Made by a program: the position numbers and the translations under genes. A stretch of DNA of 64,000 nt, from assembly GCF_008039615.1 (NCBI RefSeq), contig NZ_VDUZ01000040.1, forward strand, positions 1 to 64,000. Direction: 5' to 3'. The notes below the pieces were generated by a model, which was not told where the DNA came from, made no database searches, and saw only the letters and a program-made list of their open reading frames with translations. Of this stretch, positions 1 to 64,000 are shown in pieces. Source of the DNA: Vineibacter terrae (GTDB taxonomy: Bacteria > Pseudomonadota > Alphaproteobacteria > Reyranellales > Reyranellaceae). Position 1 is the first letter of the stretch. Every line of letters starts with the position of its first letter.

Positions 1-2
1 AT

Positions 3-50
3 GTCCAGCAACGCGCCTTCGATCTGCTCGACCTGACACCCTCGCTGTAG
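3..50 (+). CDS. possible C-terminal tail of a gene cut by the window edge
   Basis: A reading frame open from the first bases of the window ends at a TAG at 48-50 and reads VQQRAFDLLDLTPSL. Only 15 codons are visible, so neither family nor function can be judged. The frame may simply be open by chance, because GC-rich sequence has few stop codons. Confidence 0.2.
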   Translation, partial: VQQRAFDLLDLTPSL

Positions 51-133
51 GCAGCACGAAACACTTCGCAGTCAACAAATCCCTGCGATCACAACAACTT
101 GCTCAATTCCCTCAGGGGTAACTTCGGTCTAAC

Positions 134-1687
134 CTATGCGCCGACGATCCCGGGCCGGCCGCTCTCGACCGTGAAGCTCCGGAGCGTGCGCGCGGCGGTG
201 AGCCGGTCGCCCACGTCCTCGATGATCCGCAGGTCGGCCACCAGCCGGTCGCGCGTGAGGCTGACGGCGAGATGGCCGCGGTGGCGGTTGTTGAACAGCC
301 GCAGATGCGGGTTCTCCGCCAGGCGTGCGGCGAACCAGGCATCGTCGCGCTGCGGCGCGCCCGAGGTGATGGACGTGCCGGCGAACTCGGCCGCGACCGG
401 CGCGTTGCCGGCCGCGGGATCAAGCAGGTCGGCTGCGATGTGGGCATGGAAGTCGCCGGTCAGCACGACGGGGTTGGACAGCCGCGCTGCGCGCATCGCC
501 GCGTAGAGCCGCGCCCGTGCCGCGGGGTAGCCGTCCCACTGGTCGGTGCGCCACTGCTCGCCGGGCCCGATCTGGAAGTCCAGCGGCGCCATCAGCACCG
601 GGTTGGCGAGCAGGCTCCAGCGCGCGCCGCCGGCGCGGAAACCGTCGTAGAGCCAGCTTTCCTGCGCCTGGCCCAGCAGGCTGAGCGCCGGGTCGAGGCG
701 CGCGGCGCAATCCGGACCGACGATGCTGGAGCCGCCGCGGCCGGGTCGCGGGCACGGCTGTGGGCTGCGGTGCTGCCGGCCGTCGAGCAGGTCGATGCGC
801 GCGAGGTCGCCGAACCGGACGCGGCGATGGATCGTGGCGCGCGGCCCTTGGGGCCGCAGCGCCGGGCGCACGGGCATGTGCTCCCACCAGGCGCGGTAGG
901 CGGCGGCGCGCAGCGCCAGGAACGCGGTGCGGTCCATCAGGCCCTGCGACTGCGCGTCGGCGTAGTCGTTGTCGACCTCGTGGTCATCCCAGATCACGAG
1001 CCAGGGCGCGGCGGCATGGGCACGCTGCAGGTCCGGATCGGCGCGGTAGAGGGCATAGCGGCGGCGGAAGTCGTCGAGCGTGACCGGGTTGTCCAGCACA
1101 TTGTGGCGCCGTGGCGGGGTGCCGCCCACGGACGACTCGTAGATGTAGTCGCCGAGGAACACGACGGCGTCGAGCGGCCGGCCGCGCTCGCGGATGGCGT
1201 CGCGCCAGGCGCCGTAGTAGCCGCCTTCGTAGTGCTGGCAGGAGCCGACCACCAGGTCGAGCCGCTCGACCGGCGCGCCCGGCGCCGCCGTGGTGCGGGC
1301 CCGGCCGATGGCGCTGACATGCCCTGGCGGCAGCAGGAAGCGATACCAGTAGTCGCACCCCGGCTGCAGGCCGCTCACCTCGACATGCACCGTGTGCGCA
1401 TCCTGCGGCAGGGCCACCACCTCGGCGCGGCGCAGGATGCGGCGGAAGCCGGGGTCGCCGGCGACCTGGTAGGCCAGCCGGAAGGCATCGCCGGCCAGGG
1501 GCGCCGGCGTCACCGGGTCGGCCAGCACCCGTGTCCAGATCACGAAGCCGTCGGGCGTCGGCTCGCCCGACGCCACCCCCAGCCCGAACGGGTTGCGGTC
1601 GAAGCGGGGATTGGCCAGCCCGCGGCCCGGCGCCGCCACCGCGACCGCCGCGCCGGCCGTCAGCAGATGGCGGCGCGACAGGCTCAT
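134..1687 (-). CDS. phoD: PhoD-type alkaline phosphatase / phosphodiesterase, Tat-exported
   Basis: The 517-residue product begins with a twin-arginine signal (SRRHLL followed by an Ala/Val-rich stretch to about residue 26), so periplasmic export is expected. PhoD metallophosphatase landmarks are in order: SC at 149-150, GDY at 179-181, WDDHE at 233-237 and GDFHAH at 411-416, all probable metal or active-site residues. PhoD enzymes release phosphate from phosphomono- and diesters, usually with Ca/Fe cofactors. The gene starts only 4 bp after the stop of an OppC-type permease and is the last gene of that transporter operon. This suggests that phosphate release is coupled to uptake of an organic product (inference). 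No Pho box was identified by eye. Confidence 0.93.
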   Translation of the reverse strand: MSLSRRHLLTAGAAVAVAAPGRGLANPRFDRNPFGLGVASGEPTPDGFVIWTRVLADPVTPAPLAGDAFRLAYQVAGDPGFRRILRRAEVVALPQDAHTVHVEVSGLQPGCDYWYRFLLPPGHVSAIGRARTTAAPGAPVERLDLVVGSCQHYEGGYYGAWRDAIRERGRPLDAVVFLGDYIYESSVGGTPPRRHNVLDNPVTLDDFRRRYALYRADPDLQRAHAAAPWLVIWDDHEVDNDYADAQSQGLMDRTAFLALRAAAYRAWWEHMPVRPALRPQGPRATIHRRVRFGDLARIDLLDGRQHRSPQPCPRPGRGGSSIVGPDCAARLDPALSLLGQAQESWLYDGFRAGGARWSLLANPVLMAPLDFQIGPGEQWRTDQWDGYPAARARLYAAMRAARLSNPVVLTGDFHAHIAADLLDPAAGNAPVAAEFAGTSITSGAPQRDDAWFAARLAENPHLRLFNNRHRGHLAVSLTRDRLVADLRIIEDVGDRLTAARTLRSFTVESGRPGIVGA

Positions 1688-1691
1688 GCGC

Positions 1692-2900
1692 TCAGTGATA
1701 CGGGTCGGCGGCGTCGCGCAGGCCGTCGCCGAAGAACTGGAACGACAGGATCACCAGGATCACCGGCACCACCGGCAGCATCAGCCACCAGTTCACGGCC
1801 ACGACATTGATGTCGGTGGCCTCGTTGAGCAGCACGCCCCAGGAGGTGATGGGCGGCCGCAGGCCCAGGCCGAGGAACGACAGCGCCGTCTCGGCCAGGA
1901 TCATCGACGGGATCGACAGCGTCGCCGAGGCGATCAGGTGGCTCATGAAGCTGGGGATCAGGTGGCGCCCGATGATGCGCTGCGGCGAGGCCCCCATCAG
2001 CGCCGCCGCGGTGGCGAAATCCTCCTCGCGCAGCGACAGCAGCTTGGAGCGCACGGCGCGCGCCAGCCCCGGCCAGTCGAGCAGGGCAAGGATGATGGTG
2101 ATGCCGAAATAGACCAGCAGCGGCGACCAGGTCACCGGCAGCGCCGCCGACAGCGCCAGCCACAGCGGCAGGTGCGGGAAGCTTTTGATGATCTCGATGG
2201 CGCGCTGGATGATGTTGTCGATCCAGCCGCCGTAGTAGCCGGCGATGCCGCCGATCACCAGCCCGAGCACGAAGCTGAGCGAGATGCCGAACAGGCCGAC
2301 CGTCAGCGAGATGCGCGCCGCGTAGACGATGCGCGAGAACATGTCACGGCCCAGCCGGTCGGTGCCGAGCAGGAACAGCGTGCCGCCTTCCGACGGGCAG
2401 GCGAGATGGAAGCGGCCCTCGATGAGCCCCCAGAACTCGTAGCTCTCGCCCAGGCAGAAGAAGCGCACGGGATGGGTCGTGCTCTTGTCCTCCGTGTAGA
2501 TCCGCTGCAGGGTGTCGGGGTCGCGCTCCATCTTGTAGCCGTAGGTGAACGGCCCCACGAAGCTGCCCTCGTGGAACAGATGGATGCCCTGCGGCGGCGC
2601 GAAGATGTGCCTGATGTGCCGCGTGTGCTGGTCGTAGGGCGCGATGATCTCGCTGACCAGCGTGACCAGGTACATGAACAGCAGGAAGCCGCCGCAGATC
2701 ACCGCCGGCTTGTGGCGGCGCAGGCGCCACCACATCAGCTTCCACTGCCCGGCCATGTAGAAGCGTTCCTGCTCCGCCGTCAGCTTCTCGGCGACGTACG
2801 GATCCCACGGCTCCTTCGACACGACATGTGCCGGCGGAGGGGCGGGGGGCGGGGTCGCGACCGCGCCGGCCGCCTGTCGCGCCTCGTCCATGGCCGTCAT
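1692..2900 (-). CDS. peptide/opine-type ABC transporter permease, OppC-like, with long insert
   Basis: This 402-residue inner-membrane permease carries a DppC/OppC-type transport domain in its C-terminal half, including the conserved GTDRLGRDMFSR entry and the later LIPSFMSHL and SFLGLGL segments. The first helix is around AVICGGFLLFMYLVTL. Between it and the transport core lies an unusually long soluble insert of about 110 residues, including HLFHEGSFVGPF and YEFWGLIEGRF. OppC proteins are usually near 300 residues. The start is the ATG at 2900, which overlaps the stop of the upstream permease as ATGA; a second ATG lies three codons on. It pairs with the OppB-like subunit and the fused ATPase of the same operon. 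The substrate is not deducible. Confidence 0.93.
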   Translation of the reverse strand: MTAMDEARQAAGAVATPPPAPPPAHVVSKEPWDPYVAEKLTAEQERFYMAGQWKLMWWRLRRHKPAVICGGFLLFMYLVTLVSEIIAPYDQHTRHIRHIFAPPQGIHLFHEGSFVGPFTYGYKMERDPDTLQRIYTEDKSTTHPVRFFCLGESYEFWGLIEGRFHLACPSEGGTLFLLGTDRLGRDMFSRIVYAARISLTVGLFGISLSFVLGLVIGGIAGYYGGWIDNIIQRAIEIIKSFPHLPLWLALSAALPVTWSPLLVYFGITIILALLDWPGLARAVRSKLLSLREEDFATAAALMGASPQRIIGRHLIPSFMSHLIASATLSIPSMILAETALSFLGLGLRPPITSWGVLLNEATDINVVAVNWWLMLPVVPVILVILSFQFFGDGLRDAADPYH

Positions 2901-3895
2901 TTCTCCCTGCCGCCCTGCAGGCGGATGCGCGGGTCGAGCGCGGCCAGCAGAAGATCGGAAATCAGCGTCCCGATGACCGTCAGCACCGCCACGAGCAGCA
3001 GGAAGGTGGCGGCCAGGTTGGTGTCCTGCGTCTTGAGCGCGTTCAGCAGCATCGGTCCCGTCGTCGGCAGCGACAGCACCACCGAGACGATCACCGACCC
3101 CGAGATCACCTCCGGCAGGATATGGCCGATATCGGACACGAAGGGGTTCAGCGCATGGCGCAGCGGGTACTTCATCAGCAGCTTCAGCGGCGGCAGGCCC
3201 TTGGCGCGGCCGGTGGTGACGTACTGCTTCTGCAGCTCGTCGAGCAGGTTGGCGCGCAGGCGGCGGATCATGCCGGCGGTGCCGGCGGTGCCGATCACGA
3301 TCACCGGGATGATCAGGTGCTCGAGGACGGACCGGGTCTTGGCCCAGCTCCAGGGCTGGTCGATGTATTGCGGGTCCATCAGGCCGCCGACCGAGACGCC
3401 GAAATAGCGCTTGCCGACATAGAGCAGCACCAGGGCCAGCAGGAAGTTGGGGATCGCCAGCCCGATGAAGCCGATGAAGGAGGCGATGTAGTCGCCGGGC
3501 CGGTACTGATGGGTGGCGGCGTAGACGCCGATGATGAACGACACCACCCAGATGAAGATGATGGTCGAGATCTCCATCACCATGGTGAGCGCGATGCGCT
3601 CGCCGATCAGCTGCGATACCGGCTGGTTGTCCTGGCACGAGAGCCCGAAATCCCAGGTCAGCGTCCCCGACGCCCAGATGGCGTAGCGCTGGATCCAGGG
3701 CTTGTCGAGGTCGTAGAGCTGCTCCAGCTGATGCACCTTCTCCATGGCATTGGAGCCGCCGCTGGAGAGGATCTCGTCGATCTGCGCCGTCACGCAGTTG
3801 CCGGGCGGCAAGGTGATGATGAAGAACACGAGGAAGCTGATGATGACCAGGGTGGGCACCATGATCAGGAAGCGCTTGGCGACATAGCGCAGCAC
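2897..3895 (-). CDS. peptide/opine-type ABC transporter permease, OppB-like
   Basis: The 332-residue product starts MLRYVAKRFLIMVPTL, the classic DppB/OppB N-terminal helix, and ends with SDLLLAALDPRIRL, a typical OppB C-terminus. The intervening sequence has about six hydrophobic segments, with the cytoplasmic coupling region around RRLRANLLDELQKQYV and TTGRAKGLPPLKLLMKYPLR. It would form the heterodimeric channel with the OppC-like protein, whose start codon overlaps this stop by four bases. It lies 61 bp after the binding-protein gene, so the gap is short enough for one transcript. The family assignment is firm; substrate specificity is unknown. Confidence 0.95.
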   Translation of the reverse strand: MLRYVAKRFLIMVPTLVIISFLVFFIITLPPGNCVTAQIDEILSSGGSNAMEKVHQLEQLYDLDKPWIQRYAIWASGTLTWDFGLSCQDNQPVSQLIGERIALTMVMEISTIIFIWVVSFIIGVYAATHQYRPGDYIASFIGFIGLAIPNFLLALVLLYVGKRYFGVSVGGLMDPQYIDQPWSWAKTRSVLEHLIIPVIVIGTAGTAGMIRRLRANLLDELQKQYVTTGRAKGLPPLKLLMKYPLRHALNPFVSDIGHILPEVISGSVIVSVVLSLPTTGPMLLNALKTQDTNLAATFLLLVAVLTVIGTLISDLLLAALDPRIRLQGGREK

Positions 3896-3956
3896 TAGCC
3901 TGGCTCCCGCGGCGCTGCCGCCGCATCCCGCTTCCCCGTCGACACTGCGTGCACCA

Positions 3957-5978
3957 TCACTTCTTCTCGCTCAGCCAGAACGTGTCGGGCCGGTAGGCGC
4001 CGAAAAAGGCGTAAGGCTCCCAACTATAGACCCCGCTGTGCGGGACGTTCTTCAATTTCGACGTCACCACCACGGGCTGCTTGACGCCGCTGACGATGCC
4101 GATTGTGTACTGGAAATCGGCATGGATCTGCAGCATCCGGTGCCAGATGCGCTCCTGCTCGCGGCAGTCGGCGGTGCGGCTCCACCGCTCGGCCAGATCC
4201 GACAGCTCGCGCACCACCTCGAGGCTTTCGGGGATCGCCTCGCCCGACTTGCCGCCGGTTTCGCGGTACTGGCCGAACTTGGGGCACCACAGGACAGCCT
4301 GCGACAGGCAGGCGAGCTCCGCCGGATTGGAGCGGGCATCCGGCACGCTGTTTTCCAGGCCGCCCCAGATGGTCATCATCGCCTCGCCGCTGTAGATGCG
4401 GCCGCGCAGGATCTCGCGGGTCTGCGGCCGGGTCACCAGCTCGACCCCGATCTTCTTCCAGCTGTCGGCGATCAGCCGCAGGACGTCGGTCTCCTCGGTG
4501 CTCTCGCCGGCGGTCTCCAGCACGATCACCATCGGCCGGCCGTCGGGCAGCAGCCGCACGCCGCGCCCGTTGCGCTTGCGCACGTCGCCCTCGCTGCCGT
4601 CGGGCAGCGTGAAGCGCACCTTGTCGAGGACGCGGTTGGCTTCCTTGTAGTCCAGGCGGGTGTACTTGCTGCGGTATTCGTCGCGGAACAGCGGCGATTC
4701 GGGCCGCACCGTGTTGTTCGACGGCGTCGCCATGCCGACATAGAGGATCTCGTTGATCTCCTCGCGGTCGATGGCCATCGACAGCGCGCGCCGGACATTG
4801 GGCTCGCGCAGCACCAGCTGCCAGATCGGCTCGGCGTAGTTGAGGTTGGGGTAGAGCGCGAGATGCGAGCCGAGCCCGGTCTCCCACAGCCGCACATCGA
4901 AGCCGAACTGCTTCGCGCCCTGGCGCAGGAAGGTGTAGTTGTCGAAGCGCAGGTAGCGGGCCTGCAGGTCGCTTTCGCCCGAGCCGGCCTTCAGCGGAAT
5001 GAGGCTGGGCGACACCAGGTTCATGTGGACCCGGTCGATATAGGGCAGCTGCACGCCGCGGGCATCGACGCGGTGGTAGTACGGATTGCGCACGAAGGTG
5101 ATGCGGTTCTGGAACGGCGGCCGCGACTCCAGGATCCACGGCTGCAGCGACGGCAGGTCCGGGTTCTCGTTGCGGTACATGTCGTCGAGGCGGTTGTGCA
5201 GCGACGCCCAGGTGCGCTGCCGCAGCGCGTCGATCTTCTTCTTCAGCTCGACCGGGTCGGCGTATTTCTGATGGTACTGCTTGAGGTAGTGGGCCGGCCG
5301 GTAGATGAAGAGCGGCGCCGGCCGCGCCTGCGCCGGCAGGAAGAACGGGTTGGGCTTGTCCCAGGTGTAGCGGATCGTCGTCGCGTCGATGACCTCGACC
5401 TTGGGCGGCTGGCCGTCGACCAGCATCTCCAGCGGCGGTCCGCTGGGCGACAGCTCGGCGTTGTTGGCCACGTCCTCCCAGAAATAGCGGAAGTCCTCGG
5501 TCGTGAACGGCGCGCCGTCCGACCAGCGATGGCCGGGGCGCAGCTTGAGCGTGAAGATGCGCCCGTCCTCGACATCGACGTCCTGCAGTATGTCGGGCAC
5601 CAGGTGCAGGCGCTCGTCGAAACCCACCAGCCGGGCATAGCCGTAGACCACCATCATCCGCACCTCGCGGGCGATGGCCATCAGGGTGACGATCTCGCCG
5701 CCGGACCGTCCGGGGCCGTCCTTGCCGGCGAAATGATCGACCACCGACGGCACGCGCGGCATGCGCTCGGCGACGGTGGCGATCTTGCCGGCCTTGACGC
5801 TCTCGGCCAGGAACGGCGTCTCCTGCAGGGCCGGCAGCCGCGCGGTGTTGTCGACGATCTGCTGGGGCGCCGGACAGGCGTCGTCGGCGGCCGCGGGCAG
5901 GGCGGTGCCGGACAGCAGGGCCGCGGCGAGTGGCACGATCAGGCACCGCAGCCAGCCGGCCCGGGATGTCTGCCGCAT
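3957..5978 (-). CDS. ABC transporter substrate-binding protein, family 5, large
   Basis: This 673-residue product has a Sec-type signal (MRQTSRAGWLRCL, then a hydrophobic core ending at AAADD) and a family 5 solute-binding body. Characteristic segments are TLKLRPGHRWSDGAPFTTED, a VRRALSMAIDREEIN stretch and IYSGEAMMTIWGG. Family 5 proteins are usually 500-600 residues, so this is long, with extra sequence in the middle and near the C-terminus. It would capture a peptide, opine or similar solute in the periplasm for the OppBC-like pair. The ATG at 5978 follows the ATPase stop by 2 bp. A GTG two codons upstream, overlapping that stop as GTGA, is an equally possible start. Confidence 0.92.
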   Translation of the reverse strand: MRQTSRAGWLRCLIVPLAAALLSGTALPAAADDACPAPQQIVDNTARLPALQETPFLAESVKAGKIATVAERMPRVPSVVDHFAGKDGPGRSGGEIVTLMAIAREVRMMVVYGYARLVGFDERLHLVPDILQDVDVEDGRIFTLKLRPGHRWSDGAPFTTEDFRYFWEDVANNAELSPSGPPLEMLVDGQPPKVEVIDATTIRYTWDKPNPFFLPAQARPAPLFIYRPAHYLKQYHQKYADPVELKKKIDALRQRTWASLHNRLDDMYRNENPDLPSLQPWILESRPPFQNRITFVRNPYYHRVDARGVQLPYIDRVHMNLVSPSLIPLKAGSGESDLQARYLRFDNYTFLRQGAKQFGFDVRLWETGLGSHLALYPNLNYAEPIWQLVLREPNVRRALSMAIDREEINEILYVGMATPSNNTVRPESPLFRDEYRSKYTRLDYKEANRVLDKVRFTLPDGSEGDVRKRNGRGVRLLPDGRPMVIVLETAGESTEETDVLRLIADSWKKIGVELVTRPQTREILRGRIYSGEAMMTIWGGLENSVPDARSNPAELACLSQAVLWCPKFGQYRETGGKSGEAIPESLEVVRELSDLAERWSRTADCREQERIWHRMLQIHADFQYTIGIVSGVKQPVVVTSKLKNVPHSGVYSWEPYAFFGAYRPDTFWLSEKK

Positions 5979-5980
5979 CG

Positions 5981-7987
5981 TCACGCCGCCTTCTCGGTGG
6001 TGCGGCCGGTCAGCGCCGCCGTGGCGCGCACGAAATGATCGTTGCCGAGGTCGAGCCAGTCGAGCGGCTCGCTGCCGCTGTCGCGGAACGGCACCGGCCA
6101 TTCGGCTGGGATCGAGGCCTTGCCCTCCATCAGCGCGGTGAGGTCGAGCTTCTTCGACGGGTCCGGCTCTGGCACGGCCGACACCAGCGCCTGGGTGTAG
6201 GGATGCACGGGATTGCGGAACAGCTCCTTGCCGGGCGCCAGCTCGACAAGCCGTCCGGCGCACATCACCGCGATGCGATCGGCGATGTAGTCGACCACCG
6301 CCAGGTTGTGGGAGATGAAGAGGTAGGTGAGCCCCAGGCGGTCCTGCAGGTCGCGCAGCAGGTTCAGGATCTGGGCCTGGATCGAGACGTCCAGCGCCGA
6401 GACCGGCTCGTCGCAGATCACCATGTCGGGGCGCAGCGCCAGCGCGCGCGCGATGCCCAGGCGCTGGCGCTGGCCACCGGAGAAGGAGTGCGGATAGCGG
6501 CTGAGATGGCGGCGATCGAGCCCGACCAGCTCCATCAGCTCGCCGACCATCTCGCGGCGATGCGCGGCGTCGCCGACATCGTGGATCACCAGCGGCTCGC
6601 TGATGATGTCGAACACCGTCATGCGCGGGTTGAGCGAGCTGAACGGGTCCTGGAAGATGAACTGCAGCTTGCGGCGGAATTCGATCAGCTCGTGGTTGCG
6701 CAGCGCCAGCACGTCGATCTTGCGGCCCCAGTCGTCGTAGACCACGCCACCGCCCTGGTCCGACATGGCCTGGTCGGCGGTGATGGCGCGCATCAGGATC
6801 TTGCTGAGCGTGGTCTTGCCGCAGCCGCTTTCGCCCACCAGGCCCAGGCACTCGCCGCGCCGCACGTCGAAGCTGACGTCGTTGACGGCGTGCACGGTGC
6901 GCGTGCGGCCGATGCCCCATAGCGCTTCGAAGAGCGTGTCGGCCTTCTTGATGGCGTAGGTCTTGTGCAGGTGCCGCACCGACAGCACCGGCGCGGCGGG
7001 ATCGTAGCCTGACGCATGCGCGACCGGCTTCTTCTCGGCCAGCAGATGGCCGGTGGCCGGCTTGATCTCGCGGATCGGCACCAGCCGCTCGTCGTCGGGC
7101 ATGCCGAAGCGCGGCACGGCGTTGAGCAGCGCCTTCAGGTAGGGATGCTCGGCGTTGCGGAAGATGTCGTCGATGCCGCCGCTCTCGACCACGCGGCCGC
7201 GATACATCACCACCACTTCCTCGGCGACGTTCGCCACCACGCCCAGGTCGTGGGTGATCATCAGCATCGCCATGCCGAGCTCGGCCTGCAGATCCTTCAT
7301 CAGCTTCAGGATCTGGGCCTGGATGGTGACGTCCAGGGCCGTGGTCGGCTCGTCGGCGATCAGCAGCGCCGGGCGGCAGACCAGCGCCATGGCGATCATG
7401 GCGCGCTGGCGCAGGCCGCCGGACAGCTCGAAGGGGAATGTGCGCAGCGCCCGCTTGGGATCGGGGAAGCCGACCATGCGCAGCATCTGCTCGGTGACCT
7501 CCAGCGCCTGCTTGCGGTCGAGCTTCTTGCCCGCCGGCGTGCGCAACCCGTCGCCGATCTGCTCGCCGATCGAGTGCATGTCCGACAGGCGGCTGCCGTG
7601 CAGCTGCACCGCCTCGCCGATCTGATCGCCCACGGTGTGCAGCGCCGACAGCGAGGTCATCGGTTCCTGGAAGATGATCGAGATGCCGCCGCCGCGAATG
7701 GCGCGCATCTCCGGGCCGTCGCGGCGCAGCTTGGCGATGTCGATCGGCGCGGTCCGGTTGGTCCGCGGGTCCTGGAACAGGATCGAGCCGCCCACGATCC
7801 TGGCCGCCTTGGGCAGCAGCCCCATGATGGCCTGGCTGCAGACCGACTTGCCCGAGCCCGACTCGCCCACCAGGGCGACGGTCGCGCCGGGGTTGATGGT
7901 GAAGCTGACGCCGTCGACGGCTTTCAGGGTGCCGTCGTGAACGCGGAAGTGGACCTTGAGGTCATCGACCCGCAGCAACGCGTTCAT
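5981..7987 (-). CDS. fused double ATP-binding subunit (DppD-DppF type) of a peptide ABC transporter
   Basis: The 668-residue protein contains two complete ABC domains in tandem. The first has Walker A GESGSGKS at about 41-48, a signature LSGGLRQR near 189 and Walker B LLIADEPTTALD near 208. The second has GESGCGKTT, a signature SFSGGQRQRLGIARAL and DMVICDEPVSALD. Each is followed by an oligopeptide-transporter C-terminal stretch (YLKALLNAVPRF, YTQALVSAVPEP). Such fusions replace separate DppD and DppF subunits. An odd local near-repeat, HTVGDQIGEA then HSIGEQIGDG around residues 117-147, enlarges the first helical domain. The ATG at 7987 overlaps the upstream stop as ATGA, and the binding-protein gene follows immediately. 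Confidence 0.95.
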   Translation of the reverse strand: MNALLRVDDLKVHFRVHDGTLKAVDGVSFTINPGATVALVGESGSGKSVCSQAIMGLLPKAARIVGGSILFQDPRTNRTAPIDIAKLRRDGPEMRAIRGGGISIIFQEPMTSLSALHTVGDQIGEAVQLHGSRLSDMHSIGEQIGDGLRTPAGKKLDRKQALEVTEQMLRMVGFPDPKRALRTFPFELSGGLRQRAMIAMALVCRPALLIADEPTTALDVTIQAQILKLMKDLQAELGMAMLMITHDLGVVANVAEEVVVMYRGRVVESGGIDDIFRNAEHPYLKALLNAVPRFGMPDDERLVPIREIKPATGHLLAEKKPVAHASGYDPAAPVLSVRHLHKTYAIKKADTLFEALWGIGRTRTVHAVNDVSFDVRRGECLGLVGESGCGKTTLSKILMRAITADQAMSDQGGGVVYDDWGRKIDVLALRNHELIEFRRKLQFIFQDPFSSLNPRMTVFDIISEPLVIHDVGDAAHRREMVGELMELVGLDRRHLSRYPHSFSGGQRQRLGIARALALRPDMVICDEPVSALDVSIQAQILNLLRDLQDRLGLTYLFISHNLAVVDYIADRIAVMCAGRLVELAPGKELFRNPVHPYTQALVSAVPEPDPSKKLDLTALMEGKASIPAEWPVPFRDSGSEPLDWLDLGNDHFVRATAALTGRTTEKAA

Positions 7988-8484
7988 GCCGGCGTCTCCG
8001 CACCGGCGGGCAAGGCGATGTCGAGCGCCGCGAAGTTGGCGCGTGTCGCGGGGCTGATCTCGAGGTTGTTGGCGACCCCGGCGCGAGCGGCCAGACGTGC
8101 TACGTCGTTGAAGCCGTCGAGCGACGAATCGAGCCGCAAGGTGCGGCCATTCCCCGCCAACGTCATATGCATCCATCCTCCCTTCCGGTCGCGCCGGGTC
8201 GCGTAGTAGGCGAGCTTCAGCCGCTCCAACCGCTCCCACGCGATCCTGCCACCGAACGGGCCACGCGCCGCAATCCCTGAATCGTCGGCCACGATCTGTG
8301 TCGCATGCCGCAGCGCCGTGCGCGCGCCGAACAGAAGGAACAGCGCACCCAACGCAGCCAGAGCCAATGTGACAGCATTGCTGGCCACGAACAACAGCGG
8401 CAGGAAGCAGATGGCGACACCGACGGCGGCGCGCGCGTAGTCGGCGTAGAGCGCCGGACGGGCATAGTGCAGCGTCACGGTCAT
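7984..8484 (-). CDS. small membrane protein with PH/YcxB-like domain
   Basis: The 166-residue protein has two adjacent hydrophobic segments (about residues 20-55: GVAICFLPLLFVASN, then LALAALGALFLLFGA). A soluble part with the look of a bacterial PH-like (YcxB or DUF3093 type) fold follows, including GIAARGPFGGRIAWERLERLKL. I do not recognise a precise family. It is the first gene of the transporter operon and overlaps the ATPase start by 4 bp, so translational coupling is likely. A role in membrane association or regulation of the transporter is only a guess. Confidence 0.75.
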   Translation of the reverse strand: MTVTLHYARPALYADYARAAVGVAICFLPLLFVASNAVTLALAALGALFLLFGARTALRHATQIVADDSGIAARGPFGGRIAWERLERLKLAYYATRRDRKGGWMHMTLAGNGRTLRLDSSLDGFNDVARLAARAGVANNLEISPATRANFAALDIALPAGAETPA

Positions 8485-8512
8485 GGCCTCGCCGCGGCGG
8501 CGCGAAGATGCG

Positions 8513-9304
8513 TCATGAGCGAACGTCCTGGGGTTGGGGGAAAACCTCCGCTGGCGGGACTATGCGTACCGCAGGATGAGCGCACAATCGACTCCATAAC
8601 CGGTCCAAAAACGTCCAGATGTCGTCGTCGTGCACCAGGTGATGCGTGAGCATGCCGGTCGGCTCGTCGGCGATCGGCGACGAGGCCGCCGCGGTCCGGC
8701 GCGCGCGCAGGGTGTCGACCAGCAAGCCCACGATGAAGTCGTCACCGAGGAAGCCCTGCGTCGGGCGCCAGCGGATCGGGCCGGCATGGGTGTTGACCTG
8801 CAGCAGCCCGCGCACGGGGTTCACCCGTGTCCGCGCCGTGTAGGTCGACAGGCCACGATAGCCGATTTCCGGCAGCGCCGGCACCAGGGCCGGCGCGATG
8901 CGGTTCCACGGCGGCACCAGCACCGGCAGGAAGCGCTCGCCGAAGCCCTGCATCATCGCCAGCAGGCCGGTGCCCAGCTCGCCGATCACCACCTGCGCCG
9001 GCCGATGCGGGCCCAGCTCGACGCTCTTCTCGCCGGCCGGGGCATGGTTCTGGTGCGCGTAGCCATGCTGCAGCACGGCGACGTCGGCCGGCTCGGCCTG
9101 CAGCCGCGCCGTCAGCGACGCCTGCAGCGTGGCCGGAATGACGGCCAGCGCCAGGCCGATGCCGTAGGACGCGCGCATCGCCAGAAGCCGGTCCAGCGCC
9201 GGGCTGGCCGCCACCGCGTCGTCGTCGCGCCACCACAGGGTGGCTGAGCGCCCGGCATCCGCCCAGCGCGACAGCTCCTCGTCCAGGCTCGCCCACACGC
9301 TCAC
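8513..9304 (-). CDS. polysaccharide deacetylase-like protein (NodB-fold)
   Basis: The 263-residue product has landmarks of the NodB/carbohydrate esterase 4 fold: WRDDDA near residue 25 (candidate metal Asp), HGYAHQNH near 90 (candidate metal His pair) and PPWNRIAPAL near 130. CE4 enzymes remove N- or O-acetyl groups from polysaccharides or peptidoglycan using a divalent metal. No signal peptide is visible, which suggests cytoplasmic action on a precursor. The start chosen is GTG 9304, overlapping the stop of the upstream glycosyltransferase as GTGA. An ATG ten codons earlier (9334) is possible. It is the last gene of the 8.5-12.4 kb glycan operon. Confidence 0.8.
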   Translation of the reverse strand: MSVWASLDEELSRWADAGRSATLWWRDDDAVAASPALDRLLAMRASYGIGLALAVIPATLQASLTARLQAEPADVAVLQHGYAHQNHAPAGEKSVELGPHRPAQVVIGELGTGLLAMMQGFGERFLPVLVPPWNRIAPALVPALPEIGYRGLSTYTARTRVNPVRGLLQVNTHAGPIRWRPTQGFLGDDFIVGLLVDTLRARRTAAASSPIADEPTGMLTHHLVHDDDIWTFLDRLWSRLCAHPAVRIVPPAEVFPQPQDVRS

Positions 9305-10479
9305 GCCGTCTTCCTTTCGCGCGCTGTCAGCCATTGCTCGATCAGCGACACCGTCTTGGCGATGCCGCCGGCGTCGATCCTGGGAAAGGTGCGAATCGAC
9401 GGGCCATCCAGGGCGCGGTCGATGCCGGTGGCCAGCGTCCGGGGCGACAGGTCCGCTTCCGGCACCACCTGGAAGACGCCGCGTTCGGCCAGCAGTTCCG
9501 CCCGTAGCTCCTGCTCGGTCTCCAGCCCGCCGGCATAGGGCACGATGACGGCCCGGTCCGCCACCGACAGCGTCTCGATCATGGTGTTGTAGCCGCCTTG
9601 CGAGATCGACAGCGTGCAATTGCGCAGCAGGGTGGTGAAGTCGCGGCGGGCCGGCTCGATCACGACGCCGTCGCCGGCCGCCTGCGCCCGGGCGCGCAAG
9701 GCCGCGACGTCGGCGGCCGGCATCGCCGGTCCGCACAGGAAGCGCCAGGGCGCCTCGCGCATCCGGCTGAACGGGCGCGCGGCGAGGGCCGCCTGCAGCA
9801 GCGGCCCGCCCACCGCGCCGCCGCCGGCCGACACCAGCACCTCGCCGCGCCCGCCCTGCGTCGAGGCATCGCCTGCCGGCAGGCCGTCGATGACATAGCC
9901 GGTGTGGAAGGTGCGGTCGGCGATATCGCGCCAGCGCGGGAAGGTGCGCGCGAAGGGGATGAAGGCGGGATCGCCGTGCACCAGGGTGTAGTCGAAATAG
10001 CGGCCGAACAGGTCGATCATCTCGTCGACCCGCTCGGGCTTGGGCGAGCGCACGAGGATGTCGCGGACCGACGACACGACCAGGGGCCGCCGCGGCAGCG
10101 CCCGGGCCGCCTCCACCAGCGGCACGAGCTCGAAGCGCAGCTGCCGGCGGCCGAACGGGAACAGCTCGGTGATCAGCAGGTCGGGCCGGTGCTGCCGCAG
10201 CGTGTCGAGCAGCAGCGCGACGCGCCGGTCCTTGAAGGCATCGTCGATCACGACGTCATGGCTGTCGACCAGGATCTTGAAGCGCTTGTCGGTCGCGCGC
10301 ACCGGCGGCAGCTGCACCAGCCGCGCGCCGCCGAGATCGAGGCCCGGCACCGGCAGGCCGCCCGAGGTGAGGATGACGTCGTGTCCCGCCGCCGCGAGGT
10401 GGCGCACCAGCGTCGCGGCGCGGCGCAGATGGCCGATGCCCAGCAGATGCTGGACGTGGAACAGGATGCGCGCGCTCAT
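9301..10479 (-). CDS. glycosyltransferase, COG4671 / MurG-like GT-B fold
   Basis: The 392-residue protein opens with MSARILFHVQHLLGIGHLRR, the N-terminal signature of predicted glycosyltransferases related to MurG (GHLRRA resembles the acceptor-side Gly-rich loop). The C-terminal half has SISQGGYNTMIETLSV and VIVPYAGGLETEQELRA, which match the donor-binding region of GT-B enzymes. It probably moves a nucleotide-activated sugar to a lipid or polysaccharide acceptor at the cytoplasmic membrane face. Its stop overlaps the start of the deacetylase-like gene. It is separated by a 129-bp repeat-containing gap from the histidine phosphatase. The donor and acceptor cannot be read from sequence. Confidence 0.88.
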   Translation of the reverse strand: MSARILFHVQHLLGIGHLRRAATLVRHLAAAGHDVILTSGGLPVPGLDLGGARLVQLPPVRATDKRFKILVDSHDVVIDDAFKDRRVALLLDTLRQHRPDLLITELFPFGRRQLRFELVPLVEAARALPRRPLVVSSVRDILVRSPKPERVDEMIDLFGRYFDYTLVHGDPAFIPFARTFPRWRDIADRTFHTGYVIDGLPAGDASTQGGRGEVLVSAGGGAVGGPLLQAALAARPFSRMREAPWRFLCGPAMPAADVAALRARAQAAGDGVVIEPARRDFTTLLRNCTLSISQGGYNTMIETLSVADRAVIVPYAGGLETEQELRAELLAERGVFQVVPEADLSPRTLATGIDRALDGPSIRTFPRIDAGGIAKTVSLIEQWLTARERKTA

Positions 10480-10494
10480 GGGGTGTCTCTTGCC

Positions 10495-10594
10495 GGACCG
10501 CGCGCGTCCACGCGCGCCTCGGCGCGGCAGCGCCGACTGCCTTTCGCTCTTCGCTTCGCTGCGAGCGAATGCGGGCGTGGACGCCCGCGGTCCG
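10495..10594. repeat. long imperfect palindrome, GC-rich intergenic hairpin
   Basis: Between the phosphatase and the glycosyltransferase, GGACCGCGCGCGTCCACGCG on the left mirrors CGTGGACGCCCGCGGTCC on the right, with a Ser/Arg-codon-like inner hairpin around TTCGCTTCGCTGCGAGCGAA. It resembles the inverted GGACCGC/GCGGTCC elements near 30.6 and 59.5 kb, so it is probably one member of a dispersed family. It could attenuate or stabilise the operon mRNA. Confidence 0.65.
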
Positions 10595-10608
10595 AAAGAC
10601 GAACGGCG

Positions 10609-11202
10609 CTAGGCATGCGTCAACGCCACGTTGAGCCGCTCGACGGCGGCCGATCCGTCGGCCTGGGCGCGGAAGACATGCATCGATTGCCAATCCAGCT
10701 TCAGGGGTTGCCGGCCCTTCATATCCCATCCCGTGGCCAGGGCCAGCACGACGCGGATGACGCCCTTGTGGCTGACGGCGACGGTGTCCCGCCCGTCGGC
10801 CGCCAGCGCCGCCAGCCAGGGCCGCAGCCGCGCCATCACCTGGCGCGGGCTCTCGCCGCCGGGCGGGACCAGGTCGATGCCGCGGGCCTCGTTGCCTTCC
10901 ATCTCGGCGCCGAACCGCTGGCGCAGCTCCGCCAGCCGATAGCCCTCCCAGGCGCCGAAGCTCATCTCGCGCAGGGCCGGCTGCGGCTCGGCCTCGAGTC
11001 CGCCGCGCAGCAGCTGCGCCGTCTCCATGGCACGCGCCAGTGGGCTGGACTGCCAGCGCCAGCCGGCGACGTCGGCGGGCAGGACCCAGCGCTGCACCTG
11101 CGCCCGGCCTTCCGCCGACAGCTCCACGTCGGTCATGCCCTGCAGCCGCTTCTCGACGTTCCACGCGGTGGGGCCGTGGCGCAGGAAAGCGACGCGGGTC
11201 AT
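10609..11202 (-). CDS. histidine phosphatase family protein (phosphoglycerate-mutase-like)
   Basis: The 197-residue product carries the phosphohistidine motif LRHGPTAWN at its N-terminus, the acidic FGAWEGYRL segment near residue 80 and VAVSHKGVIRVVLA with the second catalytic His near 150. These are the defining features of the RHG branch of the superfamily, which dephosphorylates small metabolites or proteins. The start is ATG 11202, overlapping the upstream glycosyltransferase stop as ATGA. A second candidate ATG is five codons upstream. In this context it may act on a sugar phosphate or nucleotide-sugar precursor (inference from neighbours). Confidence 0.9.
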   Translation of the reverse strand: MTRVAFLRHGPTAWNVEKRLQGMTDVELSAEGRAQVQRWVLPADVAGWRWQSSPLARAMETAQLLRGGLEAEPQPALREMSFGAWEGYRLAELRQRFGAEMEGNEARGIDLVPPGGESPRQVMARLRPWLAALAADGRDTVAVSHKGVIRVVLALATGWDMKGRQPLKLDWQSMHVFRAQADGSAAVERLNVALTHA

Positions 11203-12383
11203 GGTGCCGTCTCGCATGCTGCGGCACGGCGGGCCTGCATGGCGTCCAGCGCCCCGCCGATGACCCGGGCGGCGGCATCGAGATCATGGTCGCGCGCGAT
11301 GCGCGCGACCGCGGCGCGGCCCATCGCCGCGTGGCGCGCCGGGTCGTCGAGCAGGACGCGCAGGCAGGCCGCGAACGCGGCGGCATCGCCCAGTGGCGTC
11401 AGCAGGCCCGTCTCGCCGTCGGCGACCACGGCCGGCACCCCGCGCGTGCGGCCGGCAACCACAGGCAACCCGGCCGCCTGCGCCTCCAGCAGGCTGATGC
11501 CGTAGGCTTCGTTGACGGCCGGCCAGGCATAGAGGTCGGCACCGGCGTAGAGCGCCGGCAACGCCTCACCGGCCTGGGAGCCGGCGAAGGCGACACGATC
11601 GCCCAGCGGCGCGAACAGGCGCTCGACCTCAGCCCGCGCCGGGCCGTCGCCCACCAGCAGCAGCCGCCAGTCGCGATCCACGACCGCCGCCATCGCATCG
11701 GCCAGCACGCGGTATGACGCCAGCTTGTCGGGCGGACGCATCATCGCGACCGTGATCAGTACCGGCGCCGACGCCGGCCAGCCGAAGCGCTGCCGCAGCG
11801 CCGCGCCGGCCGATGCCCGGGCGGCGGCGTCGGAGCAAAACGGCGCCGTATCGAGGAACGGCGGCACGATGGTCATGATCTCGAGTGCCGCGAGCAGCGG
11901 CAGCAGGCAGGGCCCGTCATCGGGATTGAGGGTCAGGATCAGGTCGGCCGCGCGCACGGCAGCTTCCGTGGCGCGATGGCCGAGGTCCCAGGGGCCGCCC
12001 GCGCGCTTGGGGGCATAGGACGCTTCGGCGATCACGTAGGGGATGCCGAGCGCCGCGGCGACGGCGGGGCCGAGCCAATCCGGCCTCTTGTACCAGGCAT
12101 GATAGGTGAACCAGGCGGTCGGCCGCATCGGGTCGTGCGCCGCCAGCGCCGACCACTGGGCGATCAGAGCCGCGGCCCGTTGCTGCGCCGCCGCCTGCAG
12201 GACCGGCAACGACTGCGGCGCCATCGGCGGCAGCCCGCTGCCGGCGCAATAGGCGTCGAGCGGCTGCACCGCGTGGCCGAGCCGCCGCAGCAGGGCCACG
12301 AGCGCCCGTCCCATGGCACGGTCGCCCGACGGTGTCGGGTGGTCGAGCGGCTTCAGCGGCGTATGAAAGGCGAGGCGCAGCAT
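11199..12383 (-). CDS. glycosyltransferase family 4 protein
   Basis: This 394-residue protein has a GT4 architecture. The C-terminal donor domain contains GWPASAPVLITVAMMRPPDK, LLLVGDGPARAEVERLF, VNEAYGISLLEAQAAGLPVV and VADGETGLLTPLGDAAAFA, with the EX7E-like pair in the EAYGISLLEA segment. GT4 enzymes are retaining transferases using nucleotide sugars. The start chosen is ATG 12383 (MLRLAFHTPLKPLDHP), because the N-terminus then fits the family. The longer frame upstream runs through low-GC promoter-like sequence. It is the first gene of the glycan operon and its stop overlaps the phosphatase start. Confidence 0.9.
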   Translation of the reverse strand: MLRLAFHTPLKPLDHPTPSGDRAMGRALVALLRRLGHAVQPLDAYCAGSGLPPMAPQSLPVLQAAAQQRAAALIAQWSALAAHDPMRPTAWFTYHAWYKRPDWLGPAVAAALGIPYVIAEASYAPKRAGGPWDLGHRATEAAVRAADLILTLNPDDGPCLLPLLAALEIMTIVPPFLDTAPFCSDAAARASAGAALRQRFGWPASAPVLITVAMMRPPDKLASYRVLADAMAAVVDRDWRLLLVGDGPARAEVERLFAPLGDRVAFAGSQAGEALPALYAGADLYAWPAVNEAYGISLLEAQAAGLPVVAGRTRGVPAVVADGETGLLTPLGDAAAFAACLRVLLDDPARHAAMGRAAVARIARDHDLDAAARVIGGALDAMQARRAAACETAP

Positions 12384-12941
12384 GGCAGCATGACACTGTC
12401 CCACCCCGGCTTGGGCTTCAACTGTTTCGGGGTTCATGAGAATTCTCAAATAATAACAATGACTTACCGTTTTCAGGTCGAAAAACCGCGTGACGGAAAT
12501 GTCGGAAAATACGAAAATTCGGCGCTGCCGGTGCAGTCAACCGCGCACGGACATGCAGGGCAATGGCGACAGCAGCCATGCGGCGACTCCTGTTTCCGAG
12601 GGTGGTGCCTGACGGCGGCTCCGTGCGTGGAGCGGACGACACGCCCGAAGATCGGCCCGGCGACGGCCTCGCCCCTTGCGCCGGGGCCCACGAAAGCGCC
12701 CGTTGGCCCCGGCGGCGGGAACGCAGACTACTGTCATGCTTATAGATAATTCTCCGCGAGAGATCAATTCATTTCGTCGAGTCGACACCGCACCCGACAG
12801 CTCACCCTCGTCCCTGCTGCGCGCGGAATGACAGTCCAGATTTTCCGGGCGCAAGCTCTCCCTTAGGCTGGGGGCGCGAATCAGTGGAGCCGCGCCAATG
12901 CATGATCCGTCCTTGACCGCCTTGCATGCGGCGGCGCCGTG
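12384..12941. other. 558-bp intergenic region, probable promoter for the glycan operon
   Basis: No convincing gene lies here. Open frames in this stretch have neither homology nor ribosome sites that I recognise. The part next to the glycosyltransferase start (12430-12520) is clearly richer in A/T than its surroundings and contains a perfect palindrome. It is a reasonable promoter region for the minus-strand operon. The right half leads into the broken murA-like gene. Confidence 0.55.
12437..12448. promoter_or_regulatory. 12-bp perfect palindrome, candidate operator
   Basis: TGAGAATTCTCA is a perfect 12-bp inverted repeat in the AT-rich segment 54 bp upstream of the GT4 start codon. Its position suits a repressor or activator site for the glycan operon. 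It does not exactly match any operator consensus I know. It could also be chance, since short palindromes are common. Confidence 0.3.
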
Positions 12942-14221
12942 ATGGCGTCCGCAGCAGGGCCAGCGGCTCGCCATACGCGGCGGCCGGCCGCTGGCGGGAA
13001 CCTATGCGATCAGCGGCGCCAAGAACGCCGTGCTGCCGCTGATGGTGTCGGCATTGCTGACACCTCATCTCGTGACATTGCGCAACGTGCCGGCCAGCCT
13101 CGACGTCGCCGTGCTGGCGGCGCTGCTGCAGCGCCTTGGCGCCGGCCTGCAATGGTCGACCAGCGCCGGCACGCTCTGCCTCACCATCTGCGCCGATCGC
13201 ATCCTGGCGGGGAGCATCGAGCCTGACCTGGTCGCGCGCATGCGCGCATCGGTGCTGCTGCTGGGCGCGCTGCTGGCCCGCTGCGGCGAGGCGCGCCTGC
13301 CCTTGCCCGGTGGCGACGCCATCGGCCTGCGCGGCATCGATTTTCATGTCGCCGGCCTGCGGGCGATGGGCGCGCGGGTCGAGCTGGCCGATGGCATGAT
13401 CCACGCGCGCGCGCCGGCCGGCTTGAAAGCCGCCGATATCCGCCTGCCGCTGCCTTCGGTCGGCGCCACCGAGAATCTCATGCTGGCGGCCGTGCGCGGA
13501 CGGCACGACCGTGATCCGCAACGCCGCGCGCGAGCCGGAAATCGCTGATCTCGCCCGCTGCCTTGTCGCCATGGGCGCGACGATCACCGGCCTTGGCAGC
13601 CATACGCTGACCATCACGGGCGGCGCGTGTCTCATGGGAGCCGTGCATACGGTCATGCCCGATCGCATCGAGCTGGGCACGCTCGCCTGCGCGGCGGCGG
13701 CCACCGATGGCGAGATCCTCCTGCAGCACGCGCAGCCCGACTTGCTGGGCGCCGCCGGGCCTGTGCTGGCAGCCGCCGGCGTCGAGCTGTGCCCGACCGG
13801 TCACGGCGTCGTGGCGCGGCGCTCCGCGACTGGCGTGACCGGCACGGATGTCGTGACCCAACCCTATCCCGGCTTCGCCACCGACCTGCAGGCGCCGATG
13901 ATGGCATTGCTGGCGGCAGCGCGCGGTGCCAGCGCCATCACCGAAACGATCTTCGAACAGCGGTTCCGGCATGTCGACGAGCTGCGCAAGATGGGTGCCG
14001 ACATCACCGTGCGCGGCCGGACCGCCTGGGTACGCGGCGTGCCGTCGCTGCGGGGCGCGGCCGTATCCTGCACCGACGTCCGCGCGGCGGCGGCGCTGGT
14101 GATCGCGGCGCTGGGCGCCTCAGGCGAGACGGTCATCGACGGGCTGGACCACCTCGATCGAGGCTATGATCGGATCACGGAAAAGCTCGTGGCATGCGGC
14201 GCGGTGATGACCCGGGCATGA
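12942..14221 (+). pseudogene. murA-like UDP-GlcNAc enolpyruvyltransferase paralogue, two frameshifts, Cys115 replaced by Asp
   Basis: Three frames together encode about 420 residues of a MurA-like protein (family length about 419). After a possible ATG at 12942 the homology moves into another frame by 12970 (LAIRGGRPLAGTYAISGAKN, with the Lys-Asn pair). That frame has a TGA at 12940 and no ATG before it. A second shift lies at about 13495, where ENLMLAAV continues as ADGTTVIRNAAREPEIADLA in the next frame. The active-site loop reads LPGGDAIGLRGIDFH (codon 13315-13317), so Asp replaces the Cys that fosfomycin alkylates; several natural MurAs have this change. Enolpyruvyl transfer begins peptidoglycan synthesis, so an intact copy should exist elsewhere. 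Sequencing error is the alternative to decay. Confidence 0.85.
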
Positions 14222-14339
14222 GCCGCGCCGCCGGCCGCGGTGGCAACAGTCTCGATGCAGGGGCGATCGCATATGGCTCTTCTGCCGTCCCGAGCGCCGC
14301 GAGGGATGACCGGTATGTCAGCGACCGATGTTCCAGGTT

Positions 14340-15464
14340 CTAGACGTGCCTGCTGCGGCGCTTGAAATCCTTGTAGGCGGCAAGCGACTCCAGGAGCAGC
14401 GCATCGGCGCCGTCGCTCGCCATGTGATACTCGTTGACCAGGACCCATTTGCGGTAGGCTTGGTCGTCGCGCGCGTCCTTGATGGCCTCCTGGGTCGCCT
14501 CTTCCGTGCCTTCGCCTTCCGCCATGAGCCGAAGAAGGCGTTTGCGGACGCGGAAGCTGCGGATCGTGTCCTCCGTCGCGCCATCCTTGCGTAGCTTGTC
14601 CTTCCAGCCTTGGCCGCGGGCCAGCAGCGCCTGCATGGCCTCGTAGGCGCCATTCGCAACATTGGTCTGGAAGGTCGGCTTGCCGGAGCGTGCCTGCTCG
14701 ATCTGCGGTCCGGCATCGGGATGGTCGTTCTCGGCCGTGGACAGGAACAGGTCGAACAGCAGGCCCGCTTCGTGCTTCGCCAGCTCGACATTGCCGGCAG
14801 CCAGGCTGCCCCACTGGACACCCATGCCGCCGAGGTAGCGGCCCCAGGGCGCCGTGGCGTCGAAGACGTGTGGCTGGAAGGCGTTGTCGATCGCCACGGC
14901 ATTCGGCGATCCGTCGCTGCTTTTGGCCATGAACAGGTTCTGCTCGTGGTACCAGCCTGCGAGCTTCGGATCGAAGCCGATCTTGCCGGCAAACATCCGG
15001 TCCGGGTTCCCGGCGAACGCATCCGCCGCGATGACCTTGCCGAGCGCGATCTGGAACGATCGATCCTGGATGACGGCCAGGAATTCATCCACGGCATCTT
15101 CGCGCTTCGCCTTGAGCGTGGCGCCCTCGGCGAACTCCATCAGCAGCACGTGCTTGAAGCTCGATTTTGCCGATTCGAACGCCTTGCGCAGCGCCGCCAG
15201 CTCGAAGGCGATGTTCGCAACCGCATGCGAGAGAATGCCGACGTCGATCCTCGATGCCAGACGCACCCCGGGCGTGCTGCCGCCTGCCACCTTCATGATG
15301 CGCGTGCCGGCAAGCGCTTCCGTCGGAGCCTCATTCTGGAACTTCACGACGAGCTTCTCGCCGCTGTCGTTTTCGAGCAGGAAGAGAACCCCCTTGTGGC
15401 CCCCCTTCAACTCACGCATGCCGGTCAGCTTTCCCGGCGCAATGGGGTTTTCCGAGAGCTTCAT
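14340..15464 (-). CDS. protein with actin-fragmin-kinase-like (PI3K/HipA-like) catalytic features
   Basis: The 374-residue product has a plausible atypical-kinase layout. VVKF with Lys41 is preceded by a glycine-containing strand (GGHKGVLFLLEND). A hinge-like LLMEFAEG lies near 107. ADAFAGNPDRM at 147-157 looks like a catalytic Asp-x4-Asn loop, and AIDNAF at 191-196 like the metal-binding Asp. This resembles the actin-fragmin kinase catalytic family, which also occurs in bacteria. My assignment rests on motif order, not a search. ATG 15464 is chosen because GGGAGG sits just upstream; the frame extends a further 25 codons. It stands alone between a decayed murA-like gene and an IS110 element. 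Substrate unknown. Confidence 0.6.
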   Translation of the reverse strand: MKLSENPIAPGKLTGMRELKGGHKGVLFLLENDSGEKLVVKFQNEAPTEALAGTRIMKVAGGSTPGVRLASRIDVGILSHAVANIAFELAALRKAFESAKSSFKHVLLMEFAEGATLKAKREDAVDEFLAVIQDRSFQIALGKVIAADAFAGNPDRMFAGKIGFDPKLAGWYHEQNLFMAKSSDGSPNAVAIDNAFQPHVFDATAPWGRYLGGMGVQWGSLAAGNVELAKHEAGLLFDLFLSTAENDHPDAGPQIEQARSGKPTFQTNVANGAYEAMQALLARGQGWKDKLRKDGATEDTIRSFRVRKRLLRLMAEGEGTEEATQEAIKDARDDQAYRKWVLVNEYHMASDGADALLLESLAAYKDFKRRSRHV

Positions 15465-15852
15465 GACCGCCTCCCTGCGCAATTGGCCGGCCATCGCTGC
15501 CGGCCCCGCAATGACGTCAGGGACCCGAGTGTGTTGCACGTTCCGGTTGAGGTCAATTCGGCCGAGCCGCCATCGGTCCAGGCTGGACTGGATCGGCGGA
15601 TGCTTCGGCGCCGCAGACCGTTACTGCCCGGAACTGCCGCGCCGCTGCCGCGCGCAGGCCCATCAGCCGGGTCGCGTCGCGTAGCTCGTGCCGGCGATCT
15701 CCGGCGGCAAGGTGCACGGTGCGCCATTCGCGGGAGATCCCTTGCTGCGCTCGAGTCCATATGTCCGGTCAGGCGACCGGCCCCCTTGCATGCGAGAACG
15801 AGGATTGCGGCGGGAGGTCCGCCGCCGAGCCTCAAGCATGAGGAGACCGGTC
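15465..15852. other. intergenic region with a half-copy of a dispersed palindrome, left flank of the IS110 transposase
   Basis: No gene is supported here. Bases 15710-15752 match the right half of the dispersed palindrome found whole at 23321-23408 and 46507-46590 (GGTGCGCCATTCGCGGGAGA, then CCTTGCTGCGCTCG). The match stops abruptly where the usual GGATGAC should follow. That break is the best candidate for the left end of the IS. The 100 bp from there to the transposase start would be the IS left-end non-coding segment. Confidence 0.5.
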
Positions 15853-17311
15853 ATGGAGAAAGATACGCTGTACGTAGGTCTGGATACAGACAAGAAGCAT
15901 ATCGACGTGGCGGTGGCGGAGCCGTTGCCGGCCGGCGAGGTGCGGTACTGGGGCAAGATCGCCAACGATGCCGCATCGGTGGAACGGCTGCTCAAGCGGC
16001 TGTGTCGGGACGGTCGGGATGTGGTGCTGTGCTACGAGGCCGGGCCCTGCGGCTACGGGCTGTACCGGCAGCTTGCGGGACGGCCTGGGGTGCGCTGCGA
16101 TGTGGTGGCGCCCTCACTGATCCCGCGCCGGCCGGGCGAGCGGGTGAAGACGAACCGGCGCGATGCGCTGGCCCTGGCGCGGCTGCTGCGGGCGCAGGAG
16201 CTGACGGCGATCTGGGTGCCGGACGCGGCTCACGAGGCGATGCGCGATCTTGTGCGGGCCCGGGCCAGCGCCGTGACGGCGGTGGTGCGCTGCCAGCAGC
16301 AGATCGGCGCGTTCCTGCTGCGCCAGGGGATCCTCTACACGGCCGGCCGGCCGTGGACGAAGAAGCACCGGCAGTGGCTGGGCACGCTGCGCTTCGAGCA
16401 GGCGGCGCACCGGCTGATGTTCGGCGAGGCGCTGCTGGCGCTGGACCAGGCGGCAGCGCGGCGCCAGCGCTTGACCGAGCACATCGAGGAGCTGGTGCCG
16501 AGCTGGCCGCTGGCGTGGCTGGTGGAGGCGCTGCAGGCGCTGCGCGGCTTGCGGCTGATCAACGCCGCGGTGCTGGTCAGCGAGATCGGCGACCCGCGGC
16601 GCTTCGCGACCCCGCGCAAGCTGATGGGCTTCCTGGGCCTGGGCGTGTGCGAGCATTCGACCGGCGACAGCGTCCGGCGCGGGCGCCTGACCAAGACCGG
16701 CAGCAAGCGCGACCGCAAGGCCCTGATCGAGGCCGCCTGGACCTATCGCGCGCCCGCCCGCAAGCCCAAGGTGCAAGCCTCACGCCAGAATGCCGCCGTG
16801 CAGGCCATCGCCGAGAAGGCCAACCATCGGCTGAGCCGGCGCTACCGCTACCTGGTCCGGCGCGGCAAGCTCTCCAAGGTCGCGGTCGCTGCCGTGGCGC
16901 GCGAGATGCTGGGCTTCGTCTGGGCCATCGCTCACGCCGCCGCGCCGGCACAGCAGCAGCCCCACGCCACAACCGTGGCCCACACCACCAGGGGTTTGCG
17001 AGGCATGCGGAAATCTTCGGTGATACGCACGCCTGCGATGCCCCCCAACAGCGACGCCGGCAAGCAGTGCCCGCCGGCGTCGGCCGCATCACCGTGAGTT
17101 CCCGGCCGGCTATTCCTTGGCAGGTTGCTCCCCAGCAGCGCCTGCCGCCGCTTCGCCGGCCGACCGCAGCTTACGCCCTCCCGTCCACCACCACCAGGAG
17201 ACCCCCCGTCTCGACAGCCTCGATGCATCGGCCTGGGAGCAGGCCGCAGGTGAGGGGAGCCCTCGTTGTCATCCAGAGCGGCCCAGCCGGGCTACGCACG
17301 ATCTCGAGTCC
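15753..17311 (+). mobile_element. IS110-family insertion sequence, ends uncertain
   Basis: The element is defined by its transposase at 15853-17097. The left end is placed where similarity to a dispersed palindrome stops (about 15752). The right end is tentative: CTCGAGTCC occurs at both 15750-15758 and 17303-17311, giving about 1.55 kb, a normal IS110 size. A 9-bp match can arise by chance. IS110 elements lack clear terminal inverted repeats and encode a bridge/seeker RNA in a non-coding end. The 200 bp after the transposase is the longer non-coding part here. Confidence 0.35.
15853..17097 (+). CDS. IS110-family transposase
   Basis: The 414-residue recombinase has the RuvC-like DEDD N-terminal domain (GLDTDKKHIDVAVA with Asp11, CYEAGPCGYGLYR with Glu62, VKTNRRDALALARLL with Asp104) and the C-terminal transposase_20 domain (EHSTGDSVRRGRLTKTG, then RKALIEAAW) with a candidate catalytic Ser. 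At position 101, where Piv has Asp, this protein has Asn. I recall similar KTNRRDA variants in other members, so inactivity does not follow. AGGAGA precedes the ATG at 15853. The tail after about residue 375 is low-complexity and may be read-through into the non-coding end. IS110 enzymes use an element-encoded RNA to choose target and donor. Confidence 0.95.
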   Translation: MEKDTLYVGLDTDKKHIDVAVAEPLPAGEVRYWGKIANDAASVERLLKRLCRDGRDVVLCYEAGPCGYGLYRQLAGRPGVRCDVVAPSLIPRRPGERVKTNRRDALALARLLRAQELTAIWVPDAAHEAMRDLVRARASAVTAVVRCQQQIGAFLLRQGILYTAGRPWTKKHRQWLGTLRFEQAAHRLMFGEALLALDQAAARRQRLTEHIEELVPSWPLAWLVEALQALRGLRLINAAVLVSEIGDPRRFATPRKLMGFLGLGVCEHSTGDSVRRGRLTKTGSKRDRKALIEAAWTYRAPARKPKVQASRQNAAVQAIAEKANHRLSRRYRYLVRRGKLSKVAVAAVAREMLGFVWAIAHAAAPAQQQPHATTVAHTTRGLRGMRKSSVIRTPAMPPNSDAGKQCPPASAASP

Positions 17312-17635
17312 GAAGGCAGCCCCTGTGACGAAACCTTGGTCATGTGAAACTTACGCATCAGAGATCGATCAACCGTCGCAGCTCAAGCCTGCTCCCAGAC
17401 CCATGCACCGACTTCACACGCCCTCGCCTGTGCCGGACCACTCGGCGCAAAACTATTCTGCGGCCTGGGCCTTGAAAGACCGGACATCAGGGATGACGGA
17501 AGGGGAACTGGCGGCGTTGCGCCCTATGCGTCCGCGGCCCCGCTCCGCCTGGAGCAAAAAATTCGGCGGCGCTGTCGACTCGGCGCCGGCTCGCACGTCC
17601 TTGGGGTATCGCGCTGATGCAAAGGAGCACGGTAC
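17098..17635. other. 538-bp non-coding stretch, probable IS110 right end and adjacent spacer
   Basis: No gene is supported. If the element is of the kind that carries its guide RNA after the transposase, the 17098-17310 part is where it should be. GTCATCCAGAGCGGC at 17268 and ATCAGGGATGACGG near 17487 resemble pieces of the dispersed GTCATCCCGAGCG/GGGATGAC palindrome. These could mark the right flank of the insertion site. The last 60 bases hold the GST ribosome site AAAGGAGC. Confidence 0.4.
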
Positions 17636-18280
17636 ATGATCACGATCTCCGCCTTCCGATGGGTTCCCGATTTCGCGCAGGGCCAGGTGCGCGATCTGCG
17701 CGCGCGCTGGGCGCTGGAGGAGGCTGGCCTGCCTTACAGGACGCGCCTGCTCGAGCAGGGCGACCAGGACAAGCCGGACTATCGCGCGCTGCAGCCCTTC
17801 GGCCAGGTCCCGATCCTCGAGGAGGACGGTCTCGTCCTGTTCGAATCGGGCGCCATCGTGCTGCATATCGGCGAAAGGAGCGAAACGCTCCTGCCGAAGG
17901 ACAAAGTCGCCCGCGCCCGCGCGACGCAGTGGCTGATCGCGGCGCTCAACTCGATCGAGCCATTTCTCATGAATGTGGCGCTGATCGATATCTTCTACGC
18001 CAACGAGGAATGGGCAAAGCTGCGCCGGCCGGGTGCCGTCGAGTTCGCGCAGAAGCGCCTGTCGGCGCTCTCCCGATCGCTGGGCGACAAGCCCTATCTC
18101 GATGGTGACCGCTTCACGGCCGGCGACCTCATGATGACGACGGTGCTGCGCATCCTCAAGGATACGGACATCGTCACGAGCGACAGGCGGCTTGCAGCGT
18201 ATATCGAGCGCTGCACCGCGCGGCCAGCCTTCAGGCGCGCCTTCGACGCGCAGATCGGGGATTTCAGGCAAGCCGCGTAG
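17636..18280 (+). CDS. glutathione S-transferase family protein
   Basis: The 214-residue product shows a GST fold. The thioredoxin-like N-terminal domain contains PFGQVPILEEDGLVLFESGAI, with the cis-Pro and the glutathione-binding E-S pair near residue 68. The all-helical C-terminal domain contains PYLDGDRFTAGDLMMTTVLR with the N-capping-box Asp. GSTs conjugate glutathione to electrophiles or act in dehalogenation or isomerisation. The catalytic Ser/Cys/Tyr near residue 10 is not obvious from sequence alone. ATG 17636 has AAAGGAGC upstream. It is monocistronic, with an IS110 element upstream and a convergent small secreted-protein gene downstream. Confidence 0.92.
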   Translation: MITISAFRWVPDFAQGQVRDLRARWALEEAGLPYRTRLLEQGDQDKPDYRALQPFGQVPILEEDGLVLFESGAIVLHIGERSETLLPKDKVARARATQWLIAALNSIEPFLMNVALIDIFYANEEWAKLRRPGAVEFAQKRLSALSRSLGDKPYLDGDRFTAGDLMMTTVLRILKDTDIVTSDRRLAAYIERCTARPAFRRAFDAQIGDFRQAA

Positions 18281-18516
18281 CCGGCCATCACAAGCCGGCC
18301 TGACAGCGGCGCGAGCCGGCCCATGCCTGGCCGGTTCGATCATCCGGGGCCGTCGGCGCGTCGGCGCTTGTGATCTTTCTTCCTCCAAAGGGCAGGGCGA
18401 TCGCATATGCTGCCGTTCACCCCTCGCACCGCTGCCGCGGGGCGAGGAGACGGCACCGGTGCTCTCGTATGCGATCGGGATGACTGTCGCGACTCAGCTT
18501 CGACCGACAGCCGGTA

Positions 18517-18915
18517 CTACTGCGATGGAAGGCCCCGCCGGCCATCGTCGATGATGAAGCAGAAGACGCGCCCATAGGTCTCGCAAAGATGCGTGCCGCC
18601 GTCCGGCGTCGGCATGACGATGATCTTGCTGCGCGGCACGACCAGCCACTCGCGACCGTCCCACACGCGATAGCTCCCGTCGGCGCCGCGCTCGGACGGG
18701 GCCGGACGGCAGTCGCCGGTCTGACCGTCGGCGGAGCCGTTGCAGCAGCGCGAGCCGGTGTCGGGCTGGCGCAGATCCTTGTACCAGTCGTGGTGCTCGG
18801 CGTGCCCATCGCCGTGCCGGCCCGAAGGCGCAGGCGACTGCGCCGCGGCATCCGGCGGCCAGACGATCATGCAACCGCAGGCGATGACTGCCAGCCGATC
18901 CCTGAGCTTGCGCAT
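18517..18915 (-). CDS. small Cys-containing secreted protein of unknown function
   Basis: The 132-residue product starts at ATG 18915 with GGAGG 8 bp upstream and has a cleavable signal (MRKLRDRLAVIACGCMIV, then AAAQ). The mature part is periplasmic. HHDWYKDLRQPDTGSRCCN, TGDCRP and HLCETYGRVFCF give five cysteines that could form disulfides or bind metal. WDGREWLVVPRSKI resembles small exported proteins common in Rhizobiales and related groups, for which I know no function. It stands alone and converges with the GST gene. Confidence 0.75.
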   Translation of the reverse strand: MRKLRDRLAVIACGCMIVWPPDAAAQSPAPSGRHGDGHAEHHDWYKDLRQPDTGSRCCNGSADGQTGDCRPAPSERGADGSYRVWDGREWLVVPRSKIIVMPTPDGGTHLCETYGRVFCFIIDDGRRGLPSQ

Positions 18916-19070
18916 GGATCCTCCAGGCTGGAGGCGCATCCCTATCAATAGGCCATTCCGGGGGGAGGGGCGAGTCCCGTCGCTGCCGGCCGTGGCCGAC
19001 CGGACGGCGGATCCGGCAGATGATGCTATCCTGGACAGCTGGGTTCACCAGCGTCCGTGGGGCATGCACC

Positions 19071-20219
19071 GTGAAGAAGATCCTCATGTTGAGCGTGAGC
19101 GCAGGCGGCGGCCATGTCCGCGCCGCGGAGGCATTGCGGGCGCACGCTGCCACGCATCCGGCCGGCATCGAGGCCACGCATCTCGATGTGATGGATGTCG
19201 TGTCATCCGGCTTCCGCGCGCTGTACACGGACCTTTACGTCGACCTGGTCAACAACCAGCCGGCGCTCTGGAGCTATCTGTACCAGAAGACCGACGAAGC
19301 ATCGCCGCGATCGCTCGCCCAGCGGATTCGCCGGGCCGTCGAACGGCTCAACTGCCGGGCGCTGCACGCATACATCAGGCGCCACGCGCCCGACGCGATC
19401 ATCTGCACGCATTTTCTGCCGGCGGAGCTGCTGTCGCGGGAGCTGCGCCAGGGCAACCTGCATGTGCCCGTCTGGGTGCAGGTGACGGACTTCGATCTTC
19501 ATCGCATGTGGCTGGTGCCGGGCATGCGGGGCTACTTCGCCGCCAATGACGAGGTCGCCTGGCGCATGGTCGAGCGCGGCCTGTCCGCCGACGCGGTGCA
19601 TGTCAGCGGCATCCCGGTGATGCCGGCCTTCGGCCTGCCGCCGGACCGCAAGGCCTGCGCTGCCGAAATCGGCCTCGATCCCGGGCGCCAGACGTTCCTG
19701 ATGATGGCCGGCGCCGCCGGCCTCGGCGGGCTGGATGCGCTGGCCGCACGCCTGCTGCGCGTGGCGAGCGATTTTCAGCTGATCGCTCTGGCGGGGCGCA
19801 ACGAGAGCATGCTCGATGCCTTGCGCGCGGTGGCGAAGGCGCACCCCGCACGGTTGTTTCCCCAGGGCTTCACGCATCGGGTCGAGCGCCTGATGGCCTG
19901 CACCGACCTCGTCATCACCAAGCCGGGCGGGCTGACCACGTCCGAGTGCCTCGCCATGGGCGTGCCGATGATCGTCAACTCGCCGATCCCAGGCCAGGAG
20001 GAGCGCAACGCCGACTACCTGCTGGAGCAGGGTGTCGCGTTGAAGGCGATCGATGCCGCCGCCCTGGAATACCGCATCCGCCTGCTGCTGGAGCACCCCG
20101 GGCACCTCGACGCGATGCGGCGCCGGATCGTGCCGCTGGGCCGTCCGCATGCGGCAAGGGTCGTGCTGGACACAGTGCTGGCGGCGGATTCGCCTGATGG
20201 CATCGATGCCCGGGCGTGA
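19071..20219 (+). CDS. GT28-type glycosyltransferase, MGDG-synthase/processive diacylglycerol glycosyltransferase-like
   Basis: The 382-residue product starts VKKILMLSVSAGGGHVRAAEAL, the conserved GGGH N-terminus of MGDG synthase and UgtP-like enzymes, followed by an N-terminal GT28 domain including TDFDLHRMWLVPGMRGYFA. The C-terminal half has DLVITKPGGLTTSECLAMG and NSPIPGQEERNADYLLE, the donor-binding signature. Such enzymes add hexoses to diacylglycerol at the inner membrane, and in alphaproteobacteria glycolipids can replace phospholipids under phosphate limitation. GTG 19071 is preferred because the family begins right there. The open frame extends 17 codons upstream with no family match. 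Confidence 0.88.
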   Translation: MKKILMLSVSAGGGHVRAAEALRAHAATHPAGIEATHLDVMDVVSSGFRALYTDLYVDLVNNQPALWSYLYQKTDEASPRSLAQRIRRAVERLNCRALHAYIRRHAPDAIICTHFLPAELLSRELRQGNLHVPVWVQVTDFDLHRMWLVPGMRGYFAANDEVAWRMVERGLSADAVHVSGIPVMPAFGLPPDRKACAAEIGLDPGRQTFLMMAGAAGLGGLDALAARLLRVASDFQLIALAGRNESMLDALRAVAKAHPARLFPQGFTHRVERLMACTDLVITKPGGLTTSECLAMGVPMIVNSPIPGQEERNADYLLEQGVALKAIDAAALEYRIRLLLEHPGHLDAMRRRIVPLGRPHAARVVLDTVLAADSPDGIDARA

Positions 20220-20364
20220 GCGCAGCGGCGGGTTGCCCGGCGCCACCATTCCACACCAGCTCAGGCGAGCGATAGCGGCCCACAAGGCGAAACCGCGGCG
20301 GACTTGCACGGGCGCATGCGGATCGGCTGCCATAGAGTTGAGCTCCCCGAACGACGAGGCACCC

Positions 20365-21213
20365 ATGGGACCGAAGCTGGTCGACTATCTTACCTACGAG
20401 CCGGAGGAGAGCGGCATCCTCTGGATCAGGTTCAACCGCCCCGACCGCCTGAACGCGCTCGTCGGCACGGCCGAGGAGAACGGCACGGTGAGCAAGGTGG
20501 GCGAGTACATGCGCGCCGGCGACGACGATCCCGACATCCGGGTCATCGTGCTGACCGGCGTGGGGCGCGCCTTCTGCGCCGGCGCCGACCTCAGGTCACG
20601 GCCGTCGCCAGACGTGACCGGCCCCAACTTCCCCGGCAACCGCGGCCCGCATGAAGGGCCGGACGCCGCGCGCGAGCACTTCTTCCACGGCCTCACCAAG
20701 CTGCATCGCGACATCTCGCTGATCCGCAAGCCGACCATCGCGATGATCAACGGGCCCGCGGTCGGCGCCGGCATGGACATGGCGCTGCACTGCGACATCA
20801 GGATGGGCTGCGAGAAGACCCGCTTCGTCGCCTATCACAACGCCGGGCAGATCATCGAGAACGGCGGCTCGTACTATCTGCCCAAGATGGTGGGGCTGGG
20901 GCGGGCGCTGGAGTTCGCCTACACCGGCGAGCTCGACGCCGAGCGCGCCCATGCCTGGGGCCTGCTCAACCACCTGGTGCCGTCGGAGCAGCTGGAGGAG
21001 GCAACGCGCGCGTTGTGCCAGCGCATCATCGGCATCCCGCCGCTGGTGCAGTGGGTCGGCAAGCGCGTCATGCGCGCGGCGCTCGACAGCACGCTGGAGA
21101 CCACCATGGTCCTGACCTCGAACGCCGGCGGAATCCTGCAAAGCTCGGAGGACGCCCAGGAGGCAAGGCGCGCCTTCGCCGAGAAGCGCCGGCCGGTGTT
21201 CAAGGGCCGCTAG
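20365..21213 (+). CDS. enoyl-CoA hydratase/isomerase family protein (PaaG-like)
   Basis: The 282-residue crotonase has the first oxyanion-hole segment FCAGADLRSR near residue 73 and the second at GPAVGAGMDMALHCDIRMG near 130, then NGGSYYLPKMVGLGRALEFA. The usual ECH Glu of GGGCE is replaced here (VGAGMDM). A second acidic residue remains before NGG, so hydratase, isomerase or another crotonase reaction is possible. ATG 20365 gives the normal family length. Its stop overlaps the convergent antitoxin gene by four bases. No other fatty-acid gene is adjacent. Confidence 0.9.
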   Translation: MGPKLVDYLTYEPEESGILWIRFNRPDRLNALVGTAEENGTVSKVGEYMRAGDDDPDIRVIVLTGVGRAFCAGADLRSRPSPDVTGPNFPGNRGPHEGPDAAREHFFHGLTKLHRDISLIRKPTIAMINGPAVGAGMDMALHCDIRMGCEKTRFVAYHNAGQIIENGGSYYLPKMVGLGRALEFAYTGELDAERAHAWGLLNHLVPSEQLEEATRALCQRIIGIPPLVQWVGKRVMRAALDSTLETTMVLTSNAGGILQSSEDAQEARRAFAEKRRPVFKGR

Positions 21214-21503
21214 CGCCTGGCCTTGACCGGTCGGCCGGCCGGCCGGGTTTCAGGGCCGTCAATGCGATCGGCCTCGCCGGGTGCCTCCTGCCGTGCACGG
21301 TCGAGATAGTACAGAAGATCGGTCGGTTTCGCTGCTCCTGCGCGTGCCTTCAAGAAGGTAGCGGCCGTCTCCACGACCCCCACCTTCTCAGCGACCGCGG
21401 CTGCGATCCATTGATTAAGCGAAACGCCATCCTGCAGTGCAAGCCGCGCCGCAGCATGTTTCACCGACTCCGGCAACTTCAACGGGTAGGTCTTCTTGCT
21501 CAT
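21210..21503 (-). CDS. ribbon-helix-helix antitoxin-like protein (HicB/Arc-type), apparently orphan
   Basis: The 97-residue product opens MSKKTYPLKLPESVKHAAAR, then LQDGVSLNQWIAAAVAEKVG, the strand-helix-helix pattern of Arc/HicB-type antitoxin DNA-binding domains. The rest (residues 55-97) is probably the toxin-binding or disordered tail. ATG 21503 overlaps the TGA of an upstream frame that encodes only the C-terminal end of a PIN-domain toxin. The partner toxin therefore appears decayed and the antitoxin orphaned. It converges with the enoyl-CoA hydratase gene and shares four bases with it. Confidence 0.78.
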   Translation of the reverse strand: MSKKTYPLKLPESVKHAAARLALQDGVSLNQWIAAAVAEKVGVVETAATFLKARAGAAKPTDLLYYLDRARQEAPGEADRIDGPETRPAGRPVKARR

Positions 21504-21655
21504 GGCATCAACTCCTGCAAAAGCTGAGCTGGTGTCCGTACGGGCACGCCGAACAGGGCAGCAGCTTGCTCGAAGTCCCGAGTCTTGTGCGTCACAAGGG
21601 CGGCTGCTCTACCGTTCACCGCGGCCTCAGGCTCTGCTCGTCGATGTCCCACGGG
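21500..21655 (-). pseudogene. C-terminal remnant of a PIN-domain toxin
   Basis: The minus-strand frame ending in a TGA that overlaps the antitoxin ATG reads AAALVTHKTRDFEQAAALFG, then VPVRTPAQLLQELMP. The VTHKTRDF motif, with a following product such as VPVRTP, is the last strand and C-terminus of PIN toxins. Upstream in the same frame a TAG occurs at 21680-21682 and the first acidic residues of a PIN nuclease are missing. Only about a third of the toxin is left. The ATGA overlap shows that this was the genuine partner gene of the antitoxin. Confidence 0.7.
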
Positions 21656-21662
21656 CTGCCTT

Positions 21663-21770
21663 TTGGTTGCGTATAGACGCTAATATGCGCAAGTACGGCG
21701 AATCTATACGCAACCAACCCGCATCGACGCAATCATGGTTGCGCATAGGCAAGAGAGCTTGCGCATAAAG
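21663..21770. promoter_or_regulatory. array of five TTGCG(C/T)ATA motifs with a 15-bp inverted repeat
   Basis: TTGGTTGCGTATAGA (21663-21677) is inverted exactly at 21703-21717. Within the same 105 bp the nonamer TTGCG(C/T)ATA occurs five times: plus orientation at 21667, 21739 and 21759, and minus orientation at 21684 and 21705. The array lies just upstream of the PIN remnant/antitoxin pair on its strand. An autoregulatory operator for the antitoxin is therefore the simplest reading. A recombination site is an alternative. Confidence 0.5.
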
Positions 21771-22151
21771 GTCAACGGCCGATCAAGGTTCGGGCTATTG
21801 CCGGCTATCGGTTGAAGGTGAGTCGTGACTGTCATCCCGGGAGTGTGTGACTTTAATCCTTCCCCCGGAGGGGGAAGGTGTCCCGAAATGACGTTTCGAC
21901 GCTGTCGCGTCGAAACGTCAGAGGTGGATGGGGGATGTTTGAACGAATTCGCTGGTCCTCAGTCACACCGAATCCGTTGCAACATCCCCCTTCCGGCGCT
22001 TCGCGCCACCTTCCCCCTCCGGGGGAAGGATAAGATCACAAGCTCCGAGCGCCGCGAGGGATCTCCCGCGAATGGCGCACCGTGCGTCGCTTGCAGGAGA
22101 TCCCTCGCTGCGCGGGATGACGGGTGTATCAGCGATCGGCGCTTCCAGACG
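21771..22151. repeat. two nested intergenic palindromes
   Basis: CCTTCCCCCGGAGGGGGAAG (from 21858) is mirrored near 22012-22033 by the CTTCCCCCTCCGGGGGAAGG form. Inside lies a perfect hairpin with stem TGACGTTTCGACG (21889-21920). A second unit at 22042-22125 is a copy of the GAGCGCCGCGAGGGATCTCC / GGAGATCCCTCGCTGCGC dispersed palindrome. No gene is present. These units recur elsewhere in the window. Confidence 0.75.
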
Positions 22152-23246
22152 CTAGACGCCCGCGAGGGCCTTGACCTCCGCCTCGCTGAGGCCCACCAGC
22201 CGGGCCGTGTCGCAGAGCTGGCCCCAGGTCGTCTCGTCGATGGCGATGCCCTTGGCCAGGCGGTCGGTGCGGCGCTGGCGCTCGGGCTCGCCCGGAACCA
22301 GCACGGAGGCGACGCCGGGCTGCGGCCGCGACGACTTCACCCAGGCGACGAAGTCCTGCGTGTCCTGCCGCCAGACCTCGCTGCCGCCCAGCCTGGCCGG
22401 GTCGATGATGATCGACAGCATGTTGTTCACGATGTCGCCGGTGTTGTGCTTGATCGTCTTGGGCGAGTGCGTCAGGCCGCCGGTCAGGGCGCCCGCGAGG
22501 ATGTCGCAGATCACCGCCAGGCCGCCGCCCTTGTGCAGGCCGAACGGCAGGATAGCGCCGAACGGGCCGTTGCCCCACATCACGCCCGGATCGGTGCTGG
22601 GATTGCCGTCGTGGTCGATCAGCAGGCCGGGCTCCATCTGCTCGCGCTTGTTGTAGGCGACGCGCACCTTGCCCATGGCGACCTGGCTGGTGGCGAAATC
22701 GAGCACGATGTGCTCGCCGTTGTCGCCGGGGATGGTGCAGCAATAGGGATTGGTGGTGAAGCGCGCCTCGGCGCCGGCAAACGGCGCCACCAGCGACTTG
22801 TGGCCGTGAACGTTGACATAGTGGGTCGAGATCAGGCCGGCGTCGGCGCACTGCTCGCCCCAGGCGCCGATGCGGCCGATATGGTGGCAGTTGCGCAAGG
22901 CCACGACGCAGACGCCGTGCGCCTTGGCGCGCTCGATGCCGAACTGCATGGCCTCGCGCGCCACCACCTGGCCGTAGCCCTTGCCGCCGTCGACGGTGAT
23001 GAGGGGGCCGTTGTCGAGCACGATCTCGGCGTGCCAGTTGCGCTTGCAGTCGCCGGCGCGGGCGTTCTCGATGTAGCGCGGCACCATGCCGACGCCGTGG
23101 CTGTCATGGCCGAACAGGTTGGCGAGCACCAGGTTCTCGGCGACGATGGTCGCCTCCTGCGCGTCGCTGCCGTCCTTCTCGCAGATGGCCTTGACGAAAT
23201 CGGTCAGCCGGTCGGCCCTCACGATCACTTCACCGACATTGGCCAT
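22152..23246 (-). CDS. Ldh2-family NAD(P)-dependent malate/L-lactate-type dehydrogenase
   Basis: The 364-residue product belongs to the Ldh_2 (YlbC/HcxB) family, which is not related to classical LDH. Family segments seen are NLFGHDSHGVGMVPRYI, the HHIGRIGAWGEQCADAGLI substrate region, TTNPYCCTIPG and VLDFATSQVAMGKVR, and ILPFGLHKGGGLAVICDILA with the Lys-Gly-Gly motif. Members oxidise or reduce 2-hydroxy acids such as malate, lactate, ureidoglycolate or sulfolactate. Which one applies here cannot be deduced. ATG 23246 follows GAGGAACAAC. It is followed by repeat DNA and not obviously in an operon. Confidence 0.9.
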   Translation of the reverse strand: MANVGEVIVRADRLTDFVKAICEKDGSDAQEATIVAENLVLANLFGHDSHGVGMVPRYIENARAGDCKRNWHAEIVLDNGPLITVDGGKGYGQVVAREAMQFGIERAKAHGVCVVALRNCHHIGRIGAWGEQCADAGLISTHYVNVHGHKSLVAPFAGAEARFTTNPYCCTIPGDNGEHIVLDFATSQVAMGKVRVAYNKREQMEPGLLIDHDGNPSTDPGVMWGNGPFGAILPFGLHKGGGLAVICDILAGALTGGLTHSPKTIKHNTGDIVNNMLSIIIDPARLGGSEVWRQDTQDFVAWVKSSRPQPGVASVLVPGEPERQRRTDRLAKGIAIDETTWGQLCDTARLVGLSEAEVKALAGV

Positions 23247-23320
23247 GGGACGTTGTTCCTCCTGGATTGCGACACGGTGGGGTCATAGCACAGGACGCAG
23301 GGGCGTGCCGCTCTGCCTTC

Positions 23321-23408
23321 CGTCATCCCGAGCGTAGCGAGGGATCTCCTGCGAAAGACGCACGGTGCGCTTGCCGCAGGAGATCCCTCGCTACGCTCGG
23401 GATGACGG
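23321..23408. repeat. intact copy of the GTCATCCCGAGCG palindrome family
   Basis: CGTCATCCCGAGCGTAGCGA on the left is the near-perfect inverse of TCGCTACGCTCGGGATGACG on the right, with GGGATCTCCTGCG / GCAGGAGATCCC inside and a loop containing ACGCACGGTGCG. It lies between two minus-strand genes. It is a reference copy for the family also seen at 46.5, 53.2 and 62.0 kb. Confidence 0.85.
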
Positions 23409-23448
23409 CTTGGGCTGCCGCAGGGCTTCGCGCCATCGACGAAGCTGA

Positions 23449-24252
23449 CTACCCCGGGTACCAGCTCGGCTTGCGCTTCTGGCGGAAGCTGTCGAGGCCT
23501 TCGGTGGCCTCCGGCGAGCGGCGCTTGGCGGCGTGCTGGCGCACCAGGCCGTCATAGGCGACGTCGCCGACATCGAGGCCGGCATAGGCGCGCGCCACGG
23601 CCTTGGTCTGGGCGTTGGCGTCGGCGGCGTTCATCAGCAGCATGTCGATGAAGGCTTCGGCCGTCTTGTCGAGATCGGCGGCGGTGCAGACCTCGTGCAC
23701 CAGGCCGATGCGGCGCGCCTCGGCGGCGCCGAAGCGCTCGCAGGTGAGGGCGTAGCGGCGCACCTGGCGCACGCCGATGGCGGCGTTGAGCTGCGGCACG
23801 ATGATGCCGGCCATCAGGCCCCAGCGTGTCTCGGTGATGGAGAACTGCGCATCCTCGGTCGCGATCACCAGGTCGCAGGCGGCGACGATGCCGGTGCCGC
23901 CGCCGAAGCAGCCGCCCTGCACCAGCGCCAGCGTCGGCACGGGCACGGCGTCGAGCCGGCGGATGGCCTCGGCGGTGGCGCGCGAGACGCGCACGTTCTC
24001 GTCCTCCGATTGCGCCGCCACGGCGCGGATCCAGGCCAGGTCGGCGCCGGCCTGGAAGTGCTTGCCGTTGCCGCGCAGCACCACCAGGCGCAGCTTGTCG
24101 TGCTGTCCCAGCGCGTCCATGGCGGCATGCAGGCCGTCGATCATGGCGCCGTCATAGGCGTTGTTGACGTGCGGGCGGTTCAGCACGACCGTGGCCACGC
24201 CCCGCGCGTCGATGGACCACAACACGGGCTTCTCGCCGGCGACTGCGCTCAT
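23449..24252 (-). CDS. enoyl-CoA hydratase (methylglutaconyl-CoA hydratase-like)
   Basis: The 267-residue crotonase has FQAGADLAWIR as the first oxyanion-hole region and QGGCFGGGTGIVAACDLVIA as the second, followed by ITETRWGLMAGIIVPQLNAA. The GGGTGIVAACD form resembles methylglutaconyl-CoA hydratase and AtuE/LiuC-like enzymes of leucine or acyclic-terpene degradation rather than short-chain ECH. The start is ATG 24252: GAGGAG lies 9 bp upstream, whereas the in-frame ATG three codons earlier directly abuts that site. It follows the DUF2272 lipoprotein gene by 13 bp. No carboxylase subunits are nearby to confirm the pathway. Confidence 0.9.
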   Translation of the reverse strand: MSAVAGEKPVLWSIDARGVATVVLNRPHVNNAYDGAMIDGLHAAMDALGQHDKLRLVVLRGNGKHFQAGADLAWIRAVAAQSEDENVRVSRATAEAIRRLDAVPVPTLALVQGGCFGGGTGIVAACDLVIATEDAQFSITETRWGLMAGIIVPQLNAAIGVRQVRRYALTCERFGAAEARRIGLVHEVCTAADLDKTAEAFIDMLLMNAADANAQTKAVARAYAGLDVGDVAYDGLVRQHAAKRRSPEATEGLDSFRQKRKPSWYPG

Positions 24253-24265
24253 GACTGTCATCTCC

Positions 24266-25129
24266 TCAAGGCAACCTGTTCTCGACCACGATGAACCAGG
24301 GCCGCTCGATCGTGCGCAGCGGGCGGCCGTCGGCATCGAGCGGCAGCAGCGACCTGGACACGGTGTCCTGCACATTGCCGCCGATGGCGCTCATCGTGCG
24401 CCGCCGCGCGTCGATCTCGACCACGATGTCGCAATGGCCGAAATCCATGGCGTCCAGCGCCGCGTCCCAGCTCTGCTGCGCGCGCGTCCCGCTGGGCAGG
24501 AAGATGACGCGCAGCACCGCATCGGCCTCGCCCCGCCGCGTGGCGCAGATCAGGTCGCCGGGCCGCGGCGCGTAGGTTTCCAGCGGATGCGGCACGAACA
24601 GCGGTATCTGATGCCGGTCCGGCGCCGCGGCATAGGCGCGGTAGCGGCGCAGGATGTCCTTGAGGTAGGCCGAATGCAGCGGATCGAAGCGGAAATCGCG
24701 CGCCTGCACGCCGGCGCTGCGCAGCGCCGCGGAGATGAACACCGCCGACCAGGCATTGCTGCAGACCGGCAGCTGCGGCGGGTCCTGGCGTGAGGATGCC
24801 AGCTCGGAGCGGTCGGGCGTTCCCGTCACCGGGGTCCAGTAGGCGCTGCGGATGTGCTCGCACAGGCGCCGTTCCGGCGCGGCGTCCTCGGGCCAGCGCG
24901 CCGGCTCGGGCGGTCCGACGCGGCGCAGATCGACGACATGGCCGCGTCCGCGCGCACCGAAGGCCTTCCACTCGCCGTCGAGCCACGCCAGCAGCGCCTG
25001 ATGCGCTCCCGGTGCGTAGCGTTCGCGGGCGTCGCCGGTTTCCGGCGGCGGCTCGGGCGCGACGGCGGCGCATGCCGTGAGCGACAACGCCACTGCCGCG
25101 CCGATGATGGAATGACGCAGGCCAACCAT
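24266..25129 (-). CDS. DUF2272 lipoprotein
   Basis: The 287-residue product has a lipoprotein signal ending LTACA (lipobox, Cys20), so anchoring to a membrane is expected. The mature part contains NAWSAVFISAALRSAGV, FDPLHSAYLKDILRRY, PRPGDLICATR and DFGHCDIVVEID. These show the Cys/His pattern of DUF2272, a family related to NlpC/P60-like or CHAP-like hydrolases. A peptidoglycan-linked role is plausible but unproven. ATG 25129 starts the gene, divergent from the transporter gene 127 bp away. The shared gap must hold both promoters. Confidence 0.8.
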   Translation of the reverse strand: MVGLRHSIIGAAVALSLTACAAVAPEPPPETGDARERYAPGAHQALLAWLDGEWKAFGARGRGHVVDLRRVGPPEPARWPEDAAPERRLCEHIRSAYWTPVTGTPDRSELASSRQDPPQLPVCSNAWSAVFISAALRSAGVQARDFRFDPLHSAYLKDILRRYRAYAAAPDRHQIPLFVPHPLETYAPRPGDLICATRRGEADAVLRVIFLPSGTRAQQSWDAALDAMDFGHCDIVVEIDARRRTMSAIGGNVQDTVSRSLLPLDADGRPLRTIERPWFIVVENRLP

Positions 25130-25256
25130 GGTCGGGCCGGACCGTAGCACGGTGCGCGTTCGGCGCCATGCCGCGAAAACGCCATGCGGCGTTGCGTCCC
25201 CCGGCCGGCTGCGCCATCGTGCGCCACCACAGCCGGAAGAAGCGTCGGGAGGGGGC

Positions 25257-26627
25257 ATGCGTCTGTCGCGCGTATCGTTGTTGGCGTTCATCTCGCAGGC
25301 TTTGCCGGTCGCCGGGCTGGGCCTGCCGATCGTGGTCTACCTGCCGCCTTTCTACGCCGACGAGATGGGGCTGGGGCTGGCGACGGTCGGCTGGATCTTC
25401 ATGATCACGCGCTTCTTCGACGTCGCCATCGACCCGGTGTTCGGCCTGCTCGCCGACCGCCACGGCACGCGCTTCGGCCGCCGCAAGCCGTGGATCGCGC
25501 TGGCGCTGCCCATCCTGATGCTGAGCGTCTGGATGATCTTCGCGCCGGCCGGCACGGTGGGCGGCACCTACCTGCTGTTCTGGCTGCTGGCGATGTATGT
25601 GGGCTGGACCTTCGCCACCATCTCGATCCTGGCCTGGAGCGCCGAGCTGGCCACCGACTATGACGCGCGCACGCGCATCCAGGGCGCCTACCAGGCGGCG
25701 CTGATGGTCGGGCTGATCACGGTGCTGATCATCCCGGCGGCCTACGAGCTGATGGGCGCCCCGGCGCTGCGCGACAAGATGCGCGGCGTCGGCTGGTTCA
25801 TCATCGTGCTGCTGCCGATCACCTTCATCGCGGCGCTGGCCTGGGTGCCCGAGACCAAGGTGAGCGAGCGCGCCGAGGCGCATTGGCGCGACGTGGTCGG
25901 GGCGCTGGTCGGCAGCCGGCCGTTGCGGCGCCTGCTGGCGGCTGACCTGCTGGTCGGCCTGTCGAGCGGCGTGTCGGGCTCGCTGATCGTCTTCATCGCG
26001 CGCGACGCGTTCGCGCTGGGGGATCGCTCGGGCGTGCTGATGCTGGCCTATTTCGTGACCGGGTGCCTGGCCATCCCGTTCTGGGTGTGGCTCAGCAAGC
26101 GGGCCGAGAAGCACACGGCGCTGATCTGGGCCCAGCTCTACTCGCTGGTGCTGCTGCCGGTGTTCCTGGTGGCGCCGCCGGGGAACTTCTGGGCGGCGCT
26201 GGCGATGATCGCGCTGTTCGGCCTGCCCTATGCCTCGCACCGCTTCCTGATGAAGGCGATGATGGCCGACATCACCGACGACGACCAGGTGCGCACCGGC
26301 CGCATGCAGGCCGGCGTCTATTTCGGCCTGCTGGCCATGACCGAGAAGATCGGCCTAGCCCTGGCGGTCGGCATCACCTATCCGCTGCTGGAGTGGATCG
26401 GCTTTCGCACCGGCACGCGCAACGACGACGCGGCGCTGCATGGCCTGGTGCTGCTGTTCGTGCTGCTGCCGGCCATCCTGCACGTGTTGGCGGCGCTGGT
26501 GCTGTGGCGCTTCCCGCTGGGCCGCGCCGCCCAGCGCGACCTGCGCCGGCGGATCGAAGGAGATTCCCTCTCCGCCCGCGAAGCGGGGGGAGAGGGCGGG
26601 GCCCATCGCGAAGCGATGGGAGGGTGA
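25257..26627 (+). CDS. MFS transporter, GPH cation-symporter type (MFS_2)
   Basis: The 456-residue protein has about twelve hydrophobic segments and GPH-family landmarks: the ADRHGTRFGRRKPWIALA loop after helix 2, GYxxW-like WTFATISILAWSAE, and FGLPYASHRFLMKAMMADITDDDQ in the second half. GPH proteins import sugars, glycosides or related compounds with a cation, and MFS_2 also includes lipid transporters. ATG 25257 has GGGAGGGGG upstream. The last about 22 residues (EGDSLSAREAGGEGGAHREA onward) are encoded by an intergenic repeat and are probably not native. Confidence 0.9.
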   Translation: MRLSRVSLLAFISQALPVAGLGLPIVVYLPPFYADEMGLGLATVGWIFMITRFFDVAIDPVFGLLADRHGTRFGRRKPWIALALPILMLSVWMIFAPAGTVGGTYLLFWLLAMYVGWTFATISILAWSAELATDYDARTRIQGAYQAALMVGLITVLIIPAAYELMGAPALRDKMRGVGWFIIVLLPITFIAALAWVPETKVSERAEAHWRDVVGALVGSRPLRRLLAADLLVGLSSGVSGSLIVFIARDAFALGDRSGVLMLAYFVTGCLAIPFWVWLSKRAEKHTALIWAQLYSLVLLPVFLVAPPGNFWAALAMIALFGLPYASHRFLMKAMMADITDDDQVRTGRMQAGVYFGLLAMTEKIGLALAVGITYPLLEWIGFRTGTRNDDAALHGLVLLFVLLPAILHVLAALVLWRFPLGRAAQRDLRRRIEGDSLSAREAGGEGGAHREAMGG

Positions 26628-26757
26628 GGTGGGTGCTCGAACGAAGGTGATCCATCCTGCCTGATCCAGCCTCGCTTCAACACCCACCTCACCCTCCCAT
26701 CGTGCTGCGCACGATGGGCCCCTCCCTCTCCCCCCGCTTCGCGGGCGGAGAGGGGTA
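26566..26757. repeat. long palindrome that supplies the 3' end of the transporter gene
   Basis: CCCTCTCCGCCCGCGAAGCG at the left is inverted at 26735-26757 as CGCTTCGCGGGCGGAGAGGG. The GCCCATCGCGAAGCGATGGG and CACCTCACCCTCCCATCG parts mirror each other inside. The repeat begins 60 bp before the transporter stop, so the ORF now ends inside it. It could act as a bidirectional terminator between the transporter and the convergent LysR gene. Confidence 0.8.
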
Positions 26758-26763
26758 GCTCCG

Positions 26764-27672
26764 TCACAACTCCCAGGGCGGGGGATCGAACTTGGCGGAC
26801 AGGAAGTCGACGAACGCCGTCACCTTGGGCGGCAGCAGGCGGCGATGCGGATAGACGGCGTGGATCGGCACCGCGTCGTCGGGCGTGAAGGGCGTGAGGA
26901 CCTGCCTGAGCCGCCCCTCGCGGATGGCCTTGGCGACCGTGAGCCGGGTGAGCCGCACGACGCCGACGCCGGCTTCGGCGAGATGGTAGAGCATGTCGCC
27001 GTCGTCGGCGCGGCAATTGCCGCGCACCTGCACCTCGCGCAGCTCGCCGTCGATCACGAACGGCCAGCGGTTCATGTGCATGCGGTCGCGGAAGCCCAGG
27101 CAGTTGTGGCCCGACAGGTCGGCGGGATGCAGCGGCTCGCCATGCGCCGCCAGGTAGGCGGGCGCCGCCACCACGACCCGGCGGTCGGCGCCGATCTTGC
27201 GGGCCACGAAGCTCGAATCGGCCAGCACGCCGATGCGGAAGGCGACGTCGAAGCCTTCCTGCACCAGGTCGACGACCCGGTCGGTGAAGGAAAGGTCGAG
27301 CTCGACGCCGGGATGGAGCTTCAGGAACTCGGGCACCAGCGGCAGGATCTGGTGCGAGCCGAACGCCAGCGAGGTGGTGACCTTGAGCAGGCCGCGCGCC
27401 TCGCCGCCGCGCTGGCCGATCGCGGCCTCGGCGGCCTCGACATCGCTTACGATGCGGGCGGCGTCGCGGTAGAACGCCTCGCCGGCCTCGGTCAGCGCCA
27501 GCTTGCGCGTCGTGCGGTTGAACAGCCGCACGCCCAGCCGCTCCTCCAGGCGCGTGATGAGCTTGCTGATCGCGGACGGCGTCAGGCCCAGCTGCGGCGC
27601 GGCGGCAGAGAAGCCGTTGGCCTCCACCACCTTCACGAACGCCGTCATGTCGCCGATACGATCCATCGCCAT
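26764..27672 (-). CDS. LysR-family transcriptional regulator
   Basis: The 302-residue product has an N-terminal winged helix-turn-helix (FSAAAPQLGLTPSAISKLIT, then RLEERLGVRLFNRTTRKLAL) and a two-lobed periplasmic-binding-protein-like effector domain from about residue 90. The pattern belongs to the CrgA/AaeR-like group that often carries DRIGDMTAFVKVVE at the start. It converges with the transporter and is divergent from the small gene at 27753, its most likely local target. ATG 27672 is used; another ATG lies two codons on. The effector is unknown. Confidence 0.95.
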   Translation of the reverse strand: MAMDRIGDMTAFVKVVEANGFSAAAPQLGLTPSAISKLITRLEERLGVRLFNRTTRKLALTEAGEAFYRDAARIVSDVEAAEAAIGQRGGEARGLLKVTTSLAFGSHQILPLVPEFLKLHPGVELDLSFTDRVVDLVQEGFDVAFRIGVLADSSFVARKIGADRRVVVAAPAYLAAHGEPLHPADLSGHNCLGFRDRMHMNRWPFVIDGELREVQVRGNCRADDGDMLYHLAEAGVGVVRLTRLTVAKAIREGRLRQVLTPFTPDDAVPIHAVYPHRRLLPPKVTAFVDFLSAKFDPPPWEL

Positions 27673-27752
27673 GATTGTTGACGTAAATTCACGATGACGC
27701 GGATTCTGACGTCAGTTATGAGCGAATCAACCTAAATCCGGTACGATGCGCC

Positions 27753-28181
27753 ATGGCGAAGAAACCCGCACCGCTGCCCAACGCGTTGAAGCCCTGGGCC
27801 GAAGCGCAACAGCGCTTTCACCTGTCGCACGCCCACGTGCAGATGGCGCGCGAGCTAGGCCTCAATCCCAAGAAATTGGGCAAGCTTGTCGGCACCAAGC
27901 AGCAGCCCTGGAAGCTCAAGCTGCCGGACTATATAGTCAAGCTCTACGCCAAGAACTTCGGTAAGACGCGGCCCGATGTGGTCCGGTCCCTGGCCGAGGT
28001 GGCGTCGGCGCAGGCTGACAAGAAGGCGGCAGGACATGATCGCAAGGCCGCGATGCGGGTGTCGCTGGCCAGCTTCGAGGCGCACCATCCGCCGTGGCCC
28101 GATGATGACCAGCTGATCCCCGAGGCTCCGGACTACGAAGGCGTTGTCGACGAAGCCGAGTCGCCGCCAATGTGGACCTGA
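27753..28181 (+). CDS. conserved small protein of unknown function
   Basis: The 142-residue product contains LPNALKPWAEAQQRFHLSH, VQMARELGLNPKKLGKLVGT, KQQPWKLKLPDYIVKLYAKN and FGKTRPDVVRSL. This block is recurrent in small proteobacterial proteins without known function. A helix-turn-helix-like reading of the AREL-GLNPKKLG part is possible but unproven. The C-terminal 50 residues are acidic and Pro-rich. It is divergent from the LysR gene and ends 15 bp before the convergent CoA transferase. Confidence 0.75.
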   Translation: MAKKPAPLPNALKPWAEAQQRFHLSHAHVQMARELGLNPKKLGKLVGTKQQPWKLKLPDYIVKLYAKNFGKTRPDVVRSLAEVASAQADKKAAGHDRKAAMRVSLASFEAHHPPWPDDDQLIPEAPDYEGVVDEAESPPMWT

Positions 28182-28196
28182 TCGCCGACCGGCGCC

Positions 28197-29354
28197 TCAG
28201 ATCACATCCTTCTCGCGCAGCCGCGCGATCTCGTCGTCGGCATAGCCCAGGTCGCGCAGGATCGCGGGCCCGTGCGCGCCCAGCTCGGGCCATGCGAAGT
28301 CGATGCGGCCCGGCTCGTCGCGGAACTTGATGGGGATGCCCAGGTGCTTCAGGCCGCGCCCGTCGGTCACCACCATCTTGCGGTGCTGCACATGCGGATC
28401 GTGGATCGCTTCCAGCATGTCGTTCACAGGTGAGACGCAGACGTCGCGGCCCTTGAACCAGTCCATCCACTGCGCCAGCGTCTTCTGCCGGAAGGTCTGG
28501 CGGAAGAAGTCGCGCACCGGGTCCTCGACCGGTCCGGGGCCCTGCTGGCAGAGCGCGACCAGGTCGGGACGGCCCAGGTCGGTCAGCAGGTTGCGGGTGA
28601 ACTTCAGCTCCGAGCCGCCGAGCACGAGATGGCGCCCGTCGGCGGTCTCGTAGATGTTGTACATCGCATGTCCGCCCCAGGTGCGCTCGTGGCGCGGATT
28701 GGGCATGCGGTTCTCGCCGAACACCGGGCCCATCACGTTGGGCATCCAGGCCAGCAGCGTGTCCATCATGGCGATGTCGATGTAGTCGCCGCGGCCGGTC
28801 TGGGTGCGCCGCAGCAGCGCCATCAGGATGCCGTTGAGCGCCATCAGCGAGGCCGTGGCGTCGGCCGCCGGCACCGCCGGCATGGCCGGCCTGCCGTCGG
28901 CGCCGGTGTTGGCCGCCAGCAGCCCGAGCTCGGCCTGGATGCCGAGATCGTGCGTGGGACGGTCGCGCGACGGGCCGTCCTGGCCGTAGGCCGAGATCGA
29001 GCAGTAGACCACGCGCGGGGCGCGCGCCTTCACCGCCTCGTAGCCCACGCCCAGGCGGTCGACCACGCCGGGCCGGAACGACTCGACGATCACGTCGGCG
29101 CGCTCGGCCAGCCGCATGAAGATGTCGACGGCCTGCTTCTGCTTGAGATCCAGCATCAGGCTGCGCTTGCCGCGCTGCGTGTTGCGGAAATACACGGTGC
29201 TGCCGGCCTCGCGCACGCCGATCTGCCGCGTCGGCTCACCGCCGGGCGGCTCGATGCGGATCACGTCGGCGCCGTGGTCGGCCATCATCATGGTCAGATG
29301 TGGGCCGGGCAGGAAGGACGACAGGTCCAGCACCTTGATGCCGTCAAGCTTCAT
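28197..29354 (-). CDS. CoA transferase, family III (CaiB/BaiF type)
   Basis: The 385-residue product starts MKLDGIKVLDLSSFLPGPH, typical of family III, then GADVIRIEPPGGEP, GKRSLMLDLK and RPTHDLGIQAELGLL. The Asp in the last stretch is the probable catalytic residue that forms the acyl-enzyme anhydride. ATG 29354 has AGGA 9 bp upstream. An ATG three codons earlier sits directly on that site. It is followed upstream by a second, different CoA transferase gene and an acyl-CoA dehydrogenase, which together make an organic-acid activation and oxidation module. The acid is unknown. Confidence 0.93.
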   Translation of the reverse strand: MKLDGIKVLDLSSFLPGPHLTMMMADHGADVIRIEPPGGEPTRQIGVREAGSTVYFRNTQRGKRSLMLDLKQKQAVDIFMRLAERADVIVESFRPGVVDRLGVGYEAVKARAPRVVYCSISAYGQDGPSRDRPTHDLGIQAELGLLAANTGADGRPAMPAVPAADATASLMALNGILMALLRRTQTGRGDYIDIAMMDTLLAWMPNVMGPVFGENRMPNPRHERTWGGHAMYNIYETADGRHLVLGGSELKFTRNLLTDLGRPDLVALCQQGPGPVEDPVRDFFRQTFRQKTLAQWMDWFKGRDVCVSPVNDMLEAIHDPHVQHRKMVVTDGRGLKHLGIPIKFRDEPGRIDFAWPELGAHGPAILRDLGYADDEIARLREKDVI

Positions 29355-29389
29355 CAGAGACATTCCTGGATGGTGGTTCGATGGGCATG

Positions 29390-30580
29390 CTAGATCACGC
29401 CGTCGCGCTGCAGCGCCTCGATCTCGGCCGCGGTGAAGCCTGATTCGGCCAGCACATCGGCGCCGTCGGCGCCCAGCGCCGGCGCGGCGCGCGCCGGCAG
29501 AGGCTCGCCGTCGAGGCGGATCGGGTCGGCCAGCAGGTGCAGCGTGCCCAGCTCGGCATGCGGCATCGACTGGACGCCGCGGCGCTCGTGCAGGAAGCCG
29601 TTGTCGAGCGCCTGGGCCAGCGTCAGCACCGGCGCCAGCGGCACGCTGCCGGCCAGGCCGGCCATCCATTGCGCCGTCGTGCGCTGCGTGAAATGCCCGT
29701 CGAGCACGTCGCTGAGCGCGGCGCGGTTGGCGCGGCGGTCGGCGGGCGTGGCGAAGCGCGGATCCGTGGCCAGGGCCGGCGCGCCGATGCCGGCGCAGAG
29801 CTTCTCCCAGAAACGCTGGGTCTGGCACATCACGAACAGCCAGCCGTCGGCGGTCGGGAACAGCTGCGACGGCGCGATGGAGGGATGCGCCGAGCGCGGC
29901 AGGCGCGTGGTCTCGGCGCCGTGGTTCAGGTACCAGGCGGCGGGGTAGGTCGTCTGATGGATGGCGGTGTCGTAGAGCGACACGTCGACGTCGCGGCCCT
30001 TGCCGTCGCGCCGCGCGCCGACGATGGCCGCCAGCAGCCCCAGCGCCGCGGTGAGCCCGGTGAGGTGGTCGACCACCGACAGGCCCATGCGCGCCGGCGC
30101 CGCGTCGGGCTCGCCGGTGACGGCGACATAGCCGCACTCGGCCTGGAGCAGGTAGTCATAGCCGGGCCGGTCGGCGCGGCTGCCGCCGCGGCCATAGGCC
30201 GAGAGGTGGCCGCAGACGATGCGCGGGTTGTGCGCCGCCAGGTCGGCATAGGCCAGGCCGAGGCGGCCGGGCTGGCTGCCGCGCAGGTTGTTGAACACGG
30301 CATCGGCACCGGCGACGAGGCGATGGAAGACCGCCCGGCCGCGCGCCGCCTTGAGGTCCAGGCACAGCGAGCGCTTGTTGCGGTTGTAGGGCTGGAAGAA
30401 CGTGCTGTCGTGCGCGCCCAGATGGTGCGGGCCGACCCCGCGCGACATGTCGCCGCCCGAATCGCGCGCCTCGATCTTGATGACGTCGGCGCCGAGGTCG
30501 GCGAGGTGCACGGTGCCGAACGGGCCGGCGCCGTAATGCTCGACGGTCAGGATGCGGATGCCGGCCAGCGGCAGGGTCAC
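29390..30580 (-). CDS. CoA transferase, family III (CaiB/BaiF type), second copy
   Basis: This 396-residue paralogue begins (GTG at 30580) TLPLAGIRILTVEHYGAGPF and has GADVIKIEARDSGGD, NKRSLCLDLKAARGR and RPGYDYLLQAECGYV, with a probable catalytic Asp in GYDYL. GGGGGAG precedes the GTG. Its N-terminal GAGPFGTVHLADLG differs from the neighbour, so this is not a recent duplication. In family III, two tandem CaiB proteins can form a heteromeric enzyme (as in Smt-type malyl/succinyl transferases) or serve separate acids. It lies 35 bp upstream of the other transferase gene. Confidence 0.93.
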   Translation of the reverse strand: MTLPLAGIRILTVEHYGAGPFGTVHLADLGADVIKIEARDSGGDMSRGVGPHHLGAHDSTFFQPYNRNKRSLCLDLKAARGRAVFHRLVAGADAVFNNLRGSQPGRLGLAYADLAAHNPRIVCGHLSAYGRGGSRADRPGYDYLLQAECGYVAVTGEPDAAPARMGLSVVDHLTGLTAALGLLAAIVGARRDGKGRDVDVSLYDTAIHQTTYPAAWYLNHGAETTRLPRSAHPSIAPSQLFPTADGWLFVMCQTQRFWEKLCAGIGAPALATDPRFATPADRRANRAALSDVLDGHFTQRTTAQWMAGLAGSVPLAPVLTLAQALDNGFLHERRGVQSMPHAELGTLHLLADPIRLDGEPLPARAAPALGADGADVLAESGFTAAEIEALQRDGVI

Positions 30581-30629
30581 GGCGCGGCTCCCCCTTCAGG
30601 CATCATTGAGGCTTCGGCGCCTCTGGCGA

Positions 30630-30777
30630 CGGGCCGGACCGCGCCGCTCCAGCGGCGCACCGGCGCGCAGCGCCGGATCATGAGCGTCGCTGGAGCGACG
30701 CGGTCCCAGCCGTCGCCAGCATCGCTCGTGGTCGCACGAACCACGGCAAGATCCCTCGCTGGCGCTCGGGATGACGT
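30630..30777. repeat. two adjoining intergenic palindromes
   Basis: CGGACCGCGCCGCTCCAGCG is mirrored by CGCTGGAGCGACGCGGTCC (30687-30705), with an inner GCACCGGCGCGCAGCGCCGG hairpin. A partial copy of the CAAGATCCCTCGC / CTCGGGATGACG family follows at 30750-30777. This fills the 206-bp gap between the acyl-CoA dehydrogenase and CoA transferase genes. Confidence 0.7.
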
Positions 30778-30786
30778 CAGCCCTGC

Positions 30787-31965
30787 TCACACCGGGTTCC
30801 GCTCGATGAGCTGGCGGGCGATGATCAGGCGCTGGATCTCGTTGGTGCCTTCGCCGATGCACAGCAGCGGCGCGTCGCGATAGTAGCGCTCGACGTCCAT
30901 CTCCTTGGAATAGCCGTAGGCGCCGTGGATGCGCAGCGCCTCGGTGGCGTTCTCCAGCGCCGCCTCGGTGGCGAACAGCTTGGCCATGCCGGCCTCCATG
31001 TCGCAGCGGCGGCCGTCGTCATAGGCCCTGGCCGCCTGCTCGACCAGCAGCCGCGCCGCCTCGGTGCGCGTGGCCATGTCGGCGAGCTTGAGCGCGATCG
31101 CCTGGTGCTGGTGGATCGGCTTGCCCATGGTCTTGCGGATCTGGGCATAGCCGGTCGCCGCCTTCAGCGCCGCGGTGGCGACGCCCACGCCGCGCGCCGC
31201 CACGTTGATGCGGCCCAGCTCCAGGCCGCCGGCGGTGTGCACGAAGCCCTTGCCCTCGACGCCGCCGATCAGGTTGGCGGCCGGCACGCGATAGTCCTGG
31301 AAGATCAGCTCGGCCGAATCGATGCCCTTGTAGCCCAGCTTCTCGAGCTTGCGGCTGACGGTGAAGCCCGGTCCCTTCTCGGCCACGAACATCGACAGGC
31401 CCTTGTGCCGTGGCTCGATGTCCTGGGTCTTCACCAGGATGGCCACGCAATGGCCGTGGATGCCGTTGGAGATCCAGGTCTTGGTGCCGTTGATCACGTA
31501 GTGCTCGCCGTCGTGCACGGCGCGGGTGCGGATGGCCTGCAGGTCGGTGCCGCAATCGGGCTCGGTCAGCGCCAGGCCGCCGCGCAGCGTGCCGGAGGCG
31601 AATTGCGGCAGGTAGCGGCTCTTCTGCTGCTCGGTGCCGAAACGCTGCACGGCCGAGGCCATGATCAGGTGCGAGTTGAAGATGCCGGACAGCGACATCC
31701 AGACCTCGGCGACCTCGGTCACGATCCTGGAATAGGTCGACGCGCCCAGCCCCAGCCCGCCATAGGCGCGGCGGATGGTGGCGCCGAACAAGCCGAGCTC
31801 GGTCATCTGCTCGACCATCTCGGCCGGCCAGACGTCGTCATGCTCGAGCTGGCGCGCATAGGGCTTCACGTCGCGCGCCAGCCACTTGCGCACCGAATCG
31901 AGGATCTGGGCTTCTTCCTCGGGCGTGACGGCCTCGTTGTCGAGGCGTTCTGTCGCTTGGGTCAT
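30787..31965 (-). CDS. acyl-CoA dehydrogenase
   Basis: The 392-residue flavoprotein has the N-terminal helical domain (LGLFGATIRRAYGGLGLGAS), the beta domain with LTEPDCGTDLQAIRTRA and VINGTKTWISNGIHG, and the C-terminal domain ending IHGAYGYSKEMDVERYYRD, CIGEGTNEIQRLIIARQL. The Glu in IGEGT is a likely catalytic base. The enzyme oxidises an acyl-CoA to a 2-enoyl-CoA, reducing electron-transfer flavoprotein. ATG 31965 has weak upstream Shine-Dalgarno character. With the MaoC-type hydratase upstream it could perform dehydrogenation then hydration of a CoA ester made by the transferases. Confidence 0.95.
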   Translation of the reverse strand: MTQATERLDNEAVTPEEEAQILDSVRKWLARDVKPYARQLEHDDVWPAEMVEQMTELGLFGATIRRAYGGLGLGASTYSRIVTEVAEVWMSLSGIFNSHLIMASAVQRFGTEQQKSRYLPQFASGTLRGGLALTEPDCGTDLQAIRTRAVHDGEHYVINGTKTWISNGIHGHCVAILVKTQDIEPRHKGLSMFVAEKGPGFTVSRKLEKLGYKGIDSAELIFQDYRVPAANLIGGVEGKGFVHTAGGLELGRINVAARGVGVATAALKAATGYAQIRKTMGKPIHQHQAIALKLADMATRTEAARLLVEQAARAYDDGRRCDMEAGMAKLFATEAALENATEALRIHGAYGYSKEMDVERYYRDAPLLCIGEGTNEIQRLIIARQLIERNPV

Positions 31966-31978
31966 GTCGGTTCCTGGT

Positions 31979-32105
31979 TCCTCCCCCAGCGAAGCTGGGG
32001 GAGGTGGCCGAAGGCCGGAGGGGGAGACAACGAGGTCTTGGCAACTGAGACCACGTCGGCTCCCCTCCGCCCCTTCGGGGCACCTCCCCAGCAAAGCTGG
32101 GGAGG
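31979..32105. repeat. long hairpin repeat, CCTCCCCCAGCGAAGCTGGG family
   Basis: CCTCCCCCAGCGAAGCTGGG and CCCAGCAAAGCTGGGGAGG close the ends, with GGTGGCCGAAGGCCGGAGGG facing the right-hand CTCCGCCCCTTCGGGGCACC, and a central GCAACTGAGACCACGTCGGC. The same ordered units occur at 37194-37322 and 55029-55156. It separates the acyl-CoA dehydrogenase and MaoC genes. Confidence 0.8.
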
Positions 32106-32112
32106 AAAATTC

Positions 32113-32631
32113 TCAATAGTTGGCCTTGTCGTCGACGGCGTGGCCGCGCTTGGGGATCAGCATCTGGCGGGTGAACTCCATCACCATCCTGCCGTCCTGC
32201 TTGTGCGCCACGGTCTTCACCGTGACGATGCCGGCGGTGGGCCGCGAAGCCGATTCGCGCTTGGCCAGCACCTCGGTCTCGGCATAGAGCGTGTCGCCGT
32301 TGAACACCGGCGCCGGCATCTTGATGTCGGTCCAGCCGAGATTGGCGATCGTCTTCTGGCTGACGTCCGATACCGACATGCCGGCCACGATCGACAGCGT
32401 CAGGCACGAATTCACGATCGGCTGCCCGAACTCGCTGTGCCTGGCGTACTCCTTGTCGAAGTGCAGCGGGTGCTGGTTCATGGTCAGCAGGGTGAACCAG
32501 GTGTTGTCGGCCTCGCAGATCGTGCGGCCGGGCCGGTGCTCGTAGATATCGCCGACCTCGAAATCCTCGTAGTAGCGCCCATAGGACTCGCGGCTGCGCC
32601 GCTCGCCCACGGGCCGCGCCGTCGCGACCAT
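32113..32631 (-). CDS. MaoC-family dehydratase (hot-dog fold)
   Basis: The 172-residue protein matches MaoC/mesaconyl-CoA hydratase-like hydratases: YYEDFEVGDIYEHRPGRTI, ADNTWFTLLTMNQHPLHFD (the hydratase Asp/His region), GQPIVNSCLTLSIVAGMSV and PVFNGDTLYAETEV. These proteins hydrate enoyl-CoA thioesters using a hot-dog fold. It belongs with the dehydrogenase and CoA transferases on the same strand, although repeat DNA separates them. The mesaconyl-CoA-like look suggests a C4-C5 dicarboxylic acid (inference only). Confidence 0.88.
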   Translation of the reverse strand: MVATARPVGERRSRESYGRYYEDFEVGDIYEHRPGRTICEADNTWFTLLTMNQHPLHFDKEYARHSEFGQPIVNSCLTLSIVAGMSVSDVSQKTIANLGWTDIKMPAPVFNGDTLYAETEVLAKRESASRPTAGIVTVKTVAHKQDGRMVMEFTRQMLIPKRGHAVDDKANY

Positions 32632-32820
32632 GCGTCTCCTCCATCTGGCGGGCGCAGACTATCGCATCGGACCGCGCTCAACGCACGCGTCTGGCGCATG
32701 GCCGTGCTGCTGCATCTTCCGCGGCGGCGAGGGATGACAGATCGCCGTCTTGCCGTCCGGGTTCGAACCGGCGAGTGTGGGGCTGCCGCCGAGCGCTGCC
32801 TCGGCCATAGAGAGGAGATC

Positions 32821-34101
32821 ATGATCGCCGTCGAGATTGCCATCGTTGTGGTGCTGATCATCATCAACGGGCTGCTGTCGATGTCAGAAATGGCCGTGGT
32901 GTCGTCCCGGCGCGGCTTGCTGAAGCCGCTGGCGGACCGCGGCAACAGGGGCGCGCGCCAGGCGCTGGCGCTGGCCGACGCGCCCGGTCGGTTCCTGTCG
33001 ACGGTGCAGATCGGCATCACCTTGATCGGTGTGCTCGCCGGTGCCTTCAGCGGCGCCACCCTGGCGGACAAGCTGGCCGGCGTCCTCGAAAGCTACGGCC
33101 TGCCGCACCAGACCGCCGACAACACGGCGTTCGGCCTGGTCGTGGCGGCGATCACCTACCTGTCGCTGATCATCGGCGAGCTGGTGCCCAAGCAGATCGC
33201 GCTGCGCTCGCCGGAGCGCATCGCCGCCGGCATCGCCGGGCCGATGGCGGTGCTGGCCAGGATCGCCACGCCCGCCGTGGCGCTGCTCGACTGGTCGTCC
33301 GCCGTCGTGCTGCGGCTGTTCGGGCGCGCCGGCGCCGAACGCCGGCACGTCACCGAGGAGGAGATCCGCTCGATGATCGCCGAGGCCGAGTCGGCGGGCA
33401 TCGTCGATGCCGACGAGCGGCGCATGCTGGCGGGCGTGATGCGGCTGGCCGACATCTCGGTGCGCGCCATCATGACGCCGCAGCTCGACATCGAATGGGT
33501 CGACGTGAGCTGCACCGACGCGGCCCTGATGCGCGTGATCCGCGACTCGGAGCGCACGCGGCTGCTGGCCTGCGACGGCAATCCCGACAATGTCGTGGGC
33601 GTGCTGCACGTGCGCGAGTTCCTGCTCGACCGCCTGGACGGCGGCAGCAAGCCGCTGCGCGAGCTGCTGCGCCAGCCGGTGCTGCTGCCCGACACCCTCG
33701 ATGCGCTGCAGGCGCTGGACCGCCTGCGCGGCCCCGACGTGCTGGGGCTGGTGGTCGACGAGTACGGCCACGGCGAGGGCATCGTGACCCCGGCCGACGC
33801 GCTGCAGGCGATCCGCGCCGGCACCGTGACGGGCGTGGCGGTGGGCGAGCCCGCGATCGTGCAGCGCACGGACGGCTCGTGGCTGGTCAGCGGCGCGCTG
33901 GCGGTCGAGACGCTGGAGGACGCGCTGGGCGTGCCGGTGCCCAAGGACCGCCGCTACCACACCGTCGCCGGCCTGATCCTGCACGAAATGCGCCGGGTGC
34001 CGGCCACGGCCGAGTCGATCGTGATCGACGGCTGGCGCCTGGAGGTGGTCGACATGGACGGCCGCCGCATCGACCAGGTGCTGGTGGCGAAGGTGGACTG
34101 A
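32821..34101 (+). CDS. CNNM/CorC-HlyC family transporter (hemolysin-like)
   Basis: The 426-residue protein has an N-terminal DUF21 membrane domain (MIAVEIAIVVVLIIINGLLS, SEMAVVSSRRGLLK, then three more helices to about residue 165), two CBS motifs in the middle (IMTPQLDIEWVDV, RLLACDGNPDNVVGVLHVREFLLD) and a C-terminal CorC_HlyC domain (LVSGALAVETLEDALG). The family handles Mg/Co efflux and is often wrongly called hemolysin. ATG 32821 has AGAGGAGATC directly upstream. It is divergent from MaoC and followed by the REPIN at 34106. No adjacent partner such as YbeY is seen. Confidence 0.9.
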   Translation: MIAVEIAIVVVLIIINGLLSMSEMAVVSSRRGLLKPLADRGNRGARQALALADAPGRFLSTVQIGITLIGVLAGAFSGATLADKLAGVLESYGLPHQTADNTAFGLVVAAITYLSLIIGELVPKQIALRSPERIAAGIAGPMAVLARIATPAVALLDWSSAVVLRLFGRAGAERRHVTEEEIRSMIAEAESAGIVDADERRMLAGVMRLADISVRAIMTPQLDIEWVDVSCTDAALMRVIRDSERTRLLACDGNPDNVVGVLHVREFLLDRLDGGSKPLRELLRQPVLLPDTLDALQALDRLRGPDVLGLVVDEYGHGEGIVTPADALQAIRAGTVTGVAVGEPAIVQRTDGSWLVSGALAVETLEDALGVPVPKDRRYHTVAGLILHEMRRVPATAESIVIDGWRLEVVDMDGRRIDQVLVAKVD

Positions 34102-34105
34102 AGTG

Positions 34106-34178
34106 TGGGAGCGCCGGCTTCCAGCCGGCTCATGATCCGGCGCTTCGCGCCGATGCCGGCTGGAAGCCGGCGCTCCCA
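34106..34178. repeat. REPIN: inverted pair of REP palindromes
   Basis: TGGGAGCGCCGGCTTCCAGC(CGGC) at 34106-34129 is inverted exactly at 34155-34178, with a 25-bp spacer that itself pairs (GGCGCTTCGCGCC). The same REP core brackets the transposase remnant at 49884-50138. It sits between the convergent CorC-like and carD genes. Confidence 0.85.
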
Positions 34179-34216
34179 AAAACATGACGGGCGGCCCTGG
34201 GGCCGCCCGTCATGTT
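34176..34216 (-). terminator. rho-independent terminator of carD
   Basis: A 17-bp perfect stem runs over 34181-34216 (AACATGACGGGCGGCCC with its inverse). In the minus direction it is followed by TTTTT at 34181 and below. It ends 19 bp after the carD stop codon, the expected place for a terminator. Confidence 0.85.
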
Positions 34217-34235
34217 CGAAACAGGTGAGACGGTC

Positions 34236-35003
34236 TTACGCCGCCTGCTTCAGCATGGTGTTCAGCACGCCCTGCAGCTTCTGCGTGGCGGTATCCTTGT
34301 CGATGCGCTCGACGGCGGCGAGCTCGCGCGCCAGACGGTCCAGCGCCGCCTCGTAGATCTGGCGCTCGCTGTAGGACTGGTCGGGCTGGCCGGCGTTGCG
34401 ATGCAGGTCGCGCACCACCTCGGCGATCGACACCGGATCACCGGAGTTGATCTTGGCCTCGTACTCCTGGGCGCGCCGGTTCCACATCGCGCGGCTGACG
34501 CGCGAGCGGCCCTTCAGCGTCGTCAACGCGCTGTCCATGATCTTGCGCGAGCTCAGCTTGCGCAGGCCGGAGACCTTCGCCTTGGCGACCGGCACACGCA
34601 GCGTCATGCGGTCCTGCTCGAAGGAGATCACGAACAGATCGAGCTTGTGGCCGGCGATCTGGCGCTCCTCGATATCGACCACGCGGCCGACGCCATGAGT
34701 CGGGTAGACCACGAAATCGCCCTTGTCGAACACGAGGTCCGACGCCTTGGGCTCGGGGGCCTTGATGGGCGCCGGCTTTGCTGCCGCCGGCGAGGGCTTG
34801 TTCGCTGCCAACTTGACTGCGGGGGACTTGCTGCTCTTCATCTCGCTCTTCGCTTTGGGTTCGGTTGTCTTGCTGCGGGCGTCGCTCTTCCCTCGCGCCA
34901 CCAGCCTTGTCCGGGCATCAGGCTTGCTCCTGCTGGCGCTCTTCGCCTGCGCTCGGGCCGCGGCACGGATCTTGGCCGCAGTCACACTCTTTTTGGTGGC
35001 CAT
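34236..35003 (-). CDS. carD: CarD-family RNA-polymerase-binding transcription regulator
   Basis: The 255-residue protein has a Lys/Ala/Pro-rich extension of about 90 residues followed by a CarD_CdnL/TRCF-like domain: FDKGDFVVYPTHGVGRVVDI, then LRVPVAKAKVSGLRKLSS and a helical C-terminus with SRAMWNRRAQEYEAKINSGDP, the CdnL-type region that stabilises open promoter complexes. Bacterial CdnL proteins are usually 160-170 residues, so the basic N-terminal tail is notable. ATG 35003 is the last good start. A rho-independent terminator follows the stop. The neighbours fdxA and DUF1674 are the usual alphaproteobacterial company. Confidence 0.93.
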   Translation of the reverse strand: MATKKSVTAAKIRAAARAQAKSASRSKPDARTRLVARGKSDARSKTTEPKAKSEMKSSKSPAVKLAANKPSPAAAKPAPIKAPEPKASDLVFDKGDFVVYPTHGVGRVVDIEERQIAGHKLDLFVISFEQDRMTLRVPVAKAKVSGLRKLSSRKIMDSALTTLKGRSRVSRAMWNRRAQEYEAKINSGDPVSIAEVVRDLHRNAGQPDQSYSERQIYEAALDRLARELAAVERIDKDTATQKLQGVLNTMLKQAA

Positions 35004-35394
35004 CTCGGGTTCCCTCTCCGCCTGCATTGGCCGCCGCCGATCTTCGGAACCACACACGCCACACGACGCGGCCCCAACCCGCGTCACCTATCCAGCCTCT
35101 CGATCTCAGCCGTCCCGTAACCTCACGCATACGCATGGAACAAAGCACCCCGCCCCGCCTGAAGCGGTGTCCCTGTTCCCCCTTCGACTCCGGCTGAGAC
35201 CGACCGGTTGGATCGGGCGTGCGGTGGTCCCCTCGAACCGCCGTCATGCGATTATTTTAATACCACAAAGGGCGCACGGAGTCGCGTGCAATGTTGCAAT
35301 TTAGCAACGCTTGCGGCGCAGAGGGGAGCGTTAAGCCATGCACCTAGCGCACGGCTCCGCACCAAATGATAAGTCGCTCACCCGTCAGGGCAGG
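35004..35394. other. 391-bp intergenic region with the carD promoter and the fdxA end
   Basis: No gene is supported. The 35245-35335 segment is AT-rich by local standards and may hold the promoter for carD on the minus strand. The inverted GTTGC / GCAAC pair at 35290-35310 could be a weak terminator for fdxA. I see no other organised element. Confidence 0.5.
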
Positions 35395-35730
35395 TCAGCG
35401 CTTCGCCGGCTCGGGGCTGAACAGGGTCTCAAACTTGTCCGGCACGCCCCTGAAACTATCGGCGTCGGCCGGCGCCTCGCCCTTCCGGGTAATATTTGGC
35501 CACTTGGCCGAATATTCCCTGTTGACCTCCAGCCAACGCTCCTGGTCGCCGTCGGTATCGGGCTTGATCGCCTCGGGCGGGCACTCGGGTTCGCAGACGC
35601 CGCAGTCGATACATTCGTCCGGGTTGATGACGAGCATGTTCTCGCCTTCGTAGAAGCAGTCGACCGGACAGACTTCCACGCAATCCATGTACTTGCACTT
35701 GATGCAAGCTTCAGTGACGACATAGGCCAT
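35395..35730 (-). CDS. fdxA: seven-iron ferredoxin FdxA
   Basis: The 111-residue ferredoxin has the 3Fe-4S/4Fe-4S cysteine pattern typical of alphaproteobacterial Fdx[15 protein letters not shown] near the N-terminus and [13 protein letters not shown] near residue 40. The long charged C-terminal tail ([20 protein letters not shown]) ends SPEPAKR. It transfers electrons in the cytosol; partners are not indicated. ATG 35730 (MAYVVTEAC) is the family start and has GGAG at good distance; the frame extends four codons further. In this group it commonly precedes carD, as here. Confidence 0.97.
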
Positions 35731-35827
35731 AGACGGCTCCACGGAGACCCGGGACGCAGGTGCTGCGCGCTCTTAGCCTGCGTTGCTGCAGTGCGCAAGG
35801 ACGCTTGCCCGCCTGCATACGGGCAAT

Positions 35828-36025
35828 TCAGAAGTCAGTGACCCGGCCATTGAACTGCCAGTCGCCGTAGCGGGTCGGCTCGGGCCCCGGCGGGCCGCCG
35901 ATCTCCGGCGTCGGGGCCGCCGGCGCGGGCTGGCGCGGCTGCGTCGGCTTGCCGCTGCCGGCTTGCGTTTCAGCGGTTCCGTCCGCCGGCGCGGCGGGCA
36001 GAGGTGACGGTGGAGCGATACCCAT
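35828..36025 (-). CDS. DUF1674 protein, SDHAF4-like succinate dehydrogenase assembly factor
   Basis: The 65-residue product ends [25 protein letters not shown], the characteristic DUF1674/SDHAF4 C-terminus. SDHAF4 in mitochondria binds flavinated SdhA and protects it before complex assembly; bacterial members are assumed to act alike. The N-terminal half is a Pro/Ala-rich linker. Start ATG 36025 is one of several possible; an upstream ATG 22 codons earlier is also open, and ribosome sites are poor for both. It is divergent from htpX, 121 bp away. Confidence 0.82.
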
Positions 36026-36146
36026 GATGTCTATTATATGGTCGCCGCGCGCCTTTCCGCCAAGGCTTGATCGTTGCGCGTCTGTTCCCATGTTGAGGCC
36101 GGTCGCGGACGCCCTCGGGATGCCGGCGTCGCGATGGAGGGCATCG

Positions 36147-37160
36147 ATGAACTACGTGCGGACCGGTCTGCTGCTGGCAGCGCTGACGGCGCTGTTCCTG
36201 GTCGTCGGCTACGCGCTGGGCGGCCAGAGCGGCATGCTGATCGCGCTTGCCATTGCCGTGGTCGGCAATGTGGCGTCGTTCTGGTTCAGCGACAGCATCG
36301 TGCTGCGCCTGTACGGCGCGCGCGAGGTCGGGCCGCAGGACGCGCCGGTGTATCACGGCCTCGTGCAGCAGCTGGCGCAGCGCGCCGGCCTGCCGATGCC
36401 GCGGGTCTATGTCATCGACACCGACCAGCCCAACGCCTTCGCCACCGGCCGCTCGCCGCAGCACGCCGCCGTTGCCGCCACCACCGGCCTGCTCAACGGC
36501 CTGTCGCGCGAGGAGATCGCGGGCGTGATGGCGCACGAGCTGGCGCATGTGAAGCACCGTGACACGCTCACCATGACGGTGGCGGCGACGATTTCCGGCG
36601 CCATCGGCGCGCTCGGCCAGATCTTCATGTTCCAGTCGCTGTTCGGGCGGCGCGACGAAGGCGACCGCGGCGGCGGCCTGGGCGCGATCGGGGCGGTGGC
36701 GGCGATGATCCTGGCGCCGCTGGCGGCCTCGCTGGTGCAGATGGCGATCAGCCGCAGCCGCGAGTACGAGGCCGACCGCGGCGGCGCCGAGATCTGCGGC
36801 AACCCGCTGTGGCTGGCGTCGGCCCTGGGCAAGCTCGAGACCCTGGCGCGCGGCGGTGTCGTCAACGAGCCGGCCGAGCGCAACCCGGCGACGGCGCATA
36901 TGTTCATCGTCAACCCGCTGTCGGGCGGCGGCTTCGCCAGCCTGTTCTCGACGCACCCCTCGATGGCGGACCGCATCGCGCGTCTGCAGCAGATGGCCGG
37001 CGCCATGCCGGCGGCCGGCGGATCCTATTACGGCGGCGCCACGGCGGCGCGCCCGTCCGGCCCCTGGGGCGCCGCGCCGGAGATGCCGCCCCGCCGCGGT
37101 CCGGCCCGGCCATGGAACACCGGCCCGGTCGAGCGCCCGCGCCGCGGCCCCTGGGGCTGA
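36147..37160 (+). CDS. htpX: HtpX membrane zinc metalloprotease (M48)
   Basis: The 337-residue protease has two N-terminal helices ([20 protein letters not shown], then [16 protein letters not shown]) and the zinc site [10 protein letters not shown] near residue 130, with the third ligand Glu in [10 protein letters not shown] near 210. Two further hydrophobic segments separate them. HtpX removes misfolded inner-membrane proteins alongside FtsH. The C-terminus after about residue 290 ([15 protein letters not shown] onwards) is a Gly/Pro/Arg-rich extension. GGAGG precedes ATG 36147. The htpX-rsmB order is usual for the group; here an ABC transporter lies between them. Confidence 0.97.
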
Positions 37161-37193
37161 TCAAGCCTGGGCCTTACGGAGAGCACGCATTTT

Positions 37194-37322
37194 CCTCCCC
37201 AGCGAAGCTGGGGAGGTGCCCCGAAGGGGCGGAGGGGAGCCGACGTGGTCTATGCAACTGAGACCACGTCGGCTCCCCCTCCGGCCTCCGGCCACCTCCC
37301 CCAACTGCGTTGGGGGAGGCCT
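37194..37322. repeat. long hairpin repeat, CCTCCCCAGCGAAGCTGGGG family
   Basis: The ends are CCTCCCCAGCGAAGCTGGGG and CCCCAACTGCGTTGGGGGAGG-like, with GGTGCCCCGAAGGGGCGGAG facing CTCCGGCCTCCGGCCACCTC, and the centre GCCGACGTGGTC / GACCACGTCGGC, an exact 12-bp inverted pair separated by TATGCAACTGA. It lies between the convergent htpX and ABC transporter genes. Confidence 0.85.
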
Positions 37323-37323
37323 C

Positions 37324-39072
37324 TTACGTCCGGGCTTCGGCCAGCACGCGCTGGCCGTCGCGGCCGGGCGCCAGGGTCAGCAGGCGATCGTGCCATTGCC
37401 GCAGGGACGGGCGGTGGCCGATCGAGATGATGGTCGTGTCCGGCAGCTTCTCGTGCAGCAGGCGGTAGAGCTGGGCCTCGTGCGGCTCGTCGAGCGAGGC
37501 CGTGGCCTCGTCGAGGAACAGCCAGTCGGGCCGGTAGAGCAGCGCCCGGGCGACGGCCAGGCGCTGCTGCTCGCCCGGCGACAGGCGCTGGGCCCAGTGC
37601 GCCGGCTCGTCGAGCTTGTCGGCCAGCGGCGCCAGGTCGACGGCGCGCAGCGCCGCGGCGATGGCGTCGTCGTCGGCCGCCGTGGCGTGCGCCGGGTACA
37701 TCACCGCCTCGCGCAGCGGGCCGATCGGCAGATAGGTCTTCTGCGGCAGGAACAGCACGCGCACGCCCTCGGGCAGGCCGACCTTGCCGCGGCCCCAGGG
37801 CCACAGGCCCGCCAGCGCCCGGAACAGCGTGCTCTTGCCGCTGCCCGAAGCGCCGGTGATCAGGGTGCGCTCGCCGGGCTTGAGGTCGAGGTTGACGTCG
37901 GCCAGCAGCGCCTGCCCGTCAGGCAGGTTCAGCGACAGGCCGCGGGCGGTGAGGTCGGGCTCGGCGTGCGGTGCGCGGGTGATGGTCTGCAGCGCGCGGG
38001 CGTGGGTGATGGCGCCGTCGAAGCCCTTGAGGCGGTTGATCACCGCGCCCCATTCGGCGATGTCGGTGTAGGCCGAGACGAAGTAGCTGAGCGAGCCCTG
38101 GACCTGGCTGAACTGGTCGGCGATCTGCATCAGCTGGCCCAGCTCGAAGGCGCCGCTGAAGTAGCGCGGGCTGGCGGCGACGTAGGGGAAGATGATCGCG
38201 ATCTGGTTGTAGCCGGTGGTGAAGAGGGCCAGCCGCGTGCGGGCCCGGATATAGGCCCACCAGATGTCGATCACCTCGCCGAAGCGGGCGCGCAGGCCGG
38301 CGTTCTCGCGCGCCTCACCCTGGTAGAGCGCGATCGGCTCGGCGTTCTCGCGCAGGCGCATCAGGTCGAAGCGGAAATTCGCCTCCAGGCGCTGGCGTTG
38401 GAAGCCCAGGTTGATCAGCGGCCGGCCGATGACGTGCGTCAGCCAGGTGCCGGCCACGGCATAGAGCAGCGCCACCCAGACCATGTAGCCGGGGATGCTG
38501 ACCTCGGTGCCGAACAGCGGCAGCACCAGCGGGCCCGACGTTTCCCACAGCAGGAACAGGAAGGTGAACAGCGTCGCCACGGCGCTCACCAGCCCGATCG
38601 ACAGCGACATGGTGTAGCTCACGAACAGCCGCACATCGTCGGCGATGCGCTGGTCGGGGTTGTCGACAGAGTGGGCCATCTCGATGCGGTAATAGGCGCG
38701 GCCCGCCAGCCAGGAATCGACCACGCGGCCGGTCAGCCATCGCCGCCATCGCACCTGCAGCCATTGATCGGTGTAGAACGCGACCAGGCTGGCGGCGATG
38801 TAGACGACGGCCAGGCCGCTGAACACCCACAGCTCATGGATGAAGGTGGGCCAGTCCTTGTGCTGCAGGGCGTTGTAGAAACGGCCGTTCCACAGGTTGA
38901 ACTGGACCTGCATGTAGACCAGGAACAGGTTGATCGCGACGACGACGGCCAGCAGGCTCCAGGCCCATCTCCGGTCTTCCGAGCGGAAATAGGGCAGCGC
39001 CAGCGTCCACAGATCCCGCGTGAAGGCGCGGATGCGGCCAAGGCGCGTCAGGTCGGTGCGGCTGGCGTCCAT
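37324..39072 (-). CDS. SbmA/BacA-like or YddA-type ABC transporter, fused permease-ATPase
   Basis: The 582-residue half-transporter has an ABC_membrane_2 region (residues about 20-340, FRSEDRRWAWSLLAVVVAIN, MQVQFNLWNGRFYNALQHKD, RWRRWLTGRVVDSWL) like SbmA/BacA and peroxisomal ABCD proteins. A C-terminal ATPase follows, with GASGSGKSTLFRALAGLWPW, the unusual signature LSPGEQQRLAVARALL and Walker B LFLDEATASLDE. The group imports peptides, very-long-chain fatty acyl compounds or cobalamin-like molecules. It acts as a homodimer. ATG 39072 is the family-like start. It lies between htpX and rsmB on the opposite strand. Confidence 0.92.
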   Translation of the reverse strand: MDASRTDLTRLGRIRAFTRDLWTLALPYFRSEDRRWAWSLLAVVVAINLFLVYMQVQFNLWNGRFYNALQHKDWPTFIHELWVFSGLAVVYIAASLVAFYTDQWLQVRWRRWLTGRVVDSWLAGRAYYRIEMAHSVDNPDQRIADDVRLFVSYTMSLSIGLVSAVATLFTFLFLLWETSGPLVLPLFGTEVSIPGYMVWVALLYAVAGTWLTHVIGRPLINLGFQRQRLEANFRFDLMRLRENAEPIALYQGEARENAGLRARFGEVIDIWWAYIRARTRLALFTTGYNQIAIIFPYVAASPRYFSGAFELGQLMQIADQFSQVQGSLSYFVSAYTDIAEWGAVINRLKGFDGAITHARALQTITRAPHAEPDLTARGLSLNLPDGQALLADVNLDLKPGERTLITGASGSGKSTLFRALAGLWPWGRGKVGLPEGVRVLFLPQKTYLPIGPLREAVMYPAHATAADDDAIAAALRAVDLAPLADKLDEPAHWAQRLSPGEQQRLAVARALLYRPDWLFLDEATASLDEPHEAQLYRLLHEKLPDTTIISIGHRPSLRQWHDRLLTLAPGRDGQRVLAEART

Positions 39073-39214
39073 CGGGCGCGTCCTTGCGTCGAAATGGCTG
39101 AGAAGGCGGGTTTCTCGGGCGCAGCGAAGCGATAATCGTTATAGCAGGGTCCGCTTCGCGGCATGGCGCGCGGGGCGAGGAGATTGAACCGCCCAAGATG
39201 ATGCCTGGCTGAGC

Positions 39215-40546
39215 ATGTCCCGTTCCGACCCGGCCACCGATGTCGCAGCCGACCCGCTCGCCAGCCGGCGCCTGGTGCTGCAGGTGCTGGACGCCGTGCT
39301 GCGCCGCGCCCAGCCGCTGGAGGACACGCTGGCGCGTCATGCCGCCTTCGCGGCGCTGGACGCGCGCGACCGCGGCTTCGTGCGGCTCCTGCTGGCGACC
39401 GTGCTGCGCCGGCTGGGCGAGGTCGATGCCGTGCTGGCCGCGTGCCTGGAGAAAGGCCTGCCCGAGACGGCCCGCATGGTTGTCGACACGCTACGGATCG
39501 GCGTGGCGCAGCTGCTGTTCCTCGACACGCCGGCGCACGCCGCCGTCGACACGTCGGTGCGCCTGGTCGCGGGCACGCCGCAGGACCGCTTCAAAGGCGT
39601 GGTGAACGGCGTCCTGCGCCGCGTGGCGCGCGAGGGCGCCAGCCTGCGGGCGGATGCGGCGGACGCGGCCCGCCTGAACACGCCGGCCTGGCTGTGGCAG
39701 TCCTGGACGGCAGCCTACGGCGCGGCCGCGGCGCAGGCCGTGGCGGCGCAGCATCTGTGCGAGGCGCCGCTCGACTTCAGCCTGCGCGACCCGGCGACGG
39801 CGGCATCATGGGCGGCGCAGCTGGGCGCCGACATCCTGCCCGGCGGCACGCTGCGGCGGGCGGCCGGCGGCCGCATCGAGGACCTGCCCGGCTATGCCGA
39901 CGGGACGTGGTGGGTCCAGGATGCGGCGGCGGCCCTGCCGGCACGCCTGCTGGGCGACGTCGCGGGCCGCGCCGTGGTCGATCTTTGCGCCGCGCCTGGC
40001 GGCAAGACGCTACAGCTGCTGGCGATGGGCGCGCAGGTTACGGCGGTCGACATCTCGGCCCGGCGCCTGGCGCGCCTGGCCGACAACCTGCGCCGGGCGC
40101 AGCTCACCGCCGAGCTCGTCACGGCCGATGCCGCGCGCTGGCAGCCAACGGCGGCGGCCGATGCCGTGCTGCTGGACGCGCCCTGCAGCGCCACCGGCAC
40201 CCTGCGTCGACATCCCGACATCGCCCGCACCAAGGGACCGGCCGACGTCGCGCGGCTGGCGGCGGTGCAGGACCGCCTGCTGGCGGCAGCCGCCGGCCTG
40301 CTGCGGCCGGGCGGGCTGCTGGTCTATGCCGTCTGCTCGCTGCAGCCGGAGGAGGGGCCGCAGCGCGTGGCGGCCGCGCTGCACGCCGGGGTGCCGCTCG
40401 AGACGGTGCCGATCGCGCCCGACGAGCTGCCGGGGCTGGCGGATGCCGTCGGCCCGGCGGGCGACGTGCGCACGCTGCCGTCCTTCTGGGCAGCGCAGGG
40501 GGGCATGGACGGCTTCTACGTCGCGCGGCTGCGCCGGCGCGGGTGA
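39215..40546 (+). CDS. rsmB: 16S rRNA (cytosine-967-C5)-methyltransferase RsmB
   Basis: The 443-residue enzyme has an N-terminal NusB-like domain (RRLVLQVLDAVLRRAQPLED, VVNGVLRRVAREG) and a C-terminal Rossmann methyltransferase. SAM motif I is VVDLCAAPGGKTLQL, motif IV is LLDAPCSATGTLRRHPD with the product-release Cys, and motif VI is YAVCSLQPEEGP with the catalytic Cys that attacks C6 of cytosine. These mark RsmB rather than other RNA m5C enzymes. ATG 39215 is followed by a short variable tail. It is convergent with nothing nearby and is followed by the odd-composition island. Confidence 0.95.
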   Translation: MSRSDPATDVAADPLASRRLVLQVLDAVLRRAQPLEDTLARHAAFAALDARDRGFVRLLLATVLRRLGEVDAVLAACLEKGLPETARMVVDTLRIGVAQLLFLDTPAHAAVDTSVRLVAGTPQDRFKGVVNGVLRRVAREGASLRADAADAARLNTPAWLWQSWTAAYGAAAAQAVAAQHLCEAPLDFSLRDPATAASWAAQLGADILPGGTLRRAAGGRIEDLPGYADGTWWVQDAAAALPARLLGDVAGRAVVDLCAAPGGKTLQLLAMGAQVTAVDISARRLARLADNLRRAQLTAELVTADAARWQPTAAADAVLLDAPCSATGTLRRHPDIARTKGPADVARLAAVQDRLLAAAAGLLRPGGLLVYAVCSLQPEEGPQRVAAALHAGVPLETVPIAPDELPGLADAVGPAGDVRTLPSFWAAQGGMDGFYVARLRRRG

Positions 40547-41196
40547 TCGGATATTGCAACCGATGATGCGGCCGATCACGGAAATGTCAGCGCAATCTGC
40601 TAACGTCTTTTTAACGATGCCAAGTTGTTGATATTATTTAAGTAAGGTAAAAATCCCTATCGTGCATGATATATTTTCGACTGCGTTGCAGACTGGCTTT
40701 GACATTCTACTCACGAAAATATACAACCATTCTGTGTCCGACATTAGCGGCACGTGCGCTGACCGGTCGGTGGGCGCACCGCGTGGTTCCAGGTTGGCTG
40801 AGGCGTAACGGAGCGATGTCCCCGCTCCGGTCAATTCAACCAAAGGTATGGAAGGTCAGCAATTTCGGTCTGATCGACGCGGGCATGATCCGCGTCCGTC
40901 CCTCACTCAAGCACCCTCGCCCGTCGCGGTTGGTTGGAACCGTCTGATGAGCACAGGGCGCCGGATGTCCATCTCTGCAGCGCCGTTCGTCTTCTCCTCT
41001 CTCTCTCCGACGGCATGATGGGATGGGTCTTCAGCGACGGCGGGCGAGGTGCAATCTGAGCGGTGGCGTTGATCGGAATGGCGCAATGACGGCTTTCCCT
41101 GCTGGCGGCAGGTAATCAATAAAGCAGGACGGAGCGGCGGCTGCGGGGTGTCCCCAAACGCGATCGCGGCCTCGACATCCGTCCAAGGAAGGAAAG
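40547..41196. other. 650-bp gene-poor region with an AT-rich patch
   Basis: Between rsmB and the unrecognised gene at 41197 nothing convincing is coded. The 40595-40735 patch is strikingly A/T-rich (for example GATATTATTTAAGTAAGG) in a genome segment that is otherwise strongly GC-rich. It may hold promoters or be acquired DNA. A short frame at 40816-40947 and another on the minus strand at 40634-40843 lack supporting evidence. The rest is ordinary GC sequence with a TC-rich tract near 40996. Confidence 0.5.
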
Positions 41197-41685
41197 ATGA
41201 CTGTCCTCCAAGGCAGCGGCACGTTTGCTGCCGCGACCGGCTGCGCCGCGCTGTCCTCCAGCGGCAATGCTGGCGGCGATAACCGCGACGGCGAAGACTG
41301 GTACTATGTCGGCGGCGCCGACAACTACGCCCGGCGGATCGAGACCGCGTCGCCCACCGGCGAGCGCAACAACCATATCGTGCTATGGGGCTGCCGCGGC
41401 GATGACCTCGGGGCTCGCACGGCTTTGTCGCCGGTGCCAGGTTGTGAGCTGGGCGGGAGCTGCGGCACCGTCGCCATCACCTACGGTCCGGGTGCCGATC
41501 CCGCGACCGCCACCATCACGATCGGAACGGCCAGCGTCGAGTTTGATCCGCGCACGGTAGCCGATGTCACCGTGTGGCGCGCCGACGCCGAAATCGACGG
41601 GCAGCGCTCGGCGCTGCTGTTCACCTGGGACACTGCGGCTCGACGCGGTGCCGGTGCTTTCGTCTTCGCCGGCTTCACCGGCTGA
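41197..41685 (+). CDS. hypothetical protein, unrecognised
   Basis: The 162-residue product has strong GC-rich third positions and a good ribosome site (AAGGAAGG 5 bp before ATG 41197), so it looks real. It is Gly/Ala/Thr-rich with four Cys residues, two of them in GCELGGSCGT, and beta-strand-like alternations (ATATITIGTASVEFDP, VADVTVWRADAEIDG). No signal peptide or family motif is recognised. A small extracellular or beta-sandwich-like domain is conceivable. It sits alone between two AT-rich patches. Confidence 0.6.
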   Translation: MTVLQGSGTFAAATGCAALSSSGNAGGDNRDGEDWYYVGGADNYARRIETASPTGERNNHIVLWGCRGDDLGARTALSPVPGCELGGSCGTVAITYGPGADPATATITIGTASVEFDPRTVADVTVWRADAEIDGQRSALLFTWDTAARRGAGAFVFAGFTG

Positions 41686-42314
41686 TCACAAAGAGCTTGG
41701 TTGTCCATCGCCGGCGCCGTCGGCGAGCGTCTTTTCCGCGGCAGAGTGCGTGTTGCGCCGCGGCGGCGGGAGAAGGGCGGGTGGTACCCCACGCCCTCCG
41801 TCCTTCCCCGCCAGCCTTTTTTGGCAAGCTGGACGTCATGGCAGTTGGTAGTCAGCTCAATATGCGAGAATCAGCACAGTAGATGCGTGGTTGTATAAAA
41901 GTGTAGAATGCAACTTTTGCGTTCGAGTTTTTGACGATCTATTGACGTTTCTCTTTGACGATGCTGAAGAAGTGAGTTATGTTGTGTTCATTCTGGACAT
42001 AAACGGTGATAGAGCTGTGATCGTGCCGGAGGGGAAGGCCGGCGCTTCTTTCAACAAGGCAAGCCAGGACATTTGAAGGCTGAGCGATCGGACGGAGCGG
42101 GCATCGACATGCTGCCGTCCCGTCCATCGAGTTTGGCGCCCGACCGCGGCCGTCACTGGCGGCCGTGATCCGGGGAGGCAGCGCCCGGCGCAGCAGGTGC
42201 ATCGCCAACGGCGAGGGCACCGGCAGATGCGGGCAATGCCGTCTGGCGCCGGCTTGAGCGGATCCGTCCGATCGCTCGCCACCAGGGTCCAGGCCCAGCG
42301 CACGGGGATAGGAC
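41686..42314. other. 629-bp region with a second AT-rich patch
   Basis: The 41855-42060 segment is A/T-rich relative to the surrounding genome, and one low-GC frame (41891-42076) can be read there. The flanks contain no gene I can support. A short inverted CGCCGGCG/CGCCGGCG-like motif at 41710 is too small to call. The region is best regarded as acquired or decayed DNA. Confidence 0.45.
41891..42076 (+). CDS. possible small low-GC gene, doubtful
   Basis: A TTG-initiated frame of 61 codons reads YKSVECNFCVRVFDDLLTFL, then FDDAEEVSYVVFILDING, ending KASQDI. It is composed of low-GC codons unlike its neighbours. No ribosome site is visible and no ATG opens it. It could be the tail of a foreign gene rather than a gene in its own right. 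Confidence 0.15.
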   Translation: MYKSVECNFCVRVFDDLLTFLFDDAEEVSYVVFILDINGDRAVIVPEGKAGASFNKASQDI

Positions 42315-42401
42315 ATGCGTGATCTGATCGGACATCACTGGGATACGGCCATGGCGATGGCGCTGCTCGCCGGATGCGTCTACCTCGTCGCGATGGGCTA
42401 G
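42315..42401 (+). CDS. possible small single-helix membrane peptide
   Basis: A 28-residue frame with a GGATAGGA site just before ATG 42315 reads MRDLIGHHWDTAMAMALLAG, CVYLVAMG, a short helix-forming hydrophobic peptide. Small one-helix proteins of this type are common in bacteria but hard to prove. Codon usage is consistent with the genome. No partner is identified. Confidence 0.3.
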   Translation: MRDLIGHHWDTAMAMALLAGCVYLVAMG

Positions 42402-42483
42402 CGCGGCAGCTGCCGGAGAGCAGCGGCGAGGCCACGGAAGGCGCCTCTGACGCAAGACGCTGATGCATTGGGGGGATTGCGCG

Positions 42484-42612
42484 ATGCCCGAGACGGCTGT
42501 GACGTCAACTGACGATTCTGTCCTGCGCCGGCTGGCGGTCATCGCGTCCGGGGTGACCCTGGTGACGGCCATCGCGGTCCTTGGCTGGGCCATCCTGGTG
42601 GTGCATCTGTGA
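42484..42612 (+). CDS. possible small membrane protein
   Basis: A 42-residue frame starting at ATG 42484, after a GGGGGGATT run, encodes MPETAVTSTDDSVLRRLAVI, ASGVTLVTAIAVLGWAILVV, HL: a short polar N-terminus and one strong transmembrane helix. Its layout parallels that of the small frame 83 bp upstream. The function is unknown; a protein-interaction or regulatory micropeptide is possible. Confidence 0.35.
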   Translation: MPETAVTSTDDSVLRRLAVIASGVTLVTAIAVLGWAILVVHL

Positions 42613-42691
42613 GATGGCGGGCATTGCCGCCCGCCCCAGCGCGTGACGTAGGACCTCGCCGGAAGCGCCGTGACAGCGCCTGCGGCCGAGG

Positions 42692-43513
42692 TCAGACCGC
42701 GAAGGTGGCCAGCACCGGCACGTGATCGCTGGCCTTGTCCCAGTCGCGCGTGTCCTTGACGATGCGGTAGGCGGTGATGGCGCTCTCCAGCGCCGGCGTC
42801 GCCAGGATGTGGTCCAGCCGCCGGCCGCGGTTCGACTTCCGCCAATCCCGGTTGCGGTAGCTCCACCAGCTGTAGAGCTTCTGGTCGTCCGGCACGAAGC
42901 GGCGCGGCACGTCGATCCAGTCGCGCGACTTCACCATCCGGCCGAACAGCTCGACCTCGACCGGCGTGTGCGACACGACGTCGAGCAGCTGCTTGTGGCT
43001 CCACACGTCGTGCTCCAGGGGCGCCACGTTGAGGTCGCCGACGGCGATGGCGCGCCGGCCCTTGCGCGCGCCGGCCTTGGGGGCTGCGGCGCCGAACCAG
43101 TCGGCGATCTCGCGGTAGAAATCGAGCTTGTGCGCGAACTTCACGTTCTGCTTCGGGTCGGGTATGTCGCCGCCGGACGGGATGTAGAGGTTGTCCAGCG
43201 CGACCGGATCGTCGCCGGCATCGAGCCAGGCCCGGATGTGGCGGCAATCCTCCTTGCCGCAACGGTAATGGATCGCGGTGCCGGTGAACGGCACGCGGCT
43301 GACGATCGCGACGCCGTTGTAGCCCTTCATGCCATGGACCAGCCGGTGGCCGTAGCCCAGCTCCTCGAAGGCGGCGTGCGGGAACAGGTCGTCCGGGCAT
43401 TTGGTTTCCTGCAGGCACAGGACGTCGGGCTTCTCCTCCTTCAGGAAACGCTGGACGTTGAGGATGCGCAGGCGCACGGAGTTGATGTTCCAGGTCGCGA
43501 TGGTGAGAGGCAT
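42692..43513 (-). CDS. xthA: exodeoxyribonuclease III
   Basis: The 273-residue endonuclease/exonuclease/phosphatase-fold enzyme has TIATWNINSVRLR at the start, LCLQETKC near residue 36 (metal Glu), GVAIVSR, GDLNVAPLEHDVW near 160 (catalytic Asp/Asn) and the terminal SDHVPVLATF with the catalytic Asp-His. ExoIII/AP endonuclease repairs abasic sites and 3' blocks. ATG 43513 (MPLTI) is the canonical start. The wider frame extends 22 codons with no match. It is monocistronic on the minus strand. Confidence 0.95.
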   Translation of the reverse strand: MPLTIATWNINSVRLRILNVQRFLKEEKPDVLCLQETKCPDDLFPHAAFEELGYGHRLVHGMKGYNGVAIVSRVPFTGTAIHYRCGKEDCRHIRAWLDAGDDPVALDNLYIPSGGDIPDPKQNVKFAHKLDFYREIADWFGAAAPKAGARKGRRAIAVGDLNVAPLEHDVWSHKQLLDVVSHTPVEVELFGRMVKSRDWIDVPRRFVPDDQKLYSWWSYRNRDWRKSNRGRRLDHILATPALESAITAYRIVKDTRDWDKASDHVPVLATFAV

Positions 43514-43632
43514 GGCCGCAGGGAATGGCTGAGAGGGCGCGGGGAACCTAGTACCTGGAATTGCCGGGCGCAGATACACCCGTCATCCCAGGCGCATCGC
43601 GCTCGGGATGGCGGCTGCCTTCTGGATGACAG

Positions 43633-44235
43633 CTACGGGCGGCGCAAGCCCAGCGCATCGAGCCGCTCGCGCACGAGCTCGATGCGGTCGCTGCCCCAGA
43701 ACAGCTCGCCGTCGATGACGAACATCGGCACGCCAAAGACGCCGGCGGCCTCGGCCTCGGTGCGGATCCGGTCGTGCTCGGCGCCGCCCGCGCCGCCGGC
43801 GAAGGCAGCGAAGCCGTCGGCATCGGCGCCGGCACGGCGCAGCACGGCGGCCACCGCCGCGATGTCCTCGATGTCGAGGTCGCGCTTCCAGAACAGCTCG
43901 AACGCGAGATCGAGATAGGCCCGCAGCACGCCCTGCCGCTCGGCATACAGGATGCCGATCTGGGCCGGCCGCGACTGGAAGATCTTCTGCGGCCCGCGCA
44001 AGGTCAGGCCCTGCTTGTTGGCGTAGCGCCGCGCATCCATGTACGAGTAGCGCACGCGCCGCCACTGATGCGGCGAGCGATCCGTCACCGATCCGAGATA
44101 GGACGGTATGTCGAGCGTGTAGGGCAGCCAGCGCAGATCGATGTCGTAATCATCGGCCAGGCAGTAGGCGGCTGCCTTGGCGATGAAGGCGTAAGGGCTC
44201 TTGATGTCGGTGTAGAGCAGGACTGTCTTGGGCAT
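43633..44235 (-). CDS. DsbA-family oxidoreductase / 2-hydroxychromene-2-carboxylate isomerase-like
   Basis: The 200-residue product has a thioredoxin-like insert-domain fold. TDIKSPYAFIAKAAAYCLAD has the Ser-Pro-Tyr signature of kappa-class GST/HCCA isomerases, with Ser13 the probable catalytic residue, and GVFGVPMFVIDGELFWGSDRI matches the family C-terminus with its cis-Pro. Such proteins isomerise hydroxychromene carboxylates in naphthalene degradation or act as glutathione transferases. No aromatic genes are adjacent, so substrate is open. ATG 44235 is 2 bp from the stop of the M20 amidohydrolase upstream, so the two are likely cotranscribed. Confidence 0.88.
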   Translation of the reverse strand: MPKTVLLYTDIKSPYAFIAKAAAYCLADDYDIDLRWLPYTLDIPSYLGSVTDRSPHQWRRVRYSYMDARRYANKQGLTLRGPQKIFQSRPAQIGILYAERQGVLRAYLDLAFELFWKRDLDIEDIAAVAAVLRRAGADADGFAAFAGGAGGAEHDRIRTEAEAAGVFGVPMFVIDGELFWGSDRIELVRERLDALGLRRP

Positions 44236-44237
44236 CG

Positions 44238-45416
44238 TCAATCGCGCCTGGCGAGCCGGGCCTCGACCACGCGGGCCCACAGCGTGGCGCCCAGCGGCAG
44301 GGCGGCATCGTTGAAGTCGTAGCCCGGGTTGTGCACCTCGCAACCGCCTTCATCGCCGCCGTTGCCGATCAGGATGAATGCGCCCGGCACCTTCTCCAGC
44401 ATGTAGGAGAAATCCTCCGAGGCCATGACGTAGTTGCCGTTGCGGTTGACGTTGTCCTCGCCGACGATCGATGCGGCGACGTCGCCGATCCATTGCGCCT
44501 CGGTCGGGTCGTTGACCAGCGGCGGGAAGGCGACGCGCACCTCGGTGCGGGCCTCGCCGCCCAGGCTGGCGGCGATGCCGCCGGCGATGCGCTCGATCTT
44601 CTGCTTGATGGTGGCCATCACCTCCTTGCGGAAGGCGCGTACGGTGCCGCGCAGAACAGCCGTCTCGGGGATCACGTTGTAGGCGTCGCCGGCATGCATC
44701 TGGGTGATGCTGATGACGCCCGAATCGATCGGCGCGATGGTGCGCGAGATCACCGTCTGCAGCGCGGTGATGATGTGGCCGCCGATCACCACCGGATCGA
44801 CACCGCTCTCGGGTCGCGCGCCATGCGCGCCCTTGCCCTTGATGTGGATGTCGAACAGGCCGCCGCCGGCCATCATCGGGCCGGAGCGGATCTGGAACTT
44901 GCCGACCTCGAGCTTCGGCCGGTTGTGCAGGCCGAACACGGCCTCGCACGGGAACTTGTCGAACAGCCCGTCCTTGACCATGGCCTCGGCGCCGCCGCGG
45001 CCTTCCTCTGCGGGCTGGAAGATGAAATGCACCGTGCCGTCGAAGTTGCGGGTGGCCGCAAGATAGCGCGCCGCCCCCAGCAGCATGGTGGTGTGCCCGT
45101 CATGGCCGCAGGCATGCATGCGCCCGGCATGCTGCGAGCGGTGGGCGAAGGTGTTGGCCTCGTCCATCGGCAGCGCGTCCATGTCGGCGCGCAGGCCGAC
45201 GGCGCGCGGGTTGTTGCCGACGCGAATGGTGCCGACGACGCCTGTCCTGCCGATGCCGGTCGTGACCTCGCAGCCGAATTGCCGCAGCTTCTCGGCCACG
45301 ATCCGGCTGGTGCGCTCCTCCTCGAAGCCCAGCTCGGGATGGGCGTGGATGTCACGGCGCCAGGCGGTCAGGTCGTCGGCAAAGGCCGTGATGCGCGGAT
45401 CGATCGTCATCAGCAT
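44238..45416 (-). CDS. M20-family amidohydrolase (hippurate-hydrolase-like)
   Basis: The 392-residue metallopeptidase has DLTAWRRDIHAHPELGFEEE near the N-terminus, HACGHDGHTTMLLGAA (metal ligands) near residue 103, FIFQPAEEGRGGAEAM (catalytic Glu pair) near 135 and SEDFSYMLEKVPGAFILIG (last metal ligand). Members hydrolyse N-acyl amino acids or indole-amino-acid conjugates, and also N-acetyl-diaminopimelate and related amides. The start is ATG 45416; a second ATG two codons downstream has similar support. It shares a transcript with the DsbA-like gene. Confidence 0.95.
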   Translation of the reverse strand: MLMTIDPRITAFADDLTAWRRDIHAHPELGFEEERTSRIVAEKLRQFGCEVTTGIGRTGVVGTIRVGNNPRAVGLRADMDALPMDEANTFAHRSQHAGRMHACGHDGHTTMLLGAARYLAATRNFDGTVHFIFQPAEEGRGGAEAMVKDGLFDKFPCEAVFGLHNRPKLEVGKFQIRSGPMMAGGGLFDIHIKGKGAHGARPESGVDPVVIGGHIITALQTVISRTIAPIDSGVISITQMHAGDAYNVIPETAVLRGTVRAFRKEVMATIKQKIERIAGGIAASLGGEARTEVRVAFPPLVNDPTEAQWIGDVAASIVGEDNVNRNGNYVMASEDFSYMLEKVPGAFILIGNGGDEGGCEVHNPGYDFNDAALPLGATLWARVVEARLARRD

Positions 45417-45516
45417 GTTCCCGTCGAAGGCAGGTCGGCGGGCAGTCTAGGATACGCTCCGGTGAAATGCGATGCTGCCATCACGCGCCGCCAAGAGCGC
45501 CCCGGACGGGAACGGC

Positions 45517-46449
45517 ATGAAGACCAGGGTCATCGTCAATCTCATGGCCAACAAGGGCAGCGCCGGGCGGCGCTGGCCGTCCTGGCAGCGACAGCTCGAG
45601 GCCGTGCTGGGCCCGCTCGACGTCGCCGTCACAAACGGGCCCGGCGACGGCACGATCCTGGCTCGCGCCGCGCTGGCGGGTGGCTGCCGGCGCCTGATCG
45701 CGGCCGGTGGCGACGGCACGGTCAACGAGGTCCTCAACGGCATGGTGGCGCCGGACGGCCGGATCGCGCCCGACGCCGTGCTGTGCCCGCTGCCCCTGGG
45801 CACCGCCAACGAGCTCTGCCGGGCGCTGGGGCACCTGGCGGCGCCGGACGGCGCGGTGCGGGCGCTGGCCTCGGGCCGCACGCGCCGGATCGACGTGATC
45901 CGGAGCGTCTTCCAGGGTTTCGACGGCCGGCCGGCGACACGCTACGGCTACCTCGTGGCCAGCTTCGGCGGCGCCGCCACGATCAGCCATCGCACCTCGG
46001 CCTCGCCGTGGCTGAAGAAGCTGGGCCAGGTCGCCTACTTCCTGATGACGCCGGTCGTGAGCCTCACCTATGCGCCGCGGCGCGTGACGGTGCAGGTCGA
46101 CGGCGCCGCGCCCGCCGAACGCACGATCTTCACCGGCATGATCGCCAGCGCCGAGAATGGCGGCGGCGGCCTCAAGCTGGCGCCGGGCGCCGTCATCGAC
46201 GACGGCCTGCTCGACTTCATCGAGTTCGGGGCGCTCAGCCGCGCCGAGATCCTGCTCAAGGTCATGCCCGGCCTCTACCAGGGGCATCACGTGCGGCATC
46301 CCAAGGTGTCGAGTCATCGCGGCCGGGCCTTCCGCTTCGCCTGTTCCGAGCCGACCCTGGTCGACATCGACGGCGAGACCGTCGGCAACCTGCCGCTCGA
46401 CATCACCGTGATGGAGCGCGGGGTGCAGGTGCCGGTGCTGCCGGGTTGA
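45517..46449 (+). CDS. diacylglycerol/lipid kinase family protein (YegS/DagK-like)
   Basis: The 310-residue product has the diacylglycerol kinase catalytic domain near its N-terminus (RVIVNLMANKGSAGRRWPSW, then LIAAGGDGTVNEVLNGM, PLPLGTANELCRALG) and the C-terminal beta-domain ending DIDGETVGNLPLDITVME. The GGDGT motif binds ATP. These enzymes phosphorylate diacylglycerol, sphingosine or related lipids at the membrane. ATG 45517 (MKTRVIVNL) is the family-like start; the frame extends 15 codons upstream to another ATG. It is divergent from the M20 gene and followed by a repeat and a SulP gene. Confidence 0.93.
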   Translation: MKTRVIVNLMANKGSAGRRWPSWQRQLEAVLGPLDVAVTNGPGDGTILARAALAGGCRRLIAAGGDGTVNEVLNGMVAPDGRIAPDAVLCPLPLGTANELCRALGHLAAPDGAVRALASGRTRRIDVIRSVFQGFDGRPATRYGYLVASFGGAATISHRTSASPWLKKLGQVAYFLMTPVVSLTYAPRRVTVQVDGAAPAERTIFTGMIASAENGGGGLKLAPGAVIDDGLLDFIEFGALSRAEILLKVMPGLYQGHHVRHPKVSSHRGRAFRFACSEPTLVDIDGETVGNLPLDITVMERGVQVPVLPG

Positions 46450-46506
46450 TCCGGGCTCATTCTTCTTTTCTTCGCCCCCGCCCGGCTATCCGCATAGGGC
46501 CTTTCT

Positions 46507-46590
46507 GTCATCCCGAGCGCAGCGAGGATCTCCCGCGAATGGCGCACCATGCGTCCTGCCGCAGGAGATCCTCGCTGCGCTCGGGATGAC
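46507..46590. repeat. intact copy of the GTCATCCCGAGCG palindrome family
   Basis: GTCATCCCGAGCGCAGCGAG and CTCGCTGCGCTCGGGATGAC form perfect 20-bp ends. The inner part includes GATCTCCCGCG and CGCAGGAGATC-type halves around a GGCGCACCATGCGTCC centre. It is inserted 57 bp after the lipid-kinase stop. Compare 23321-23408. Confidence 0.9.
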
Positions 46591-46712
46591 AAGAGGCCAT
46601 GTGCGATGGGCCTGCCGCTGGCGGGAACAGGGGCCGCGATTGGTCAGGCGCGTGCGATGCGGCCGATCTACGATGGCGCGATGACAGAGCCTGCCAGCCA
46701 GGAGAACCGACC

Positions 46713-48455
46713 ATGACTGTCGCGCGCAGCGGCGCCCTGGCGCGACGGCTGCTGCCCGTGCTGAGCTGGCTGCCGGCCTACAAGCGCGGCTGGCTGATGC
46801 CTGACGTGCTGGCCGGCTTCGCGCTGTGGGCGGTCATGATACCGGAGGGCATGGCCTATGCCGGCATCGTCGGCGTGCCGCCGGTCATGGGCCTCTACAC
46901 CATCGTGCCGGCCCTGGTCGCCTATGCGCTGCTCGGCACCTCGCGCGTGCTGGTCGTCGGTCCGGACACGGCGACAGGCCTGATCTCGGCGTTGACCGTG
47001 GGCGCCATCGCGGCAAAGGGCAGCGCCGACTTCAACACGCTCACGTCCACCCTGGCGGTCCTTATCGGCGCGTTCTTCCTGCTGTTCGGCGCCCTGCGCA
47101 TGGGCTGGGTGGCGGCCTTCATCCCGATGCCGGTGATGCGCGGCTTCATCGAGGGCCTGGTCTGCGTCACCATCATCGGCCAGGTGCCGCATCTGCTGGG
47201 CATCGAGGGCGGTTCCGGCAACTTCTTCGCCAAACTCTGGTCGGTGCTGCAGCACCTGCCGGACGTCGCCCCCGCGCCGGCGTTGACCGGCTTGCTGAGC
47301 CTGGCGACGCTGCTGCTTCTGCGCCGGCTGGTGCCGCATGTTCCCGCGGCCCTGATCGTCGCGGTCGCGGCCACGCTGCTGGTCGACCTGCTCGACGGCG
47401 ACGGGGCGGGCATTTCCGTGGTGGGCGCGCTGCCGTCCGGCCTGCCCCACCTGGTGATGCCGCGCATCGACTGGGTGATCATCGAGCAGCTGGCACCGGG
47501 GGCGCTTGCCATCGTGATGGTCGGCTACGCCGAGGCGCTGGGTGGCGCCAAGGCCGCCGCGATGCAGGGCGGCGGCGACATCGACCCGAACCAGGAGCTG
47601 GTGGCGCACGGGCCCGCGAACATCCTGAGCGGGCTGCTCGGCGGCTTCCTGGTCGTCGGCAGCCTGTCCAAGACCTCGGTGGCGATGGCGGCCGGCGCCC
47701 GCAGCCAGGTCGCCAACCTGGTCGCGGCCGTGCTGTGCTTCCTCACCCTGATCCTCCTGACGCCGCTGTTCCGTGGCATGCCGCATCCGGCCCTGGCGGC
47801 CATCGTGATCGCCGCGATGCTGCATCTCTCCAAGCCCCGCTATCTGCGCGACCTCTACGGGCGCAGCCGCTGGGAGCTGGCCGTCGCCGCGGTCGTCATC
47901 GCCGGCGAGCTGACCCTGGGCGTCCTGCACGGCATCGGCCTGGGTGTGCTGCTGGCGCTGCTGATGCTGATCTATCTCACCAGCCATGCCCAAGGTGCGG
48001 TGCTGGGCCAGCTGCCGGGCACCGAGGCCTATCGCGACATCAAGCGCCACCCCGAGGCCATCACCTTTCCAGGCCTGCTGATCTGGCGCGCCGGCGGCGA
48101 CCTGTTCTTCGCCAGCATCGGCCATCTCGGCGCGGGTGTCAGGGCAGCGCTGGCGGCGCGCCGGCCGCCGGTGCGCCATGTGCTGGTCGACGCCGAGTCC
48201 GTGAACTTCATCGATTCAAGCGCCTGCGACGCGCTGCTGGGCGTGATCAAGGACCTGCAAGGCCAGGGGATCAGCTTCGCCGTCGCCCGGGTGCGCGACG
48301 AGGTGCGCGAGCGCATGCGGCTTGCCGGCATCGAGGCCGCCATCGGCGCGGAAGCCTTCCACGAACGGGTGACAGACGGCATCCGCGCCTGGCAGGCGGC
48401 AGAGAAGGCGCACGGCGCGCGGCGCGTGCCAGATCCCGCGCGGGACTCAGGATGA
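46713..48455 (+). CDS. SulP-family anion transporter with STAS domain
   Basis: The 580-residue protein has a membrane domain with about 10-12 helices from residue 30 to 440 (AGFALWAVMIPEGMAYAGIV, GLYTIVPALVAYALLG, FLVVGSLSKTSVAMAAGARS) and a C-terminal STAS domain (RHVLVDAESVNFIDSSACDA, LLGVIKDLQGQGI) with the Ser of DSS. SulP proteins move sulfate, bicarbonate or dicarboxylates, usually by H+ or Na+ coupling. GGAG lies 9 bp before ATG 46713. Distinguishing the anion would need phylogenetic comparison. It is monocistronic. Confidence 0.93.
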   Translation: MTVARSGALARRLLPVLSWLPAYKRGWLMPDVLAGFALWAVMIPEGMAYAGIVGVPPVMGLYTIVPALVAYALLGTSRVLVVGPDTATGLISALTVGAIAAKGSADFNTLTSTLAVLIGAFFLLFGALRMGWVAAFIPMPVMRGFIEGLVCVTIIGQVPHLLGIEGGSGNFFAKLWSVLQHLPDVAPAPALTGLLSLATLLLLRRLVPHVPAALIVAVAATLLVDLLDGDGAGISVVGALPSGLPHLVMPRIDWVIIEQLAPGALAIVMVGYAEALGGAKAAAMQGGGDIDPNQELVAHGPANILSGLLGGFLVVGSLSKTSVAMAAGARSQVANLVAAVLCFLTLILLTPLFRGMPHPALAAIVIAAMLHLSKPRYLRDLYGRSRWELAVAAVVIAGELTLGVLHGIGLGVLLALLMLIYLTSHAQGAVLGQLPGTEAYRDIKRHPEAITFPGLLIWRAGGDLFFASIGHLGAGVRAALAARRPPVRHVLVDAESVNFIDSSACDALLGVIKDLQGQGISFAVARVRDEVRERMRLAGIEAAIGAEAFHERVTDGIRAWQAAEKAHGARRVPDPARDSG

Positions 48456-48627
48456 CGATGATGCGGAAGGACGAGGCGTGCGTGCGCGTCTCAGGATGCG
48501 CGGTTGCGGGGCTTGCGCGGCAGGTGGTCAGCCAGCGTCAGCCATGGCACGGCCAGAATGGCGGGCGCGGTCAGCCGATAGCGGACTGCGCCGCACTGGC
48601 ATCCACCGCTGGCCGCCGGGTGCGCCA

Positions 48628-48852
48628 TCAGCGCCAGAAGCCTTTCTCGCCCTCGGTCCGGGCGGTCGCTCGATCAAGTCCGATATCGGCCAGCATGCGG
48701 TCGTCGAGCGTCAGCAGCGTGCGCCGCGAACGCGCCATCTCGAGCCGGTTCTGCAGCCAGTCCAGCCCGGTGGCGGGCAGGGTGAAGACGCGGCCGAACA
48801 GCCGGCCGGCCGCCGCGGAGGTTTCGAGGTAGGTGTCCGCCATGAGAGCCAT
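48628..48852 (-). CDS. DUF1127 small protein
   Basis: The 74-residue protein ends in the Arg-rich DUF1127 (YjiS-like) motif: RLEMARSRRTLLTLDDRMLA, DIGLDRATARTEGEKGFWR. Alphaproteobacterial DUF1127 proteins affect small-RNA function, carbon metabolism or phosphate homeostasis and bind RNA, but each paralogue differs. A hydrophobic-to-amphipathic N-terminal region (RLFGRVFTLPATGLDWLQNR) precedes it. GGAG is placed 9 bp before ATG 48852; MADT three codons on is an alternative start. It is divergent from the LysR gene. Confidence 0.9.
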   Translation of the reverse strand: MALMADTYLETSAAAGRLFGRVFTLPATGLDWLQNRLEMARSRRTLLTLDDRMLADIGLDRATARTEGEKGFWR

Positions 48853-48997
48853 GGCTCAACTCCACTGAGGCTTTGCATCGGGACAATTCCCGGAGTGTCG
48901 GTGCCTCGTTGTCGGCAAGATGGTGCTCTTGCGTGATACCCACAAACGATGCTTTCTTGTCCTATGACACAAATTTCCTAACCCTCGAGGTCAAGAC

Positions 48998-49882
48998 ATG
49001 GCGCGCGCGCTGCCGCCGCTCAATGCCTTGCGCGCCTTCGAAGCGGCGGCGCGCCACGGCAGCTTCGTGGCCGCCGCCGACGAGCTCAGCGTCACGCCGG
49101 CGGCGATCAGCCACCAGGTCAAGGCGCTGGAGGAGCGGCTGGGCGTGACGCTGTTCCGCCGCCTGGCGCGCGGCCTGGCGCTGACCGCCGAGGGCGATGC
49201 GCTGCTGCCTGATTTGCGCGACGCCTTCGATCGCATGGCGCTGGCATTGGACCGGATCGGCCGCCAGTCCGGGGGGCGGGTGCTGACCATCAGCCTGGTG
49301 ACGACCTTCCTGCTCGCCTGGCTGGTGCCGCGGCTGCATCGCTTCCAGACCAAGCATCCCGATATCGAGGTGCGCATGACCACGGCGCGCCATACCGTCG
49401 ATTTCGGGCGCGAGGATATCGACGCGGCGGTGCGTTTCGCGGCCCGGCCGGAAGACGGCCTGTTCGCCATGAAGCTGTTCAACGACGTGCTGACGCCGCT
49501 GTGCGGCCGGCGCTACCGCGACCGGGTGAAGACGTTCGACGACCTGCGCAAGGTGCCGCTGATCGACACCGCCTATCTGCCGGAATGGCCAATCTGGCTG
49601 GAGGCGGTGGGCCTGCAGGCGCTGAAGCCGCGGCGCTCGCTGGCGTTCGATTCGACCAAGATCGCCGTCGAGGCTGCCATCGAGGGCGCCGGCGTCGCGC
49701 TCGGCCCGCCCAACCTGTTCCGCGAGGAGATCGAGGAGGGCCGCCTGTTCCAGCCCTTCCCGCAGGTGGTGGAGAGCGGCAAGGCGTGGTGGTTCGTCTG
49801 CCCCGCGACCACGGCCGACCGCCCCAAGATCAAGGCCTTCCGCGCCTGGCTCGACGAGGAGCTGGAACGGGATACGAAGTGA
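48998..49882 (+). CDS. LysR-family transcriptional regulator, GcvA-like
   Basis: The 294-residue regulator starts MARALPPLNALRAFEAAARH and has the helix-turn-helix FVAAADELSVTPAAISHQVK, then ALEERLGVTLFRRLARGLAL. The effector domain from about residue 90 (VLTISLVTTFLLAWLVPRLH) has the GcvA/AmpR-like pattern. Such regulators act on neighbouring or distant operons in response to small ligands. Upstream, the divergent DUF1127 gene is the local candidate target. Immediately after its stop codon begins the REP-bracketed RAYT remnant. Confidence 0.95.
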   Translation: MARALPPLNALRAFEAAARHGSFVAAADELSVTPAAISHQVKALEERLGVTLFRRLARGLALTAEGDALLPDLRDAFDRMALALDRIGRQSGGRVLTISLVTTFLLAWLVPRLHRFQTKHPDIEVRMTTARHTVDFGREDIDAAVRFAARPEDGLFAMKLFNDVLTPLCGRRYRDRVKTFDDLRKVPLIDTAYLPEWPIWLEAVGLQALKPRRSLAFDSTKIAVEAAIEGAGVALGPPNLFREEIEEGRLFQPFPQVVESGKAWWFVCPATTADRPKIKAFRAWLDEELERDTK

Positions 49883-49883
49883 C

Positions 49884-50138
49884 TGGGAGCGCCGGCTTCC
49901 AGCCGGCATCATCATTCCGCGCCGCGATATCGAGCGCTGTTCCAGCGCCATTCGCGAGGTGCCGACACCAGGCCCGCCTTCACCGGGTTGGTCTGGACGA
50001 TGCCTGCGCCATCGAAGTGAGGCAGGTAGCCGCGCGAATACCAGCCCTTTTCGCTGGTTCCGTCATCACCTTGCGCCATTCGCTCGGCCTGCTTGTTGGA
50101 CTCGGGCCGCTTGAGCCGGCTGGAAGCCGGCGCTCCCA
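49884..50138. mobile_element. REP-bracketed element containing an internally deleted RAYT remnant
   Basis: The REP core TGGGAGCGCCGGCTTCCAGC(CGGC) at 49884-49907 is exactly inverted at 50115-50138, the same unit as the REPIN at 34106. Between them lies a broken REP-associated tyrosine transposase gene. The whole is 255 bp and inserted directly between the LysR stop and the DUF4846 stop, abutting both. It looks like a non-autonomous derivative of a RAYT-plus-REP unit. Confidence 0.75.
49912..50079 (-). pseudogene. RAYT (REP-associated tyrosine transposase) remnant with central deletion
   Basis: The 55-codon frame reads WYSRGYLPHFDGAGIVQ, typical of the RAYT N-terminus, directly joined to NPVKAGLVSAPREWRWNSAR, Y, the characteristic RAYT C-terminus. 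The HUH catalytic middle and Tyr domain, about 100 codons, are missing. ATG 50079 (MAQGDDGTSEKGW) is the likely old start. No active transposase is expected; mobilisation would require an intact RAYT elsewhere. Confidence 0.8.
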
Positions 50139-50999
50139 TCACCGCTCCGGGAAGCGGCGCAAATCGGCGGGGGCGAAGGTCCATTCCGGCGTGACGATTT
50201 CCTTCTCACCGGTGATGCGATACCAGGCGCCGCCGCCCGGGTTGTTCAGGACATGGATGTTCTGGGCCGGCATGAAGCTCTGCAGCAGCAGGGCGCGGCG
50301 CTCGCCGGTGCCGGGATTGACCACGACATCCACGATCAGCACCGCATGGCCGGGCATGCCGGGCTGGATCAGCACATCGCCAGGCTCGAAGGCGCTGGGG
50401 TCGCGCAGCTGCACCAGCTCGCGCTGCAGCGATACCGAGCCGGCATAGGTGAAGATGATGTCAAGCCAGCTGCGAAAGCCGCGCCGCGTGTCGGTCTTGG
50501 GGCCGACCGACGTCCAGCTTACCATGTTGCCCTGGACCAGCGGCCGGCGGCCCGCCAGCCAGTCGGCATAGGCGTAGAGGTCGCCGCTGGTGAAATGGAA
50601 CGCGATCTCGGACAGGCGTTTCGTGGCGCGCAGGTACTCGGCCCGCAGACGGATGATGGCGTCGGCGCATTGCTGCAGGTTGGTGCGGCCGACATCGATG
50701 TCGATCACGGCCGCGACGCCGCTCTGATCCGGCTTGAGACGGCCGTCATAGAGCCTGACCGGCTCGCCGGCCGGCCGCAGCGGCAGCTGGCGCAGCCATT
50801 CGCCGAAGGTGTTGGACGTGGTGCTCAGGCGCTGGAAGCCGGCCGGCGCCGGAAAGCGGTCGACCAGCGTGTCCAGCGCCGGGCCTGCCAGCCATTCGGG
50901 TGCCGGCCACTCGGCCGACTGCGCGGCGGTGGTGTGCGACCATGCCGCCATCGGCAGGGTCGCGATCGTTCCGGCGAGAAGAAAACGTCGTGAAATCAT
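50139..50999 (-). CDS. DUF4846-like exported protein
   Basis: The 286-residue product has an RR-containing export signal (MISRRFLLAGTIATLPMAAW, then TAAQS), Tat or Sec dependent. The mature part contains YDGRLKPDQSGVAAVIDIDV, CADAIIRLRAEYLRA, IAFHFTSGDLYAYADW and FEPGDVLIQPGMPGHAVLIV. These fit the DUF4846 family, whose role in the envelope is unknown; the PGDVLIQPG and GHAVLI segments recall NlpC/P60-like enzymes. ATG 50999 is the canonical start. Its stop codon abuts the REP element. Confidence 0.82.
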   Translation of the reverse strand: MISRRFLLAGTIATLPMAAWSHTTAAQSAEWPAPEWLAGPALDTLVDRFPAPAGFQRLSTTSNTFGEWLRQLPLRPAGEPVRLYDGRLKPDQSGVAAVIDIDVGRTNLQQCADAIIRLRAEYLRATKRLSEIAFHFTSGDLYAYADWLAGRRPLVQGNMVSWTSVGPKTDTRRGFRSWLDIIFTYAGSVSLQRELVQLRDPSAFEPGDVLIQPGMPGHAVLIVDVVVNPGTGERRALLLQSFMPAQNIHVLNNPGGGAWYRITGEKEIVTPEWTFAPADLRRFPER

Positions 51000-51133
51000 G
51001 GAGTTGCTCTATGAGGGGTGGATGCGTCGGAAATGCGGCAGCCATGCGGCAGGCAGCCGGACTCCCGACTCGCCAAGGCATGAACGGCTGTTTACCATGA
51101 GGCAGGTGCCAAAGATTTGAACGGAGGAGCGCC

Positions 51134-52261
51134 ATGCATGTCGGGATGGCCGTCGTTTTTCAGAACACCAACAAGCATTTGACGGATCGCCAGGTCTACC
51201 TGAACGAGCTGGCGCTGGCCGAGATGGCCGAGCCCATGGGATTCGAGTCGATCTGGTCGGTCGAGCATCATTTTACCGACTACACTATGTGTCCCGACGT
51301 GGTGCAGTTCCTGTCCTATATGGCCGGCAGGTCCAAGACGCTGCGGCTGGGATCGATGGTGGTGGTGCTGCCGTGGCACGACCCGATGCGCGTCGCCGAA
51401 GAGGTGTCGATGCTCGACAACCTGTCGGGCGGCCGCATGATCCTGGGGCTGGGCCGGGGCGCCGGCAAGGTGGAATTTGACGGCTTCCGGGTCGACATGG
51501 GCGAAAGCCGCGAGCGCTTCGTGGAATACGGCGAGGCGCTGCTGCAGGGCCTCGAGCGCGGCTACATGGAATACGACGGCAAGTTCTACCAGCAGCCGCG
51601 CGCCGGGATCCGGCCGGCGCCGTTCAAGAGCTTCCGTGGCCGCACCTATGCCGCTGCCGTGTCGCCGGAGAGCGCCCGCATCATGGCCAAGCTCGGCGTC
51701 GGCCTGCTGATCATTCCGCAGAAGCCGTGGCGCGAGGTGGAGAAGGAGCTCACCGAGTACAACAAGCTGTTCCTGGAGATCAACGGCGTGCCGGCGCCCA
51801 AGCCGATCTCCGCCGGCTGGACCTTCGTCGACGCCAGCGCCGAGCGCGCCCGCGAGATGGCGCTGCAGTACATCGGCGGCTACTACCGCACGGTACTCGA
51901 CCACTACCAGTTCGCCGGCGAGCACATCAAGAACACCAAGGGCTACGAGTACTACGCCAAGATGAACGACAAGCTGGCCGTCTACGGCGACCAGAAGGCG
52001 ATCGAGTTCTTCGCCGACCTGCAGGTCTACGGCACGCCGGAGCAGGTCTACGACAAGATCATGAAGATCCACGATCAAACCGCCAATAAGGCCTATGTCG
52101 GGGTGTTCGGCTATGCCGGCATGCCGCACGAGGAAGCGGTGCGCAACGTGACCATGTTCGCACGCGAGGTCATGCCGCAGCTCAAGAAATTCAAGGTCGT
52201 GGAGGACGTCGACTGCTCCGCCGCGCTGCCTGACCTGCGCTTCGCCCAGGCCGCGGAGTAG
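51134..52261 (+). CDS. LLM-class flavin-dependent oxidoreductase (luciferase-like)
   Basis: The 375-residue protein is of the bacterial luciferase-like monooxygenase fold: LAEMAEPMGFESIWSVEHHF at the start, LRLGSMVVVLPWHDPMRVAE, MLDNLSGGRMILGLGRGAGK with the flavin-phosphate contact, and PESARIMAKLGVGLL. Such enzymes use reduced FMN (or F420 in other groups) to oxidise alkanes, sulfonates, aldehydes or similar. AACGGAGGAG precedes ATG 51134. It has no adjacent flavin reductase, so the natural partner is unknown. Confidence 0.93.
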   Translation: MHVGMAVVFQNTNKHLTDRQVYLNELALAEMAEPMGFESIWSVEHHFTDYTMCPDVVQFLSYMAGRSKTLRLGSMVVVLPWHDPMRVAEEVSMLDNLSGGRMILGLGRGAGKVEFDGFRVDMGESRERFVEYGEALLQGLERGYMEYDGKFYQQPRAGIRPAPFKSFRGRTYAAAVSPESARIMAKLGVGLLIIPQKPWREVEKELTEYNKLFLEINGVPAPKPISAGWTFVDASAERAREMALQYIGGYYRTVLDHYQFAGEHIKNTKGYEYYAKMNDKLAVYGDQKAIEFFADLQVYGTPEQVYDKIMKIHDQTANKAYVGVFGYAGMPHEEAVRNVTMFAREVMPQLKKFKVVEDVDCSAALPDLRFAQAAE

Positions 52262-52378
52262 CTGGGAGCGCGCCACTCCCGTGGCGCACGCCGGCCCGTA
52301 GGGCCGGATCATGTCCTTCGTCGCGTGGGAGCCGGCGCTGCGCGCCGGTGCGCCGCTGGAGTGGCGCGCTCCCGGCGC
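52262..52378. repeat. complex intergenic palindrome
   Basis: CTGGGAGCGCGCCACTCCCG on the left pairs with CTGGAGTGGCGCGCTCCC on the right. Inside are CACGCCGGCCCGTAGGGCCGG and GGAGCCGGCGCTGCGCGCCG hairpins. A related GGGCGCGCCACTC unit is at 61860. It sits between the LLM oxidoreductase and thiE genes, convergent, and could act as a terminator. Confidence 0.75.
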
Positions 52379-52380
52379 GC

Positions 52381-53004
52381 TCAGCCGCCGATCCGTGCGC
52401 GCAATTGCGCAGCGGCGTGCGTCACGTCGTGCGCCGCCATGACGGCCGACACGACGGCGATGCCGTCGGCGCCGGCCGCGATCACGCCGGCGGCGTTGTC
52501 CAGGCTCAGGCCGCCGATCGCCACGACCGGCAGGCCGCAGGCGGTGCGGATGGCGGCCAGGCCGTCGAGGCCGAGCGGCGGCGCGGCATCGGGCTTGGTG
52601 GCCGTGGCGAAGACAGGACCGGCGCCGAGATAGTCGACCGCGGCGAGATCCGCATGCGCGAGCTGTGCGGCCTGCTCGATCGACAGGCCGATAATCGCTT
52701 CGCGGCCCAGCAGGCGGCGCGCGTCGCGCACCGGCAGGTCGCGCTGGCCCAGATGCACGCCGTCGGCGCCGATGGCGTGCGCCACGTCGACGCGGTCGTT
52801 GATGATCAGCGGCACGCCCGTGCCCTCGAGCACCTGCCTGACCGCGCGCGCCTCCTGCACGAAGCGGCCGACATGATCGCCCTTGTCGCGCAGCTGCACC
52901 ATCGTGACGCCGCCGCGCACCGCGGCCGCGACGATGTCGGGCAGCCGCCGCGTGCCGGCAAACGCCGGGTCGGCGACCAGATAGAGCCGCATATGCTCGC
53001 GCAT
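52381..53004 (-). CDS. thiE: thiamine-phosphate synthase ThiE
   Basis: The 207-residue TIM-barrel enzyme has LYLVADPAFAGTRRLPDIVA, VQLRDKGDHVGRFVQEARAV, LIINDRVDVAHAIGADGVHL, GQRDLPVRDARRLLG, YLGAGPVFATATKPDA and PVVAIGGLSLDNAAGVIAAG, matching the pyrophosphate- and thiazole-phosphate-binding loops. It joins HMP-PP and HET-P. ATG 53004 has GGGAG upstream; an in-frame ATG four codons on is possible. It is far from thiM and no TPP riboswitch is visible in front of it. Confidence 0.95.
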   Translation of the reverse strand: MREHMRLYLVADPAFAGTRRLPDIVAAAVRGGVTMVQLRDKGDHVGRFVQEARAVRQVLEGTGVPLIINDRVDVAHAIGADGVHLGQRDLPVRDARRLLGREAIIGLSIEQAAQLAHADLAAVDYLGAGPVFATATKPDAAPPLGLDGLAAIRTACGLPVVAIGGLSLDNAAGVIAAGADGIAVVSAVMAAHDVTHAAAQLRARIGG

Positions 53005-53371
53005 GATCTCCCGCCTCGCGCGGCATTGCCGCTGCCGTTGTCAGTCAGCGCGAGCATAGCGGGGGATCTTTGTGAATGGAGCTTCGATCTTCCACCATGC
53101 CCGTCGTCTGTACTACTGACCTCGAGAATCTCCGCGAGCCGCGGCGATTTGGGTCTGCTCGCTGTCATCCTGAGCGCAGCGAAGGATCTTTTGAGCGGTT
53201 CTATCGCACGGGAATGATGATGGCGTACGGCGTCTCGACGGGGCGTGCCCGTGCGAAACGACGGTCCAAAGGATTCTTCGCTGCGCTTGGGATGACAGAA
53301 AAGGCCGGTGCGGCGATTTGGCCGCAAGCCGCGGAGTGCGGCGCGGCTGGCGAGAGGATTGAACCGGCGGC
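53005..53371. repeat. 367-bp spacer with a large, loose copy of the GTCATCCTGAGCG palindrome
   Basis: CTGTCATCCTGAGCGCAGCG (53163) is mirrored by CGCTGCGCTTGGGATGACAG (53279-53298), with GAAGGATCTTTTGAGCGG / TCCAAAGGATTCTTCG inside and a larger internal loop than other members. No gene is supported. AlkB begins directly after the segment. Confidence 0.7.
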
Positions 53372-54055
53372 ATGATCAAGGATCAGGAGCCGACGGCCGC
53401 CATGACCCCGGGTGACCTCTTCAGCGACCAGGCCGGCGTGCCGGCGTGCGAGGCCATGGCGCCACGCGCGGTCGTGCTGCGCGGCTTCGCCCGCGACGAC
53501 GGCGCAGCGCTGCTGCGCGCCGTGGCGATCGTGACGGCGCAGGCGCCGTTCCGTCACATGGTGACGCCCGGCGGCTTCACGATGTCGGCGGCGATGACGA
53601 ATTGCGGCCGCGTGGGCTGGCTCACCGACCGCAAGGGCTACCGCTACGATGCGGTCGATCCCGAGACGGGCCTCCCGTGGCCCGGCCTGCCCGAACCCTT
53701 CGTGGCGCTGGCGCGGCATGCCGCCGATGCTGCCGGCTTCGCCGACTTCGTGCCCGATGCCTGCCTGATCAACCGCTACGAGCCCGGGGCGCGGCTCTCC
53801 TTGCACCAGGACCGCAACGAGCGCGATTTCTCGGCGCCGATCGTGTCGGTCTCGCTCGGCCTGCCGGCGGTGTTCCTGTTCGGCGGCGCGCAGCGCAACG
53901 ACCGGCCGCGCCGCTACCGGCTGGAGCATGGGGACGTCGCCGTCTGGGGCGGGCCGGCGCGGCTGGCCTTCCATGGCGTGGCGCCGCTGGCCGACGGCGA
54001 CCACCCGCTCACCGGCCGGCAGCGTTTCAACCTGACCCTGCGCAAGGCGCTGTGA
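53372..54055 (+). CDS. alkB: alpha-ketoglutarate-dependent DNA repair dioxygenase AlkB
   Basis: The 227-residue enzyme has the AlkB iron site LHQDRNERDFSAPIVSVSLG near residue 148 with His-x-Asp, the distal His in RLAFHGVAPLADG near 208 and the 2-oxoglutarate-binding Arg in RQRFNLTLRKA. FRHMVTPGGFTMSAAMTNCG matches the nucleotide-recognition lid of AlkB. It demethylates 1-methyladenine and 3-methylcytosine in DNA. ATG 53372 has GAGAGGAT upstream. It is convergent with thiM and not with ada, so Ada-type induction is not indicated. Confidence 0.95.
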   Translation: MIKDQEPTAAMTPGDLFSDQAGVPACEAMAPRAVVLRGFARDDGAALLRAVAIVTAQAPFRHMVTPGGFTMSAAMTNCGRVGWLTDRKGYRYDAVDPETGLPWPGLPEPFVALARHAADAAGFADFVPDACLINRYEPGARLSLHQDRNERDFSAPIVSVSLGLPAVFLFGGAQRNDRPRRYRLEHGDVAVWGGPARLAFHGVAPLADGDHPLTGRQRFNLTLRKAL

Positions 54056-54102
54056 CGCGGGAAGCGGCCGGCGTGACGCCGGGATGAACCGGCCAGCGGC
54101 GA

Positions 54103-54930
54103 TCAGGTCGAGGGCGAGCTGGCCTCGACCCGCACGCCGGCGCGTACCACTGCCGCGTCGAGACCGTGCAACGTGTCCATCAACGCTGCACGCAAGCTGC
54201 CGGGCCCGCGCGCGGCCTTGGCTGCGGTCTCGCCGGCCAGGCCGAACACCGCCGTGGCGGCGGTGGCGGCGAGCAGGGCGTCCTTCTCGACGGCGGCGAA
54301 GGCGCCGGTCACCGCCGTTAGGGCGCAGCCCAGGGCGGTGACGCGCGTCATCAGGGGATCGCCGTTGGCGATGCGCACCGTGCGCGTGCCGTCGGTGACG
54401 AGGTCGACGGCCCCGGTCACGACCACGGTGCCGCCCAGCGTGCGTGCCAGCAGCATCGCGGAGGCTTCCGCCTCGGCGGTCGTCTGCGTGCTGTCCACGC
54501 CCTTCTGCCGCGCCTGCGCCAGGCCGGCCAGCGCGATGATCTCCGAGGCGTTGCCGCGCACGATCGTGGGCCGCAGGTCCAGAAGCTCAGTCGCCGTCTT
54601 GCGTCGGAAGGCGGTGGCGCCGACGCCGACCGGATCCAGCACCCAGGGCTTGCCCAGCCGCGCCGCGGTGCGCGCCGCCACGCGCATGCTCTCGACCCAG
54701 GCTGACGACAGCGTGCCGATATTGATGGTCAGCGCATCGGCGACTGTGACGAACTCGGCCACCTCCTCGACGGCATGCACCATGGCCGGCGAGGCGCCCA
54801 CGGCCAGCACGGCGTTGGCGGCCGCATCCATGGCTACGAAGTTGGTGATGTTCTGCACCAGCGGCGCGCGCTCGCGCACGCGCTGCAGCAGCTCCCAGGA
54901 CTCTTCGGCAAGGTTGTCAGCAAGGTTCAT
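54103..54930 (-). CDS. thiM: hydroxyethylthiazole kinase ThiM
   Basis: The 275-residue ribokinase-like enzyme has LVQNITNFVAMDAAANAVLA at the start, INIGTLSSAWVESM, PWVLDPVGVGATAFRRK, IVRGNASEIIALAG and the anion-hole LGCALTAVTGAFAAV with the catalytic Cys/Asp-like region. It phosphorylates the salvage thiazole HET to HET-P for ThiE. A TPP riboswitch stands immediately before it. ATG 54930 is the start. It is alone on the minus strand and ends 47 bp from alkB. Confidence 0.95.
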   Translation of the reverse strand: MNLADNLAEESWELLQRVRERAPLVQNITNFVAMDAAANAVLAVGASPAMVHAVEEVAEFVTVADALTINIGTLSSAWVESMRVAARTAARLGKPWVLDPVGVGATAFRRKTATELLDLRPTIVRGNASEIIALAGLAQARQKGVDSTQTTAEAEASAMLLARTLGGTVVVTGAVDLVTDGTRTVRIANGDPLMTRVTALGCALTAVTGAFAAVEKDALLAATAATAVFGLAGETAAKAARGPGSLRAALMDTLHGLDAAVVRAGVRVEASSPST

Positions 54931-54940
54931 GCGAACCGTC

Positions 54941-55016
54941 TCCCTTCGCTGGCATGATCCAGATCAGGTTCGATGGGTTTGTCTCAGCTCCCCGGATGGG
55001 AGCACCCCAGCGGTAG
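54941..55016 (-). promoter_or_regulatory. TPP (THI-element) riboswitch controlling thiM
   Basis: Read on the minus strand, the leader contains GGGGTGCTCCCATCC, then GCTGAGACAAACCC, CGAACCTGATCTGGATCATG and CCAGCGAAGGGA. These are the conserved thi-box elements in the right order, about 10 bp before the thiM start. Binding of thiamine pyrophosphate should hide the ribosome site (GAGACGG) and lower translation. In alphaproteobacteria most such switches act at initiation. Confidence 0.93.
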
Positions 55017-55028
55017 GTGGAAGCTAAC

Positions 55029-55156
55029 CCCTTCCCCGCTTGCGGGGAAGGTGCCGCGAAGCGGCGGATGGGGAGCCGACGTGGTCTTCGCAACTGGGAC
55101 CACGTGGGGTCCCCTCCGACCCTTCGGGCCACCTCCCCAACTGCGTTGGGGAGGAA
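55029..55156. repeat. long hairpin repeat, third copy of the CCACGT-centred family
   Basis: CCTTCCCCGCTTGCGGGGAA with GGTGCCGCGAAGCGGCGGAT on the left, and CTCCGACCCTTCGGGCCACC then CCCCAACTGCGTTGGGGAGG on the right. The GCCGACGTGGTC and GGACCACGTGGGG centre matches the other copies at 31979 and 37194. It separates the thiM riboswitch from prfC. Confidence 0.85.
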
Positions 55157-55166
55157 GAAGCCCTCC

Positions 55167-56789
55167 TCAGTGCCGTTCGCGGGTCTCGGCGAAGCGGATG
55201 GCGGGGAAGCGCTCGCGGATGGTGTTGAGCTCCCAGGCGTTGCGCGCGAGATAGACCGGCGCGCCGTCGCGGTCCTCGGCCATCGCCACGCGCTGCGCCG
55301 CCATGAAGGCGTCGAGCTCGGCCTTGCTGTCGGCGGAGATCCAGCGCGCCGTCTCGAACGGCGCCTGTTCCAGCCCGATCTTCACCTGGTATTCGGTCTC
55401 GACCCGGGTCAGCAGCACGTCGAGCTGCAGCGAGCCCACCACGCCCACGATCCAGTCGCCGCCCAGGGTACGGCGGAACACCTGCGTCACGCCCTCCTCG
55501 GCGAGGTCCTCCAGCGCCCGGCGCAGCTGCTTGGACTTCATCGGGTCTTCCAGGCGCACGCGCCGCAGGATCTCGGGCGCGAAGCTGGGGATGCCCGTGA
55601 TGCGCAGCTCCTCGCCCTCGGTCAGCGTGTCGCCGACGCGCAGGGTGCCGTGGTTGGGCACGCCGATGATGTCGCCCGGCCAGGCCTCGTCGACGATCTC
55701 GCGCTCGCGGGCGAAGAACAGGATCGGGCTGGAGATGGTGATGGTCTTGCCGGTGCCGACCTGCTTCAGCTTCATGCCGCGCTGGAAGCGTCCCGACGAC
55801 AGGCGCATGAAGGCGACGCGGTCGCGGTGGTTGGGGTCCATGTTGGCCTGGACCTTGAACACGAAGCCCGAGACCTTGGGCTCGGTCGGCACGATCGGGC
55901 GCGGCTCGGCCGGCTGCGGACGCGGCGGCGGCGCATAGGTGGCCAGCGCCTCGAGCACCTCGCGCACGCCGAAATTGTTGTAGGCGCTGCCGAAGAACAC
56001 CGGCGTCAGATGGCCCTCGCGGTACGACGCCAGGTCAAACTCGGGATAGCCGATGCGCACCAGCTCGACGTCTTCCTTCAGCTTGGCGTGCTGCGCCTCG
56101 GGCAGCGCCGACGCCAGCCGGGGATCGTCGATGCCGTCGCATTCGACGACGGCGCCGACCTTCTCGCGGTCCTGGGCCGAGAACAGCAGCATGCGGTCGC
56201 GCACGAGGTCGTAGCAGCCACGGAACTCCTGGCCGGAGCCGGCCGGCCAGGTCATGGGCGTGACGTCCAGCGCCAGCGTCGAGGCGATCTCGTCCAGCAG
56301 CGCGAACGGATCCTTGCTCTCGCGGTCCATCTTGTTGATGAAGGTGACGATCGGCACGTCGCGCAGGCGGCAGATCTCGAACAGCTTGCGGGTGCGCGCC
56401 TCGATGCCCTTGGCGGCGTCGATCACCATGATCGCCGAATCGACGGCGGTCAGCGTGCGGTAGGTGTCCTCGCTGAAATCCTCGTGGCCGGGCGTGTCCA
56501 GCAGGTTGAAGACGGCGCCGCCATACTCGAAGGTCATCACCGAGGTGGTGACCGAGATGCCGCGCTGCTGCTCGATCTTCATCCAGTCCGAGCGGGCGCG
56601 GCGCGCCTCGCCGCGCGCCTTCACCGCGCCGGCGGCATGGATGGCGCCGCCGAACAGCAGCAGCTTCTCGGTCAGGGTCGTCTTGCCGGCGTCCGGGTGG
56701 GAGATGATCGCGAACGTGCGCCGCCGGCCGGCGGGATGGTCGGCGAGGGGCTGGTCTTCGGCAGGGGTGGTGACGGCGGCGATCGACAT
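55167..56789 (-). CDS. prfC: peptide chain release factor 3 (RF3)
   Basis: The 540-residue translational GTPase has RTFAIISHPDAGKTTLTEKL (P-loop), the switch II LLDTPGHEDFSEDTY, the NKMD box FINKMDRESKDP and the RF3-specific PQ/GH regions in DWMKIEQQRGISVTTSVMTF and EVLEALATYAPPPRPQPAEP. RF3 recycles RF1/RF2 after termination. ATG 56789 is used; the open frame extends two codons to a TTG. The gene is monocistronic and flanked by a repeat and an unrelated membrane protein. Confidence 0.97.
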   Translation of the reverse strand: MSIAAVTTPAEDQPLADHPAGRRRTFAIISHPDAGKTTLTEKLLLFGGAIHAAGAVKARGEARRARSDWMKIEQQRGISVTTSVMTFEYGGAVFNLLDTPGHEDFSEDTYRTLTAVDSAIMVIDAAKGIEARTRKLFEICRLRDVPIVTFINKMDRESKDPFALLDEIASTLALDVTPMTWPAGSGQEFRGCYDLVRDRMLLFSAQDREKVGAVVECDGIDDPRLASALPEAQHAKLKEDVELVRIGYPEFDLASYREGHLTPVFFGSAYNNFGVREVLEALATYAPPPRPQPAEPRPIVPTEPKVSGFVFKVQANMDPNHRDRVAFMRLSSGRFQRGMKLKQVGTGKTITISSPILFFAREREIVDEAWPGDIIGVPNHGTLRVGDTLTEGEELRITGIPSFAPEILRRVRLEDPMKSKQLRRALEDLAEEGVTQVFRRTLGGDWIVGVVGSLQLDVLLTRVETEYQVKIGLEQAPFETARWISADSKAELDAFMAAQRVAMAEDRDGAPVYLARNAWELNTIRERFPAIRFAETRERH

Positions 56790-56864
56790 GGTCAAGGGGG
56801 CTTGCGGACGGCGGGCGGGGTTAACGCGTCAGGGTGGCGAGGTCAAGGCGCCGGGGCGGCGGGC

Positions 56865-57692
56865 CTAGCGCGGCTGCGGCTGCGGCCAGGCGGCCGGCGG
56901 CGGCATGGCCCCGTGGCGGGCGGCCAGCAGCGCATGGCGCTCGGCGTCGTTCAGGTCGATGCGCGTCAGCGCCTCGTCGACCAGGATCGGCGTCGGGCTG
57001 CTGCCCGGCACGACCGCCAGGGCCGTCCTGCCGTCGAGGAAGAAGGGATTCTCCTTCTTCTTCATCCGTTCCGCGAACTTGCGGGGCTTGGCGCCGGCAG
57101 CGGCGTAGGCGCAGCTGACGTTCTTGCCCAGCCAGCTCTTGGTCATCTGGGTCACCGTGACGGTGACGGGGGTCAGCTGGTCCGAGCTGCGGGCGATCTT
57201 CTTGAGGCTGGCGGACCGGCCGGCATTGCGGAACAGGCCGATGCCGATGGCCAGGAAGAGCGCGATGCCGCCGACAGCCGTGGCGATACGGTTCCACATC
57301 GCCTCGAGGCCGATATCCAGGGTGGCAAGCTCGGGCTTGTCGGCCGAGCGCACGACGTTGGCGGTGTAGTCGCCGAAATGGACATCGACGAACGAGAACG
57401 AGACGTGGCGGCCGTAGCGCCTGCCGTCGACGGCGTAGGCGAGGTCGGCTTCGCACGACACCAGCACCAGCTTGCTGCGGCACTTGCCATTGGTGATGCG
57501 GGCCTGCGGCACCTCGACCGGATTCTGGCGGATCTCCCAGTCGTGCAGGATCCCGGGCCCCATCCACACGGCGATCCCGGCGACGAAAGCCAGCATCAGC
57601 ACGCCCAGAAGGCCCAGGCCGACCACGCTGGGAACGCCGGTCCGCAGGATCCTGAGCGGCCGGCGGGGGAAGGCGGCAAGAACAGGGTGCAT
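56865..57692 (-). CDS. membrane protein of unknown function
   Basis: The 275-residue product has two hydrophobic segments (about 21-45: VGLGLLGVLMLAFVAGIAVW; and 136-155: TAVGGIALFLAIGIGLF). The region between them has PQARITNGKCRSKLVLVSCE, ADLAYAVDGRRYGRHVSF and looks like a DUF3592-type extracytoplasmic domain with two Cys. The C-terminal about 120 residues are cytoplasmic with a Pro-rich end. I do not recognise a family with confidence. It lies 74 bp downstream of prfC's start side, and ATG 57692 is the only good start. Confidence 0.7.
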   Translation of the reverse strand: MHPVLAAFPRRPLRILRTGVPSVVGLGLLGVLMLAFVAGIAVWMGPGILHDWEIRQNPVEVPQARITNGKCRSKLVLVSCEADLAYAVDGRRYGRHVSFSFVDVHFGDYTANVVRSADKPELATLDIGLEAMWNRIATAVGGIALFLAIGIGLFRNAGRSASLKKIARSSDQLTPVTVTVTQMTKSWLGKNVSCAYAAAGAKPRKFAERMKKKENPFFLDGRTALAVVPGSSPTPILVDEALTRIDLNDAERHALLAARHGAMPPPAAWPQPQPR

Positions 57693-57838
57693 CGGCTTGC
57701 CTCTCTCGGACGCGGTGGAAATTGTCGTGCGTGTGCGTCAATCACCGGGCCGCGGGCGCGTGGCGGCAGGGGAGGGCGGCGGGCGTAGCCGGCGTTGAGG
57801 ACGGGGTCAAGGCGCCGCCTGTCGCGGCCCGGCGTGGG

Positions 57839-59455
57839 TCAGGCCGCGGCGCCGGTGTCGAGCGGCAGCGTCACCTCGAACGCTGCGCCGCGGTCGCTCG
57901 GCAGCAGGCGGATCGTGCCGCCGAAGGCCGCCAGCCGGCTGCGCACGATAGGCAGGCCCAGGCCGGTGCCGCCGCCATCGCGCGCGGTGGTGAAGAAGCG
58001 GTCGAAGACGCGGGCCTGGTTGCCGGCCGAGATGCCGGGGCCGTCATCGGCCACGGTCAGCACGATCACCGGCCCCTGGGTGCGCCATGCGACGTGCACC
58101 GTCGCGTCCGGCCCGGCGTGCTGGCGCACGTTGTCGAGCAGGTTCGTGAGCATGGCCACGATGCTGTCGGCATCGGCCTGCGCCACCAGGCCTGCCGCCG
58201 GCGCCTCGACGGCGATCTGCAGGCCCTTGCTGCGATAGCGCTCGACCAGCGGCGGAATGATCGTGTCCAGCGCCGCGCGCTCCTCGCCGGTGGGGCGCAG
58301 CGCATCGGCGCGCGCCAGGTCGAGCAGGCGCCGCGTCAGGCGCTCCAGCCGCTCGATGTCGCCGGCGAGGTTGTCGAGGAAGCGGTCGCGATCCTCGGGC
58401 GCCATGGCGGCGACGTCGTCGCGCAGCAGCTCGACCGTGCCGCGCATGGCGGCCAGCGGCGTCTTGAACTCGTGGCCGATCTCGGCGGCGAAATCGCGGA
58501 TGTAGTCGGCGCGGTGCTCCAGGGTCTGCGCCATGGTGGCCAGCGAGGCCGACAGCTCGGCCACCTCGCGGGTGTAGCGGTGCGGCAGCGGCTGCACGGC
58601 GCCGCGCTCGCCGGCCGCCACGCGGCGCGCCTGCTCGACGGCGCCGCGCACCGGCCGGCTCACCGTGAGCGCCGTGAAGGTGGCCAGCGCGCCGCCGACC
58701 AGCAGCAGCAGCGCGCCCAGCGCCACCAGATGATAGCGCTTGCCGTAGAGCGCCTGGATCAGGGTGCGCGGCGTGCGCCGCAGCAGCACGGCGCCGAGGA
58801 TGCGATCGCCGTCGATCACGGGGATCGCGACATGCACGCGCACGCCCCCGACACGGCTGAACGGCCAGGCGGGCAGGCCGGCATAGGACTCGGCCGGGCG
58901 CTCGCGCAGCACCGAGGTCGGCGCGCCGCGCAGGGCCTCGGCCAGCTCCTGCAGCGCCGCCAGCGACCCGCCTTCGTCGTCCTCGGTGCTGGCGACCACG
59001 ATGCCGCGCGCATCGACGATCTGCATGCCGGCCAGGGTGTGGCGCTGCGCCGCCAGCAGCACGTCGCGCAGCGGCGGCCCGACGCGCAGCGCGACGGGCT
59101 CCGGCGGCACGCCCGGCGGCACGCCGTCGGGTGCCGGCGGCAGGATCGGATCGTCGGCCAGGTCGAGGCTGGCGGGAATCGGCTGCCAGCGGTCCTCGCT
59201 CGGCGCGCGCTGCGCCTGCGGCTGCTGCGACAGCGCCTCAGGCGGCGCGGCGGCCAGCCATGCGGCGCGGAACTGGGCAGCGATCAAGGCGGCCTGGCCG
59301 ATCAGCTCCGACTCGGTCTGCCGCACCAGGGCGCTTTCGTAGACACGCAGGAACCAGATGCCGGCCAGCGGCAGCGCCAGCAGCGCCACATTCACCGCCA
59401 GCAGCATCGTCAGCAGGCGCGGCCGCCACCGCCGGTCGGTCATGGCCTTCGTCAT
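57839..59455 (-). CDS. creC: CreC-like sensor histidine kinase
   Basis: The 538-residue kinase has a first helix (LLTMLLAVNVALLALPLAGI), a periplasmic sensor region to about residue 240, a second helix (HLVALGALLLLVGGALATF), HAMP, and a kinase core: the H-box IRDFAAEIGHEFKTPLAAMRG with the phospho-accepting His, NLLDNVRQHAG (N), VADDGPGISAGNQARVFDRF (G1) and GGGTGLGLPIVRSRLAAFGG (G2). The neighbouring response regulator and creD point to the CreBC/BlrAB system. The start used is ATG 59455; ATG 59443 is an alternative. It follows its regulator by 104 bp. Confidence 0.85.
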   Translation of the reverse strand: MTKAMTDRRWRPRLLTMLLAVNVALLALPLAGIWFLRVYESALVRQTESELIGQAALIAAQFRAAWLAAAPPEALSQQPQAQRAPSEDRWQPIPASLDLADDPILPPAPDGVPPGVPPEPVALRVGPPLRDVLLAAQRHTLAGMQIVDARGIVVASTEDDEGGSLAALQELAEALRGAPTSVLRERPAESYAGLPAWPFSRVGGVRVHVAIPVIDGDRILGAVLLRRTPRTLIQALYGKRYHLVALGALLLLVGGALATFTALTVSRPVRGAVEQARRVAAGERGAVQPLPHRYTREVAELSASLATMAQTLEHRADYIRDFAAEIGHEFKTPLAAMRGTVELLRDDVAAMAPEDRDRFLDNLAGDIERLERLTRRLLDLARADALRPTGEERAALDTIIPPLVERYRSKGLQIAVEAPAAGLVAQADADSIVAMLTNLLDNVRQHAGPDATVHVAWRTQGPVIVLTVADDGPGISAGNQARVFDRFFTTARDGGGTGLGLPIVRSRLAAFGGTIRLLPSDRGAAFEVTLPLDTGAAA

Positions 59456-59462
59456 AGGGCAG

Positions 59463-59537
59463 GGCCGCACCGCTCCAGCGGCGCTCTTTTCTGCGGCAGA
59501 AAATCAAAGAGGCGCCGGTGGAGCGGCGCGGCCCGAC
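59463..59537. repeat. GGGCCGCACCGCTCC intergenic palindrome
   Basis: GGGCCGCACCGCTCCAGCGG (left) is answered by CCGGTGGAGCGGCGCGGCCC (right), with an inner TTTTCTGCGGCAGAAAA hairpin. It lies between the regulator and kinase genes on the minus strand and may modulate their relative expression. Confidence 0.8.
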
Positions 59538-59559
59538 CGGCGGACATGGGCTGGCGGCG

Positions 59560-60288
59560 TCAGGGCGCTGGCGTCGCGGCGGCGAGCTTGTAACCGACAC
59601 CGTGCACGGTCTCGATCGGCGCGCCGCCGGCAGCGGCCAGCTTGGCGCGGATGCGCCGCACATGGCTGTCGATGGTGCGGTCGCTCACGAAGCGGCGATC
59701 GTCGTAGGCGCGCTCCATCAGGTTGTCGCGCGTGAAGACCTTGCCCGGCCGCTCGGCCAGCGTGCGCAGCATCGCGAACTCGGTTGCCGTCAGCTCGATC
59801 GCGGCGCCGTCCCAGGTCGCGACATGGGCGTCGAGGTCGAGCGCCAGGAACCCGCGGCGCAGCACGCGATGCGGCGGCAGCTCGTCGGCGGCAGAGAGCG
59901 TGGCCGCCGGCGTGCCGATCACCGCGCCGTCGCGCCGGCGCAGCACCGCCTTGACCCGCGCCACCAGCTCGCGCGGGCTGAACGGCTTGGTGACGTAGTC
60001 ATCGCCGCCCAGCTCCAGCCCCACGACACGGTCGATCTCGTCGTCCTTGGATGACAGGAAGATGATCGGTACCGCCGAGGTGGCGCGCAGACGGCGGCAG
60101 ACCTCGGTGCCGTCCATCTCCGGCATCAGGATGTCGAGGACCAGCAGGTCGGGCTTCTCCTGCTCGGCTGCCTGCAGCGCCGCCGCGCCGTCGCCGGCCT
60201 CGGCCACAGCGTAGCCTTCCTTGCGCAGCGCGAAGGCCACCACGTCGCGGATATGTCGGTCGTCGTCGACCACCAGCACCTTGGGCAT
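59560..60288 (-). CDS. creB: CreB-like OmpR/PhoB-family response regulator
   Basis: The 242-residue regulator has a receiver domain with KVLVVDDDRHIRDVVAFALR, DLLVLDILMPEMDGTEVCRR (phospho-Asp), VPIIFLSSKDDE (Ser) and GADY-like GGDDYVTKPFSPRELVAR (Lys). An OmpR-type winged helix follows with LTATEFAMLRTLAERPGKVF, DRTIDSHVRRIRAKLAAAGG. CreB homologues in gammaproteobacteria bind TTCAC-N6-TTCAC and activate creD. The ATG at 60288 starts the gene, divergent from creD, with TGCAC-N6-TGCAC in the shared gap. Confidence 0.88.
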   Translation of the reverse strand: MPKVLVVDDDRHIRDVVAFALRKEGYAVAEAGDGAAALQAAEQEKPDLLVLDILMPEMDGTEVCRRLRATSAVPIIFLSSKDDEIDRVVGLELGGDDYVTKPFSPRELVARVKAVLRRRDGAVIGTPAATLSAADELPPHRVLRRGFLALDLDAHVATWDGAAIELTATEFAMLRTLAERPGKVFTRDNLMERAYDDRRFVSDRTIDSHVRRIRAKLAAAGGAPIETVHGVGYKLAAATPAP

Positions 60289-60338
60289 GGCCGCATTGTC
60301 CCCGCAGTTGGCGGCGAAAGGAAGGCCGCGCCGGGCGA

Positions 60339-60354
60339 TGCACCTTTTTTGCAC
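60339..60354. promoter_or_regulatory. candidate CreB box, TGCAC-N6-TGCAC
   Basis: TGCACCTTTTTTGCAC is a 5-bp direct repeat with a 6-bp spacer, the exact geometry of the CreB/BlrA tag TTCAC-N6-TTCAC, differing only by G for T in the second base of both halves. It lies 50 bp before the creB start and 120 bp before creD in the divergent gap, where an autoregulator would bind. Confidence 0.6.
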
Positions 60355-60474
60355 GACATTTCTGGCCGGATGCCACCGGCCGGACGGCGGGGCCGCACGC
60401 GGCCTGCGCATCTTCGGGGCTCGTCCTTCCGTCGGCGGCCCGTCGCGGAAGATCATGCCTGACCGGAGTTCCAG

Positions 60475-61830
60475 ATGAGCGACACGTCCGTGCCACCGCC
60501 AGCCGGCGTCTGGGGCGCGCCGCCTTCCGGGCCCGCGCCGGCCCGTCGGCTGCCGCGGGCGTTGTTCGGGCGCCTGCCGCTGAAGGCGGCCGGGATGGCG
60601 CTGCTGGCGCTGGTCTACGCCCTGCCGCTGGCGCTGATCGCCGACCTCGTCGGCGACCGCTCGCGGCTGCTGGAGCGCACGCGCGAGGAGATCACCAGCT
60701 CGTGGGGCGGCATGCAGACCCTGGTCGGGCCGCTGCTGCTGATCCCGCACGATTCGGCGCGCGGCAAGGACGAGGCGGTGCTGCTGCCCGACCAGCTCGA
60801 CATCGAGGCGGCGCTGGCGCCGCAGGTGCGCTACCGCGGCATGTTCGAGGCCGTGGTCTACACGCTGGACGCCACCATGCGTGGCCGCTTCCGCCTGGCG
60901 CCGGGCGGTGCCGGGACGCCCACGGGCTTGCGCTGGGAACGGGTGAAGCTGCGGCTGAGCGCCGGCGACCTGCGCGGCATCCGGCTCGATGCCGTGACGA
61001 TCGACGGCCGGCCGGTCGCATTCGAACCGTCGGCGCAGGGCGAGAACGCGATCGACGCCGATATCGGCGCCATCGATCCGGCGCGCCTGGCCGAGGGCGT
61101 GCCGTTCGAGATCCGCCTGCGGCTCAACGGCAGCGAGCGCATCGGCTTCGTGCCCACCGGCACGCAGACCGACATCAAGCTCGCCGCCCCGTGGTCCGAC
61201 CCGGGATTCTATGGCCGCTTCCGGCCGGTGGCGCAGCGTATCGGCGAAGGCCAGTTCGACGCGCACTGGCAGGTGTCGATCCTCAGCCGCGGCTTCGGCG
61301 CCATCGCCACCTCGGCCGACGACTCGCGCGACAAGCTGCTGCAGCGCCTCGGGGAAGCGGCCTTCGGCGTGCAGCTGGTGCAGCCGGTGACGCCCTATCG
61401 CGGCGTCGACCGCATGCTGAAGTACGGCCTGCTGATCGTGGGCTGCACCTTCGCGCTCTACCTCGCGTTCGAGATCGCCGGCCGCATCATCATCCATCCG
61501 ATCCAGTACGCGCTCTCGGGCGCGGCGATGGCGCTGTTCCCGCTGCTGCTGCTGGCGGTGGGCGAGCATCTCGGCTTCACGCCGGCCTATGCCGCAGCCG
61601 CCGTCGTGGTGGTGATCCAGACCGCGCTCTACACCTGGCACGCCACCTTGCGGCCGGTGCTCGCGGCCTTGTTCGGCAGCGCGATCGCGGCCCTCTTCGC
61701 CTATCTCTACCTGCTGCTGCAGGCCGAAAGCTGGTCGCTGCTGGGCGGCAGCCTGGCCCTGTTCGCGATCCTCTCGGGCCTGATGTACGCCACGCGCAAC
61801 ATCGGACGGCGCGAGAGAGCGGTGCAATGA
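60475..61830 (+). CDS. creD: CreD inner-membrane protein
   Basis: The 451-residue protein has the CreD layout: a first helix near residue 40 (LKAAGMALLALVYALPLALI), a large extracytoplasmic domain from about 70 to 310 (TSSWGGMQTLVGPLLLIPHD, FEIRLRLNGSERIGFVPTG, DKLLQRLGEAAFGVQLVQPV) and four to six C-terminal helices with IGCTFALYL-like and HPIQYALSGAAMALFPLLLL segments. CreD affects envelope integrity and, with CreBC, resistance to colicins and beta-lactams. GGAG sits 6 bp before ATG 60475. It is divergent from creBC instead of downstream as in E. coli. Confidence 0.92.
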   Translation: MSDTSVPPPAGVWGAPPSGPAPARRLPRALFGRLPLKAAGMALLALVYALPLALIADLVGDRSRLLERTREEITSSWGGMQTLVGPLLLIPHDSARGKDEAVLLPDQLDIEAALAPQVRYRGMFEAVVYTLDATMRGRFRLAPGGAGTPTGLRWERVKLRLSAGDLRGIRLDAVTIDGRPVAFEPSAQGENAIDADIGAIDPARLAEGVPFEIRLRLNGSERIGFVPTGTQTDIKLAAPWSDPGFYGRFRPVAQRIGEGQFDAHWQVSILSRGFGAIATSADDSRDKLLQRLGEAAFGVQLVQPVTPYRGVDRMLKYGLLIVGCTFALYLAFEIAGRIIIHPIQYALSGAAMALFPLLLLAVGEHLGFTPAYAAAAVVVVIQTALYTWHATLRPVLAALFGSAIAALFAYLYLLLQAESWSLLGGSLALFAILSGLMYATRNIGRRERAVQ

Positions 61831-61859
61831 CGATGTTGACTCGATTGTGGATCAGACGC

Positions 61860-62042
61860 TGGGGGCGCGCCACTCTGTGGCGCGTCCTCGTGTCAGGCCA
61901 ACTTGTCTCATCCCGAGAGTTTGTGATTTTTATCTTCCCCCTCCGGGGGAAGGAATAAGTCACACACTTCGAGCGAAGCGAGGGATCTCTTGAAAATCGA
62001 GACTCCATCCGCAAGAGATCCCTCGCTTCGCTCGGGATGACA
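61860..62042. repeat. intergenic repeats after creD
   Basis: A GGGGGCGCGCCACTCTGTGG unit starts the segment, followed by CTTCCCCCTCCGGGGGAAGG (61938) and then TTCGAGCGAAGCGAGGGATC (61969), which is inverted at 62013-62042 as GATCCCTCGCTTCGCTCGGG. They are members of three different repeat families seen elsewhere in the window, packed between the convergent creD and uup genes. Confidence 0.75.
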
Positions 62043-62051
62043 GTCTGTTCG

Positions 62052-63878
62052 CTAACCCGCCAATTCCTCCCGCAGCATCTCCAGCTCCAGCCATTCGTGC
62101 TCGGCGGTATCGAGCTCGGCCTGCGCCGCGGCGAGCCGTGCGGTCTTGGCTGCGAACGCGGCGGCATCGCGGCGGTAGAGGTCGGGATCGGCCAAGGCGC
62201 CGGACAGCGCCGCGATCTCGGCCTGCAGCGCGTCGATCGTCCTGGGCAGCGCGTCGAGCTGGCGCTGCTGCTTGCTGTTGAGCTTGCGCGGCTTGCGCTC
62301 CGGCGCGGCGCGCGGCGGCTTGGGCGCCGCGGTCGCCGCTGTGCTTGCCGGTACGACAGCCGGCGCCGCCGGGCGCGGTCCGCGCTGCAGCAGGTAGTCG
62401 CTGTAGCCGCCGGCATACTCGATCGCGCTGCCGTCGCCTTCCAGCGCGATGGTCGAGGTCACCACGCGGTCGAGGAAGTCACGGTCGTGGCTGACCAGCA
62501 GCACGGTGCCGTCGTAGTCGGCCAGCGTCTCCTGCAGCAGGTCGAGCGTGTCGGCGTCGAGGTCGTTGGTGGGCTCGTCGAGCACCAGCAGGTTGGAGGG
62601 CGCCGCCAGCGCCTTGGCCAGCAGCAGCCGGTTGCGCTCGCCGCCCGACAGCACGCCTACCGGCTGGCGCGCCTGCTCGTCACGGAACAGGAACTGGCGC
62701 ATGTAGCCCACGACATGCTTGGGCTGGCCCTGCACCAGGATGTGGTCGTTGCGGTCGGCCAGCGTCTCCCACACCGTGCGGGACGGATCGAGCGCGGCCC
62801 GGCGCTGGTCGATCACGACGGGCTGCAGGGTGGGGCTGCGGCGCACGCTGCCGGCGTCGGGCTCCAGCTCGCCGATCAGCATGCTCAGCAAGGTGGTCTT
62901 GCCGGCGCCGTTGGGCCCGATGATGCCGACGCGGTCGCCGCGCAGGATGCGGGTCGAGAACGGCTTGAGGATCGTACGCTCGCCGTAGCGCTTGGTGATG
63001 CCCTTGGCCTCGATCGCGAGCGTGCCCGAGGCCGTCGCCGCGCCGGCCTCCATGACGACGCGGCCGGTCTGGCCGATCTGGCTGCGCCGCGTCTCGCGCA
63101 GCTCGCGCAACCGGCGCATACGGCCCTCGTTGCGCGTGCGCCGGGCGCGGATGCTGGTGACCGACCAGGCGGTCTCGGTCTCGATCAGGCGGTCGAGCTT
63201 CTGCCGCTCCACGGCCTCGCGCGCCAGGATGTCCTCCGACCACGCGTCGAAGCGGTCGTAGCCCTCATCCAGCCGCCGGATGATGCCGCGGTCCAGCCAC
63301 AGCACGGCGCGCGCGAGGTTGGTGAGGAAGCGCCGGTCGTGGCTGATCAGCACGAAGCCGCCGCGCCACGCCTCCAGGGTCTGCTCGAGCCATTCGATGG
63401 TGGGCAGGTCGAGGTGGTTGGTGGGCTCGTCCAGCAGCAGGATATCGGGATCATCGATCAGCGCCCGCGCAATCGCGGCACGGCGGCCCTCGCCGCCCGA
63501 CAGCGAGGCGGTGTCGCGGGCGCCGTCGAGCCGGATCGTCTCCAGCCACTGCGCGACACGGTAGTCGTCGGCGCCGACCGTGCCGTGTGCATCACCGAGG
63601 CTGCCGGCGAGGTAGGCCGCGACCGTCGGCGCGATGCGCAGATCCGGCTCCTGCGCCAGGCAGGCGACGCGAGCGCCGGGCTGGACAAAGCGCTCGCCGC
63701 CATCGGGCGCCAGCAGGCCGGCAGCGATACGCATCAAGGTGGACTTGCCGGCGCCGTTACGGCCCACCAGGCAGAGCCGCTCGCCGCGCCCGACGCCAAA
63801 CGACGCGCCGTCCAGCACGGCCTGGTCGGCGAGGCTATAGCGTATGTCGCGCAGCGCGAGGAGGGGTGGGGCAGCCAT
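62052..63878 (-). CDS. uup: ABC-F ATPase, Uup-like
   Basis: The 608-residue soluble protein has two ABC domains: VGRNGAGKSTLMRIAAGL near residue 38, with LSGGEGRRAAIARALIDDPD and LLLDEPTNHLDLPTIEWL; and GIIGPNGAGKTTLLSMLIGE near 320, with LSGGERNRLLLAKALAAP and LVLDEPTNDLDADTLDLL. The linker contains TSIRARRTRNEGRMRRL. The C-terminus has a coiled coil (residues about 540-600: LDALPRTIDALQAEIAALSG), as in Uup, which affects transposon excision and ribosome or replication functions. ABC-F proteins lack membrane segments. ATG 63878 is canonical. The 122 bp after its start hold no gene. Confidence 0.93.
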   Translation of the reverse strand: MAAPPLLALRDIRYSLADQAVLDGASFGVGRGERLCLVGRNGAGKSTLMRIAAGLLAPDGGERFVQPGARVACLAQEPDLRIAPTVAAYLAGSLGDAHGTVGADDYRVAQWLETIRLDGARDTASLSGGEGRRAAIARALIDDPDILLLDEPTNHLDLPTIEWLEQTLEAWRGGFVLISHDRRFLTNLARAVLWLDRGIIRRLDEGYDRFDAWSEDILAREAVERQKLDRLIETETAWSVTSIRARRTRNEGRMRRLRELRETRRSQIGQTGRVVMEAGAATASGTLAIEAKGITKRYGERTILKPFSTRILRGDRVGIIGPNGAGKTTLLSMLIGELEPDAGSVRRSPTLQPVVIDQRRAALDPSRTVWETLADRNDHILVQGQPKHVVGYMRQFLFRDEQARQPVGVLSGGERNRLLLAKALAAPSNLLVLDEPTNDLDADTLDLLQETLADYDGTVLLVSHDRDFLDRVVTSTIALEGDGSAIEYAGGYSDYLLQRGPRPAAPAVVPASTAATAAPKPPRAAPERKPRKLNSKQQRQLDALPRTIDALQAEIAALSGALADPDLYRRDAAAFAAKTARLAAAQAELDTAEHEWLELEMLREELAG

Positions 63879-64000
63879 GGCAGGAGCGGGAGGGAAGGGG
63901 CGCTGTCATGCCCCGGCCCCGTGGCCAAGGCAAGGCGAAGTTCCAAGCTGTCATGCGGACTGCAGCGAGGATCTGACGCGGGGCGAAGCGCCGTTTCGCA

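Follow-up and report, generated by a model that had tools for sequence, protein, structure and literature searches.

Does the short direct repeat between the divergent creB and creD genes of Vineibacter terrae serve as an operator for the response regulator CreB, and how might its deviant half-sites be read? The cre/blr tag, TTCACN6TTCAC, is described upstream of creD in Escherichia coli, Aeromonas and Pseudomonas aeruginosa (PMC4689548, available excerpts). In the window, the 64,000-nucleotide stretch of V. terrae DNA analysed here, TGCACCTTTTTTGCAC (TGCAC-CTTTTT-TGCAC) occupies positions 60339–60354 of the + strand, within the 186-bp gap between the creB start codon (60286–60288, - strand) and the creD start codon (60475–60477, + strand). 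A preliminary description had read this pair as a variant CreB box with co-evolved specificity. The pair is present as claimed and agrees with TTCAC-N6-TTCAC in spacing and in four of five bases of each half; the exact tag sequence does not occur, as base 2 is G in both halves. The coordinates given for it were, however, too short: the conserved element reaches about 60376 and has four slots, not two. We consider this array a putative CreB operator of a divergent creBC–creD locus in a Reyranellaceae alphaproteobacterium, with the half-site G matched to an arginine of CreB equivalent to Arg201 of PhoB, at a probability of about 0.83 from sequence comparison.

The repeat and its gene neighbours

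We compared 18 Reyranellaceae loci holding creB: four in the genus of the window (g1), three in a sister genus (g3) and 11 in g4; the contig of L024 has only the creD start. Among named relatives, the closest are records of Reyranella sp. CPCC 100927 and of Reyranellaceae or unplaced alphaproteobacteria. The features of the locus are as follows.

60339..60343, + strand: half-site 1, TGCAC, from sequence; TGCAC in 17/18 Reyranellaceae loci, TGCAT in L012
60350..60354, + strand: half-site 2, TGCAC; TGCAC in 7/7 g1 and g3 loci; in g4 (n = 11), TCCAC 9, TCCAT 1, TGCAC 1
60361..60365, + strand: slot 3 of the 11-bp array, degenerate (TCTGG); in phase by spacing, the weakest part
60372..60376, + strand: slot 4 of the array (GCCAC); CAC in 16/17 scored Reyranellaceae sites
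59560..60288, - strand: creB-like response regulator gene, 243 aa; Response_reg and Trans_reg_C
59653..59655, - strand: codon for Arg212 of CreB, equivalent to PhoB Arg201 by helix alignment
57839..59470, - strand: creC-like sensor kinase gene, start codon uncertain; HisKA and HATPase_c
60475..61830, + strand: creD, 451 aa; Pfam CreD 2.4e-106, NCBIfam CreD 359.4 bits (cut-off 275 passed)
60295..60329, - strand: conserved stretch from the array to creB; possible creB promoter (a guess)

The array resembles the cre/blr tag, as excerpted in PMC4689548, in being a direct repeat with an 11-bp period that lies upstream of creD and points towards it, beside the genes expected of a CreB operator: a CreB-like regulator, a CreC-like kinase downstream of creB, and creD itself. 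It differs from that tag in the G at base 2 of both halves, in the divergent arrangement of the genes, and in keeping a constant distance from creB while its distance from creD varies; the tag as excerpted there has no counterpart of slots 3 and 4.

The best NCBIfam model of the regulator is CreB (233.6 bits, below the equivalog cut-off of 273, with BaeR at 202), and that of the kinase is CreC (174.9 bits, below the cut-off of 356, with BaeS at 125.9). A tree built from seven E. coli regulators and 29 of the 75 CreB rows places the Reyranellaceae rows on the CreB side of a weakly supported branch (77/90), whereas BLAST scores E. coli BaeR at 185 and the best CreB compared at 181. BaeR is also the best solved relative by sequence of the DNA-binding domain, a comparison in which CreB could not compete because the list of 45 solved sequences does not name it.

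The conserved stretch on the creB side includes a 20-bp block (60310–60329) that is invariant in 4/4 g1 loci and a -10-like word, GACAAT, spotted by eye only, on the - strand at 60295–60300; a scan of 60270–60500 for sigma-70-like promoters found none, and gives no backing to the earlier view that the pair lies in the only stretch common to both promoters. TGTCGAC and GAGTCTAGCG-like words that directly adjoin the creB start are conserved in g4 (L007, L009 and L011 are examples). These words may form the creB promoter there, which would leave almost no leader.

Conservation and extent of the array

Shuffles predict 0.16 copies of TGCAC-N6-TGCAC in the window, which has two; by arithmetic, the chance for a gap of 186-bp size is about 0.0005. 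Sites within two mismatches of TTCAC-N6-TTCAC number 25 in the window against 20 expected (about 0.06 per gap), and because such loose matches are common, resemblance to the published tag is by itself weak evidence.

Conservation among relatives is more telling. All seven g1 and g3 loci carry TGCAC-N6-TGCAC 50–51 nt from creB, and their spacers drift (CTTTTT, CCTATT, CGGAAT, CGGATT or CGGTTT). At the corresponding place, g4 loci have TGCAC-N6-TCCAC (9/11), TGCAT-N6-TCCAT (L012) or TGCAC-N6-TGCAC (L022). The first base of the pair lies 50–52 nt from the creB start in 17/18 loci and 71 nt in L022; the distance to creD ranges from 79 to 257 nt (leaving out L024 and L012, whose site the site picker missed). 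In the seven g1 and g3 gaps, 10/10 half-site columns are invariant compared with 2/6 spacer columns and 41/131 overall (hypergeometric P 3.9e-6); in 16 Reyranellaceae gaps, without L012 and L022, the counts are 9/10, 0/6 and 15/134 (P 1.6e-9). The comparison of relatives' creB–creD gaps, proposed earlier as a check, therefore found the repeat conserved, and not missing from relatives as would have spoken against it. The CreB box reading thus gains support from conservation across the family, the fixed distance to creB, and a layout (spacing, orientation, neighbouring genes) that agrees with the cre/blr tag as excerpted.

creD itself is patchy in the family, present in 19/75 genomes (g1 included) yet in 4/4 genomes of the window's genus.

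The conserved element extends beyond the pair as four slots with an 11-bp period, starting at 60339, 60350, 60361 and 60372 (slots 3 and 4 at +22 and +33). Slot 3 resembles TCCGG in g1 and g3, and g4 retains it in part, with CAC in 2/17 scored Reyranellaceae sites; slot 4 has CAC in 16/17. Gammaproteobacterial creD promoters have similar arrays, with half-sites TTCAC, TCCAC or other; in E. coli, TTCAC-CGTCAC-TTCAC is followed by the words TTCAA and CCCAC, each a little displaced. Of the 47 gammaproteobacterial sites that match in at least 7/8 bases, 19 have CAC exactly at the slot-4 offset, a count somewhat favoured by a small bonus that the site picker gave to this offset, and 37 have it there or up to 2 bp before, compared with 3/47 in each of the two preceding 3-bp ranges. 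Multi-repeat ArcA sites likewise hold between three and five direct repeats, for the most part at 11-bp intervals, and multiple repeats occur at some OmpR and PhoB promoters (PMC3798270, excerpts). The array shares with such ArcA sites the 11-bp spacing and repeats beyond one dimer's need; as excerpted there, ArcA differs in being a global regulator with varied layouts, whereas here a single local operator has a conserved layout.

A perfect pair, base 2 ignored, lies within 250 bp of creD in 14/17 Reyranellaceae loci, and two of the other three have one just beyond that distance. With the same settings, it is found in 25/57 gammaproteobacterial creD loci with creB near, in 6/39 without creB in the fetched stretch, and in 0/27 alphaproteobacterial loci without creB near; shuffles give 0.3–0.5%. 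Three of the six creB-less, pair-bearing loci (L108, L110 and L112) have a CreC-like kinase in the stretch. Allowing 7/8 bases weakens the contrast, to 14/17, 48/57, 15/39 and 8/27 in the same order, with shuffles at 4–14%.

Some creD genes without creB near (L033/L145, L191 and L195) have TGCAC-N6-TGCA-like repeats upstream; a search of the fetched stretches of L145, L191 and L195 for an OmpR-type regulator found none.

Base 2 of the half-site and residue 201 of CreB

The recognition helix of the window CreB aligns with that of PhoB without gaps (DRTVDVHIRRLRKAL against DRTIDSHVRRIRAKL), placing Arg212 at PhoB position 201; residues are numbered below as in PhoB. According to excerpts of the structural literature, Arg201 of PhoB hydrogen-bonds a guanine, while Thr194 and Val197 are in contact with thymines (PMC3973317); the base-specific contacts listed are Thr194, Val197, Arg201 and Arg219 (PMC3264566). 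Arg207 of Klebsiella pneumoniae RstA contacts G5 (PMC4117788, excerpts), and in our own reading it is the equivalent of PhoB Arg201. The pho box has the half-site TGTCA(T/C), and our array resembles it in its T-G start, its 11-bp period and the arginine at position 201, and differs in the remaining bases (TGCAC here) and in the controlled genes (PMC3264566, excerpts). Identity as a pho box was rejected, both halves being TGCAC and not of the TGTCA type. By analogy with PhoB, TGCAC fits a T-G start read by Arg201, in a register that we infer.

Base 2 other than T is also found in further creBCD loci, such as the TCCAC of Pseudomonas-like ones. Sites were picked blind to base 2 and then tabulated against the recognition helix; of 75 loci, 64 were retained, those with fewer than 7/8 matched bases being dropped (L107, L121, L135, L137, L201, L202, L012, L235, L252, L253 and L254). 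Proteins with Thr194/Thr201 go with T at base 2 in 25/26 first and 24/26 second halves. Where Asn194 is combined with Ser, Ala or Thr201 (n = 14), base 2 is never T (half 1: C 9, A 4, G 1; half 2: C 11, A 3), and the single Ser194/Ser201 protein has C in both. Arg201 goes with G in 7/7 first and 7/7 second halves, and His201 (n = 10) with G in 10/10 first halves and with C (9) or G (1) in the second. The remaining six are mixed: Ala194/Gly201 with T,A (2), Ala194/Thr201 with T,T (1), Thr194/Leu201 with T,G (1), Val194/Glu201 with T,C (1) and Val194/Ser201 with G,T (1). For Thr/Thr against T, Fisher tests that ignore the tree give P values of 8e-12 and 4e-13 when loci are counted, and of 0.003 after collapsing to families (6, 2, 1, 12).

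Among 229 alignment columns, residue 201 ranks first in normalised mutual information with the base pair, and second when similar sequences are down-weighted. Its rank (unweighted and weighted) is second and fourth without Reyranellaceae, fourth and tenth for half 1 alone, first and fifth for half 2 alone, sixth and 21st for half 1 alone without Reyranellaceae, and third and 35th with weak sites added. Residue 194 as the sole determinant of base 2 was rejected: it ranks 26th of 229 unweighted, and reaches first to sixth only without Reyranellaceae. An independent origin of Asn194 in L142 and L241 was likewise rejected, both joining Pseudomonas-like rows in the tree (95/90).

The correlation between residue 201 and base 2 is real, but alone it cannot tell contact from lineage, because columns 158 and 184–190 rank just as well and because residue 201 also tops the unweighted ranking for the control spacer bases +7 and +8, at lower values. 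Its mutual information with base 2 is 0.45–0.46 per half, compared with at most 0.32 for the nine spacer bases tested. The g4 genomes count against contact by residue 201: KdpE has His198 at the residue-201 place, a side chain considered too short to reach a base (PMC3264566, excerpts), and the His201 genomes nevertheless keep TG in half 1. Co-evolution of CreB and half-site, as proposed in the preliminary description, is supported by this correlation (Arg201 with TG, mostly Thr with TT, Ser and Asn194 with TC or TA), short of proof because few lineages underlie it.

A putative operator, its rivals and further sites

We propose that phosphorylated CreB dimers would bind head to tail on the direct repeats with their 11-bp period. 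The strong pair at 60339–60354 would take the first dimer, and the degenerate slot 3 with the conserved slot 4 (60361–60376) may take a second. As in E. coli, the repeats face creD, which makes activation of that gene the likely effect; the constant 50 nt to creB also makes it plausible that creBC is autoregulated. The half-sites would be TGCAC, not TTCAC, because this CreB has an arginine at the position of PhoB Arg201, which would read the guanine.

The rival that we take most seriously, although we think it less likely than not, keeps the CreB operator and explains the G as lineage drift at a loosely read base, unmatched to any change in CreB. Near relatives with the same helix type do differ (TGCAC-N6-TCCAC in L103, TCCAC-N6-TCCAC in L100), Thr201 proteins with G at base 2 occur (L125 and L126), TG and TC are mixed within one g4 array, and the unweighted first rank of residue 201 for spacer bases +7 and +8 suggests that it partly marks lineage. 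Drift sits poorly with the near-uniform T of Thr194/Thr201 proteins (25/26 and 24/26), with G in 14/14 half-sites of Arg201 proteins and with 14 Asn194 proteins that never go with T; nor would it lead one to expect more information on base 2 in residue 201 than on any of the nine spacer bases. A chance repeat without function is barely credible: the abundance of loose tag matches in the window (25 against 20 expected) would allow it, but half-sites are conserved beside a drifting spacer (P 3.9e-6 in seven loci and 1.6e-9 in 16).

Binding of the array by another OmpR-type regulator, or by a BaeR-like one recruited beside creD, is improbable. The slightly better BLAST score of BaeR and its place as best solved relative of the DNA-binding domain lend this some colour, but whole-protein models favour CreB over BaeR and CreC over BaeS, the tree weakly places the regulator with CreB, and the array has the layout of the CreB tag and lies at creD. 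We also doubt that the array serves creBC autoregulation only, with creD controlled elsewhere, as might be read from a fixed creB distance beside a creD distance of 79 to 257 nt: the repeat faces creD, just as it does in E. coli, and the g4 distance to that gene, 79–99 nt in the nine loci scored, is close to the approximately 77–87 nt of most gammaproteobacterial tags.

A whole-genome search for TGCAC-N6-TGCAC gave eight matches in this genome against six for a backward control, so most matches away from the creD locus are probably chance; six relatives gave 44 against 18. Three of the eight precede a likely gene start: one at creD, one at a gene for a polyprenyl diphosphate synthase and one at a type I polyketide synthase gene, whose start codon is uncertain. 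Another three (L060, L064 and L066) probably fall within coding sequence, and two are undecided (L061 and L062). Among the relatives' 44 matches, the surroundings were read for nine, and the synthase gene was sought in 34 loci. The synthase scores best with the NCBIfam octaprenyl diphosphate synthase model, at 309.9 bits where the cut-off is 412. The synthase site (G000:C37:84234-84249; L065 1501-1516) is kept in 4/4 genomes of the genus (the others being L273, L281 and L294); its spacer varies, and it is followed by G(T/C)CAC at +22 and by GACAC at +33. In the 250 bp upstream of the synthase gene, 14/14 g3 and g4 genomes have no perfect pair, the best match being 7/8 bases (L305). Because GCGACACGTC before the synthase gene also occurs in g3 without a TGCAC pair (L298 and L299), the GACAC within it may belong to another element. 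The polyketide synthase site (G000:C13:86142-86157; L063 1501-1516) is found in 2/4 genomes of the genus (L063 and L295), where it lies immediately upstream of the gene and is joined by a third TGCA word at +24. Both are candidate CreB sites. Separately, g4 loci such as L303 and L306 have a conserved inverted repeat, CGACATCGTGTCG, ahead of their polyprenyl synthase gene.

Together, these sites may outline a Reyranellaceae series in which G at base 2 is matched to Arg201, g4 takes a step to His201 with TCCAC in half 2, and the operator form also stands before the polyprenyl diphosphate synthase gene in the genus; we hold this tentatively, at somewhat less than even odds. A literature search, with most subscription papers outside its scope, returned no report of a TGCAC variant of the CreB site. 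The array supplies a candidate CreB operator for an alphaproteobacterium, and searches for CreB targets that use only TTCACN6TTCAC would miss Pseudomonas-like and Reyranellaceae sites. It also bears on the open question of how regulators and their operators can diverge in step while regulation is preserved: within one regulator family and at one conserved target gene, a single operator base is T, C/A or G, tracking a residue whose PhoB equivalent reads bases. If the Reyranellaceae series is true, it would be a small set of naturally matched changes in regulator and operator, and might link CreBC to isoprenoid or quinone supply.
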